37,763 nt of DNA from an uncultured Bacilli bacterium (GTDB lineage Bacteria; Bacillota_I; Bacilli_A; RF39; UBA660). The notes beneath the pieces are model-generated. The model had not been told where the DNA came from, made no database searches, and was given only the letters and a program-made list of their open reading frames with translations. This document shows, piece after piece, positions 1-37,763 of the stretch. Numbering within the stretch: the stretch's first letter is position 1; every line of letters starts with the position of its first letter. Where the stretch lies: assembly GCA_947632405.1 (NCBI GenBank), contig CANRPE010000014.1:1-37763 (forward strand), read 5' to 3'. Made by a program: the position numbers and the translations under genes.

Positions 1-38
1 ATTGCTTAAAAGATATTATATATGATTATAAAATTTAC

Positions 39-66
39 TGCACAACTTCTGTGCACTTCATTTTTT
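39..66 (+). terminator. Possible terminator of an upstream gene
   Basis: A 6-bp inverted repeat, TGCACA / TGTGCA (39-44 and 50-55) with a 5-base loop, is followed a few bases later by a run of T at 61-66. The T run does not follow the stem directly, so this is a weak terminator candidate. Nothing else is recognisable before the first gene. Confidence 0.35.
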
Positions 67-110
67 AAATTACATTAAAAATTTCTTCATAAGTTAACCC
101 ACATATACCA

Positions 111-139
111 TTGCATCAAATTAAATATTATGTTAATAT
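111..139 (+). promoter_or_regulatory. Possible sigma-A promoter
   Basis: TTGCAT (111-116) and TAATAT (134-139) are spaced by 17 bases ahead of the gene that starts at 169. The -10 matches only 4 of 6 consensus bases and the region is very AT-rich, so this is a candidate only. Confidence 0.3.
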
Positions 140-168
140 AAGATTATAAAAGATAAAAGGAGGGTATT

Positions 169-720
169 ATGAAAAACGAAGTAAAAAGAAACGGTATAAT
201 TATCGGTATTTTACTAATTACAATTGCATTAATGACAATAGGTTATGCTGCCTTAGCAACTCAACTAACTATAGGTGAGAAAAACAAATCAGAAAAATGG
301 AATATTTCATTTGAATCAATTACTAAAAACGACGAACTTTCTACGGAAGATGCGATTGAAAATAATGGTCCATCTGCTACTAGTACAGCTGTTACATTCG
401 ATGTAACAATTCCAAATCCAGGATCAAAAATTGTCTATGATTTAGTAGTTCAAAATACTGGAACAATCGATGCTATATTTAAAGAAGTTAAAGGTATTAC
501 TGAAGCTAATCAATCAGAACCAACAAATATAGTTTATAAAATAGAACGTTTAGATTCTAAGAACGGTAAAGTAGCTACAGGAACTGGTAATTTAGTAAAT
601 ACTACTGGAAAAAATTATTTTCGACTAACAATTGAATGGCCAAACGATGCTCCAAGTAAAACAGATAATACTTCAAAAATAAATACAATTTATATAGATT
701 ATTCTCAAAAATTAAAATAA
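169..720 (+). CDS. Secreted TasA/camelysin-like protein (SipW-type signal)
   Basis: This is a 183-residue protein with a short basic N-terminus and one hydrophobic segment at about residues 10-30, ending in GYAAL. Such an N-terminus is typical of SipW-dependent exported proteins (TasA, camelysin and relatives). The rest is rich in T, N and S and beta-strand-like, with stretches such as YDLVVQNTGTIDA that recall immunoglobulin-like surface proteins. The start follows AAAAGGAGGG at a normal distance. It is monocistronic, bounded by a candidate promoter and a bidirectional terminator. Export and cell-surface location are inferred; the exact function is unknown. No SipW peptidase gene is in the window. 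Confidence 0.6.
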   Translation: MKNEVKRNGIIIGILLITIALMTIGYAALATQLTIGEKNKSEKWNISFESITKNDELSTEDAIENNGPSATSTAVTFDVTIPNPGSKIVYDLVVQNTGTIDAIFKEVKGITEANQSEPTNIVYKIERLDSKNGKVATGTGNLVNTTGKNYFRLTIEWPNDAPSKTDNTSKINTIYIDYSQKLK

Positions 721-721
721 T

Positions 722-778
722 AAAAACCACATTTGTAATTTAATTAATATTCTAATTAACTACAGTAATGTGGTTTTT
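722..778. terminator. Bidirectional terminator between convergent genes
   Basis: AAAAACCACAT (722-732) pairs exactly with ATGTGGTTTTT (768-778), and the inner arms (GTAATTTAATTA with TAATTAACTAC) extend the stem. A- and T-runs flank both sides, so it can end transcription of the secreted-protein gene (+) and of htrA (-). Confidence 0.8.
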
Positions 779-784
779 ATTTTA

Positions 785-1978
785 TTATTTTTGACTCTTT
801 GTTAATTCTATTTTAGTAGTATGTTCTTTACCATTTCTTATATATGTTACTTCAATAGTATCACCTGGTTTATTTTTGTATAATTCATAACGTAAGTAAG
901 CAGAATCTTTTACTTTTTCTCCATTTAATTTAATAATGACATCTCCAGCTTTTAGTTCTGATTTACTTGCTCCGCTTCCTTCAGATATTTCAATTACTAC
1001 AATACCTTCTTTGATATTTTTATCAATAATAATATTGCTACGATATAATAAATTAGTATCAGTTACATTAGCCATACTAATTCCTAAAAGCGGCCATTCA
1101 ATTTTATTTCCCTTTTCTAACTCTTGAATATGTGCCATAGCAATTTCAATAGGAATAGCAAAACCCATGCCTTCTATTTCATCTTGAACTAATTTCATAG
1201 AAGTAACTCCTATTACTTTACCACTAGCATTTACAAGTGGACCACCACTATTTCCAGGATTAATAGCTGCATCTATTTGTAAAACTTTCATTACCCAATC
1301 ATTACTACTAGAATTAGAAACACTAACAGAAACTAAGCGATCTTTTCCAGATAATATTCCAGATGTAACTGTTCCACGATATTCATAGCCCATTGGTGAA
1401 CCTACTGTAAATATAGTATCACCTATTTTCATATCTTCTGAAGATCCAATTGCTGCAATTTGAGGAACTTTATCTTTATCAATTTTCATAACTGCAATAT
1501 CCAAGTATTCATCTGCTCCTAAAATATCAGCTGTAATTTCTTCATCATTAGAAAGAACTAAAACTATTTTATCTGCATCAGCAACAACATGTTGATTTGT
1601 AATTACATAACCATTTTTGTCATCTTTTTTATAAATAAATCCTGTACCTGATGATTGTTCTTCACCATTTTTATATGCTTCTACCATAACAACAGCATCT
1701 TTAACATTTTCAATAGCAGCAGCTAAACTTGATTTTTCATAAACACTGTTTTTCTTTGTATTTGTTGTAATTTTTGAAGAACCATTAATACTAATTGAAT
1801 CCTCTATTCTAGATAATAGTGGTGTCCATTTTAAAATAGCAACTACTATCATTAACCCTACTACTACAGCAAAAACTACAACAAAGAATATTTTTAGCAT
1901 TTTATGTTCTTTATGCTGTTTTGTTTTTCTCACTTTATTATTTTCATCTTCTTTATTTTCTATTTTATTTTCATTCAT
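785..1978 (-). CDS. htrA: Membrane-anchored HtrA/DegP serine protease
   Basis: A trypsin-like envelope protease for damaged or misfolded exported proteins. At 397 residues it has the usual HtrA order: a charged cytoplasmic tail (1-27), one membrane segment (about 28-50), a protease domain and one C-terminal PDZ domain (about 300-390). The catalytic triad is visible as His130 (TNQHVV), Asp160 (YLDIAVMKI) and Ser244 (GNSGGPL). The PDZ domain shows the GDVIIKLNGEKV signature. The start overlaps the end of the upstream Abi gene by 8 bases, so the two are probably co-transcribed and translationally coupled. It ends just before a bidirectional terminator. No feature of the family is missing. Confidence 0.93.
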   Translation of the reverse strand: MNENKIENKEDENNKVRKTKQHKEHKMLKIFFVVVFAVVVGLMIVVAILKWTPLLSRIEDSISINGSSKITTNTKKNSVYEKSSLAAAIENVKDAVVMVEAYKNGEEQSSGTGFIYKKDDKNGYVITNQHVVADADKIVLVLSNDEEITADILGADEYLDIAVMKIDKDKVPQIAAIGSSEDMKIGDTIFTVGSPMGYEYRGTVTSGILSGKDRLVSVSVSNSSSNDWVMKVLQIDAAINPGNSGGPLVNASGKVIGVTSMKLVQDEIEGMGFAIPIEIAMAHIQELEKGNKIEWPLLGISMANVTDTNLLYRSNIIIDKNIKEGIVVIEISEGSGASKSELKAGDVIIKLNGEKVKDSAYLRYELYKNKPGDTIEVTYIRNGKEHTTKIELTKSQK

Positions 1979-2924
1979 CTATTAATACACTCCTTTCAAT
2001 ATTTGCTAAATCTTTCCAATTTTTTGGAAATCCCATATGTTTTAAAACATCACTTATTTTTATTGTCTTTAAGTTATAATCTAAACTACGAATTTCATGT
2101 TCTATTTCAATAATCATTGCTTTAAATTTTTCTTTATCTAAAAGCTGTTTCATAATAATTATTAAAGCAAAAATATCATTCTTACCATAAATATATTCAC
2201 CATCTTCTTTAGGTATTTCTAATAATTTATGATAAATTGTATCATCTATTACTTTTTGTGTTTTATTTTCATATAAAATATCTTCATGCGCACACAAATT
2301 ACGATAATTAGATAAGAATGGTAAATATGTAGTTAAAGTTTCAACAGGTAAATGATAAATATCAGCAATAACCTTTTGATCATCTTCTTTCAAAATAGAA
2401 AACATTTCGCAAATAATACCAAAAGATAATACTTTTACTAGAATCCATAATGGAATGTAACCATAATTAGAGGAATAATGTAATGTAGCTGCATGTTGTG
2501 AACCATTTACTCTAATTTGTCGTTTCATTTTCTTCAGCAAATCATTTAATTGTCGTTGTTTTTCCGGTTTTCTAGTAAAGTTTTTTGCTTTTAGATAATC
2601 ACTTTCTCTATAACCATACTTTTTAGACAATTGATAAGAAATAATGGATTTGAAATTATTTTCAATGATTAACAAATTTTTAAAAAATATAGTACGAAAG
2701 GCTCTATCAAATAAAAACAAGCTATATAATTCTTCAAATGTAGTACCTGGTTTATAAACTCGTTCATTTTTAGAAATCATAAATAGATGACGATAACCAT
2801 TTAAAAAGAAATAATTTTCTCTTAATAATATTTCTTTAGCATAATCTTCATTTTTGATAATCATATGCTTAGATTTTAATATATCAATTTGTTCATCAAG
2901 TGTTTTGAAATGTTTCTCTACCAT
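1971..2924 (-). CDS. Abi_2 (AbiD/AbiF-like) abortive infection protein
   Basis: A protein of about 317 residues of the Abi_2 family. It shows the N-terminal LDEQIDILKSK segment, the LLRENYFFLNGYRHLF block, FDRAFRTIFFKNLLIIENNF, and RNLCAHE near residue 208. RNLCAH has the R-x4-H pattern of HEPN-type RNA-cutting domains. Family members block phage growth by stopping the infected cell; here that role is inferred. An in-frame GTG at 2933 lies inside the Shine-Dalgarno sequence AGGTGAGG, so the ATG at 2924, five bases after AGGTGA, is the better start. Its 3' end overlaps htrA. Confidence 0.85.
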   Translation of the reverse strand: MVEKHFKTLDEQIDILKSKHMIIKNEDYAKEILLRENYFFLNGYRHLFMISKNERVYKPGTTFEELYSLFLFDRAFRTIFFKNLLIIENNFKSIISYQLSKKYGYRESDYLKAKNFTRKPEKQRQLNDLLKKMKRQIRVNGSQHAATLHYSSNYGYIPLWILVKVLSFGIICEMFSILKEDDQKVIADIYHLPVETLTTYLPFLSNYRNLCAHEDILYENKTQKVIDDTIYHKLLEIPKEDGEYIYGKNDIFALIIIMKQLLDKEKFKAMIIEIEHEIRSLDYNLKTIKISDVLKHMGFPKNWKDLANIERSVLIDE

Positions 2925-2990
2925 ATTCCTCACCTATTATTAATTATACCATATAATTATAAGAATAAATATAAATTTTAATCAATTTTA

Positions 2991-2999
2991 TGCTATAAT
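2991..2999 (+). promoter_or_regulatory. Extended -10 promoter for the phospholipase-like gene
   Basis: TGC-TATAAT is a perfect extended -10, placed 21 bases before the start at 3020. No good -35 is seen, as is common for extended -10 promoters. The short divergent region 2934-3019 must also hold the promoter of the Abi-htrA pair, which I cannot pick out. Confidence 0.55.
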
Positions 3000-3019
3000 A
3001 ACTGTAAAAAGGAGGAAGT

Positions 3020-3994
3020 ATGCCTGCTACAATTACTCATGCATATTTTGGTAATGACTTATTTAATAAATTACCGAAAAAAGATCAAAATAGAATAAAA
3101 AATTTTAAAACAACACTAATGATGTTTTCACAAAGTATGGACTCATTAATGTTTTACAATATTTATACTTTGACTAAAGGAAAAAAAATTAGAAATCTTG
3201 CTTCTATTTTTCATAATAATAGTACTAATGATTTTTTTTCAACTTTAATTTCATACATAAATGAAAAAAAATATTATAATGATCCAAAAACTTTAGTTTT
3301 TTTATATGGTTTAATTGCTCACTTTTGTTTGGATAGTACAGCTCATCCATATATTTTTTATAAGACTGGGAAGTTTGATAAAAATGATAAATCTACTTAT
3401 AAATATAATGGCTATCATAGTTATATGGAAAGTTATATTGATAATTATTATTTAAAAATAAGAAATCATAATAATATGGTTAAATTAAATAAGTTTTGTT
3501 TTGATTTAACTCCTTTTTCAATTGAATTAAATGATACCATTAACTATACTTTTTATAAAATATTTAATATAAAAAATATGTCTAAAAAATATTTTATTTC
3601 TTTAAAACAAATGAAAAATTTTATTACTTTATTTAGAATTGATAATCTAGGAATTAAAAAATTATTTTATAAAACTATTGATTTTTTTACTCCTAAAAAT
3701 TTTTTTCCATTTAAATCACTTAGTTATAATTTAGATGATTATAGTAAATATAATTTTTTAAATACTAATAATCAAAAATGGTGTTATCCTGCAGATAAAA
3801 ATATTATTTTTTCTAAAAGTTTTGAACAATTATATGAAGAAGCTTTAAATAATTCATTAGAAATTATTAAATGTATCAATGAGTATTTTTTTGAAAACAA
3901 GAGTATTGATATTAACAAATTATTTAAAAATAAAAGCTATATAACTGGTTTAGATTGTAATAAAAATAAAAAACAAAGATTTTTTGAATTTTAG
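3020..3994 (+). CDS. Zinc-dependent phospholipase C-like protein
   Basis: A 324-residue protein of the Zn_dep_PLPC family. It begins with MPATITHAYFGNDLF, where His7 is a likely metal ligand. The core shows His101-x3-Asp105-x3-His109 (AHFCLDSTAHP) and His133-x3-Glu137 (YHSYMES), the order of zinc ligands known from this family. There is no clear signal peptide, so it is probably cytoplasmic, unlike the secreted Bacillus cereus enzyme. The C-terminal half is rich in Lys, Phe and Asn and less conserved. The start follows AAAAGGAGGAAGT. It is probably co-transcribed with the SpoIID-like gene 45 bases downstream. Substrate unknown. Confidence 0.75.
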   Translation: MPATITHAYFGNDLFNKLPKKDQNRIKNFKTTLMMFSQSMDSLMFYNIYTLTKGKKIRNLASIFHNNSTNDFFSTLISYINEKKYYNDPKTLVFLYGLIAHFCLDSTAHPYIFYKTGKFDKNDKSTYKYNGYHSYMESYIDNYYLKIRNHNNMVKLNKFCFDLTPFSIELNDTINYTFYKIFNIKNMSKKYFISLKQMKNFITLFRIDNLGIKKLFYKTIDFFTPKNFFPFKSLSYNLDDYSKYNFLNTNNQKWCYPADKNIIFSKSFEQLYEEALNNSLEIIKCINEYFFENKSIDINKLFKNKSYITGLDCNKNKKQRFFEF

Positions 3995-4038
3995 TATAGA
4001 ACCATTATTTTTCTTCATACTAATTCTAGGTGAAGAAT

Positions 4039-5094
4039 ATGTTTTATAGATATGAAATTAAAAACAATGGAAAAGAAGATATCTTATATTTATATTTAAC
4101 AATGACGTATGAATTTTCTAAAGATTTAGAAAATAAACAAGATGATTCTACAATTATTGAAAAAACAAAAGATTTTATTAATAATAATAGTATTGATTTT
4201 AAAGGGAAAAAAGTATATTTAGTAGTAGATGGGATTATTATAAAATCATTTGATATTAATAAAGAGTATGTACTAAAAAGTATTGAAAAAAAATCTAAAT
4301 ATTCAAATGATAATTACATAGTTAAAGTTAAATTTTCAAATAATAAGTATGAAGAAATGACTTTAAAAGATTATTTGTTAGGTGTGATTGCAACTAATAA
4401 AATAAAAGATTTAGAATTTACTACTATAAAAGTACTATGTGTTTTATATAGAACGTATGCATATAAAATGATGAAAGAAAAAAAATATATTGATGCGATA
4501 AATTCATTTCAAATTTATAAGCCTATCTCTTATTTTAAAATTTTTTGGTTAGAAAAATATCAAGAAAATTATAATATAATTAAAAAAGCAATAGATGATA
4601 CTGATGGTGAATTTGTTACTTATAATGATCAATATATTTATCCATTTATTCATATTTCTAATAATGGTTATACAAGAAGTAGTGAAAAATATAAATATTT
4701 AAAAAGAAAAAGTAGTTTATGGGATTATGCTTCTCCAAATTATTTAGAAATTAAAGATTTTGATTATGATTCATTAGAAAAAATATTTAATCTTAAAAAA
4801 AGTGAAATTATGCAATTAAAAATATTAGAAATAAATAACAGTAATCAAATTGAAAAAATTCAGTTAGGAAGTCAAGTTTATAGTGGAGACTATTTTAGAT
4901 CTATGCTAAATTTGAAATCAAGTGATGTTAGTTTAATTATTAATCCTACTTTTATTCGTTGTATTTCTAAAGGTTGGGGAAATCAATTTGGATTAAGTCA
5001 ATTTGGTGCTAATGAAATTGCTAAAAATGGTGGTAATTATTTAAGTATTATTAATTATTATTTTTCAGATATTAAAATAAAAAAATATAAATAG
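4039..5094 (+). CDS. SpoIID/LytB-domain protein
   Basis: A protein of about 351 residues. LKDYLLGVIATNK followed by a conserved RTYAY segment, and a C-terminal GWGNQFGLSQFGANEIAKNG block with an NYYF end, are the two hallmark parts of the SpoIID domain, a lytic transglycosylase fold that cuts stripped glycan strands. The first about 100 residues are not recognisable. No signal peptide or membrane segment is evident, unlike true SpoIID. The GTG at 4030 lies within the ribosome-binding site AGGTGA; ATG at 4039 fits better. It overlaps a terminator shared with the convergent type VII locus. Whether the host forms spores cannot be told from this gene. Confidence 0.75.
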   Translation: MFYRYEIKNNGKEDILYLYLTMTYEFSKDLENKQDDSTIIEKTKDFINNNSIDFKGKKVYLVVDGIIIKSFDINKEYVLKSIEKKSKYSNDNYIVKVKFSNNKYEEMTLKDYLLGVIATNKIKDLEFTTIKVLCVLYRTYAYKMMKEKKYIDAINSFQIYKPISYFKIFWLEKYQENYNIIKKAIDDTDGEFVTYNDQYIYPFIHISNNGYTRSSEKYKYLKRKSSLWDYASPNYLEIKDFDYDSLEKIFNLKKSEIMQLKILEINNSNQIEKIQLGSQVYSGDYFRSMLNLKSSDVSLIINPTFIRCISKGWGNQFGLSQFGANEIAKNGGNYLSIINYYFSDIKIKKYK

Positions 5095-5117
5095 AGCTTG
5101 TGCCCTATTTATTTTTT
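5089..5117. terminator. Compact bidirectional terminator with both stop codons in the stem
   Basis: AAATAG (5089-5094) pairs with CTATTT (5105-5110), the stem continues with GC/GC around a TTGT loop, and a T-run follows at 5112-5118. The TAG of the plus-strand SpoIID-like gene and the TAG of the minus-strand 74-residue gene both lie in the stem. Confidence 0.75.
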
Positions 5118-5329
5118 TCGATCATAAATTGTAAAGCTTGATCTGCATCTTTATTTAAATTAATACTACTATCAATAAATTTAGAATATGAATCTAAACT
5201 ATCACAGAAATTTAAAACTTCAGAAAGATCTCCTCCATATTTTTCAATAATTGTTCTAATATTTTTAGAAGAAGTTGAAATACTATTAGATAATTCAAGT
5301 AATTCCTCATATTTTAAAGAACCTAGCAT
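5105..5329 (-). CDS. Small helical protein at the type VII secretion locus
   Basis: A 74-residue protein predicted to be two helices joined near residue 32 by a YGGD turn. It has no Trp, no WxG motif and no membrane segment. It overlaps the previous 62-residue gene by one base (TAATG), so the two are translationally coupled and last in the essC operon. The size, helix-turn-helix outline and position fit a WXG100-like secreted partner or a small helper of an exported effector. That is inference; sequence similarity alone does not assign it. Confidence 0.6.
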   Translation of the reverse strand: MLGSLKYEELLELSNSISTSSKNIRTIIEKYGGDLSEVLNFCDSLDSYSKFIDSSINLNKDADQALQFMIEKNK

Positions 5330-5517
5330 TATATCTCATTCCTTTCCATTTCTTTTTTTTCTTCTAAGAAATTTGCTGCTCTAATTACGATTTTTCGATA
5401 TTCGTTAATTTCTTCTATATGATTTAAATTATCATTATTAGTCCAACTATTTTTTAATTTTTCCAAAATAGAGAAAATATTATTTACTTCTTTTACATAT
5501 TGTTCATAGTCATTCAT
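5329..5517 (-). CDS. Small WXG-like protein at the type VII secretion locus
   Basis: A 62-residue helical protein containing KLKNSWTNNDNLNHI, with Trp at residue 25 in a place resembling the turn of WXG100 (ESAT-6-like) proteins. It is much shorter than the usual 95-100 residues, so at best the first helix is shortened. The start follows GGAGGTAGCTA. It lies 10 bases after esaB in the operon and is coupled to the next gene. It is a candidate substrate or partner of EssC; the Gly of WxG is replaced by Asn, so the assignment is tentative. Confidence 0.55.
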   Translation of the reverse strand: MNDYEQYVKEVNNIFSILEKLKNSWTNNDNLNHIEEINEYRKIVIRAANFLEEKKEMERNEI

Positions 5518-5527
5518 TAGCTACCTC

Positions 5528-5785
5528 CTAGATTAGAATAATTCGAGTTCCATTTTCTAAATCTGTGTCTATTACTTTTAAGTTTATATCATAAATTTGT
5601 CCAGTTTCTTTATTATAGAAATTTGTATCATCCTCAATACAAAATCCATCATCAGCTAAATCAGAAATACCTTTTTCGATTAACTTTTTTATAGTACCAA
5701 TTCTTTTACTAATAGGTACAAAAACATCATATTCTTTTTCAATAGAAGGAATATAAATTTCTAATAAAATTTTATTATTTTCCAT
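5528..5785 (-). CDS. esaB: EsaB/YukD ubiquitin-like type VII secretion protein
   Basis: An 85-residue ubiquitin-like protein matching YukD/EsaB: beta-strand YDVFVPISKRIGTIKKLI, then YNKETGQIYD and a final NGTRIILI. EsaB is a cytosolic accessory part of type VIIb secretion systems. The usual length is about 80 residues. The start follows AGGTGATATT. It is 8 bases downstream of essC, which supports the identification. Confidence 0.85.
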   Translation of the reverse strand: MENNKILLEIYIPSIEKEYDVFVPISKRIGTIKKLIEKGISDLADDGFCIEDDTNFYNKETGQIYDINLKVIDTDLENGTRIILI

Positions 5786-5793
5786 AATATCAC

Positions 5794-8700
5794 CTATTTT
5801 TCTACTAATTTTACTAAGCTTGCTTTGCCATTTTTTACTATATAACCGAAATTATCTGGAATTTCTTCTCTTAATTCACGTGGAGCTGTACCTAATTTTA
5901 TAACATATTGATCACTAATTCCATTTCCTAACCAAATACCTTGAGAAGAATCAATAGAATTTTTATACCAGTCATCATAAGTAAATGATTTTAATTTTTC
6001 AGCATTTTCTATTATAACAAAATGATCTACATCTATTTCTTTATTATTTAATAAAACATTGGTAATACTTTTTTTATGTTCTTCACTAATTTTTGAGAAG
6101 AAATTAGCTATACCAAAAATAAGATATGTTGTTTTTGAAAAATCATTTAGTATTTCTTCATTATCATTATTATTTTCATAAAGTTCTTTTTCTTTAGCAA
6201 AATTATTAATTATTACCTCTGCAATAGAATCAAATTTTGTATTAATATAATTTCTAGTAATATCTTCACTAGTTAAAGTTTTATTTGCATCAATTACTAC
6301 TACATTTTGATATGGAATTTTACTAAATAATTTTATTAATTGAATAAAGAATGTTTTATAAGATGATACATCATTTGCAGAAATAAGAGAAATTGAGTCT
6401 TCACTAAAGTCAAATGTAGCTATATCTAAATTATCTTTTTTGATACCAATAGGTAATGTAGATAAATCTCCTATTTTTTCTTCTACATTTTCAATTGTAA
6501 CTTCATCAGGTAGAACTGGTATCTTCACTGCATAAGTTTTACATATTTTTCTTAATCTTTGTGATACTACTTTAATGAATTCAGACATACACTCCTCATG
6601 ATATGCATATGCTGTTTGAAATTCATAAATAGAGTCTAATTCAACTAGACCTCGACCAAGGGATTTTGAAGGTTCTTTTTTAGTACGTGCTTGTAATACA
6701 TCAGAATAATCAGATGAATCATTAAATTGAAGAACTAAATTTTGTTTAAAGTTTTGTCTAATTCGATAACGTACTGCATTTGTACTATTAGCCGCTATAA
6801 TAAAGACAATTCCATATTTTTCACCTTCACGACTAAGTTGAATAAAATCTTCTTCATAATCATAAGACTCTGTAAATACATCATAATTATTAATAATAAT
6901 TGTAATTAAAGGAACTTTCTTGTTACTATGTTCATTATAAAATTTAAAAGAACCATTATAATCAGCAAAAATCTTTTTTCTTTCATCCATAATACTATTC
7001 ATCATTTTGAATAAATTTTCAATTTTTTCTATATCATTAGAATTTAGAACAGCACCTATCTGTGGAGCTTTTTCGAACATTTTTAAAGTCTCAGCACCTA
7101 AATCAATAATATAGAAATTAATTTCTTCTGGATTATAACTTGTAATAGCAGAATATAAAATACTAGATAATAATAATTCTTTTCCACTACCAGAAGAACC
7201 AAATATGATTGTATTTCCAACTTCTGACAATGCTAAAGTTAAAATACCCTGTCTTTGATTATCTGGATCATCATACTCACCAATTACTAATTCTATTTCA
7301 TCTTCTTTTTGTTGATAATTATATTTTTTCTTCAAATCTTCAATATAAATAATATTAGGAATACGATCTAACCATAATTGTGGAATTGAAATATTTTCCT
7401 CATTAGCTACTTTTTCAATGTAATTAATAATATTAGGTAATTCTTCTCCTTCTGATTTTACTTGGATTGCATTAGCTTCTGAATCAAATGATTTTATAAC
7501 AGTACCAACATTATCAATAAAATCAACTGCTGTATCTACTTTTTTCTTTCTTTTATCCGTTGGATAATACTGAGCTCCTGCCCATGCAGATTGACCTAAA
7601 GCAAATAATTCATTATAACCAACTTGAAGATAAAATCTTCCAGGATTTTTTAAAGCTGCCGCATCTGGACATTTTATCATATCCATACTATCAGATTGAT
7701 CTTGGACTTTTAAACAAATTTTAAATTTAGAGTTTGACCAAATTTGATCATCAACAACTCCAGATGGTTTTTGAGTTGCTAAAATAAGATGTACTCCTAA
7801 ACTACGACCTATCCGTGCTGTTGAAATTAACTGATCCATAAAATCAGGTTGTTGAGCTTTTAATTCTGCAAATTCATCAGATATAATAAATAAATGAGAA
7901 ATTGGTTCTTTTACTTTGCCCTCACGGAATAATCTTTGATATTTATAAATATCTATTGTACTTTCATTTAAATTATCACGAGCTTCGTTAAATTTTCTTT
8001 GTCTACGACGTAATTCACTTTGAATAGATGATAAAGCACGATTCATTTCAATTGTATCTAAATTAGTAATTGATCCTGCTATATGAGGAAGTTTTGTTCC
8101 ATTTTCTTTATTAAGAAAAACTCCAGCTAAACCTCCACCTTTATAATCAATTAATACAAATGATACTTCATATGGTGTAAAATTAACAGCCATAGAAAGA
8201 ATATAGGAAATAATAAGTTCACTTTTTCCTGAACCAGTCATACCTGCAATTAAACCATGTGGTCCATAAAATTTTTCATGTAAATCTAACTTAAATTGTT
8301 CTCCATTTTTATCAAGACCAATAGGAACTTGTAAGGATTTGGTCGGATCATTTGTTTTCCAACGATTTAAAATATTAAGTTGTTCAATCATACCAACATT
8401 ATACATTTCTAAAAAACTAACAATACTAGGGATATTTTTTTCTTCTTTTACTATATCTATTGGAATATTAGCAAGTTTTTTACAATACTTATAAATATCT
8501 AATGTGCTATCATAATCGGCAATAAATTCTTTTTGTTTATTAGAAACTAGTTCATTTTCAAAAATACCTGATTTTTGATCACCAATACTAATAAATGTTC
8601 TACACTCATTTGGCAAATTAGTAAGTCTTGGACTAATAATTGCTAAACTAAAACCATAATTAATTTCCTGTGCTTCAACATCTTTAATAATTTCTAAGTC

Positions 8701-10395
8701 TCTAACCATCTTATAATCATCAGTAATAATAATATAATAAGGAGCAAAATTTAGATAATTTTTATCTTCTATTCTAATTCCATTCTGAGTAGAATTACGA
8801 GAGCGATGTTGAAATTCTTTTTCTAAATAAAGTGATAATTCTTTCATTTCATCAATATTAGTAGCAAAAAAACGAATTGATTTATCATTATTCCAACAAT
8901 GTGGTAAAATTTTTAAATAATCCCATAATGCACTATTTTTTCTATTTGTAAATAATACAATTTTTAAGTCTTCGTAACTATGAAAAGCTATCATTTGCAA
9001 AATTAGTCCTTCAATAAATTTTTGTTTTTGTTTTCCTTCACCAATTATTGCGCTAACATAATTTTTAACAAATGAAAGTGATATAGGTACATCAACTAAC
9101 ATTCTAGATTCAGATGCTACTTTATAAACTAAATCTCTTAAATTATCTTCTTCTAACATAAATTTTTGTTCTGGAAATTTAATATTACCTACCAACTCTG
9201 TAGATCCAATTCCAAGTCTTAAATCAAGAAAATCTTCTTGTTTAATTTCACGTTCCCATAAATTTCTTTTCTTATTATCAATAATTGTTCTTACAACATC
9301 AAGTGGTAAGTAATTATCAATTAAAATTTGACGTTGAACTTTCATTTGAGCAATAATTTCTTGATGCTTTTTTTCTAAATATTCTCTATATTTATCTTGT
9401 CTTAGTTTTTCGCGTTTTTCTATTTGCTTTTTTTGATATTTTTTAGAAAGCATTGGCCATAATAACATTGATAAAATCATAGCTAATGACATTATGAGAG
9501 TTGGCATTGCACTACTCAATTCTTGAGTTCCATTAATTACTCCTGATAATGAAGTATAACCAAAAGCAACAGAACTCATTGCCATAGTAAGCATTGGTCC
9601 AACAATATAAATAGTTGGCATTTCATCTTGTTTTTCTGGTTGAGGTGGATCTTCTACTATAATATCAACAGATTCTATTTTAGATTTAAATCTTGGTGAG
9701 CGAAAAAAATAATCATTTTCACTATAAAATTCAATTCCTTCTTCATCGATATTATCTTCTTTTGTTTGTCTTTGAATTGGTGAATTCATAATTGAAAAAG
9801 TATTATTATCATATTTAATTTTATCTTCTAAATAATTAACAATAATATGATCTTTCATTATAACAATTTTTAATCCCATGATAAAGACAATATCACCGTA
9901 ATCTAATTTTGTTTTAGTAATTGCAATATTATTAACATAAGTTCCATATTTACTATTTAAATCTTCAATTGTCCATAATCCATTTTGAAAACTTAATTTA
10001 GCGTGCTGTTTAGACACTAGTGAGTTATTATAATTAATATGAGCATGCGCATCATTTCCAATTAGAATATCTCCTTCTCGAAGAACTAATAATTTATTTT
10101 CTTTTTTATCAAATGAAGGTGAACAATACAAAATAACAAACTCATTGTCTGTATTTATCTTTAAAAAATATAAACTATTTTCTGTTAAATAAGCATATTC
10201 GATTTCTTTGTTTCCAGACATTATTTTAGTCTCGAAATCACTTTTAATTTTCCATTTTCCATCTTCTGCTTCTACATTAATTAAATTCCTATTATTGCCA
10301 GAACGATCATCATCTGTGACCCAATAATTACCAGTAACTTTAGTTGGTAAAGAAAAATTATAAATCTTAGTTTTTTTTATCAATCTAATAATCAC
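5794..10395 (-). CDS. essC: EssC/YukB type VII secretion FtsK-SpoIIIE ATPase
   Basis: The membrane motor of the type VIIb secretion system, about 1533 residues as usual for EssC. The N-terminal cytosolic part holds an FHA domain (about 100-175; LIGNDAHAHINY, SKQHAKLSF). Two membrane segments follow at about 262-286 and 297-316, then tandem FtsK/SpoIIIE ATPase domains. The first Walker A is GMTGSGKSE (about residue 717) with a Walker B-like LFIISDEFAEL. The second is GSSGSGKE (about 1065). The third C-terminal domain has no Walker A and looks degenerate, as in other EssC proteins. The GTG at 10404 lies in the ribosome-binding site GGGTGA, so GTG 10395 is preferred. It has its own good promoter. 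Confidence 0.95.
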   Translation of the reverse strand: MIIRLIKKTKIYNFSLPTKVTGNYWVTDDDRSGNNRNLINVEAEDGKWKIKSDFETKIMSGNKEIEYAYLTENSLYFLKINTDNEFVILYCSPSFDKKENKLLVLREGDILIGNDAHAHINYNNSLVSKQHAKLSFQNGLWTIEDLNSKYGTYVNNIAITKTKLDYGDIVFIMGLKIVIMKDHIIVNYLEDKIKYDNNTFSIMNSPIQRQTKEDNIDEEGIEFYSENDYFFRSPRFKSKIESVDIIVEDPPQPEKQDEMPTIYIVGPMLTMAMSSVAFGYTSLSGVINGTQELSSAMPTLIMSLAMILSMLLWPMLSKKYQKKQIEKREKLRQDKYREYLEKKHQEIIAQMKVQRQILIDNYLPLDVVRTIIDNKKRNLWEREIKQEDFLDLRLGIGSTELVGNIKFPEQKFMLEEDNLRDLVYKVASESRMLVDVPISLSFVKNYVSAIIGEGKQKQKFIEGLILQMIAFHSYEDLKIVLFTNRKNSALWDYLKILPHCWNNDKSIRFFATNIDEMKELSLYLEKEFQHRSRNSTQNGIRIEDKNYLNFAPYYIIITDDYKMVRDLEIIKDVEAQEINYGFSLAIISPRLTNLPNECRTFISIGDQKSGIFENELVSNKQKEFIADYDSTLDIYKYCKKLANIPIDIVKEEKNIPSIVSFLEMYNVGMIEQLNILNRWKTNDPTKSLQVPIGLDKNGEQFKLDLHEKFYGPHGLIAGMTGSGKSELIISYILSMAVNFTPYEVSFVLIDYKGGGLAGVFLNKENGTKLPHIAGSITNLDTIEMNRALSSIQSELRRRQRKFNEARDNLNESTIDIYKYQRLFREGKVKEPISHLFIISDEFAELKAQQPDFMDQLISTARIGRSLGVHLILATQKPSGVVDDQIWSNSKFKICLKVQDQSDSMDMIKCPDAAALKNPGRFYLQVGYNELFALGQSAWAGAQYYPTDKRKKKVDTAVDFIDNVGTVIKSFDSEANAIQVKSEGEELPNIINYIEKVANEENISIPQLWLDRIPNIIYIEDLKKKYNYQQKEDEIELVIGEYDDPDNQRQGILTLALSEVGNTIIFGSSGSGKELLLSSILYSAITSYNPEEINFYIIDLGAETLKMFEKAPQIGAVLNSNDIEKIENLFKMMNSIMDERKKIFADYNGSFKFYNEHSNKKVPLITIIINNYDVFTESYDYEEDFIQLSREGEKYGIVFIIAANSTNAVRYRIRQNFKQNLVLQFNDSSDYSDVLQARTKKEPSKSLGRGLVELDSIYEFQTAYAYHEECMSEFIKVVSQRLRKICKTYAVKIPVLPDEVTIENVEEKIGDLSTLPIGIKKDNLDIATFDFSEDSISLISANDVSSYKTFFIQLIKLFSKIPYQNVVVIDANKTLTSEDITRNYINTKFDSIAEVIINNFAKEKELYENNNDNEEILNDFSKTTYLIFGIANFFSKISEEHKKSITNVLLNNKEIDVDHFVIIENAEKLKSFTYDDWYKNSIDSSQGIWLGNGISDQYVIKLGTAPRELREEIPDNFGYIVKNGKASLVKLVEK

Positions 10396-10433
10396 TGATA
10401 TCACCCAATTTCTATTCTTCCTATTCTTATTTT

Positions 10434-10462
10434 ATTATAACTTTATTTTGTATATTTTACAA
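10434..10462 (-). promoter_or_regulatory. Sigma-A promoter of the essC operon
   Basis: On the minus strand TTGTAA (10462-10457) and a perfect TATAAT (10439-10434) are separated by exactly 17 bases. The promoter lies in the short gap between the amidase and essC, about 40 bases before the start codon. Confidence 0.7.
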
Positions 10463-10470
10463 CTATTAAG

Positions 10471-11133
10471 TTATGTTTCTTGAGAAAAATAATTCATTAA
10501 ACCTAAAACAATTGCTTTTGAAAATTTTTGTTGATATTCTTTTTGTTGTAATAAATAGCGATCATCTTTATTTGAAAGAAAACCACATTCTATTAAAACT
10601 CCTGGAACTTTAGTATTGCTATATAAATATAAATCTGTTGTAGATATTTCTCTTGTTTTTATTTTAGAAACTAGAAGTGATTTTCTTAATATAGAAGCTA
10701 ACTTTTCATTTTTCTTATTAATATCATTATATAATATTTCTGCTCCACCATAATAGTAATCATAATACCAATTTAAATGAATAGATAAATATATATCGCT
10801 TTTCTTTGATTCTATTAAATTGATTCTTCTTTGTAAATCACCTCTTTTTTTGCGATAATCACTCTCTTTAGATAAATCAATATCTTCTTTTCTTATTAGA
10901 TAAACTATTGCTCCTTGCTTTTCTAATTCTTTTTTTAAAACTTTTGATATTTCTAAATTCAAATCTTTTTCTAATAAATTACCATATCTAGTTCCAGGGT
11001 CACGACCACCATGTCCTGGATCAATTGTTACAACATGATTTTCTAGTGATAATCTTTTAGCATCAACTATTTGAATAATAAAAATTGTAAAAAGTGTAAT
11101 TATAAGAAAAAATGTTTTATACTTTCGTGTCAT
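10471..11133 (-). CDS. CwlD-like N-acetylmuramoyl-L-alanine amidase
   Basis: A 220-residue Amidase_3 protein that cleaves the bond between muramic acid and the stem peptide. An N-terminal signal anchor (about 5-24) places it outside the membrane. The zinc ligands are visible: His41 (DPGHGG), Glu55 and His119 (SIHLN), with catalytic Glu182 (IECGFLSN). No SH3 or other binding domain follows, which is the compact form typical of CwlD. It lies 66 bases upstream of the essC start on the same strand, though essC has its own promoter. A role in opening the wall for secretion is possible but inferred; a spore-cortex role is the family alternative. Confidence 0.85.
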   Translation of the reverse strand: MTRKYKTFFLIITLFTIFIIQIVDAKRLSLENHVVTIDPGHGGRDPGTRYGNLLEKDLNLEISKVLKKELEKQGAIVYLIRKEDIDLSKESDYRKKRGDLQRRINLIESKKSDIYLSIHLNWYYDYYYGGAEILYNDINKKNEKLASILRKSLLVSKIKTREISTTDLYLYSNTKVPGVLIECGFLSNKDDRYLLQQKEYQQKFSKAIVLGLMNYFSQET

Positions 11134-11215
11134 AGTTAGTCACCTAATAAACTATATGTCTTATTACATATAATAATTTAACTAAGTTCTATTATTTTTA
11201 AAACTTATATTACAT

Positions 11216-11239
11216 AAAAAAAACTATTTACTTAATAGT
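11216..11239 (-). terminator. Terminator overlapping a stop codon
   Basis: On the minus strand ACTATT-AAGTA-AATAGT is followed by eight T. The stem overlaps the stop codon of the 103-residue membrane protein gene, separating it from the amidase. Confidence 0.6.
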
Positions 11240-11539
11240 CTTTTTATTTTTATTAGTATCTTTTAAATCACTATAAGAATTAATTTTTCCTTCCAATGTT
11301 TTAAAGATAGTATCAGCTCCAATAAAAGAAAATAGTCCTACCCATAGGCTATAAATAAGATTAAAATCAGTAAAACTTTTACAGAATAATATACTAATAA
11401 TCATATTTATAATAAAACTATAATATACAAGATATTTATTGCTTTTTAATTCACTTTTTGTTTTTTGAATAAATGAACAGGAAATAGCACTAATCGTTAT
11501 AGATACAAATAAAACTTTTTTTAATATTTCTAAGAGCAT
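11228..11539 (-). CDS. Small membrane protein, possibly holin-like
   Basis: A 103-residue protein with an N-terminal hydrophobic segment (about 5-24), further membrane segments around 40-58 and 65-85, and a Lys-rich tail. The IYSLWVGLFSFIGAD stretch resembles small phage membrane proteins found near lysis genes, but I cannot name a family. The start follows GTAGGTGAAATT. It has its own terminator and lies outside the endolysin terminator and the 11-bp tandem repeat, so it could be a host gene, a phage moron or a remnant of an older element. Confidence 0.45.
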   Translation of the reverse strand: MLLEILKKVLFVSITISAISCSFIQKTKSELKSNKYLVYYSFIINMIISILFCKSFTDFNLIYSLWVGLFSFIGADTIFKTLEGKINSYSDLKDTNKNKKTIK

Positions 11540-11608
11540 AATTTCACCTACTTATATTATATGTTTATTAAGCTAAAAAAGATTGTGAATATTTATTTTA
11601 TTAAAAGA

Positions 11609-11637
11609 AAAAAGGCCATATTGAAATGAGCCTTTTT
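11609..11637. terminator. Bidirectional terminator at the prophage edge
   Basis: AAAAAGGC (11609-11616) pairs with GCCTTTTT (11630-11637) around a 13-base loop. A- and T-runs on both sides make it usable from either direction. Confidence 0.6.
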
Positions 11638-11702
11638 GAATACAAAATATTTTAACGCTTTGAAAATTAGCTTTCTTTATTTTACAAGTAAAAATGAATA
11701 AT

Positions 11703-11724
11703 TTGTTGCCTACTTGTTGCCTAC
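11703..11724. repeat. Tandem 11-bp repeat, candidate attachment-site region
   Basis: TTGTTGCCTAC occurs twice head to tail. It lies between the endolysin terminator and the chromosomal genes, where attL is expected. A second copy at the other prophage end would be needed to call it an attachment site, and that end is outside the window. Confidence 0.4.
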
Positions 11725-11810
11725 TAGATAATTCTATTGATATATTAAATCAATGTAACAAGCAGTATCACATAGCTTTTAAAGTATAATTAAATAAACA
11801 AATTTTGCAT

Positions 11811-11858
11811 AAAAAAAGAAGTATCGTAAGTCACTAAATTAGTGAATTTATGATACTT
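11811..11858 (-). terminator. Strong terminator of the phage late operon
   Basis: AAGTATCGTAA (11819-11829) pairs with TTATGATACTT (11848-11858) with one G-T pair, and the inner arms TCACTAA/TTAGTGA extend the stem. On the minus strand the stem is followed by CTTCTTTTTTT. It directly follows the endolysin gene. Confidence 0.8.
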
Positions 11859-11884
11859 TTTATTTTAACAAATATTTATTATTT

Positions 11885-12823
11885 TTAATTATTACTTATT
11901 TCATATAGATATTTACTAAATACCCAAACACTTCTACCACTTATATTAAGTTTTGCAGAATTGCTTTTTACATCTATATCCTCAACTGTATAAATGTTAT
12001 CATTCTTAACATAGCTATTTCCACCACTTAACATTTGGTCTTTAGTTAGATTTCCATTTACATCACATTCTGTAAATGGTTGGCATGGTAACCAGTGGTA
12101 TGATTTAACTTTTTCATTATAATAATCATTATATGAACAACCAGTTAATTGGCAACAACCAAATAAATTACTTGAAATTGGACTTTTTAAAATATCTACT
12201 TTGAATACTCCATTAAATTTAACTTTACTTCCCTTATAAAGTACTTGATCTGCTCCTGCAGGAGTAGGTGTTGGGTTTACTGGTACTTTATCAGTTGTTC
12301 TCCAATTACCACCCATACCATTTAAAACGTTAGTATTATCTACAAAATAACAGTCATCTAAATCATACTCATTATTGAAATGATAATTTCCATATTGATT
12401 TTTAGTCCAACTAGTATCAGCACTTTGACTAACTTCTATGTGACAATGTACTCCTGTAGCATTTCCCTTAGTTCCCATATTTCCAAGTTGATTACCTTGG
12501 GGCACTACCATACCAATTTTTGCATCCATTGTATCATCATGACAAGTCATAAATGTTGCATAATCAACACGTCCATTTGAAAATCTAACTTTATTAACTG
12601 ATTGCCACATTACTTGACCACTTTGAGGATAAGTTTTTAAACATTTACAAGTACAAGGTGCATAATAAGGATATCTTACTCCTGGCTCCTTGCCTCTTAC
12701 ATCATTAGCCATTATTCCCTTATGAGAATATGCACTATTACTACCTTGAGTTATATACATATCTGTAAATGGACATAAAAAATCTTCTATTCCATCTCTA
12801 ACACTTATTTGACCTTTTAGCAT
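11885..12823 (-). CDS. Phage endolysin with M23 metallopeptidase domain
   Basis: A 312-residue lysin. The N-terminal half (about 15-150) is an M23 (lysostaphin-type) endopeptidase: His34 and Asp41 in SHKGIMANDV and His126-x-His128 in GVHCHIE are the zinc-site residues. A Pro-rich linker at about 181-188 leads to a C-terminal domain (about 195-312) rich in aromatic residues and Cys, probably the wall-binding part. There is no signal peptide, so release depends on a holin. It is the last gene of the late operon, 2 bases after the holin-like gene, with GGAGG upstream and a strong terminator downstream. Confidence 0.88.
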   Translation of the reverse strand: MLKGQISVRDGIEDFLCPFTDMYITQGSNSAYSHKGIMANDVRGKEPGVRYPYYAPCTCKCLKTYPQSGQVMWQSVNKVRFSNGRVDYATFMTCHDDTMDAKIGMVVPQGNQLGNMGTKGNATGVHCHIEVSQSADTSWTKNQYGNYHFNNEYDLDDCYFVDNTNVLNGMGGNWRTTDKVPVNPTPTPAGADQVLYKGSKVKFNGVFKVDILKSPISSNLFGCCQLTGCSYNDYYNEKVKSYHWLPCQPFTECDVNGNLTKDQMLSGGNSYVKNDNIYTVEDIDVKSNSAKLNISGRSVWVFSKYLYEISNN

Positions 12824-12825
12824 AT

Positions 12826-13038
12826 TTATATTTCCTCCTTATCTTTATCCAAATAATTAATTAATAAATTCATGACTGCACTTAATCCTGCTGCTAATGA
12901 ACCTATTAATGCACTTTTTACAATCATTTCATCATAATTTGTAGTTGAGTTAAGTGTTACTACTAAACTTGCACAAAAACCTTGTATAAATGTCCTTACT
13001 ACTCTTTGTACTATATCTTTTTTTAAAAATTTTTTCAT
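12826..13038 (-). CDS. Holin-like small membrane protein
   Basis: A 70-residue protein with two hydrophobic segments (about 14-31 and 42-60), a Lys-rich N-terminus and an acidic C-terminus, the form of a small class II phage holin. The stretch VKSALIGSLAAGLSAVMNLLI is typical of holins next to Firmicutes endolysins. The start was chosen at ATG 13038 because AGGAGG lies 6 bases upstream; longer readings (to 13059) begin before this site. It directly precedes the endolysin. Confidence 0.75.
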   Translation of the reverse strand: MKKFLKKDIVQRVVRTFIQGFCASLVVTLNSTTNYDEMIVKSALIGSLAAGLSAVMNLLINYLDKDKEEI

Positions 13039-13048
13039 TGTTAGCCTC

Positions 13049-13333
13049 CTAATCAACAATTTTGAAAGTCATAATCTGTGTATCTAAAGTATGAATAAAG
13101 CCATCACCTTTTAGTTTGTAATATAAATCACGACTTTCTATATAACTATCTAATTGAAATTTAGTTATTGTTTTTACTTCTTTACATTTATCCCAAATTT
13201 CCAATATATCATTTCTTAAACTGCACCTTGTAGCATCCCTTGATATTTTTACTTGTATAATCAATGTAGATATTACTCCAAATAAAAAGACTATCTGCAC
13301 CCAATAGTCCTTAATAAAATTTATTATTTCCAT
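13049..13333 (-). CDS. Lysis-module membrane protein
   Basis: A protein of about 94 residues with one membrane segment (about 10-28), a basic stretch and a helical C-terminal domain containing LRNDILEIWDKCKE and LDSYIESRDLYYKLKGDG. Proteins with this outline often sit beside phage holins; the function is unknown. ATG 13333 is preferred over GTG 13342, which lies in the AGGTGA ribosome-binding site. It ends in TAG inside the ribosome-binding site of the holin-like gene, so translation is probably coupled. Confidence 0.65.
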   Translation of the reverse strand: MEIINFIKDYWVQIVFLFGVISTLIIQVKISRDATRCSLRNDILEIWDKCKEVKTITKFQLDSYIESRDLYYKLKGDGFIHTLDTQIMTFKIVD

Positions 13334-13352
13334 TTTCGTCACCTACCTTTTT

Positions 13353-13436
13353 TTAATTATATTTTAATACCTCATATCTTGGAATTTTAGAGTTTAGTAT
13401 ATTCCTTACTTTATCTTTTAAAACATTGATTGCCAT
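13353..13436 (-). pseudogene. Truncated copy of the 5' end of the variable tail gene
   Basis: A 27-codon reading frame beginning MAINVLKDKVRNILN and then SKIPRYE. It matches the first residues of the gene starting at 13888 (MATINVLKDKSGNILN, PKIPRYE), then diverges and stops at TAA. At DNA level 18 bases, AATGTTTTAAAAGATAAA, are identical. There is no ribosome-binding site. It lies just downstream of the full copy. The rest of the gap up to 13487 holds nothing else I recognise. Confidence 0.7.
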
Positions 13437-13486
13437 ATATTTAGCTTATATTTTTTTAAATTTATATAATTAGCTTTTGTAAATAC

Positions 13487-13888
13487 CTAAAAATAAATTC
13501 CTATTGCACATATAGGGATACAAACAGTATTTGTATCTCCTGCTGTTACTTCTTTACCAATTTGAGTTTTATATTGACTATCATTTTGGTAATCTAAAAT
13601 TCTCCTAGCTGTTCCTCCTCCACCATAACCGATTGCATTCAGTAATACTGATTTCCCTTTTTCACATATCGTAGACAATTCAATATTTGATGCAGTATTA
13701 TTGAAACAATATATCCATATTATTGCATCATAGTTAGTATCGGATAATTTTATATAAACATTAGCATTTAATACTTTAGTAGGATCAGAATTACTCCACA
13801 ATTTTTTTGTTTTTATCTTTTCATATCTTGGTATTTTAGGATTTAATATATTACCTGATTTATCTTTTAAAACATTTATAGTTGCCAT
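13487..13888 (-). CDS. Variable phage tail/fibre-like protein
   Basis: A 133-residue protein, mainly beta-strand-like, with a Gly-rich turn (GYGGGG) and a hydrophobic end. The first 25 residues (MATINVLKDKSGNIL then NPKIPRYEK) look like a short anchoring segment. It follows the receptor-binding-type gene and precedes the lysis genes, the usual place for accessory fibre genes. No good ribosome-binding site precedes the ATG, and a truncated second copy of its 5' end lies downstream. It could be a fibre tip or a decaying exchangeable cassette; no family is recognised. Confidence 0.55.
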   Translation of the reverse strand: MATINVLKDKSGNILNPKIPRYEKIKTKKLWSNSDPTKVLNANVYIKLSDTNYDAIIWIYCFNNTASNIELSTICEKGKSVLLNAIGYGGGGTARRILDYQNDSQYKTQIGKEVTAGDTNTVCIPICAIGIYF

Positions 13889-13897
13889 AATATTACA

Positions 13898-14019
13898 TTA
13901 TCGACTATATGCTTATTTTTTATATTTTAAAACATTAAACATGAGCATATCTAGTTATAAAAAGAAGAAAAAACTATTTTTAAGCCTTTTCATCCTTTCT
14001 TTTTGGAGTTAGTCGATAA
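13898..14019. repeat. 10-bp inverted repeat around a gene-poor stretch
   Basis: TTATCGACTA (13898-13907) is exactly inverted as TAGTCGATAA (14010-14019). An inner pair, ATATGCT (13907-13913) and AGCATAT (13944-13950), lies inside. The stretch separates the receptor-binding-type gene from the variable tail gene and starts a few bases before the ATG at 13888. Its role is unknown. Confidence 0.5.
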
Positions 14020-14062
14020 AACAACCTCCCTTCATGGTAATTTTTAGTAAATTTTTTTTCAT
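14009..14062 (-). CDS. Possible 17-residue peptide
   Basis: A tiny frame, MKKNLLKITMKGGCFID, starts 18 bases after the stop of the receptor-binding-type gene, behind AAAGGAAAGTGA. It could be a leader peptide or chance. Only the ribosome-binding site supports it. Confidence 0.25.
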   Translation of the reverse strand: MKKNLLKITMKGGCFID

Positions 14063-14080
14063 TATTTATCACTTTCCTTT

Positions 14081-14818
14081 CTAATCTGAGGCTGCTATTG
14101 CTTTTTGCAATTCTGCTTCACTACATGTTCCATAAATAATTTGCTTATTTTCAATAGTTGTTATATTTCCTGTCAAAGTTGTTATATTTTCTGTCAAAGT
14201 TGTTATATTTTCTGTCATACTATCTATTTCATTTTGCAAATGACCAGCTGTTTCTTCATCAATTAAATCTTTCATATTGACTATTAATTTATCGAATATT
14301 GCTTGATATTGTGCGAATATTTCTGATGTGTCTAATTCTAATACTGCTTGAGTTACATTCCCACAGTCTGCACCAAATCTCGTATCAGTTATCATATCAG
14401 TTGTTATTCTAGTTGTACCTGCAGGTATTGATATATTTGCAAGTCTTAAATCATATATATTACTACTTCTAGTTAGTGATGGTTGACTAGGTACACTAGC
14501 AGTTAATCCAATTAATACCATTGTAGTAATTTGTCTATTGTTTAAATCTAATCTAACAATAACGGAATCAATTCTACCCAATTCATTATCAGCTTCATTA
14601 ATGTCTAATGTAAGTGGTTCTGTATTTTCATAACTATAACCATTTATATTAGCATTACCAGTTGTTACACTAACAGTCATATTGTCATTTGAACTTACTG
14701 CCAGACTATTATTAAATACACCATTAGTAAAGAATTTGGATAAGAACCTAGCTACATCTGATGCATCATAGACCCTATCATTATTTACTGAATTAAAAAA
14801 TCCATATTTTTGCGCCAT
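14081..14818 (-). CDS. Phage baseplate/receptor-binding-type protein
   Basis: A 245-residue protein. The N-terminal part (MAQKYGFFNSVNNDRVYDAS, then DVARFLSKFFTNGV, a mid LDINEADNELGRIDSVIVRLD and a later SNIYDLRLANISIPAG) is the conserved dock seen in siphovirus baseplate or upper-fibre proteins. After residue 150 it becomes helical, with heptad-like TENITTL repeats (about 200-220) expected to form a trimeric coiled coil, then a short end IYGTCSEAELQKAIAASD. No large head domain follows, so the binding tip may be encoded by the next gene. The start follows GGAGG at good distance. Confidence 0.75.
   Translation of the reverse strand: MAQKYGFFNSVNNDRVYDASDVARFLSKFFTNGVFNNSLAVSSNDNMTVSVTTGNANINGYSYENTEPLTLDINEADNELGRIDSVIVRLDLNNRQITTMVLIGLTASVPSQPSLTRSSNIYDLRLANISIPAGTTRITTDMITDTRFGADCGNVTQAVLELDTSEIFAQYQAIFDKLIVNMKDLIDEETAGHLQNEIDSMTENITTLTENITTLTGNITTIENKQIIYGTCSEAELQKAIAASD
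14157..14219. repeat. Three tandem 21-bp units in the coiled-coil region
   Basis: GTTGTTATATTTTCTGTCAAA (plus-strand form) occurs three times with two or three changes. It encodes TENITTL / TENITTL / TGNITTI on the minus strand, so copy-number change would add or remove whole turns of the coiled coil without shifting the frame. Confidence 0.8.
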
Positions 14819-14831
14819 TCTTTATTTCCTC

Positions 14832-16847
14832 CTATTCATCATCCCATGCACTTGATAAAGGACTACCAAATGTAGGATATATTGTTTTTTTACCATCTTC
14901 TATGGTTTCTTCTACTTCTATTATTCTATATGTGGTGGAAACACCCCATTTTTCTTTTTTAATATTAACTATATCTCCTAGATTCCATTTTATTTTATAA
15001 TCTTGTTGAACTAATGCAGTGACTTCTAACTTGAATGTTCCATCTGTTAATAAACCCTCTCCTACTGTTTTAAGTTTTGAACGATAGTCACTATCTGATA
15101 GTCCATTATTACTTAATCCTTTTTGGTCACTAAATATTTCATATCTATCAAATCCAGTTGCACCATCATCTACTGTAACAAGTATTCTATTAGCATCTTC
15201 ACCTGTGCCACCAACCAAAACATAATTTGCTTTAGTTTTTTCACTTATAACAAGTTTACCTTGTTCTATATTGAAATTATCATCACTAAAAGAATATACT
15301 TCATTTTCACTTTGTTCTGATGTTCTATCTAAACCTTTCCATACTTCAAACATATAAACTTTAGAGTCAACATTCGGCACGACCCTAATTCCTATATTTG
15401 AATACTCTGAAAGTTTACATAGGTAGTCATAAACATTTTTATAGGTGACTTGGAAATCAATATGTGGCGATGACATAGTAACTGTTTCAGTTTCCCATTG
15501 TGTAGTTAATGGTGTCATAGCATTTATTATAGTGTTCATACCCTCTATGGTATTACCACTAAAATTAATCTTGCTTTTAACAATTCTTCTTGATAATAAT
15601 GCACTTAAAAAGCGACCACTAATAGTCACTTCTTCGTTCGTACCATTATCACTAAATTCTATTGTTTCAATTATTCCAGCTTCAGTATAATTATTTCTCA
15701 TAACTATTACATCAGGAAATATAAATTGCATCATATAATCATTTACTGGTAATACTATTTCAAACTCACCAGCCTCGAAGTATTTTCTTCGCCATCTTAA
15801 TGAAACAAAATAATCTACTATTCCTAACATATTTAATTCTTTATCAAAGAAAAAGAGTGTTGAATCTTCTTCTCCATCAGTTGATAAGTCACGAGATAAT
15901 TTTGCTATATAAATTGGAATTGTACCAGAAATTGTATATTTCCAAGCAGTTACTACTAACAAATCATCTATATTATTATAAGCCATACCAAATCTAGTAC
16001 CTGATGCCACATCTGATATATTTTTCCACATAATACCATCATACGATTCTAATAATTCGCCATTATTACCTAATCCTAAATAAGTACCATTAGCATATTT
16101 AACTTGTCTTATATATGTATTAATAGTTGAATCTCTTTTTGTCCACGTAATGCCATTAGGAGATGTTAGGATTGTTCCTAAATCTCCACATACTACGAAT
16201 TGGCTTTTCCCATAACAAATACTATTTAATAAATTAGTTGTAGTCGAATCTCTTTTTATCCAATTTGTTAAATTAGTTGAAGTGTAAATATTACCATTAC
16301 TTCCAACATATACATATAATCCATTATGATATTCAATATCTCTTGCATTGGCATTTTTAAAATTTGTATTTGTTCCTCTATTTATTGTCAATAATCTTAA
16401 AGTCCAATTTGAACCATTCGTTGATTCAAAAAAAGCAATTTTTTCTTCAATATTAGTTATTACATCACCAGTCCTATGAGTTATTTTCCATCCTGCAGTT
16501 GATATAACAAATCTATTATTTATAAATTTTACACTATAACAATCTATAAAAAAGTCTACTGTTGTAGGTAGTGCTACTGCATTCCATGTTGTACCATTTT
16601 TAGAATAATATATGTATGTATTATTAGATGTACTTTCAAGTCCACATACAACAAAAGTACCATTACCATATGCTATATTTTGTGGCTTTAAATAACTACT
16701 ATTTAATGGATATTCAGTCCAATTTTCTAAATCTTCTGATGCACATACTTTGGCTGGTGAATCAGATAACATATAATATTTACCATCAACATATATGATC
16801 CCTCTACCACCACCAGTTATATTTGTATCTCTTTCTATAAATTTCAT
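14832..16847 (-). CDS. Tail-tip protein: propeller-like domain fused to Gp37-like domain
   Basis: A 671-residue protein in two parts. Residues 1-about 320 contain repeated units of the form YGNGTFVVCG..G.I..S.NG..W (WTEYPLNSS, WNAVALP, WTLRLL, WIKRDS, WTKRDS, WKNIS), about six or seven blades of a beta-propeller-like domain. Residues about 330-671 (LFFFDKELNMLGIVDYF onward; GEFEIVLPV; a late WNLGDIVNIKKEKWG) match the Siphovirus ReqiPepy6 Gp37-like tail protein family, usually alone at about 340 residues. The protein should sit at the tail tip beside the Dit protein. The propeller may bind surface sugars. The start follows AGGGGTGATTAG. Confidence 0.8.
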   Translation of the reverse strand: MKFIERDTNITGGGRGIIYVDGKYYMLSDSPAKVCASEDLENWTEYPLNSSYLKPQNIAYGNGTFVVCGLESTSNNTYIYYSKNGTTWNAVALPTTVDFFIDCYSVKFINNRFVISTAGWKITHRTGDVITNIEEKIAFFESTNGSNWTLRLLTINRGTNTNFKNANARDIEYHNGLYVYVGSNGNIYTSTNLTNWIKRDSTTTNLLNSICYGKSQFVVCGDLGTILTSPNGITWTKRDSTINTYIRQVKYANGTYLGLGNNGELLESYDGIMWKNISDVASGTRFGMAYNNIDDLLVVTAWKYTISGTIPIYIAKLSRDLSTDGEEDSTLFFFDKELNMLGIVDYFVSLRWRRKYFEAGEFEIVLPVNDYMMQFIFPDVIVMRNNYTEAGIIETIEFSDNGTNEEVTISGRFLSALLSRRIVKSKINFSGNTIEGMNTIINAMTPLTTQWETETVTMSSPHIDFQVTYKNVYDYLCKLSEYSNIGIRVVPNVDSKVYMFEVWKGLDRTSEQSENEVYSFSDDNFNIEQGKLVISEKTKANYVLVGGTGEDANRILVTVDDGATGFDRYEIFSDQKGLSNNGLSDSDYRSKLKTVGEGLLTDGTFKLEVTALVQQDYKIKWNLGDIVNIKKEKWGVSTTYRIIEVEETIEDGKKTIYPTFGSPLSSAWDDE

Positions 16848-16857
16848 CTAATCACCC

Positions 16858-17736
16858 CTATACTGCCTCATAATAATTGTAATAACTAATAATACAGTCT
16901 AGATTAGATGAACCACTATCAGCATCAGTTACATACTTATTTACACCATTTGGTGCTTGTAAGAATTTAGTACCAAATACTAATGTATTTGTGATATTTG
17001 TTTCATTACCATTGGAATCTATATGAGTGATTGTTTTGTCATTGTTATATGTGTTAACTACTATTTGTTCACCTAATTTTAATGTATAATTTAACTTCAT
17101 TGTTTCATTTGTTTTAGTATTTTTTAATATAGGATTTACTATAGTTCCATTAGCAATGAACTTTATTGTTAATCCATATGGTATATGAGAATTATTTTCT
17201 ATTTCAATAGCAGTTGAACTATTTTTACTACCAAACTCAATACCTGTACTATCAGGTATCTCTAATGGAAATTTAAATAATTTATCCCAATTATTTAATG
17301 TGGCAATAGTTTCAGTTGAATCCATAAAGTAAGGACTAGGACATAATAAATTAATCGTTGCATAAACATAATTTGCTTTTCTTACCAAATTAACATTTTC
17401 GACATAATAATTTATTTTCCTTTTTATATCAGACTCATAATAATATAAAGTACCATGATCTTTTAATGGAAATATATTATATAATTGTTGTTTTCTAGTG
17501 ATTAAATCAGCACCATCTTTAAATGCAATTACTAGATTTATATTTCTTTGATTTACTGATGTTCCTATATAGGATACACCTACACCAAAAGCACTTTTTA
17601 TTGTGGCTACATTTCCATCATAACTATGTATTCCTGAATATGAATCTAAATAAAAAGGAAAAGAATAACCAAACTCTAATTTATAGCCATAACTATTTTC
17701 ACATACTATTCTTTTAGTTTTTGAAAAATACGCCAT
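16858..17736 (-). CDS. Distal tail protein (Dit-like)
   Basis: A 292-residue phage tail family (Sipho_tail) protein. It has the usual order of an N-terminal ring-forming half (NQRNINLVIAF, RKQQLYNIFPLKDHGTLYY, then INLLCPSPYF) and a C-terminal beta-sandwich (IENNSHIPYGLTIKFIANG). Dit forms the hub at the distal end of the tail, to which the tail-tip protein attaches. The gene order tape measure-Dit-tail tip is classic. The start overlaps the tape-measure stop (TAATG). Confidence 0.85.
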   Translation of the reverse strand: MAYFSKTKRIVCENSYGYKLEFGYSFPFYLDSYSGIHSYDGNVATIKSAFGVGVSYIGTSVNQRNINLVIAFKDGADLITRKQQLYNIFPLKDHGTLYYYESDIKRKINYYVENVNLVRKANYVYATINLLCPSPYFMDSTETIATLNNWDKLFKFPLEIPDSTGIEFGSKNSSTAIEIENNSHIPYGLTIKFIANGTIVNPILKNTKTNETMKLNYTLKLGEQIVVNTYNNDKTITHIDSNGNETNITNTLVFGTKFLQAPNGVNKYVTDADSGSSNLDCIISYYNYYEAV

Positions 17737-20045
17737 TACCTAACTCCTCCATATTTTAGTTTATATAATTCATATTCTTGTCTTAATAACCTAACATTCT
17801 CTGCTGGAGATGTGTATTTAGAATTATTGTTTATAATAGCAGTAAATCCCTCTTTATTATCATTACCATTTGAACTATTTTGATTTTGTCTTTCTAATAA
17901 TAAACTATTAGCATTAGGATTAACTATTGGATTTAGTGAGTTCTGCACACCATAGTTAAGTATTTTCATCGCTTTAGTAGTATTTCCTACTAAATCATCA
18001 AAAGACAATTTATTTGCCATTTTTTGCGCCATTTTATCAGTTGCATTTTCTAATAGATAACTAGACTTATTTATTCCTTTAACCATTCCTTTAATCATAT
18101 CAGGCATCCATGTTTCATAATCACGAAGTGGACCGATATCAGGTTTAGAGAAATGTAGGAAGTTTTTAATTTTATCTGCTACACCTTTAACTGCATCTCC
18201 TACTTTTCCTATCATATTTTTAATACCATTAATAAATCCTTGTATCATATCTTTTCCCCACTCAATAGCTTTTAATCCAAGGTTACCTATTTTTTCTTTA
18301 ATTGCATCTACAATTTTATCTGTCCATTCACCTATTTTTCCATAATAAGTCATTAGTCCTTGACCTAAAGCTAAAATTATTTTACCTCCAGCTTCTATTA
18401 ATTTAGGTAAGTTCCTAATAATCGCATCTACAATTTTAATAATAATCTCTGGTATTTTTTCCATCAATTTTTCTATGGTGTCAGGATCTGTTAATCCCTC
18501 AACTAAACCAACTATTAATTGTATTCCAGCATCTATTATTAAATCGATGTTATCTATAATTACATCTATTAGTTTTAAAAGACAGTCTATAATCTGTGGT
18601 ATTAATGTTGGTAACATTTGTCCAAGTGCAATAGCAAGTTGAGCAATAACTTGTATAACAGTATTAAGTAGTGTTGGTAAATTATCAAGTATCAATGTAG
18701 CTATATTTTGAATTAAATTAGTAATTAGAGGTATAAGTTGTGGAAGTAATTGAGGTATCATTTGAATAATACCGTTTAACATTTGACTTATAACTGGGAT
18801 ATACTTATCAGACATTTCTGTTAAATGACTTGCTATATTACTTGCAAAAGTTTGAAGTTGTGTCATTAATGTTGACATTTGTCCACTTATATCATCACCA
18901 TTAACCATATTCTTAATCATATCTTTAGCAGTGTTCATTATTGGTGTAACACCCTCTAAAAGAGGTGTCATAATTTCAGCACCAATTCTTGACATAGCAG
19001 ATTTTAAATTAGCAAGTGATGATGTAAATGTTTCTCCAGACTTTTGAGCCGCACCTCCAAGTCCTTGTTCCATAGCTTTTGAAAATTCATCAAATCCTAC
19101 TTTACCAGCAGAAACTAATTCTCTAACTTCTTCTGTCGATTTTCCCATCGATTGAGAAAGTAATTGTAAAACTGGAATACCACTATCAGATAACTGATTC
19201 AATTCTTCACCAGATATTTTTCCATTAGCCGCAATTTTATTAAAAATAGAACCTATTTCTTCCATAGAACGACCTGATACTTGAGCGGCATCTCCAACTA
19301 ATTTTAAAGAGCTAGTCATTTCATCTCCCTCTTTAATACCTGCTGCAAATAACCCTGCTGCAACAGTGGCGGCACTATCCATCGAGAATGCTGTACCATC
19401 AACCGAATCAGCAACATTATTCATTATTTCATCTAATTGTTCTGTTGATTGAGTAAAGGTAGACATTTTTGCTCTAGCATTTTCAAGATTTAAAGCTCTA
19501 TCAATACCACCTGATATAACCATATTACCTATAGCACTAGATACTTCTTTGATTTTTCCAACTACATTATCAAAAACTCTAACTATGGCTTCACTTGCTA
19601 AATTTGCTTTAATCAAGTCACCTACTTTAATAGCAGATTTGCCTACTTTGTCAATTTCATTGGTGACTGTCGACAAATTACCATTTTTAGTATTATCCAT
19701 TTCTTTATTCATTCTAACTAGATTGCTTTCGGCTTTTGCAATTTCGATTGATAAATTATTGTATTGTTTCTTTTGCTCATCAGTTAGTTTATTATAATCA
19801 CCCATTTGTGCTTGTGCAGTTTTAAGTTGTTTTAATCTTTCTACAGTCGCACCAATGTTTTGTGTTAATAATTTTTGTTTAGTCGCTAATGCATCTGTAT
19901 TAGTAGGATCAATTTTTAATGCTCTATTTAATTCTCTTAATCCTGAATTTGTAGAATATACAACTTTATTAACATTATTTAATGATTCTTCTAACTTAGA
20001 TGTATTACCACCAATATCAATAGTTATACCTTTTATATTTGCCAT
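17736..20045 (-). CDS. Tail tape measure protein
   Basis: A 769-residue protein that sets tail length and is ejected with the DNA. Residues 1-130 are coiled coil (MANIKGITIDIGGNTSKLEE start). The tape-measure domain spans about 170-370 (NNVADSVDGTAFSMDSAATV; SGRSMEEIGSIFNKIAANGK; LSDSGIPVLQLL). A long hydrophobic helical stretch runs over about 420-530, and FLHFSKPDIGPLRDYETWMP is near 640, a segment common in this family. At about 770 residues it predicts a tail a little over 100 nm if the usual 1.5 Angstrom per residue applies. A strong AAGGAGGTGAAACT precedes the start. Confidence 0.92.
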   Translation of the reverse strand: MANIKGITIDIGGNTSKLEESLNNVNKVVYSTNSGLRELNRALKIDPTNTDALATKQKLLTQNIGATVERLKQLKTAQAQMGDYNKLTDEQKKQYNNLSIEIAKAESNLVRMNKEMDNTKNGNLSTVTNEIDKVGKSAIKVGDLIKANLASEAIVRVFDNVVGKIKEVSSAIGNMVISGGIDRALNLENARAKMSTFTQSTEQLDEIMNNVADSVDGTAFSMDSAATVAAGLFAAGIKEGDEMTSSLKLVGDAAQVSGRSMEEIGSIFNKIAANGKISGEELNQLSDSGIPVLQLLSQSMGKSTEEVRELVSAGKVGFDEFSKAMEQGLGGAAQKSGETFTSSLANLKSAMSRIGAEIMTPLLEGVTPIMNTAKDMIKNMVNGDDISGQMSTLMTQLQTFASNIASHLTEMSDKYIPVISQMLNGIIQMIPQLLPQLIPLITNLIQNIATLILDNLPTLLNTVIQVIAQLAIALGQMLPTLIPQIIDCLLKLIDVIIDNIDLIIDAGIQLIVGLVEGLTDPDTIEKLMEKIPEIIIKIVDAIIRNLPKLIEAGGKIILALGQGLMTYYGKIGEWTDKIVDAIKEKIGNLGLKAIEWGKDMIQGFINGIKNMIGKVGDAVKGVADKIKNFLHFSKPDIGPLRDYETWMPDMIKGMVKGINKSSYLLENATDKMAQKMANKLSFDDLVGNTTKAMKILNYGVQNSLNPIVNPNANSLLLERQNQNSSNGNDNKEGFTAIINNNSKYTSPAENVRLLRQEYELYKLKYGGVR

Positions 20046-20069
20046 AGTTTCACCTCCTTATAAATACTA

Positions 20070-20127
20070 AAAAAGACTACTCTTTAGAGTAGTAATGAGT
20101 AGTCTTTTTACTACTCATAAGAGTAGT
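20070..20127 (-). promoter_or_regulatory. Array of competing hairpins with terminator, before the tape-measure gene
   Basis: Five copies of one 7-mer or its inverse (ACTACTC at 20076 and 20110; GAGTAGT at 20087, 20097 and 20121) lie within 52 bases. On the minus strand the first hairpin is ACTACTC-TTAT-GAGTAGT. The second is AGACTACTC...GAGTAGTCT followed by TTTTTT, a good intrinsic terminator. Because the arms are interchangeable, alternative pairings can include or exclude the terminator stem. It probably lowers transcription from tail tube into tape measure. Confidence 0.7.
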
Positions 20128-20132
20128 GTCTA

Positions 20133-20702
20133 TTATGCTGATGGTACTGGTTCGTATACCTCATCAAAGAATTTATCATATGCAGCACCATTTTCTTCTG
20201 TTTTTTCTAGGTATGTTCTAACTTTATTATCAGTTATTCTTGGAGTTGAAGTAATATTTAATGTATCAGTACTTGGCTCTTTAGATGTTTCAATTGTTTG
20301 TCCAACAGTTGATGGTCTTTGAGCAGATACATTATAATACCAATATTTACGATTAGTTTTATCACCATCAATTTGGAATCCTAATGCAAAATCACTTATA
20401 GTATCATTTGTACTTTCAGTCATTGCACCATTTGAATCAACTTGTTCACCTAGTATTTTTGTTCTGAATTCATCAGTTATTAATGCTATTTCTAATGAAC
20501 CACTATATCCTTGGTTAGCAAATTCACTAAAATATTTAGTATTATCACCGTAGAAATCAGCACTTTCTCCCTCGGGGTCAAGTGTTAAATTAACTGCTCC
20601 TGGTATTGCAAATGGTTCACCATAAGTGATTTTTGAATCTGATACTGCAATTATTGGTGCTATATGTACATTACATAATCCAAATTTAACTTTATTTTTC
20701 AT
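20133..20702 (-). CDS. Major tail (tube) protein
   Basis: A 189-residue protein of the phi13/TP901-1 major tail protein family. It shows the N-terminal KFGLCNVHIAPI, the AIPGAVNLTLDPEGE block, a Tyr/Phe-rich ADFYGDNTKYFSEFANQGYSG-like centre (given here in part) and DNKVRTYLEKTEE near the end. It forms the tail tube. The start follows GGAGGATTTTAAAT. It is flanked by a terminator just upstream and the hairpin array downstream, as expected for a gene made in high amounts relative to its neighbours. Confidence 0.87.
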   Translation of the reverse strand: MKNKVKFGLCNVHIAPIIAVSDSKITYGEPFAIPGAVNLTLDPEGESADFYGDNTKYFSEFANQGYSGSLEIALITDEFRTKILGEQVDSNGAMTESTNDTISDFALGFQIDGDKTNRKYWYYNVSAQRPSTVGQTIETSKEPSTDTLNITSTPRITDNKVRTYLEKTEENGAAYDKFFDEVYEPVPSA

Positions 20703-20728
20703 ATTTAAAATCCTCCTATTTTTATCTT

Positions 20729-20749
20729 CAAAAAAAGCACATAAGTGCT
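20729..20749 (-). terminator. Terminator just before the tail-tube gene
   Basis: AGCAC-TTAT-GTGCT followed by TTTTTTT on the minus strand. It overlaps the stop codon of the tail-terminator-like gene and lies about 27 bases before the tail-tube start. Confidence 0.6.
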
Positions 20750-21062
20750 AGATTTCATAAAAATTATGATATATTTTTTCATCTTCATCCCATACTTCAT
20801 CTGATATGTCATATGGAATATTATTTGTATTTAATAATTCCTCAATAGTTTTTTCTAGTGCAACATCTTTCTTGTCAGTTACAAGTTCTATTTGAAAATT
20901 GTATGGTCTATAATAAGTTTTACCATCTGCTTTAAATGTTTCCGAACTTATTTCATCATACACAATAAAAGGTGGTACTATATTTTGATTTACATCAAAG
21001 TGGTTGTATGCTACTGGTATTTTTAAAGTTTTTAACAAATCATATATTTCTTTATGTTCCAT
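20748..21062 (-). CDS. Tail terminator/completion-like protein
   Basis: A 104-residue protein with the outline of phage tail-completion proteins: EIYDLLKTLKIPVAYNHF, PPFIVYDEIS, FQIELVTDKKDVALEKTIEE and a final aromatic end. It lies directly upstream of the tail tube and downstream of an HK97 gp10-like gene, the standard place. It shares its first base with the stop of the preceding gene. Good context, moderate sequence support. Confidence 0.7.
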   Translation of the reverse strand: MEHKEIYDLLKTLKIPVAYNHFDVNQNIVPPFIVYDEISSETFKADGKTYYRPYNFQIELVTDKKDVALEKTIEELLNTNNIPYDISDEVWDEDEKIYHNFYEI

Positions 21063-21448
21063 TATTTACCCTTTCTAATGCCGTTCTCAACATTTTTTAC
21101 ATATTCAGATACACATTGTTCTGCTACTGGTTTTATATGAACTATTGGTGCAGTGTATCCACCATTTCTTTTACGATGAGGTTTTTCAAGTAAGTGAGTC
21201 AATTGATAATCAGTTGCATTATGAATAATACAATGAACCTCTCCTCTTTTATACTCTTTCTTAACTCTCCAACCTTTTGCGTATTTTCCACGATTAGCAG
21301 TTGCTTTCTTATTTTTTGGTGAAGTTGCTTTCAAAGTCTTAGCACCCTCTTTAGCTATTTTTTCTGCCTTATCTTGGATTAATACCTGAATTTCATCACC
21401 ATAACCAGCAAGTATATTATTTATATCTAATATTGAATTATTAGCCAT
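21062..21448 (-). CDS. HK97 gp10-like tail component
   Basis: A 128-residue basic protein with the HK97 gp10 signature: an N-terminal helix (DKAEKIAKEGAKTLKATSP), then GKYAKGWRVKK, HNATDYQLTHLLEKPHRKRNGG and a late HIKPVAE. Family members act in head-tail joining. The ribosome-binding site is weak (TTGGTG); the start overlaps the end of the head-closure gene by 8 bases, so coupling probably drives translation. Confidence 0.82.
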   Translation of the reverse strand: MANNSILDINNILAGYGDEIQVLIQDKAEKIAKEGAKTLKATSPKNKKATANRGKYAKGWRVKKEYKRGEVHCIIHNATDYQLTHLLEKPHRKRNGGYTAPIVHIKPVAEQCVSEYVKNVENGIRKGK

Positions 21449-21755
21449 TTACACCAATTCTTTTTGTACATACTAAAACAATATCAAATTTATTTTTAGG
21501 GTCTATTGTCCTAATTATTTGATATCGTTCATTATTCCACTCTAATTCTTCTTCGCCATTGTAATTTAGTTTTTTTATAACAAATTCACAATTTGGAGTT
21601 AGTCCAACTTCTACTGCATTATAATATTCCCCAGTTTTAACACTTTGTTTTTTTGCATAGCATTTGGTTCTAGTTTTAGAGGATTTGATAACATTACCTA
21701 TCTCATCCTCTGTTTTAACTAGATTTAGTAAATAAATAATTTCATTATATTCCAT
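21441..21755 (-). CDS. Head closure protein (head-tail adaptor)
   Basis: A protein of about 104 residues that fits the phage head-tail adaptor family: LVKTEDEIGNVIKSSKTRTKCYAKKQS early, then GLTPNCEFVIKK and YQIIRTIDPKNKFDIVLVC. It should cap the head after packaging. ATG 21755 is preferred, with AGAGGA 5 bases upstream, over 21776, which lacks a site. The preceding connector gene ends inside it. Confidence 0.72.
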   Translation of the reverse strand: MEYNEIIYLLNLVKTEDEIGNVIKSSKTRTKCYAKKQSVKTGEYYNAVEVGLTPNCEFVIKKLNYNGEEELEWNNERYQIIRTIDPKNKFDIVLVCTKRIGVNG

Positions 21756-22053
21756 CGTTTTCCTCTTTTGGTTCATCTTTCAATAAATCATCTACAATAT
21801 ATTCTTTTGTATGCCTTAATACATCTTTTTGTAATGCATAGCTATTAGCATATAGTTCTGCATTAGGCACATCAATAAAACTTAAAACATAAGTGATTAT
21901 TGCAGTTTTAATTAAACTATTGGGATTATCAATTAAAGTATCGACTATGCCGACACTTTTAAGGTCTAATTTCGCTGATTCAATCCATATAGTTATAGTT
22001 GAATCAAATTCATTATGATTTATACCTTGTATTTTTTTGATTTCTTCTAGCAT
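21745..22053 (-). CDS. Head-tail connector (gp6-like)
   Basis: A protein of about 102 residues, mostly helical, matching the gp6-type head-tail connector pattern: an N-terminal LEEIKKIQGI, a central IWIESAKLDLKSVGI, IKTAIITYVLSF and YALQKDVLRHTKEY. Multiple copies bind the portal ring. ATG 22053 is preferred because AAAGGAT lies 7 bases upstream; ATG 22062 falls in that site. It lies between capsid and head closure, the normal order. Confidence 0.75.
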   Translation of the reverse strand: MLEEIKKIQGINHNEFDSTITIWIESAKLDLKSVGIVDTLIDNPNSLIKTAIITYVLSFIDVPNAELYANSYALQKDVLRHTKEYIVDDLLKDEPKEENDGI

Positions 22054-22077
22054 AGTCAACATCCTTTCCTATTTTAA

Positions 22078-23133
22078 TTATGCACTAACATTTAATACTT
22101 GGAATGCAGTTGCATCAGCAAGTTTACCATCATAAATAGCAACTCCTGAATAAGAATAAGTGTTATTTTTGATATTATATTGAGTATGAATATTAATATC
22201 TTCTGCTAAATTACCAACAAACTTTTTAGCATTACCAAATGATATTTTAGTAGCTTTATCACTTATTACTACTTCATATCCAAGAATATAATATTTTCCA
22301 CCCTCACGAGTTACTAATTCATTTTTAGATAAATCTTGTAATGCTAGTATATTGTTATAAAATAATGATTTATTAGCATAGAATTTAGCACCATTTTCAT
22401 ATCCTGCTGGTAGTCCTGCTACTAAACTTCTTAATCCACTAGCATCTAATGAACCCTCTACTGCAGTTCCGGAACTTTCAATAATAGTAAAGTTTTTAGT
22501 TTCAATAGCATTAGCAATTGAATCAGATAACATATCAGTTAACCAATTTTCAAATGCTGAAATAGACATTTCTTTAACTGTATCACTAATAGTCACTAAT
22601 TTAACTATTTCAGTACCAGCTAATTCAACTTTAACTAATGGTACGTCAGATTCAGTTATTTCTGCACCCTCTGTATGGTCTGTACCATCAACTCTAGTAC
22701 CCTCTACATAGAAAGTTACATTTCCTTTTACATTTAATAATGTAATTTCATCTAACATAGGTGCTTTTTTTACTACTTTTTCAAAAATTGTATTTTGAGT
22801 TTCAGTTGGGATAGCACCATCATTAGCAACAAGAATATCTCTTTCTTCTTGATTTAATTCTTTTCCCATTAAACTTGATAAGTATATATCTCTATACTCT
22901 TTTTTATTTTCCATTTTTCTTTCCTCTCTTTCAACTTCTTTTACTACAGATTTTTTTTCTTCCATTTCATCTGCAATTTCTTTATTTTTTTCTTGTTCTT
23001 CGATTTGAGTTTCTTCTTCGTTTAAAGCATCAACTTCTTTATCAAGTTCTTCTACTTTTTCTATATCATCGGTTGATTCAACTTCTTCACGAATTTCAAC
23101 TTTACGAGCTTCAATTTCTTCTTTTCTTGTCAT
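22078..23133 (-). CDS. Major capsid protein, HK97 fold
   Basis: A 351-residue phage major capsid family protein. Residues 1-about 85 are an acidic and Lys-rich coiled coil (the delta scaffold domain) that the prohead protease would remove. The mature part starts near residue 100 and shows PTETQNTIFEKVVKKAPMLD, GNVTFYVEGT, VKLVTISDTVKEMS and a late IYDGKLADATAFQVLNV. The start follows AATAGGAGGTCAACAA. It is preceded by a terminator and a GC-rich structured island. Confidence 0.92.
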   Translation of the reverse strand: MTRKEEIEARKVEIREEVESTDDIEKVEELDKEVDALNEEETQIEEQEKNKEIADEMEEKKSVVKEVEREERKMENKKEYRDIYLSSLMGKELNQEERDILVANDGAIPTETQNTIFEKVVKKAPMLDEITLLNVKGNVTFYVEGTRVDGTDHTEGAEITESDVPLVKVELAGTEIVKLVTISDTVKEMSISAFENWLTDMLSDSIANAIETKNFTIIESSGTAVEGSLDASGLRSLVAGLPAGYENGAKFYANKSLFYNNILALQDLSKNELVTREGGKYYILGYEVVISDKATKISFGNAKKFVGNLAEDINIHTQYNIKNNTYSYSGVAIYDGKLADATAFQVLNVSA

Positions 23134-23162
23134 TTGTTGACCTCCTATTCTTCTAGTACTCT

Positions 23163-23200
23163 TTAGGGCGATACAACTCCCATTATGGCTCTCCAGCCTT
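23163..23200 (-). promoter_or_regulatory. GC-rich structured leader before the capsid gene, with a 6-codon frame
   Basis: In otherwise AT-rich DNA this stretch is strikingly GC-rich. On the minus strand it can form GGCT-GGAG-AGCC followed by GGGAGTTGTATCGCCC with GGG/CCC ends. It also holds a tiny frame, MGVVSP, from ATG 23183 to TAA 23163 behind GGAG. It may be an RNA element or leader peptide controlling capsid synthesis; this is inference. Confidence 0.5.
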
Positions 23201-23231
23201 TATTAAAACGATTTTGTTAGTAAATACTAAC

Positions 23232-23255
23232 AAAAAAAGAACTCTCCAGTTCTTT
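23232..23255 (-). terminator. Terminator between prohead protease and capsid
   Basis: AAAGAACT-GGAG-AGTTCTTT with seven T on the minus strand (stem 23236-23255). A second stem, TTGTTAGTA / TACTAACAA, follows immediately. It separates the low-abundance protease from the capsid gene. Confidence 0.7.
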
Positions 23256-23268
23256 CTTCATCATCGTA

Positions 23269-23856
23269 TTAACCTAATTTTTCTAATAGTTTTTTCTTTG
23301 CATCATCTAATGCTTTCTTTTCTTCATATTGTTTTCTTAATTCTTTTCTTCTTTCTAAGAAATCATCATTCTTACTAGCAATACTTACATCAGTAGCATT
23401 ATAAAATGGCTGATCTACTACTGATACATCGAATAATTTACCTATTTTAGTAATAACTCTAGTATCAGATTTATAGTCATAGTCATCTTCTTCTACTGTG
23501 AATGCAAATGATTGCTTATCTATTAATTTACTCTTTATAGCATTAAAAATATTTCTATGTTCAGTTATATCATCTTGAAGTATAGCATCCATAAATAAAC
23601 CTTTTTTATCTTTATCTAGTTTTAAACTATTATTTCTAGTTCTTGCTAATACAATAAATGAATCATTATGATTGTATCTTAAAACCACATCTGACATATC
23701 TGCATTATCTAATGCACTATCACTAATAATTTCAGTATATCCATAAGTTTCAGGACTATTAAATACTACTGCATATCCCTTAATCTCCATTTTTTCATCA
23801 TCAGTTGTTTCTGCTCTAAATTGAATATCTAGTTTTCTGATTTCTTTTTCTTTCAT
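23269..23856 (-). CDS. HK97-family prohead protease
   Basis: A protein of about 195 residues of the U35/S78 prohead protease family. It shows MEIKGYAVVFNSPE, a His in LRYNHND, the serine segment DKQSFAFTVEE and LFDVSVVDQPFYNAT. It cuts the capsid delta domain and scaffold during maturation. ATG 23856 with GGAAGG upstream is preferred over 23877. It lies between the portal-linked acidic gene and the capsid, with terminators on both sides. Confidence 0.88.
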   Translation of the reverse strand: MKEKEIRKLDIQFRAETTDDEKMEIKGYAVVFNSPETYGYTEIISDSALDNADMSDVVLRYNHNDSFIVLARTRNNSLKLDKDKKGLFMDAILQDDITEHRNIFNAIKSKLIDKQSFAFTVEEDDYDYKSDTRVITKIGKLFDVSVVDQPFYNATDVSIASKNDDFLERRKELRKQYEEKKALDDAKKKLLEKLG

Positions 23857-23880
23857 TTTTTTCCTTCCTTTCATCAAAAT

Positions 23881-23900
23881 AAAAACACTCTTTTGAGTGT
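23881..23900 (-). terminator. Terminator before the prohead protease
   Basis: ACACTC-AAAA-GAGTGT then TTTTATTTT on the minus strand, lying exactly between the stop codon of the acidic 76-residue gene (23901) and the protease start. Confidence 0.6.
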
Positions 23901-24131
23901 CTATTCATCTTCTTCGACTCCATCAATATATTCAAAGTCATCACATAATTTAATTCCATAATCATAAATATCATCTGTATCAGTAATATTATTATCGACT
24001 ATATAATCATACATTTTTTGCATATCTTCCTCAGTATCAAGTAAACCCATAATTCCTGAAATGTCATTATTTTCATAATCGAAAGTATATTCTTTCAATT
24101 TTTTTCTTAATTTTTCTTCTATTTCGCTCAT
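23901..24131 (-). CDS. Small acidic protein downstream of the portal
   Basis: A 76-residue, strongly acidic protein (SGIMGLLDTEEDMQKMYDYI; ends GVEEDE) with no recognised family. Its ATG overlaps the portal stop by 4 bases (ATGA), so the two are tightly coupled. A standard HK97-type head module has no gene here. The pairing with the extra basic domain at the portal C-terminus suggests an immunity or inhibitor protein. This is inferred from charge and context only. Confidence 0.6.
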   Translation of the reverse strand: MSEIEEKLRKKLKEYTFDYENNDISGIMGLLDTEEDMQKMYDYIVDNNITDTDDIYDYGIKLCDDFEYIDGVEEDE

Positions 24132-25555
24132 TTTTTATACTTTCTCCTTCCTATAACATTAAAGTCATCATAACTATTATACTTAAAAATATATTCTTTG
24201 TCGTCAATTATTTGAGAATTTTTACCTTTTTTCCATTTATCAGGATTAGAATTTATTAAATGTGCTAATCTACCATATTCTTTTTTTGATAGTTTTGTCT
24301 TTTTACTACCAGTAGTGAATTTGCCATGTTTATCGTGATTGGGATTAGCTTTAGTTTCATCTTTACTATCATTTCCTACTTGATAATCATTTGCTATTGA
24401 ACTATCAATATGATTTAAATCTTGCATTATAACATCACCATCATCTCTAGGCGCTAAATTAAATATTTCTCTTAATTCATTTATTGTCATTATATTATTT
24501 GCATATCTCAACAAATTAACTTTTGTATTATTAGATACATATTGAAGCCTATTACTTTCAAATACTATTTCATTACCAAAATGCTTTTCAGTAGGTGTAA
24601 ATATTTTATTAGTAAACTCTAAACTCATTTGTAAGCCTATTGGTTCAAGTACTGATTCATAGAAAGCATTCCATTCATCTTCACTATACTTAGATTGAAC
24701 GATACTCTCGTTTACTCCAAAATAAGAGAGTATTTTATTATCAATACTCTTTACTTGACTATCACTTGCAGTTGTAGGTTCAATCTTAACTGGTGAAAAT
24801 TCTGATGTTGCATCTAATCCACCAATACCACTTTTATCTGCATTATTAATAAAATCTTCAACAAATTGATCTCGCATCTTTTTAACATCCTCAGGCTTTA
24901 GCATTGCCTTTGTTGATTTGATGACACCTTTTATTGATTGAGTTGTTTTAATAGCATTTATAATACCTTCATCTAATACATGTTTCATTGATAAAGTCTT
25001 AATTATTGGTGTGGTAGAACCACCAGTAATACCACTATCACTTATAAATCTTGTTAAATGAATACAACTATCATATGGTACGAATCTTTCTTTTGAACGA
25101 CCAAACTTAAATTTAATCCATATCTTTTTTTGATATTCATAAAGTTTACCCTCACTAAAATCTAATGGATATAAACCAGTTATTTTTAAATCTTTATCTC
25201 TTTGCATATATACAAAACTATCATTATATAATTCTAAATTAGATATTACTTGATAATAAAATTGATATGCATTTTGCAATTCATTTGGTTGCTTTGCAAT
25301 TAAACTATAAAGATTATCTTTTAGATTTTCAAACTTTCCTTTAAAATTCCTAATATGTTTTGGATGCATTTTAGCACCATTTCTTGCAATAGCATCTACA
25401 CAAGCTCTTACATCAGTATCATTTTTAAAGTCACCATTATATTTAGTAAAAATAGCTTTATTTCCATTTAATACTGTAAATTCAGTCGCATTTTGTGGGG
25501 TTATACTATTATCATCATTACCAAATAATCTGCTGAATAAACTTCTTTTAACCAT
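24128..25555 (-). CDS. Portal protein with extra C-terminal basic domain
   Basis: A 475-residue HK97-type portal protein. The portal part (about 1-390) shows ELQNAYQFYYQVISNLELY, IKFKFGRSKERFVPYDSCIH, then YFGVNESIVQSKYSEDEWNA and INELREIFNLAPRDDGD. Family members usually end about there. Here a linker with NPNHDKHGKFTTGS (about 410-425) leads to about 50 Lys-rich residues (KLSKKEYGRLAHLINSNP ... FKYNSYDDFNVIGRRKYKK). NPNHD..G+FT linkers are known ahead of accessory and effector domains on phage head proteins. The extra part may be a small nuclease-like effector; catalytic residues are not certain. The start follows GAGGAG and overlaps the terL stop. Confidence 0.88.
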   Translation of the reverse strand: MVKRSLFSRLFGNDDNSITPQNATEFTVLNGNKAIFTKYNGDFKNDTDVRACVDAIARNGAKMHPKHIRNFKGKFENLKDNLYSLIAKQPNELQNAYQFYYQVISNLELYNDSFVYMQRDKDLKITGLYPLDFSEGKLYEYQKKIWIKFKFGRSKERFVPYDSCIHLTRFISDSGITGGSTTPIIKTLSMKHVLDEGIINAIKTTQSIKGVIKSTKAMLKPEDVKKMRDQFVEDFINNADKSGIGGLDATSEFSPVKIEPTTASDSQVKSIDNKILSYFGVNESIVQSKYSEDEWNAFYESVLEPIGLQMSLEFTNKIFTPTEKHFGNEIVFESNRLQYVSNNTKVNLLRYANNIMTINELREIFNLAPRDDGDVIMQDLNHIDSSIANDYQVGNDSKDETKANPNHDKHGKFTTGSKKTKLSKKEYGRLAHLINSNPDKWKKGKNSQIIDDKEYIFKYNSYDDFNVIGRRKYKK

Positions 25556-27240
25556 TATTTAATCTCCTCACTAACATAATCTAAATATTCTTGTTGCTTA
25601 TTAACATAGATTACATATGCATCCATTAAACTAGATGCACCATCAATCCTTTGTCTTGATTTTTCTTTTGATAACATAATATTTTCATTATCATCTACTT
25701 TTACAACTACATTTGATAGATTCCATTTTAATATTGGATTATTATTGTAATTAATTTTCTTATCCATCAAATCAGCTTTCATTTGTTTTAGTGGTGCTGA
25801 TTCAGTTTTATAACCTTGTCTTACTTCAATCATATCAAAGCCATTACTTTTCATTTCATCACACCAAAATTGAGCATTCCAACTATCGTATCCCACCCAT
25901 AGTGGTCTTAAATCAAACTCTTGTACTTGTTCAATAAACCACTTTGTTATATCGTGATAATCAATTTTAGAATCACCACTTAATCTCAAATAACCAGCCT
26001 TTAACCATTTATCATATGGTATTTTATCTTCTGAAACTTTTTTTTCTAAAAAATTCGTTGGAATCCAATACATTTGCTTAATTCTTATTTTTCCTTTTAC
26101 TACACCAAGTATAGTTGCACAAGTTAAGTCAGTAGTACTAGATAAATCACATCCACCTATACAATAAGAATCTTTCCAATTTGAATATATTTCTTCATTA
26201 TTCAAATCATCAAATGTAAGCCATGCATTAACACTATTTTGTCGAACATTAAAATCTTTACATAATAAATTAACTAATTCAATAGGATTAGCTTTAGCTC
26301 TTTGAACCTTTTCTCTCAATGCTTTAACTGATTTTATTTTTCCTAAAGATGGATTAGGTTTATACCATGCTTCTTCATTCACCCATTCTTTTTCATCATC
26401 TAATTCATATATGACTGGTAGTAAAACTTCATCAGGTATAGTTCCATCAATAACTTGACTTGCATAGTCATACTCAATATCAAATACATTTTGTCTGATA
26501 GTTCCCATAGTACTTGTTTCAAGTAATATAGGTTGTTGTCTAGCACTCATAGAATCATACATAACATCAAGTAAATTTTTATCTTTCCATGCATGTACTT
26601 CATCTGCTATTACTAAATGACTATTTAAACCATCCAATGAATTACTATCACTAGCTAATGCTCTAAATGTTGAATCAGTTGCATCATAATAAATACCACC
26701 AATCAAACAACGAATTCTTTTAGCTAAAATTGGCGATTTTTTTATCATTTTCTTTGATTCTTCCCAAACTATTTTTGATTGTTCACGTTTAGTTGCAACT
26801 GAATATATTTCAGCTCCACCCTCTCCATCCTTAGTTAGCATATAATTTGCTATAGCTGAATCTAATACAGATTTTCCATTTTTTCTTGCAACAAATAATA
26901 TCGCTTTTCTATATTTTCTAAAACCAGTATCTTTATCAACAAATCCAAATAAGGCTTGTACAAATGCTTTTTGAAATAGTTCTAATTTCAATGGTTGTCC
27001 ATTCCATTGACCTTTTGATTGTCGACAATACTTTTCAATAAAATGAATACATCTTAAACTTTTTCTTTCATCAAAGATATATGTATGAGTTTCATTTTCT
27101 CCAGTTTCTTGATTAGTAAAAGACACCTCTTTTGGTGTCTTTATATCATCAACTAATCTTTTATAAATTGTTTTTACTTTTTTACATACCTTATTAGGAT
27201 TTTTTTCTATCCACTTGTAATATTCTTCTATATATGTCAT
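25555..27240 (-). CDS. Terminase large subunit
   Basis: The 561-residue packaging motor and nuclease, HK97 type. ATPase: Walker A-like ARKNGKS (118-124) and Walker B VIADEVHAW (Asp213-Glu214). The nuclease domain begins near residue 360 with IGGCDLSSTTDLT, includes WVGYDSWNAQFWCDEM, and ends with a KSRQRIDGASSLMDAYV segment with late acidic residues. Length is normal. It overlaps terS and the portal by a few bases and lacks its own good ribosome-binding site, so translation is coupled. A terminator-like hairpin lies inside its 5' part (27119-27142). Confidence 0.93.
   Translation of the reverse strand: MTYIEEYYKWIEKNPNKVCKKVKTIYKRLVDDIKTPKEVSFTNQETGENETHTYIFDERKSLRCIHFIEKYCRQSKGQWNGQPLKLELFQKAFVQALFGFVDKDTGFRKYRKAILFVARKNGKSVLDSAIANYMLTKDGEGGAEIYSVATKREQSKIVWEESKKMIKKSPILAKRIRCLIGGIYYDATDSTFRALASDSNSLDGLNSHLVIADEVHAWKDKNLLDVMYDSMSARQQPILLETSTMGTIRQNVFDIEYDYASQVIDGTIPDEVLLPVIYELDDEKEWVNEEAWYKPNPSLGKIKSVKALREKVQRAKANPIELVNLLCKDFNVRQNSVNAWLTFDDLNNEEIYSNWKDSYCIGGCDLSSTTDLTCATILGVVKGKIRIKQMYWIPTNFLEKKVSEDKIPYDKWLKAGYLRLSGDSKIDYHDITKWFIEQVQEFDLRPLWVGYDSWNAQFWCDEMKSNGFDMIEVRQGYKTESAPLKQMKADLMDKKINYNNNPILKWNLSNVVVKVDDNENIMLSKEKSRQRIDGASSLMDAYVIYVNKQQEYLDYVSEEIK
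27119..27142 (-). terminator. Terminator-like hairpin inside terL
   Basis: AAAGACACC-AAAAGA-GGTGTCTTT on the minus strand, a 9-bp perfect stem ending in TTTT, about codons 33-41 of terL. It encodes ordinary residues (KTPKEVSF), so chance is possible. Confidence 0.35.
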
Positions 27241-27563
27241 AGATCGTCATTGTCAAAGTCATCATAACTATTCATAGAATCTTTTGGTAGTAAATCATTT
27301 ATTTGTTTTACAGTGGATTGATAATTCTTAATCATAGAATTGTATTGTGTAAGAGCTGGATTTGCTCTTTCAATACTATACTTACCTTGCGACATTTCAG
27401 TAATTACACCTTTATCAGTTAATTCTTTTTTTAGTTTATTTAATGTCTTTTTCATAAACTCTAATTCTTTAATAAGTGCTAAACCTAACATACCACTTTC
27501 ATTGTTCATTTCATTAAAAAATTTTTTAAGTTTTTTAAAATTAATTGGCTTTATTTTGTCCAT
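27237..27563 (-). CDS. P27-family terminase small subunit
   Basis: A 108-residue helical protein of the P27 small terminase family. LALIKELEFMKKTLNKLKKE, the ...KGVITEMSQGKYS turn and NPALTQYNSMIKNY are the family landmarks; it ends in an acidic tail. It recognises the packaging site and loads TerL. The start follows GAAAGGAGAG. It sits between the putative cos region and terL, as in other cos phages with an HNH gene. Confidence 0.85.
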   Translation of the reverse strand: MDKIKPINFKKLKKFFNEMNNESGMLGLALIKELEFMKKTLNKLKKELTDKGVITEMSQGKYSIERANPALTQYNSMIKNYQSTVKQINDLLPKDSMNSYDDFDNDDL

Positions 27564-27579
27564 TTTGCTCTCCTTTCTA

Positions 27580-27672
27580 CAGAGTAGGGGGGATATGCAC
27601 GAATCCGCACATTTTTTGAAGGCTCTAGCCTCGGTTTCTCATTGAGGCTTGATTCATCACCTCTAGGGGGGA
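27580..27672. other. Putative cos site
   Basis: A GC-rich island between the HNH gene and terS. TAGGGGGGA occurs at 27585-27593 and again at 27664-27672. Between them are GGGGGATATGCACG, CCGCACATTTTTT and a stem AGCCTC (27627-27632) / GAGGCT (27644-27649). HNH-terS flanks and G-runs beside an alternating purine-pyrimidine ATATGCACG are typical of cohesive-end sites of HK97-type phages of Gram-positives. The cut position cannot be read from the sequence. Confidence 0.55.
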
Positions 27673-27673
27673 A

Positions 27674-28015
27674 TCAGACTCTTTTAATTAGGTTTCCATC
27701 AGAATCAAACATATAATCTTTTCTTGTTACTTGATCTTGATGATGCTCTAACTCATGGCACTCTTTACATAATCCCTCTAGGTTGTTTTCATTAAGTGTA
27801 ATGTTATCATCATATACATTAGTGTTATCTAAATATTCTTTATGATGTACGATTCCTGTTCGCCTTTTGTCTTTTGGAATCCACATACTTAATCCATCAA
27901 CATATACAGGTTTATGACATCTATTACATAATAGGTTCTGCTTTATCCATATGTTTTTTCTTGCAGTTTTCCATGCTTTAGAGTTATAGAAATCTTTTCT
28001 TATTCCATGACTCAT
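27674..28015 (-). CDS. Phage HNH endonuclease
   Basis: A 113-residue HNH nuclease. It shows the N-terminal FYNSKAWKTARKNIW, two CxxC zinc pairs (CNRCHKP and CKECHELEH), and the catalytic IVHHKEYLDN with a following Asn in NNLEGLC. Such proteins act with terminase in cutting cos DNA in many phages. Its start overlaps the previous stop by 4 bases (ATGA). It lies next to the putative cos site and terS. Confidence 0.92.
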   Translation of the reverse strand: MSHGIRKDFYNSKAWKTARKNIWIKQNLLCNRCHKPVYVDGLSMWIPKDKRRTGIVHHKEYLDNTNVYDDNITLNENNLEGLCKECHELEHHQDQVTRKDYMFDSDGNLIKRV

Positions 28016-28230
28016 TTTATTTTCTTACTTCTTACTGCCTTTTCAGTTTTACTTTTTAGTTTAGCATTTTCTTTTTTATCTTCTTTAATGACTTCTATTT
28101 GTCTAACTAATCCTAGAGATACTAACTCATCTGCTCTTTCTTTAGATACTGTAATTAGTTCTCCTCTATTGATTTGTTTTTTTAATTGTAAATCGTTGTA
28201 TGTAGCAGTACATTCTACTTTTACTTTCAT
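28012..28230 (-). CDS. Small phage protein of unknown function
   Basis: A 72-residue protein: a compact N-terminal half (KVKVECTATYNDLQ, RGELITVSKERADELVSLGLV) followed by a Lys/Glu-rich tail. Similar small proteins, with a domain ending in an 'ERA.EL...GLV' helix, are common beside phage head genes and often listed as uncharacterised. The start follows GAAAGGAGAATATAGT. It lies between the chaperone frame and HNH. Confidence 0.6.
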   Translation of the reverse strand: MKVKVECTATYNDLQLKKQINRGELITVSKERADELVSLGLVRQIEVIKEDKKENAKLKSKTEKAVRSKKIK

Positions 28231-28247
28231 ACTATATTCTCCTTTCT

Positions 28248-28481
28248 TTATCCAAATACTCTATCTATATCTTGTTGTGTTGCTTTTCTTGTTCCATCTG
28301 ATGATGTTTCTATACTAGATAGTAGTATATTTAATAAACTAACGAATGACATTTCTTTCATATCATCGATAGTTATATTTAATCTTTTAGCAAGAGCTAT
28401 TATTTCATATTCATCTATTGGCTCATCACTTTGTGAACTGTTGGGGATTTCCTTTATTTCCCCCTGATATGGGTGTAACTG
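28248..28481 (-). CDS. Tail assembly chaperone, T part (reached by +1 frameshift)
   Basis: An open frame after an in-frame TAG at 28482 with no start codon or ribosome-binding site of its own. Downstream of the shift it reads NSSQSDEPIDEYEIIALAKR, then LNITIDDMKEMSFVSLLNILL and ends in DIDRVFG. A helical tail like this is typical of the T domain of G/GT chaperone pairs. It overlaps the end of the 120-residue G-like frame (stop at 28426) in the +1 frame, so it is most easily read as a fusion extension of about 65 residues. Confidence 0.65.
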   Translation of the reverse strand, partial: QLHPYQGEIKEIPNSSQSDEPIDEYEIIALAKRLNITIDDMKEMSFVSLLNILLSSIETSSDGTRKATQQDIDRVFG

Positions 28482-28788
28482 CTAATTCAATTGTTTCATC
28501 TACCCACTTTATATCATCAAATAACTTTTCTATTCCTTTTAGAAATTCTTCAAATGACCCTACTTGTTTAGCATCAGATTCTACTATCATTACATATGTT
28601 ATTTGTAATAATATTTCTATAAAATCATCTAATACTGCAAGTATATCATCATTACTTTTTCTTAAATCTTTTATCGTATTAATGTCTTGCATCAATTTTC
28701 TACCAGTCATATCTCTATATTTGAATTGTGTTAATGCACTTGATTGCATAGTATAATCTTTACCACCGATATTAATTATTTTTTTCAT
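28426..28788 (-). CDS. Tail assembly chaperone, G part
   Basis: A 120-residue protein: an N-terminal IGGKDYTMQSSALTQFKYRD, then GRKLMQDINTIKD, a helical IEILLQITYVMIVESDAKQV and WVDETIELAVTPISGG. Size, fold outline and the overlapping downstream frame fit a phage tail assembly chaperone (G, with GT made by frameshift) that coats the tape measure. The assignment rests on pattern and on the overlap architecture. The place is unusual: upstream of HNH-terS-terL, not before the tape-measure gene. The start follows AAAAGGAGAAAGTT. Confidence 0.65.
   Translation of the reverse strand: MKKIINIGGKDYTMQSSALTQFKYRDMTGRKLMQDINTIKDLRKSNDDILAVLDDFIEILLQITYVMIVESDAKQVGSFEEFLKGIEKLFDDIKWVDETIELAVTPISGGNKGNPQQFTK
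28440..28464 (-). promoter_or_regulatory. Candidate +1 frameshift site
   Basis: Between the TAG at 28482 and the G-frame stop at 28426 there are two slippery places for a +1 shift: GGG-G in the G-run at 28464-28460 and CCC-C at 28446-28443. Programmed +1 shifting at a CCC codon is known from Listeria phage PSA structural genes. The -1 frame does not connect the two frames. Confidence 0.55.
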
Positions 28789-28819
28789 AACTTTCTCCTT
28801 TTCTAATAAATTTAGAACA

Positions 28820-28844
28820 AAATAAAAGAGGTTATAATAACCTC
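28820..28844 (-). terminator. Terminator between early and late regions
   Basis: GAGGTTAT-T-ATAACCTC then TTTTATTTTG on the minus strand (stem 28828-28844). It lies 40 bases before the chaperone start, in a 213-base gap (28789-29001) that also holds a duplicated gene start (28922-28993). A late promoter is expected here; TGTGATACT near 28885 is a weak extended -10 candidate. Confidence 0.6.
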
Positions 28845-28921
28845 ATAAAATAAATTAGAATATAGTTATGTAGATATTTTCCTACTTTAATAGTATCACA
28901 TAAAAAATCTATCATTTTCTA

Positions 28922-28993
28922 TCATATTTTTTTTCTTATATATTTATATTTTTTATACTTTGCAAAATAAACATTATCTTTTATTTTTAACAT
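28922..28993 (-). pseudogene. Truncated copy of the 5' end of the gene at 29306-29569
   Basis: A 23-codon frame, MLKIKDNVYFAKYKKYKY..., preceded by TGAGGTAAATA. The ribosome-binding site, ATG and next seven codons repeat the start of the gene at 29569 (GGAGGTAAATATG; MLKIKDND); then the frame becomes Lys/Tyr-rich and stops. It is either a short expressed peptide or the scar of a duplication. Confidence 0.5.
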
Positions 28994-29001
28994 TATTTAC
29001 C

Positions 29002-29313
29002 TCATATACTAACCCAAATAACGATTGCTTCATAATGTTCCAAATCATTGACTTTATTTCTAATTACAATATCATAACCATCATCAGATAAATTTTTATA
29101 TTCTTCTACATCTGAATAATAATCAGATAGATTTTCAATAGCATCATCTTCACCAATATAAACTTTTTCATCGTCAATATATACAGTTTCAATTTCACCA
29201 TGATATTCTTTCATAAGCATATAGCTATAATCACCAAATTCATCACTTTGCACCATAAATACAACAGGCAATTTTGGATTTTGATTAAGAAGTTTTAATA
29301 AATCACTATTCAT
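29002..29313 (-). CDS. Phage protein of unknown function
   Basis: A protein of about 103 residues: LLKLLNQNPKLPVVFMVQSD, then YSYMLMKEYHGEIETVYIDDEKVY and a Tyr/Asp-rich second half ending YEAIVIWVSI. The strand-rich pattern suggests a compact alpha/beta domain. It is acidic, with no motif recognised. ATG 29313 is chosen because AAAGGTGAAAAAG precedes it. It overlaps the end of the previous gene by 8 bases and is the last early gene before the late region. Confidence 0.65.
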   Translation of the reverse strand: MNSDLLKLLNQNPKLPVVFMVQSDEFGDYSYMLMKEYHGEIETVYIDDEKVYIGEDDAIENLSDYYSDVEEYKNLSDDGYDIVIRNKVNDLEHYEAIVIWVSI

Positions 29314-29569
29314 CTTTTTCACCTTTTTCAACTAAATCTGCTTTTATTAAATCATATAAAATATCGAGTTCACTATTTTCAATTCCACTAATATAAATAG
29401 TTCCTTCTTTTAAATCTTCAGTGCAATCAGAAACATCAAAAACGACACCGTGTTTCATATAAATTGCATAATGAGTTCCACTTTCATAATCGCTATCAGC
29501 ATCCCACTCAAGATTATATTTACTTATAATTTCATTATAAAATTTATCATTATCTTTTATTTTTAACAT
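29306..29569 (-). CDS. Acidic phage protein of unknown function
   Basis: An 87-residue acidic protein, KYNLEWDADSDYESGTHYAI, then VVFDVSDCTEDLKEGTIYI and a helical end EKGEKDE. The last codons double as ribosome-binding site and start of the next gene. A good GGAGGTAAAT site precedes it. Its first codons and leader recur at 28922-28993. Confidence 0.65.
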   Translation of the reverse strand: MLKIKDNDKFYNEIISKYNLEWDADSDYESGTHYAIYMKHGVVFDVSDCTEDLKEGTIYISGIENSELDILYDLIKADLVEKGEKDE

Positions 29570-29571
29570 AT

Positions 29572-29661
29572 TTACCTCCTACTATCTATAAATAAATATA
29601 TCAATAAACAAGATAAGCCTATACCCCAACCAATACTAAACCAAAATATAAACTCTAACAT
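29572..29661 (-). CDS. Small single-span membrane protein
   Basis: A 29-residue frame, MLEFIFWFSIGWGIGLSCLL plus LIYLFIDSRR, almost entirely one membrane helix with a basic end. It fills the gap between two genes, and its stop lies in the GGAGG site of the next. The ribosome-binding site is weak. Its compact placement favours a real gene. Confidence 0.45.
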   Translation of the reverse strand: MLEFIFWFSIGWGIGLSCLLIYLFIDSRR

Positions 29662-29675
29662 ATTTACTTCAATTC

Positions 29676-29894
29676 CTAATCTGTATTTTCTAATTTTTTC
29701 TTTATATATTTTTTTACTTCTTTTTTTAGTTCTTCTTTAATTATCTTTCGTTCTTCTTCAAATTCTTCTTTTGTAATAATCTTTTTCTGAATCAGTAATT
29801 CTACTATTGTTAAACTATACGAATTTAATTCTATTTGAAATTTAATTTCATTAGTATTTAGATATTCTTCAACAATTTTTTCATCATATTCCAT
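29676..29894 (-). CDS. Helical phage protein of unknown function
   Basis: A 72-residue, Glu/Lys-rich helical protein: EKIVEEYLNTNEIKFQIELN, then IVELLIQKKIITKEEFEEER and a charged coiled-coil tail. The ITKEEFEEER helix resembles small phage DNA-metabolism accessory proteins, but no assignment is justified. It overlaps the preceding gene by 11 bases. Confidence 0.6.
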   Translation of the reverse strand: MEYDEKIVEEYLNTNEIKFQIELNSYSLTIVELLIQKKIITKEEFEEERKIIKEELKKEVKKYIKKKLENTD

Positions 29895-30120
29895 TATTTT
29901 TCACTTCTTCACCTTGTAAAATGGATACAATTCTTTTAAAGTTAATTTCTACACTTCTACCATCATCACTAATTATAATTAAGTCATCGTGATGATTAGT
30001 AATTAAATCTATTACTTTATCAATTCGTTGTTGTAAATCTTTATTTTCTTTAATTATTTGATTAATAAAATCTCTTGTTTTATTTTGAGCATTACCAATA
30101 AATACATATTCTTTAGACAT
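29884..30120 (-). CDS. Phage protein of unknown function
   Basis: A protein of about 78 residues: a helical first half (TRDFINQIIKENKDLQQRID) and an alpha/beta end (LIIISDDGRSVEINFKRIV). ATG 30120 with AGGAG 9 bases upstream is preferred; ATG 30129 lies within that site. No family recognised. Confidence 0.6.
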   Translation of the reverse strand: MSKEYVFIGNAQNKTRDFINQIIKENKDLQQRIDKVIDLITNHHDDLIIISDDGRSVEINFKRIVSILQGEEVKNNGI

Positions 30121-30159
30121 TTTATTCATCTCCTATCTTATAACAATTATGTTCTAATT

Positions 30160-30588
30160 TCATAGTCCAAGCTCCTCCGCTGTATATTCTTTATTTAATT
30201 CCATACCTTTGTACATTGTACCTTTTTTAAAAAAAGGAAATGGTATTACAATTTGATTTGTATGAATTACAATATATTCTTCTTTACGATAATTGTCTTT
30301 TATCTTTTTAATATATTCAACACTATCTCTAAAAGGTCTAATAACACCACTTAAATATTTTCTTTCTGCTTCATCAAGTATTGGTTCTTGATATTCTAAA
30401 GTTAGTTTTGCTTTATTTGTTTTAATTGCTTTATTTAAAAATTTTTTTAATATTAAAACTTCTTTTTCAGTTAATAAATCACAGAAAATAATATCTAAAG
30501 TAGAAAAAACTCCATCAGTGTCTTTATCATGAATACATTTAAAATTTTTTATATAAACTTCTTTTTCTAATTTCATTTTATTTTCCAT
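30160..30588 (-). CDS. Conserved-looking phage protein of unknown function
   Basis: A 142-residue protein with a readable middle and end: DEAERKYLSGVIRPFRDSVE, YIVIHTNQIVIPFPFFKKGT and MYKGMELNKEYTAEELGL. The final segments recur in uncharacterised Firmicutes prophage early proteins as I remember them; no function is known to me. The start follows GAAAGAGGTAAAA. It overlaps the next upstream gene by 11 bases. Confidence 0.65.
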   Translation of the reverse strand: MENKMKLEKEVYIKNFKCIHDKDTDGVFSTLDIIFCDLLTEKEVLILKKFLNKAIKTNKAKLTLEYQEPILDEAERKYLSGVIRPFRDSVEYIKKIKDNYRKEEYIVIHTNQIVIPFPFFKKGTMYKGMELNKEYTAEELGL

Positions 30589-30886
30589 TTTTACCTCTTT
30601 CTAACCATCCAATTAATTGGTTAAAATCTGCACTCATCATTTTAAAATTTCTAGTGCAAATTCCCCCATCATATTTTCCTAGTAATTTAAGTCTTTCTGA
30701 TACTTTATCAATAATCTTGTCTTTTTCTTCTAATTGATGTTTATATTCATCAATTTCATCATATAAATTTGAAATATGCTCTTCAATTTCTACAAGAGCA
30801 GATACACCCTTATATAAACCATTATCAAGAAGTAAGTTATCAATAAAATTGCATTTATTATTTATTCTTCTTTCTTCTTTATTCAT
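30578..30886 (-). CDS. Coiled-coil phage protein
   Basis: A 102-residue protein with a central coiled coil (ISNLYDEIDEYKHQLEEKDK) and a C-terminal YDGGICTRNFKMMSADFNQLIG segment. No family recognised. Like its neighbours it overlaps the adjacent genes by a few bases in a tightly packed operon. Confidence 0.6.
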   Translation of the reverse strand: MNKEERRINNKCNFIDNLLLDNGLYKGVSALVEIEEHISNLYDEIDEYKHQLEEKDKIIDKVSERLKLLGKYDGGICTRNFKMMSADFNQLIGWLERGKNGK

Positions 30887-31082
30887 CTAACCACCCGATT
30901 TCTTTGCATTTGTTATATATTGCTTGTAATTCTTGTAATGTGAAATTACCATCAAGTTCAATATTTTTTATTAATTTTTTAAAGATAATTTTCTTTTCAA
31001 AGTCTTTTTTATATACAAGAAAGTGTTTATTATCTTCACCTTTAATAAAATCTAAATCTTCCAATGTAATATCTTTATTCAT
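30879..31082 (-). CDS. Small phage protein of unknown function
   Basis: A protein of about 67 residues (MNKDITLEDLDFIKGEDNKH start, FTLQELQAIYNKCKEIGWLDE end). The start ATG 31082 overlaps the stop of the 54-residue gene and follows AAGGAAAATAAAG; the longer frame to 31115 has no site. No motif recognised. Confidence 0.6.
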   Translation of the reverse strand: MNKDITLEDLDFIKGEDNKHFLVYKKDFEKKIIFKKLIKNIELDGNFTLQELQAIYNKCKEIGWLDE

Positions 31083-31239
31083 CTTTATTTTCCTTTTTAT
31101 CAAAGATATTTTCAATAATATTATTTAACATTCTTATTTGTTCCCTTAATTGTTCATTTATAGCCATTAATTTTTCATTTTCAAATATTAAATGTCCATT
31201 TTGTCTTATTAAATCTTTAATTGCTTCATCTATTTCCAT
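31075..31239 (-). CDS. Small coiled-coil protein
   Basis: A 54-residue frame, MEIDEAIKDLIRQNGHLIFE then NEKLMAINEQLREQIRMLNN and an end KKENKDE. It starts behind AAGGTGAGAAATA and shares its first base with the stop of the preceding gene; its last codons form the ribosome-binding site and start of the next gene. Predicted parallel coiled coil. Confidence 0.6.
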   Translation of the reverse strand: MEIDEAIKDLIRQNGHLIFENEKLMAINEQLREQIRMLNNIIENIFDKKENKDE

Positions 31240-31445
31240 TATTTCTCACCTTCTTTCAATTCTTGTAGTTTATCATATATTTCCTTAATCGGAGAATTGC
31301 TAGCAATATCAGGAATATTTAAATAATATGTTTTTACAAGCCACTTTTCAAATTTGTTTAAAATGTCTTCGCACTTAGATAAATATAAGTAAAAATCTGT
31401 ATTAAGAAATACTTTATCTCCATCAATAAAAGTTTCTCTTTTCAT
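31239..31445 (-). CDS. Small phage protein of unknown function
   Basis: A 68-residue protein: FIDGDKVFLNTDFYLYLSKC, then FEKWLVKTYY and an end KLQELKEGEK. That end is nearly the same as in the next upstream gene (KLQELKEGKK), suggesting common descent of the pair. The start follows GAAGGTAAAAAATA. Confidence 0.6.
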   Translation of the reverse strand: MKRETFIDGDKVFLNTDFYLYLSKCEDILNKFEKWLVKTYYLNIPDIASNSPIKEIYDKLQELKEGEK

Positions 31446-31762
31446 TATTTTTTACCTTCTTTCAATTCTTGTAATTTCCCTTTACACATTTGTAAATATC
31501 CTTTTGCATACTTATCAAAATCATTATAATTTAATTTTTTAATTAATTCTTCAATCCACTTTTCAAATTCAGTTAAAATATCATTCTCTTTATTATGCTT
31601 TTTTATTGTTTTAACATTAAAATTAAATGCTTGATTATTTATTTTTAATTGTTCTTTTAATTCTTCATTTTCTTGTTGTAATTGTTCAATAATTGGCATA
31701 ATTTTGCTAAGATGTATACAATCTTGACATATACCTTCTATTTTATCTATTTCTTCACTCAT
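31445..31762 (-). CDS. Coiled-coil phage protein, paralogue of its neighbour
   Basis: A protein of about 105 residues with a CxxC pair near the start (GICQDCIHL), a coiled coil (IEQLQQENEELKEQLKINNQ) and a C-terminal FEKWIEELIKKLNY...QMCKGKLQELKEGKK. The FEKW and QELKEG elements recur in the 68-residue neighbour. The start follows AGGTGGTAAAG, itself part of the previous gene's GGKDE codons. Confidence 0.6.
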   Translation of the reverse strand: MSEEIDKIEGICQDCIHLSKIMPIIEQLQQENEELKEQLKINNQAFNFNVKTIKKHNKENDILTEFEKWIEELIKKLNYNDFDKYAKGYLQMCKGKLQELKEGKK

Positions 31763-32015
31763 CTTTACCACCTAATCTTTTAGATAATTCTTCGAGTAAT
31801 TGTTCATCGGAAAAATTACTAATTCCTTTGTTTTGCTTTTGTAATTGTTCAACTTGAAATCGTAAATTTTCATTATAATTTACCATTGTTTCTGATAATT
31901 TTCTTTCAGATTTTATTTCTTTAATAATAAATTCGGCAAGTTCTTTATTTTCTACTTCATCTTCAATCGTTTTATATATGTCATCTAAATTTGTTAATTC
32001 ATCATATTTACTCAT
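31755..32015 (-). CDS. Coiled-coil phage protein of unknown function
   Basis: A protein of about 86 residues: YDELTNLDDIYKTIEDEVEN, a coiled coil (SETMVNYNENLRFQVEQLQK) and FSDEQLLEELSKRLGGKDE. The C-terminal GGKDE is spelled by the ribosome-binding site and start of the next gene. ATG 32015 is used because AGGTGGTAAAG precedes it. Confidence 0.6.
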   Translation of the reverse strand: MSKYDELTNLDDIYKTIEDEVENKELAEFIIKEIKSERKLSETMVNYNENLRFQVEQLQKQNKGISNFSDEQLLEELSKRLGGKDE

Positions 32016-32286
32016 CTTTACCACCTTTATTAACAAAATCTAGGACTTCTTGATAAATGTCAATTCTTACTTCGTCATAATATTCAATTTCATTATAATT
32101 TAAGTCTTTGATTTTTTCTTCAATTTCTCTTATCTTATCTTCAAGCCAATTAATAAGTTGTTGTTTTTCAATGTATTCATTATCAAAATTTTTAGGTATT
32201 CTTCTATGTATTAAACAATAAACACTACCTTCTTCCACTACATCAGGACAATCTTTTTGATATTTACATATTTCACATTTTGACAT
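32008..32286 (-). CDS. Small phage protein with N-terminal Cys cluster
   Basis: A 92-residue protein. Cys at 4, 7, 13 and 24 (KCEICKYQKDCP, SVYCLIHRR) suggest a small metal-binding knuckle. A long helix follows (IEKQQLINWLEDKIREIEEK) and the end is VNKGGKDE. The stop of the preceding gene and this ATG are one base apart (TAAAATG). Function unknown; zinc binding is inferred. Confidence 0.6.
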   Translation of the reverse strand: MSKCEICKYQKDCPDVVEEGSVYCLIHRRIPKNFDNEYIEKQQLINWLEDKIREIEEKIKDLNYNEIEYYDEVRIDIYQEVLDFVNKGGKDE

Positions 32287-32287
32287 T

Positions 32288-32473
32288 TTATTTTTCTTCC
32301 TTTGCTTTATTTAATTCAATTTTTATTAACTCTCCTATATTTTGAATAGAATTAATTACTTCATATAATTGCTCAATTTCTGCTTTTAATATATCTATTT
32401 GCTTTTGCTTTTCTTTAATTTGGCTTTGATAATGTTTATCTATTACTTTAACTTCTTCTAATATTTTATTCAT
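32288..32473 (-). CDS. Small coiled-coil protein
   Basis: A 61-residue protein predicted to be almost entirely coiled coil (HYQSQIKEKQKQIDILKAEI, then LYEVINSIQNIGELI). The start follows GGAGGAAAAATAAA. No family recognised; one of several such proteins in the operon. Confidence 0.55.
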   Translation of the reverse strand: MNKILEEVKVIDKHYQSQIKEKQKQIDILKAEIEQLYEVINSIQNIGELIKIELNKAKEEK

Positions 32474-32474
32474 T

Positions 32475-32864
32475 TTATTTTTCCTCCAACTTTTCTATTA
32501 TTTTTCGTTGATTTTTAATAAGTTGATTAAAAGATATTACTAAATCATCAATAGTTGTTACAATAAGTTGAATATCTTTTGTTATATCTTCCCAATTATC
32601 ATATACAGCTTTTGAAGAAATAATTTGTTCTATTTCTTCTATATCTTTCCACTCATCATTTTCTTCTGGTAGAATTTCAACTGTATCATTTAAAATTTTA
32701 AAATTATACATTAAAAAAAATGTTTTGTCATTTTCATCATAATAAGTTCTATCTTCTGCATCAAAAGTATAGATTACCCCTCGATATTTTATTTGTTTTG
32801 GAACGATTTCATATTTAGATATATCGTTTAATAATTTAATTATTGTTATTTTTTTATTTTCCAT
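32475..32864 (-). CDS. Phage protein of unknown function
   Basis: A 129-residue protein. The N-terminal half (ITIIKLLNDISKYEIVPKQI, KYRGVIYTFDAEDRTYYDEN) looks like a small beta-rich domain with a helical lead and recurs in uncharacterised Firmicutes phage proteins. The second half is an acidic linker (EILPEENDEWKDIEEIE) and a C-terminal coiled coil. The start follows GGAGTAAGTAAT. Confidence 0.65.
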   Translation of the reverse strand: MENKKITIIKLLNDISKYEIVPKQIKYRGVIYTFDAEDRTYYDENDKTFFLMYNFKILNDTVEILPEENDEWKDIEEIEQIISSKAVYDNWEDITKDIQLIVTTIDDLVISFNQLIKNQRKIIEKLEEK

Positions 32865-32865
32865 A

Positions 32866-33081
32866 TTACTTACTCCAATATCTTTTATATATTGTTTTTA
32901 GTCTATAAAACCATAGAAATTTAACAAATCTCTTTATTTTTACGATGTCATATCCATTCCAAGCCACATTTCTAAAATCATTAGTAAAATATTTATGATA
33001 CTGATCAGCTTTATTAACTATATTAACTCTACCATTACGATAATAAATAATATCTCCCCTTATTATATCTTTTGCTTTCAT
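32866..33081 (-). CDS. Small basic phage protein
   Basis: A 71-residue basic protein: MKAKDIIRGDIIYYRNGRVN, then WNGYDIVKIKRFVKFLWFYR and a basic end. The first part resembles a small SH3-like barrel; the end is aromatic and basic. Nucleic-acid contact is possible but unproven. The start follows GATGAGGTGATTAA and overlaps the previous stop. Confidence 0.55.
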   Translation of the reverse strand: MKAKDIIRGDIIYYRNGRVNIVNKADQYHKYFTNDFRNVAWNGYDIVKIKRFVKFLWFYRLKTIYKRYWSK

Positions 33082-33329
33082 TTAATCACCTCATCTGACA
33101 TTTCAGTTGGTTGTGATTCCAAAATTTTGGAATCATTATATAAATCTACAATTTTATATGTTTTATTTTCTATACTTTGCAAAATCAATTCCATATCTTC
33201 TTTTAGCATAAAATCATGTTTTTTAAAGAATATAATTAAATATCTTTCTAGTATATTTAATTTACTTTCTATTATCTTATAGGTATCTATTGATTTATTG
33301 TTTACAAAATTATTTATTGCATCATTCAT
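33078..33329 (-). CDS. Small helical phage protein
   Basis: An 83-residue helical protein (NNFVNNKSIDTYKIIESKLN, then MLKEDMELILQSIENKTYKI). No motif recognised. It starts behind GAGAGGGAAAATA and overlaps its neighbours by 4 to 8 bases. Confidence 0.55.
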   Translation of the reverse strand: MNDAINNFVNNKSIDTYKIIESKLNILERYLIIFFKKHDFMLKEDMELILQSIENKTYKIVDLYNDSKILESQPTEMSDEVIK

Positions 33330-33765
33330 TATTTTCCCTCTCTTTCAATGTCTTTTTTATTTCATCTAAATATCTATACACCTGAGCTTCTTTATATGGC
33401 ACTAGGTGTATTATCTTTTTAACTTGTAAATTATCCATATATTTGTATACATATATTTTGTCAATCCAATTTTTACTTTTTCTTAGTTCAGCTTCTTTAT
33501 CTTCTAATATTTTTTTTCTTTCTTTTAATATTATTTTTATTTCATTTAATCTTTTATCAATCTCTTTTTTTTCTTTTAATATTAAATAATTATCAAATGA
33601 ATTGCTAAAATTACCGCCATCTACATTTATTTTGTCGAACTCTATCGATTTAGGTTGAGTTATTGCAAATATTTTTTCTTGTTCTTCTAATATCTCATTA
33701 TATAATTTTTGAACTTTATAATAGTTTCTTTTATATTTTTCATATATTATATAAATATTACTCAT
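33322..33765 (-). CDS. Coiled-coil phage protein
   Basis: A protein of about 147 residues, mostly coiled coil (VQKLYNEILEEQEKIFAITQ; EKKEIDKRLNEIKIILKERK), with a basic, aromatic end (IHLVPYKEAQVYRYLDEIKK). Of the in-frame ATGs, 33765 is preferred because GGAGAATATT precedes it. Function unknown. Confidence 0.55.
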   Translation of the reverse strand: MSNIYIIYEKYKRNYYKVQKLYNEILEEQEKIFAITQPKSIEFDKINVDGGNFSNSFDNYLILKEKKEIDKRLNEIKIILKERKKILEDKEAELRKSKNWIDKIYVYKYMDNLQVKKIIHLVPYKEAQVYRYLDEIKKTLKERENNE

Positions 33766-34060
33766 AATATTCTCCATAATATTCATCTACCTTTTCTAAT
33801 ATTGATACTAGTTCAAATAAAATATTTCCTGATATTTTATATTCACACCATGGTTCATAATCTAAATCATTTTTATGCTTCTTTAACGTTTTTTTAATTT
33901 TAATTAATTTATTATTTAATAATTCATTGTCTTTTTTTAATATTTTATTTTCATCAACTAATTTAATATTTGCTTCTAAAATATTTGTATCGATTTGCTT
34001 ATCAGTTTTTGCATTATGAATTTTTTTTGCAGTTTCTAAACTTAAAAATTCTCCTCTCAA
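33758..34060 (-). CDS. Helical phage protein, probable TTG start
   Basis: A protein of about 100 residues: FLSLETAKKIHNAKTDKQID, a coiled coil (DENKILKKDNELLNNKLIKI) and EPWCEYKISGNILFELVSIL. GTG 34069 lies inside the AAGGGGTGA site, while TTG 34060 is five bases after it, so TTG is favoured. No family recognised. Confidence 0.5.
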   Translation of the reverse strand: MRGEFLSLETAKKIHNAKTDKQIDTNILEANIKLVDENKILKKDNELLNNKLIKIKKTLKKHKNDLDYEPWCEYKISGNILFELVSILEKVDEYYGEYYE

Positions 34061-34074
34061 TATAATCACCCCTT

Positions 34075-34365
34075 TTATTCTTTTGGCATTTCATAAACTG
34101 GAACATAATAATATTTTTTATTAAAATTATCAGCAAATTTTCCCATTTTTGCATATAAATTAAACCCACCATTTGCAATAATACAACTTTGAATACTATC
34201 TAATACTTCTAATGCTCTTTTTTTAGTTTTATAAATTCCTAATACCTACATACAATTACCTGTGTTATCTTCACATATTGAATAACCAGATGGATATGAT
34301 TTTAAAATTATACATTTAGATTTAATAAGCCTTTGTTTATCTTGGCTTCTTATCCATAAATTCAC
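34075..34365 (-). pseudogene. Phage early gene interrupted by an in-frame TAG
   Basis: From GTG 34365 (GGGAGG upstream) the frame reads MNLWIRSQDKQRLIKSKCII, meets TAG at codon 40 (34246-34248), and continues without another stop as VLGIYKTKKRALEVLDSIQS to KYYYVPVYEMPKE and TAA. The two halves join as one plausible 95-residue protein of a type common in Firmicutes prophages (WIRSQDK and LG.YKTK.RALEVLD blocks). TAG is a normal stop elsewhere in this phage, so this is probably a point nonsense mutation or a sequencing error. Confidence 0.75.
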
Positions 34366-34369
34366 TTTT

Positions 34370-34618
34370 TTAATTCCTCCCTTGTAATATATCTAGCAAT
34401 TTATATACTTTGTCAGTAGTTGATAAATAAGGTAATATATTTTCTATATACTTTATTGCTTTATCATTTCTTATCTTATATTTTTTGGTATCTTCTCTAG
34501 ATACATCTAAAAATTGCTCTAAATGTTTTCTATAAAATTTTTTATAATCTAAATTATTTCTTTCAAGTAAAGCTCTACACCAATGCTCATTTATAATAGT
34601 AGTTCTTTTCTCATTCAT
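34370..34618 (-). CDS. Small protein following the recombinase
   Basis: An 82-residue basic, helical protein: HWCRALLERNNLDYKKFYRK, then FLDVSREDTKKYKIRNDKAI and a final LYLSTTDKVYKLLDILQ-like helix. The ATG overlaps the stop of the recombinase gene (TGATG), so the two are coupled. It might be a recombinase partner (a directionality factor would fit size and charge); no motif supports this. Confidence 0.5.
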   Translation of the reverse strand: MNEKRTTIINEHWCRALLERNNLDYKKFYRKHLEQFLDVSREDTKKYKIRNDKAIKYIENILPYLSTTDKVYKLLDILQGRN

Positions 34619-35460
34619 CAATACTTTATCCTTTCTAATTTGTTTTTCTTTTCTTTATTAGATGTCATTGTATATATTGCAGTTGTTTTTATATCGTTAT
34701 GTCCTAAAATATCTCTAAGTTCATCTAAATCTATACCATTTTCTTTGCACTTCTTTGCAAATAGATGTCGCCACACATGAGGATGTATTTTATTAGGATT
34801 AATTTTTGCTGATTTAGATATTTTTTTTAATCTCCTCCATATAGTGCTATTATTTAACATTTGTCCTTCCTTTACTGGACTTAAAAAAATATAACCACTT
34901 TCTATATGATTTTCTCTACAATATTTTTTTAATTCTCTTTTTAATTCGTTAGTCATTATAAGTGTTCTTTCTTTACCTTTATTGTAAGCACCTTTAATAA
35001 AATTACTTTCTAATGATTCTACTGTGAAATATTTTAATTCATCAATTCTTGCACCTGAATGAGCAAAAATTTTTATTATTAAATACATATCCATCATACC
35101 TAGCTTTTTTGCCCATCTTAGCATTCTCTTATGTTCCTGTTCCCATATGGGATCATCAATAGATGTTTTTTGTTGTTCTTTGAATTTTTTTAAAGTACAA
35201 TTTTCTAATTTTAAATATTTTAAAAATTTATTTATAATCACAATATATTTATTTTTAGATTTAACTTTGAATCCTTTTTCATTTAAATTTTCTTTAAAAT
35301 CTATCATTAAGCTTTTTGTTATTTCAAATTTATTGGGCAAGAAGTCAATTAACTTATTTACTGCATTTCTATAATCTCCAATTGTTCTTTTTGATTTTTC
35401 ATCTAATCTTTCAGTATCAATAAAATTATCTAATTCTTTTTTTATTTCTTCTTTAGTCAT
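34618..35460 (-). CDS. Tyrosine recombinase/integrase
   Basis: A 280-residue XerC/D-like tyrosine recombinase. The N-terminal SAM-like DNA-binding domain covers about 8-95 and the catalytic domain about 105-275. Active-site residues: Arg138 (SGARIDELK), His228-x2-Arg231 (HPHVWRHLF), His254 (LGHNDIKTT) and Tyr263 (AIYTM). It lacks an arm-binding domain, so it is smaller than most phage integrases (about 350-400). A good AGAGGTGAAGTC site precedes ATG. It lies within the early operon, not next to the left prophage edge, and could be the phage integrase or a second recombinase. Confidence 0.88.
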   Translation of the reverse strand: MTKEEIKKELDNFIDTERLDEKSKRTIGDYRNAVNKLIDFLPNKFEITKSLMIDFKENLNEKGFKVKSKNKYIVIINKFLKYLKLENCTLKKFKEQQKTSIDDPIWEQEHKRMLRWAKKLGMMDMYLIIKIFAHSGARIDELKYFTVESLESNFIKGAYNKGKERTLIMTNELKRELKKYCRENHIESGYIFLSPVKEGQMLNNSTIWRRLKKISKSAKINPNKIHPHVWRHLFAKKCKENGIDLDELRDILGHNDIKTTAIYTMTSNKEKKNKLERIKY

Positions 35461-35526
35461 ATTGACTTCACCTCTTTTTTCTTTATATACTTAGCAAGAT
35501 AACCATAATATTATATTGCGATTATT

Positions 35527-35622
35527 AAATATCTATTTTTTCCTTATAAAGTAAGACTTTTTTAGATATTTTTATATAGATATACTTTTTATTATTTTTG
35601 ATACTAGTTTTTAGATATCTAA
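35527..35622. promoter_or_regulatory. Repeated TAGATAT sites upstream of the recombinase
   Basis: Four related sites lie in about 95 bases: AAATATCTA (35527-35535), TAGATATTT (35563-35571), TAGATATA (35577-35584) and a perfect palindrome TTAGATATCTAA (35611-35622). They occupy the 158-base gap (35461-35618) between the recombinase and the upstream gene. They may be operators or recombinase binding sites. AT-richness makes chance matches likelier. Confidence 0.45.
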
Positions 35623-35867
35623 TCATCTAAGTAATTATCTATTTTTCTCCTGAGTTCTTCATCATAAATTTTAAATCCAATAAGATCCATTACTATAAAA
35701 TTATTTTCTATATGAAGTAAATTTTCATCACTTACTTTTGTTTTATCTCTCATATTTTCAAATAAATCTCTGACAAGTTGTTCATTATAAGTTATTCTTG
35801 GAGTTAATACTTTTAATTGTTCTGCATATGTAATTAAATATTCTAATTCTTGTTCACTAAATTTCAT
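35619..35867 (-). CDS. Phage protein of unknown function
   Basis: A protein of about 82 residues: MKFSEQELEYLITYAEQLKV, LTPRITYNEQLVRDLFENMR and a helical acidic end. It has the look of a small alpha-helical regulator, but no helix-turn-helix is clear. ATG 35867 directly follows the previous stop (TAAAATG). The stop overlaps a TAGATATCTA palindrome. Confidence 0.55.
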   Translation of the reverse strand: MKFSEQELEYLITYAEQLKVLTPRITYNEQLVRDLFENMRDKTKVSDENLLHIENNFIVMDLIGFKIYDEELRRKIDNYLDD

Positions 35868-35868
35868 T

Positions 35869-36072
35869 TTATTTTTCACTTACCATTCTTATCAATGTTT
35901 CATATTCCTCTATTGTCATATGTGTTTTCATACAGTATTTTTCGATTGATAAAATAAGAAAATGTTGTTTACTAATTTCATTATCAAATTTGATTAACAG
36001 CTCCTCAATTTTTTGTTTTTCTTCCTCTGACTTCTTTAGTTTTTTCTCTAGACTCAGTATTTTTTGTTCCAT
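35869..36072 (-). CDS. Small coiled-coil protein
   Basis: A 67-residue protein: N-terminal coiled coil (ILSLEKKLKKSEEEKQKIEE), then a short C-terminal helix pair (THMTIEEYETLIRMVSEK). The start follows AAAGGAGAAAAAG, which lies inside the upstream coiled-coil gene; the two frames overlap by 68 bases. Confidence 0.55.
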   Translation of the reverse strand: MEQKILSLEKKLKKSEEEKQKIEELLIKFDNEISKQHFLILSIEKYCMKTHMTIEEYETLIRMVSEK

Positions 36073-36322
36073 CTTTTTCTCCTTTTTTATATTCTTTAAT
36101 ATTCTTTTTTAACTTAACTATTTCTTTCTGTAATTCTAAATTTTTTTCTGTTATTTCTCTTATTTGTTGTTCATATAAATTTTTTTGTATACATTTTATT
36201 TTTTTCTCAGTGTTATATTGAAGTATTTTTTCTTCTAACTCATCGCATTTAACATCATACTTAACTTTTAAAGTGTTATATTTCTTCCTTGTTTTTAGAT
36301 GTTCATATATTTGATTAACCAT
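36005..36322 (-). CDS. Coiled-coil phage protein with basic tail
   Basis: A protein of about 105 residues: a long coiled coil (CDELEEKILQYNTEKKIKCI; LQKEIVKLKKNIKEYKKGEK) and a basic end GRKTKN. ATG 36322 is preferred over 36337, because GGAGGAAGAAT directly precedes it. Its last 68 bases overlap the next gene in another frame, an unusually long overlap for this operon. Confidence 0.5.
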   Translation of the reverse strand: MVNQIYEHLKTRKKYNTLKVKYDVKCDELEEKILQYNTEKKIKCIQKNLYEQQIREITEKNLELQKEIVKLKKNIKEYKKGEKDGTKNTESREKTKEVRGRKTKN

Positions 36323-37133
36323 ATTCTTCCTCCTCATTGTTTAACCAATCATAATCTAATATTTCTTCTATCTCTTTTTTTTCTTTTTCTGATAATTCTC
36401 TTTGTTTGTGAAGTTCAGTATCTTTTATTTCTTGCAATGTTTTATATCCTGCAGTTTTCCAATTTCTTAATATTCCATGTACATAATTAAATGTTCTTTT
36501 ATTATTTAAAATAGCTATTTGAATTGCATATTTAATAATTTTTTCATCAAACGACGATAACCAGTCATCTATCTTTTCAATTTCTATTGAGCTTAAAGTT
36601 CTACCAAAGTTATTTTCTACATATTCATATAAAGTAGTAGTTGTAGTTTTAGATATAACTATATCTTTATCTTTATCTCTATCTTTATCTTTTAACTCTA
36701 GTTCTAGTTCTATCTTTGGTGGACACTTGTCTACCTCTTGTCCTTTTAATAATCTTTGTCGTTGTTTTTTAAATGCTCCTAAACTTTTAGAACCTATTAA
36801 ATTTTCTAATTGTGTAAGATAAATTTCTCCATTATCTAATATCTTTATTAATCCTATTTTTTTTAGTAATTCCATAGCGATAGTCACTGTATCAAAATCC
36901 ATCTTTGTTATTTCTGAAAGTTTTTTATTATCATATGGAACTAACATATTTCCTACATTTCTAATAAGAATTCCATTAGTTTTTAAACTTTTTAAACATA
37001 ACTTTAAGTAAAAATATACATAATCTCTACCATTTGGTTTTTGGCTTTCTAGCCAATCAATTGCATCATTATCAAAAAAATTTTCTTTTAGTAATAACCA
37101 ATAAAATTTTGTATCTTTATCATATTTAGCCAT
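36315..37133 (-). CDS. Phage replisome organiser with DnaD-like C-terminus
   Basis: A 272-residue replication protein. The N-terminal domain (about 5-125; FYWLLLKENFFDNDAIDWLE, LGAFKKQRQRL end) matches the phage replisome organiser N-domain, a winged-helix origin binder. A repetitive charged linker ELELELKDKDRDKDKD follows (about 140-157). The C-terminal domain (about 165-240; NNFGRTLSSIEIEKIDDWL, VHGILRNWKTAGYKT) is DnaD-like and should recruit the helicase loader. The start directly follows the stop of a small membrane gene (TAAATG). Linker codons form tandem hexamers that may serve as the origin. Confidence 0.87.
   Translation of the reverse strand: MAKYDKDTKFYWLLLKENFFDNDAIDWLESQKPNGRDYVYFYLKLCLKSLKTNGILIRNVGNMLVPYDNKKLSEITKMDFDTVTIAMELLKKIGLIKILDNGEIYLTQLENLIGSKSLGAFKKQRQRLLKGQEVDKCPPKIELELELKDKDRDKDKDIVISKTTTTTLYEYVENNFGRTLSSIEIEKIDDWLSSFDEKIIKYAIQIAILNNKRTFNYVHGILRNWKTAGYKTLQEIKDTELHKQRELSEKEKKEIEEILDYDWLNNEEEEYG
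36663..36716. repeat. Tandem hexamers inside the replisome organiser gene
   Basis: Five ATCTTT-type units (36663-36692) run directly into TAACTC-TAGTTC-TAGTTC-TATCTT. They encode the KDKDRDKDKD and ELELEL parts of the linker. Phage origins often lie as iterons inside the initiator gene, so this is a candidate origin. Confidence 0.5.
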
Positions 37134-37244
37134 TTATTTTTTCCTTAATTCTTTTATCATTTCTTTAATCATTATTAATAATATAAATATTCCTAGTGTA
37201 ATAATAATCAACAATGCAAATATTTCTAATACTTTTAAAATCAT
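37134..37244 (-). CDS. Small single-span membrane protein
   Basis: A 36-residue frame: MILKVLEIFALLIIITLGIF plus LLIMIKEMIKELRKK, one membrane helix and a basic end. A very good GAGGAGGTTAAGGA site precedes it; ATG overlaps the preceding stop (ATGA) and its TAA abuts the replisome organiser ATG. Function unknown. Confidence 0.6.
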   Translation of the reverse strand: MILKVLEIFALLIIITLGIFILLIMIKEMIKELRKK

Positions 37245-37453
37245 TCCTTAACCTCCTCAATATCTTTAATTAAATGATAAATAGCATAATTGCTTATATG
37301 ATCATATCTATTTTTACCTTGTGTCATTTCAGTTTCTATATCGAATCTTTTTTCTCATAATATAAATATTATTTCTGATAATCTATTAACAACATATTTA
37401 TTGATAGCATCATGTGATGTAATAATTTTATTTTCTTAAGTGCTTTATTGCAT
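37241..37453 (-). pseudogene. Phage early gene with three in-frame stops
   Basis: From ATG 37453 one frame of 71 codons runs to the TGA that overlaps the next gene, but it contains TAA at codons 3 and 6 and TGA at codon 33 (37355-37357). Between and after them it reads smoothly: ENKIITSHDAINKYVVNRLS, then EKRFDIETEMTQGKNRYDHI and SNYAIYHLIKDIEEVKE. The coherent sequence and ATGA coupling show this was a real gene. No family recognised. Confidence 0.65.
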
Positions 37454-37471
37454 AACAGATTTGCCTTTTTT

Positions 37472-37678
37472 TTATTTATTACATACATAATACTTTTCAC
37501 CATCATTTCCATGTATAGCTATAATTCCATGTCCTTTTTCTGCACATTCTTGCGATATTGTTTCAATATGATTATCCATATCATTTTCTAATACTTTACA
37601 TAATCCAAAAATTATTAATATAGAGGCAATAGTAAATAATGTATATTTAACCCATGATCTTAATCTTCTTTTAGCCAT
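37472..37678 (-). CDS. Small phage membrane protein
   Basis: A 68-residue protein: a strongly basic start (MAKRRLRSWVKYTLF), one membrane segment (about 12-28) and a C-terminal part with two Cys (SQECAEKGHGIIAIHGNDGE, YYVCNK) that would lie outside the membrane. Similar short basic-TM-Cys proteins are common in Firmicutes prophage early operons; function unknown. The start follows GTAAAGGAGGTCCAAC. Confidence 0.65.
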   Translation of the reverse strand: MAKRRLRSWVKYTLFTIASILIIFGLCKVLENDMDNHIETISQECAEKGHGIIAIHGNDGEKYYVCNK

Positions 37679-37763
37679 GTTGGACCTCCTTTACACCAAT
37701 ATATTCATAAAATTTATTTGGATAGATTACATAATTCCATCTGTTTTTTACTTTTACTGCTGA
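37671..37763 (-). CDS. 3' end of a gene cut by the window edge
   Basis: The last 30 codons of a minus-strand gene, reading RWNYVIYPNKFYEYIGVKEV and ending QHG-TAA. The stop overlaps the start of the next gene by 8 bases, and the last codons carry its GGAGGT ribosome-binding site, as is usual in this operon. The product cannot be named from this piece. Confidence 0.55.
   Translation of the reverse strand, partial: SAVKVKNRWNYVIYPNKFYEYIGVKEVQHG

Follow-up and report, generated by a model that had tools for sequence, protein, structure and literature searches.

Frameshifting in tail chaperone genes is widespread and its direction is usually treated as -1. In the lambda-type G/GT arrangement, the second of two overlapping frames has no start codon, the shift takes place on an X_XXY_YYZ heptamer, and in lambda itself G exceeds GT by a ratio of ~30:1 (PMC5009743). 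The opposite direction is already known in two settings. Slippage by +1 at CCC proline codons occurs in structural genes, namely cps (at ACA_CCC, PMC5009743) and tsh of Listeria phage PSA and gp17.1* of SPP1 (at CCC_UAA, PMC6316719), where the A site holds a stop codon (tsh, gp17.1) or a 3' structure follows (cps); the chaperone of SPP1 itself has a putative -1 site (UUUUUUC). In tail chaperone genes, a +1 shift has been proposed, and is likely, in the haloarchaeal myovirus HSTV-2, and such shifts are annotated in actinophages, with 350 forward sites, mostly in these genes, in the SEA-PHAGES training set of PRFect. In the open literature we found no report of a CCC-based chaperone shift, of a chaperone located ahead of the terminase, or of a switch of direction within a homologous family.

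The locus described here lies in a 37,763-nucleotide stretch of DNA from an uncultured Bacilli bacterium (GenBank assembly GCA_947632405.1, contig CANRPE010000014.1), the whole of which is hereafter called the window. It resembles the lambda-type G/GT pair in its overlapping frames, start-less second frame and, by inference, excess of G, as well as in having homologues that sit between the major tail protein (MTP) and the tape measure protein (TMP). By contrast, its shift would be +1 instead of -1, at CCC and not at a heptamer, and the genes lie upstream of the terminase small subunit (TerS). With PSA cps and tsh and SPP1 gp17.1* it shares a rare CCC followed by U or A, from which the tRNA can re-pair to the commoner and better-paired proline codons CCU or CCA, and with PSA cps the identical ACA_CCC; the proline-codon slippage of PSA, to which a preliminary description of this DNA had pointed, is hence the right analogy. 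Whereas the PSA and SPP1 sites belong to capsid or tail-tube genes, this one belongs to a putative chaperone and has a sense codon after it, with a 3' hairpin in only some relatives. The +1 direction in a tail chaperone gene is shared with HSTV-2 and the actinophages. We read the locus, with a probability of about 0.85, as a lambda-G/GT-type chaperone pair in a displaced gene, expressed through a +1 slip of a few percent by tRNA-Pro(UGG) at the rare CCC at 28473-28471.

Two overlapping frames conserved in phase

The two frames and the sequences immediately ahead of them are the following:

28426-28788, (-) strand: G, putative tail assembly chaperone ORF, 120 aa, ATG start, phrog_709
28248-28469, (-) strand: T, predicted +1-frame extension used after the shift, 73 aa (YQGEIKEIP...ATQQDIDRVFG), phrog_3033
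28795-28800, (-) strand: Shine-Dalgarno-like sequence of G (AAGGAG)
28828-28844, (-) strand: terminator-like stem with a T-rich tail, just upstream of G (1 found vs 0.3 expected)

The frame containing T is open from 28481 to 28248 (77 codons), without ATG, GTG, or TTG ahead of its conserved domain. These coordinates, together with those of the 120-residue G-like frame ending at 28426, confirm the two-frame layout of the preliminary description. Codon phase allows G to be joined to T only by +1 or -2. In searches against PHROGs, G matched phrog_709 (E 8.6e-11) and the T frame phrog_3033 (E 3.6e-4), neither family having a named function; no significant Pfam family was found for either. The terminator-like stem stands directly ahead of the first gene of the late operon and could be a late-gene antitermination site.

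The search for relatives covered viral contigs, genome contigs, and genomes from the order to which the window belongs; once identical copies were removed, it gave 49 distinct loci in which G and T are both present. The genome-contig loci come from MAGs titled Bacilli, Bacillales, Firmicutes, Clostridium, or Ruminococcus. Among 395 genomes of the class, matches were confined to the window's own family, and tblastn of G against cultured phages returned one distant match and nothing else. T is in the +1 phase relative to G in 49/49 loci, in agreement with the +1 join proposed earlier and not with a -1 shift on a heptamer as the route to T. An uninterrupted frame in relatives, or loss of the second frame, would have spoken against that proposal; no locus among the 49 has G and T fused, no start codon is conserved across them in the T frame, and T is kept in all of them and is better conserved than G (mean column identity of 72% vs 59%).

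In the structure predicted for G by AlphaFold2 (mean pLDDT 85.9), the chain is disordered past residue 109, roughly at the start of the 0-frame tail behind the CCC codon. The top PDB match of the model was Lactococcus phage p2 ORF12 (3d8l; Z 5.4, below 8 and weak alone; rmsd 4.2, 86 residues aligned), which has been described as a tape measure chaperone. Matches of the model in BFVD are named tail assembly chaperones (E about 1e-3, best 1.5e-3, again weak alone), and Foldseek against the PDB gave nothing significant (E 0.25). These fold matches, weak alone, fit the position that the homologues occupy in their genomes.

Gene order and homologues in the canonical slot

Relatives whose flanking sequence is long enough share the gene order of the window, which is G/T - (small ORF) - HNH - TerS - TerL - portal - ... 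- MTP - TMP. In the window, these neighbours are:

28012-28230, (-) strand: small ORF after T, phrog_2616, unknown function
27674-28015, (-) strand: HNH endonuclease, next conserved neighbour downstream
27563-27237, (-) strand: terminase small subunit (TerS), downstream of the chaperone
27240-25555, (-) strand: terminase large subunit (TerL)
20702-20133, (-) strand: MTP, with no chaperone between it and TMP
20045-17736, (-) strand: TMP, directly after MTP

The usual, though not obligatory, site of a tail chaperone is just upstream of TMP, whereas this pair lies upstream of HNH-TerS. Judged from gene order, the gene appears to have left the MTP-TMP interval and now opens the packaging/head/tail operon, a point absent from the preliminary description. 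MTP and TMP are separated by ~70-130 nt in most displaced relatives. A second chaperone between them was considered for the window and rejected, as the gap measures about 90 nt and the genome has one G only. In one relative (L066), about 1.1 kb separates the MTP match from the TMP match, vs ~100 nt in other relatives with a displaced chaperone. Three others (L005:15737-16513, L139, and L019) have a major capsid protein only ~20-35% identical to that of the window and neighbouring head and packaging genes that are much closer, which represents mosaic capsid exchange.

More distant phrog_709 homologues occupy the canonical position, including those of Gardnerella phage vB_Gva_AB1 (MW387018) and of L006, L124, L129, and others. 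They have the same G and T domains but differ in direction and placement: T is in the -1 frame in all 12 that were readable, most of which carry A-runs close to where G ends, and wherever both MTP and TMP are present G/T sits between them. The profiles of the displaced and canonical groups are homologous (hhalign E of 2.4e-20 for G and 3.8e-10 for T), which, together with retention of the T frame in 49 distinct relatives, supports the chaperone-pair identity proposed earlier. A single branch with 100/100 support splits the two groups in a maximum-likelihood tree of G. As the root of this tree is not fixed, it is the prevalence of -1 that suggests it to be the ancestral direction.

A rare proline codon at the frame junction

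The shift site is very probably the following codon, overlooked by the preliminary description, with the frames joined by +1 slippage on CCC-W:

28471-28473, (-) strand: putative CCC slip codon, in register in 48/49 distinct relatives

One base forward, the re-pairing codon is CCA (28472-28470, (-) strand). The CCC tally leaves out the row of L133, mis-registered at a contig end, although L133 itself reads CCCATA. Since the relatives are phylogenetically linked, the 48/49 do not amount to 48 independent events. As a control, 31 other conserved proline columns in seven neighbouring genes contained CCC at 29 of 793 codons (3.7%), with a maximum share of 36% in any one column. The sole exception at the junction, L117, has CCT TTT CGT in place of CCC. 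In this most divergent displaced relative (L117:1613-2126), UUU_CGU resembles the influenza PA-X +1 site and may provide this junction with a different +1 site.

The base after CCC is A in 28 relatives and T in 20, never C or G. In rows aligned at the G/T junction the next codon is ATA (22), TTA (14), ATT (6), or TTT (6), so that the A site holds a sense codon (AUA, UUA, AUU, or UUU). It is at CCC that conservation of the 0 frame drops and that of the +1 frame begins (YQG-YK; 42 unique ungapped rows), with an invariant G at +3 and strongly conserved Q at +2 and K at +6. Beyond it, the 0-frame tail of G consists of 14 disordered residues that are not conserved. Stop codons in the T frame two codons before CCC in some relatives, and in the G frame three codons after it in L010, narrow the overlap common to all to about five codons around CCC.

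Host tRNA-Pro and codon usage

Pattern searches of 98 genomes of the host family detected the signature of tRNA-Pro(UGG) in 75 and that of tRNA-Pro(GGG) in 0; when the GGG pattern was relaxed, 2 of the 58 genomes searched gave matches, both judged unlike tRNA-Pro. In the window's own assembly, the pattern search detected neither signature, which leaves family members and pattern searches as the basis of the tRNA argument. An Rfam tRNA search had no tRNA-Pro among the 20 genes listed. Within the window, CCC is a rare codon: the phage genes use it for 8 of their 145 prolines and the host genes for 0 of their 75.

Reporters in E. coli show that CCC-A shifts +1 at 1.5% when both tRNAs are present and at 4.2% when the GGG tRNA is missing (PMC8324841), and the propensity of tRNA-Pro(UGG) to shift in vitro decreases in the order CCC-A > CCC-G > CCC-U > CCC-C (PMC4519876). 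The next bases found in the relatives fit the published propensity, the choice being also restricted by the encoded Tyr or Phe. The unstimulated CCC-A rate is of the same order as the lambda G:GT ratio. A few percent of GT may be made here.

Alternative explanations

The alternative that survives best accepts the slip at CCC but makes its rate depend mainly on RNA structure on the 3' side, as has been described for PSA cps and its 3' pseudoknot (PMC5009743), and not on the host tRNA set. A candidate structure exists:

28443-28463, (-) strand: hairpin GGGGA (28463-28459) / UCCCC (28447-28443), 7 nt 3' of CCC, possible accessory stimulator

Called where it beats mononucleotide shuffles at p <= 0.05, a stem 3' of CCC is found in 18/44 distinct relatives. 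Its distance from CCC is 5-8 nt, mostly 7 nt, and its sixth pair shows compensatory variation (A-U, G-C, G-U, U-A). A comparable stem is missing in the other 26, however, though the +1 phase is universal and CCC-W nearly so; in addition, the arms encode conserved residues, and in E. coli without the GGG tRNA CCC-A reaches its ~4% unstimulated (PMC8324841). We consider this explanation unlikely. The hairpin was rejected as an essential stimulator on account of the relatives that have no such stem and, being lineage-restricted with arms that are also coding, is treated as a possible accessory one. Its 3' arm includes a second CCC-A, in the T frame (in IPN, 28445-28443, (-) strand), which could cause a small second +1 shift.

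Slippage at a codon beside CCC (-2 or +1 to +3), which would mean that CCC is conserved for some other reason, is improbable. The overlap common to the relatives does still span about five codons, and UUU_CGU in L117 comes close to the influenza PA-X site UCC_UUU_CGU (PMC3498833), but the neighbouring codons vary (nine types at -2, four at +1), and CCC alone is both rare and nearly invariant.

The preliminary description had itself proposed other sites, CCC-C (28446-28443) and a five-G run (28464-28460), both positioned as claimed and both inside the frame overlap of the window. Slippage by +1 at either, or by -2 at the G run as in Mu-like phages, for which tRNA-Gly re-pairing on GGGGGA is possible on paper, is nonetheless very improbable. 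Neither site is conserved: many relatives do without them although their T is in +1, and L007, L009, L010, and L062 lack both; in L010, moreover, the G-frame stop comes just after the upstream CCC. The comparison of homologues suggested in that description thus singles out the CCC at 28473-28471 as the conserved element, and CCC-C is the context least prone to shifting for tRNA-Pro(UGG) (PMC4519876). Both runs lie in the hairpin arms, which explains why they had been picked.

Separate synthesis of T by internal initiation, without any frameshift, seems more remote still: there are ATGs within the T domain, at codons 36 and 39, but starting there would remove half of it, no conserved start lies upstream of the domain, and +1-frame conservation begins at the CCC codon itself. 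Finally, although the assembly that contains the window is fragmented (54 contigs), gene decay or an indel from sequencing or assembly can practically be dismissed, since T is strongly constrained and in the same +1 phase in all 49 distinct sequences, which stem from independent metagenomes and MAGs and include no fused version.

Proposed mechanism and its evolution

In the preferred reading, slippage of tRNA-Pro(UGG) at CCC, the majority of ribosomes would stop at the end of G, yielding the 120 aa protein. In a few percent, the tRNA would re-pair with CCA one base downstream, and translation would run on in the T frame to give GT, of about 179 aa. As the host lineage seems to have tRNA-Pro(UGG) only, CCC would always be read by weak U34-C pairing, and this would set the shift rate; the downstream hairpin may add to it in some relatives. 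From frames, CCC-W conservation, gene position, tRNA survey, and homology, all read in the sequence, we infer the occurrence and rate of slippage, the tRNA mechanism, and the chaperone function.

Both directions occur within one homologous family, and gene position separates them cleanly. We would give even odds to a scenario in which one prophage lineage moved the chaperone out of the MTP-TMP slot and switched from -1 on an A-run to +1 on CCC-W, the tRNA-Pro(GGG) missing from the host acting as a stimulator-free device that fixes G:GT and ties tail length control to the host's tRNA-Pro pool and its m1G37/cmo5U34 state. The family offers a natural case for asking how frameshift direction evolves and whether a host tRNA set can replace slippery heptamers and stimulators. 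For annotation, CCC-WT before HNH-TerS can serve as a rule to find a protein probably missed by automatic annotation in these gut prophages.

The host flank of the window (5105-10404, (-) strand) resembles, by eye from the sequence, a type VII secretion locus, with a 1536-aa FHA/FtsK-like protein of the EssC type followed by small ORFs, one of them possibly YukD-like.
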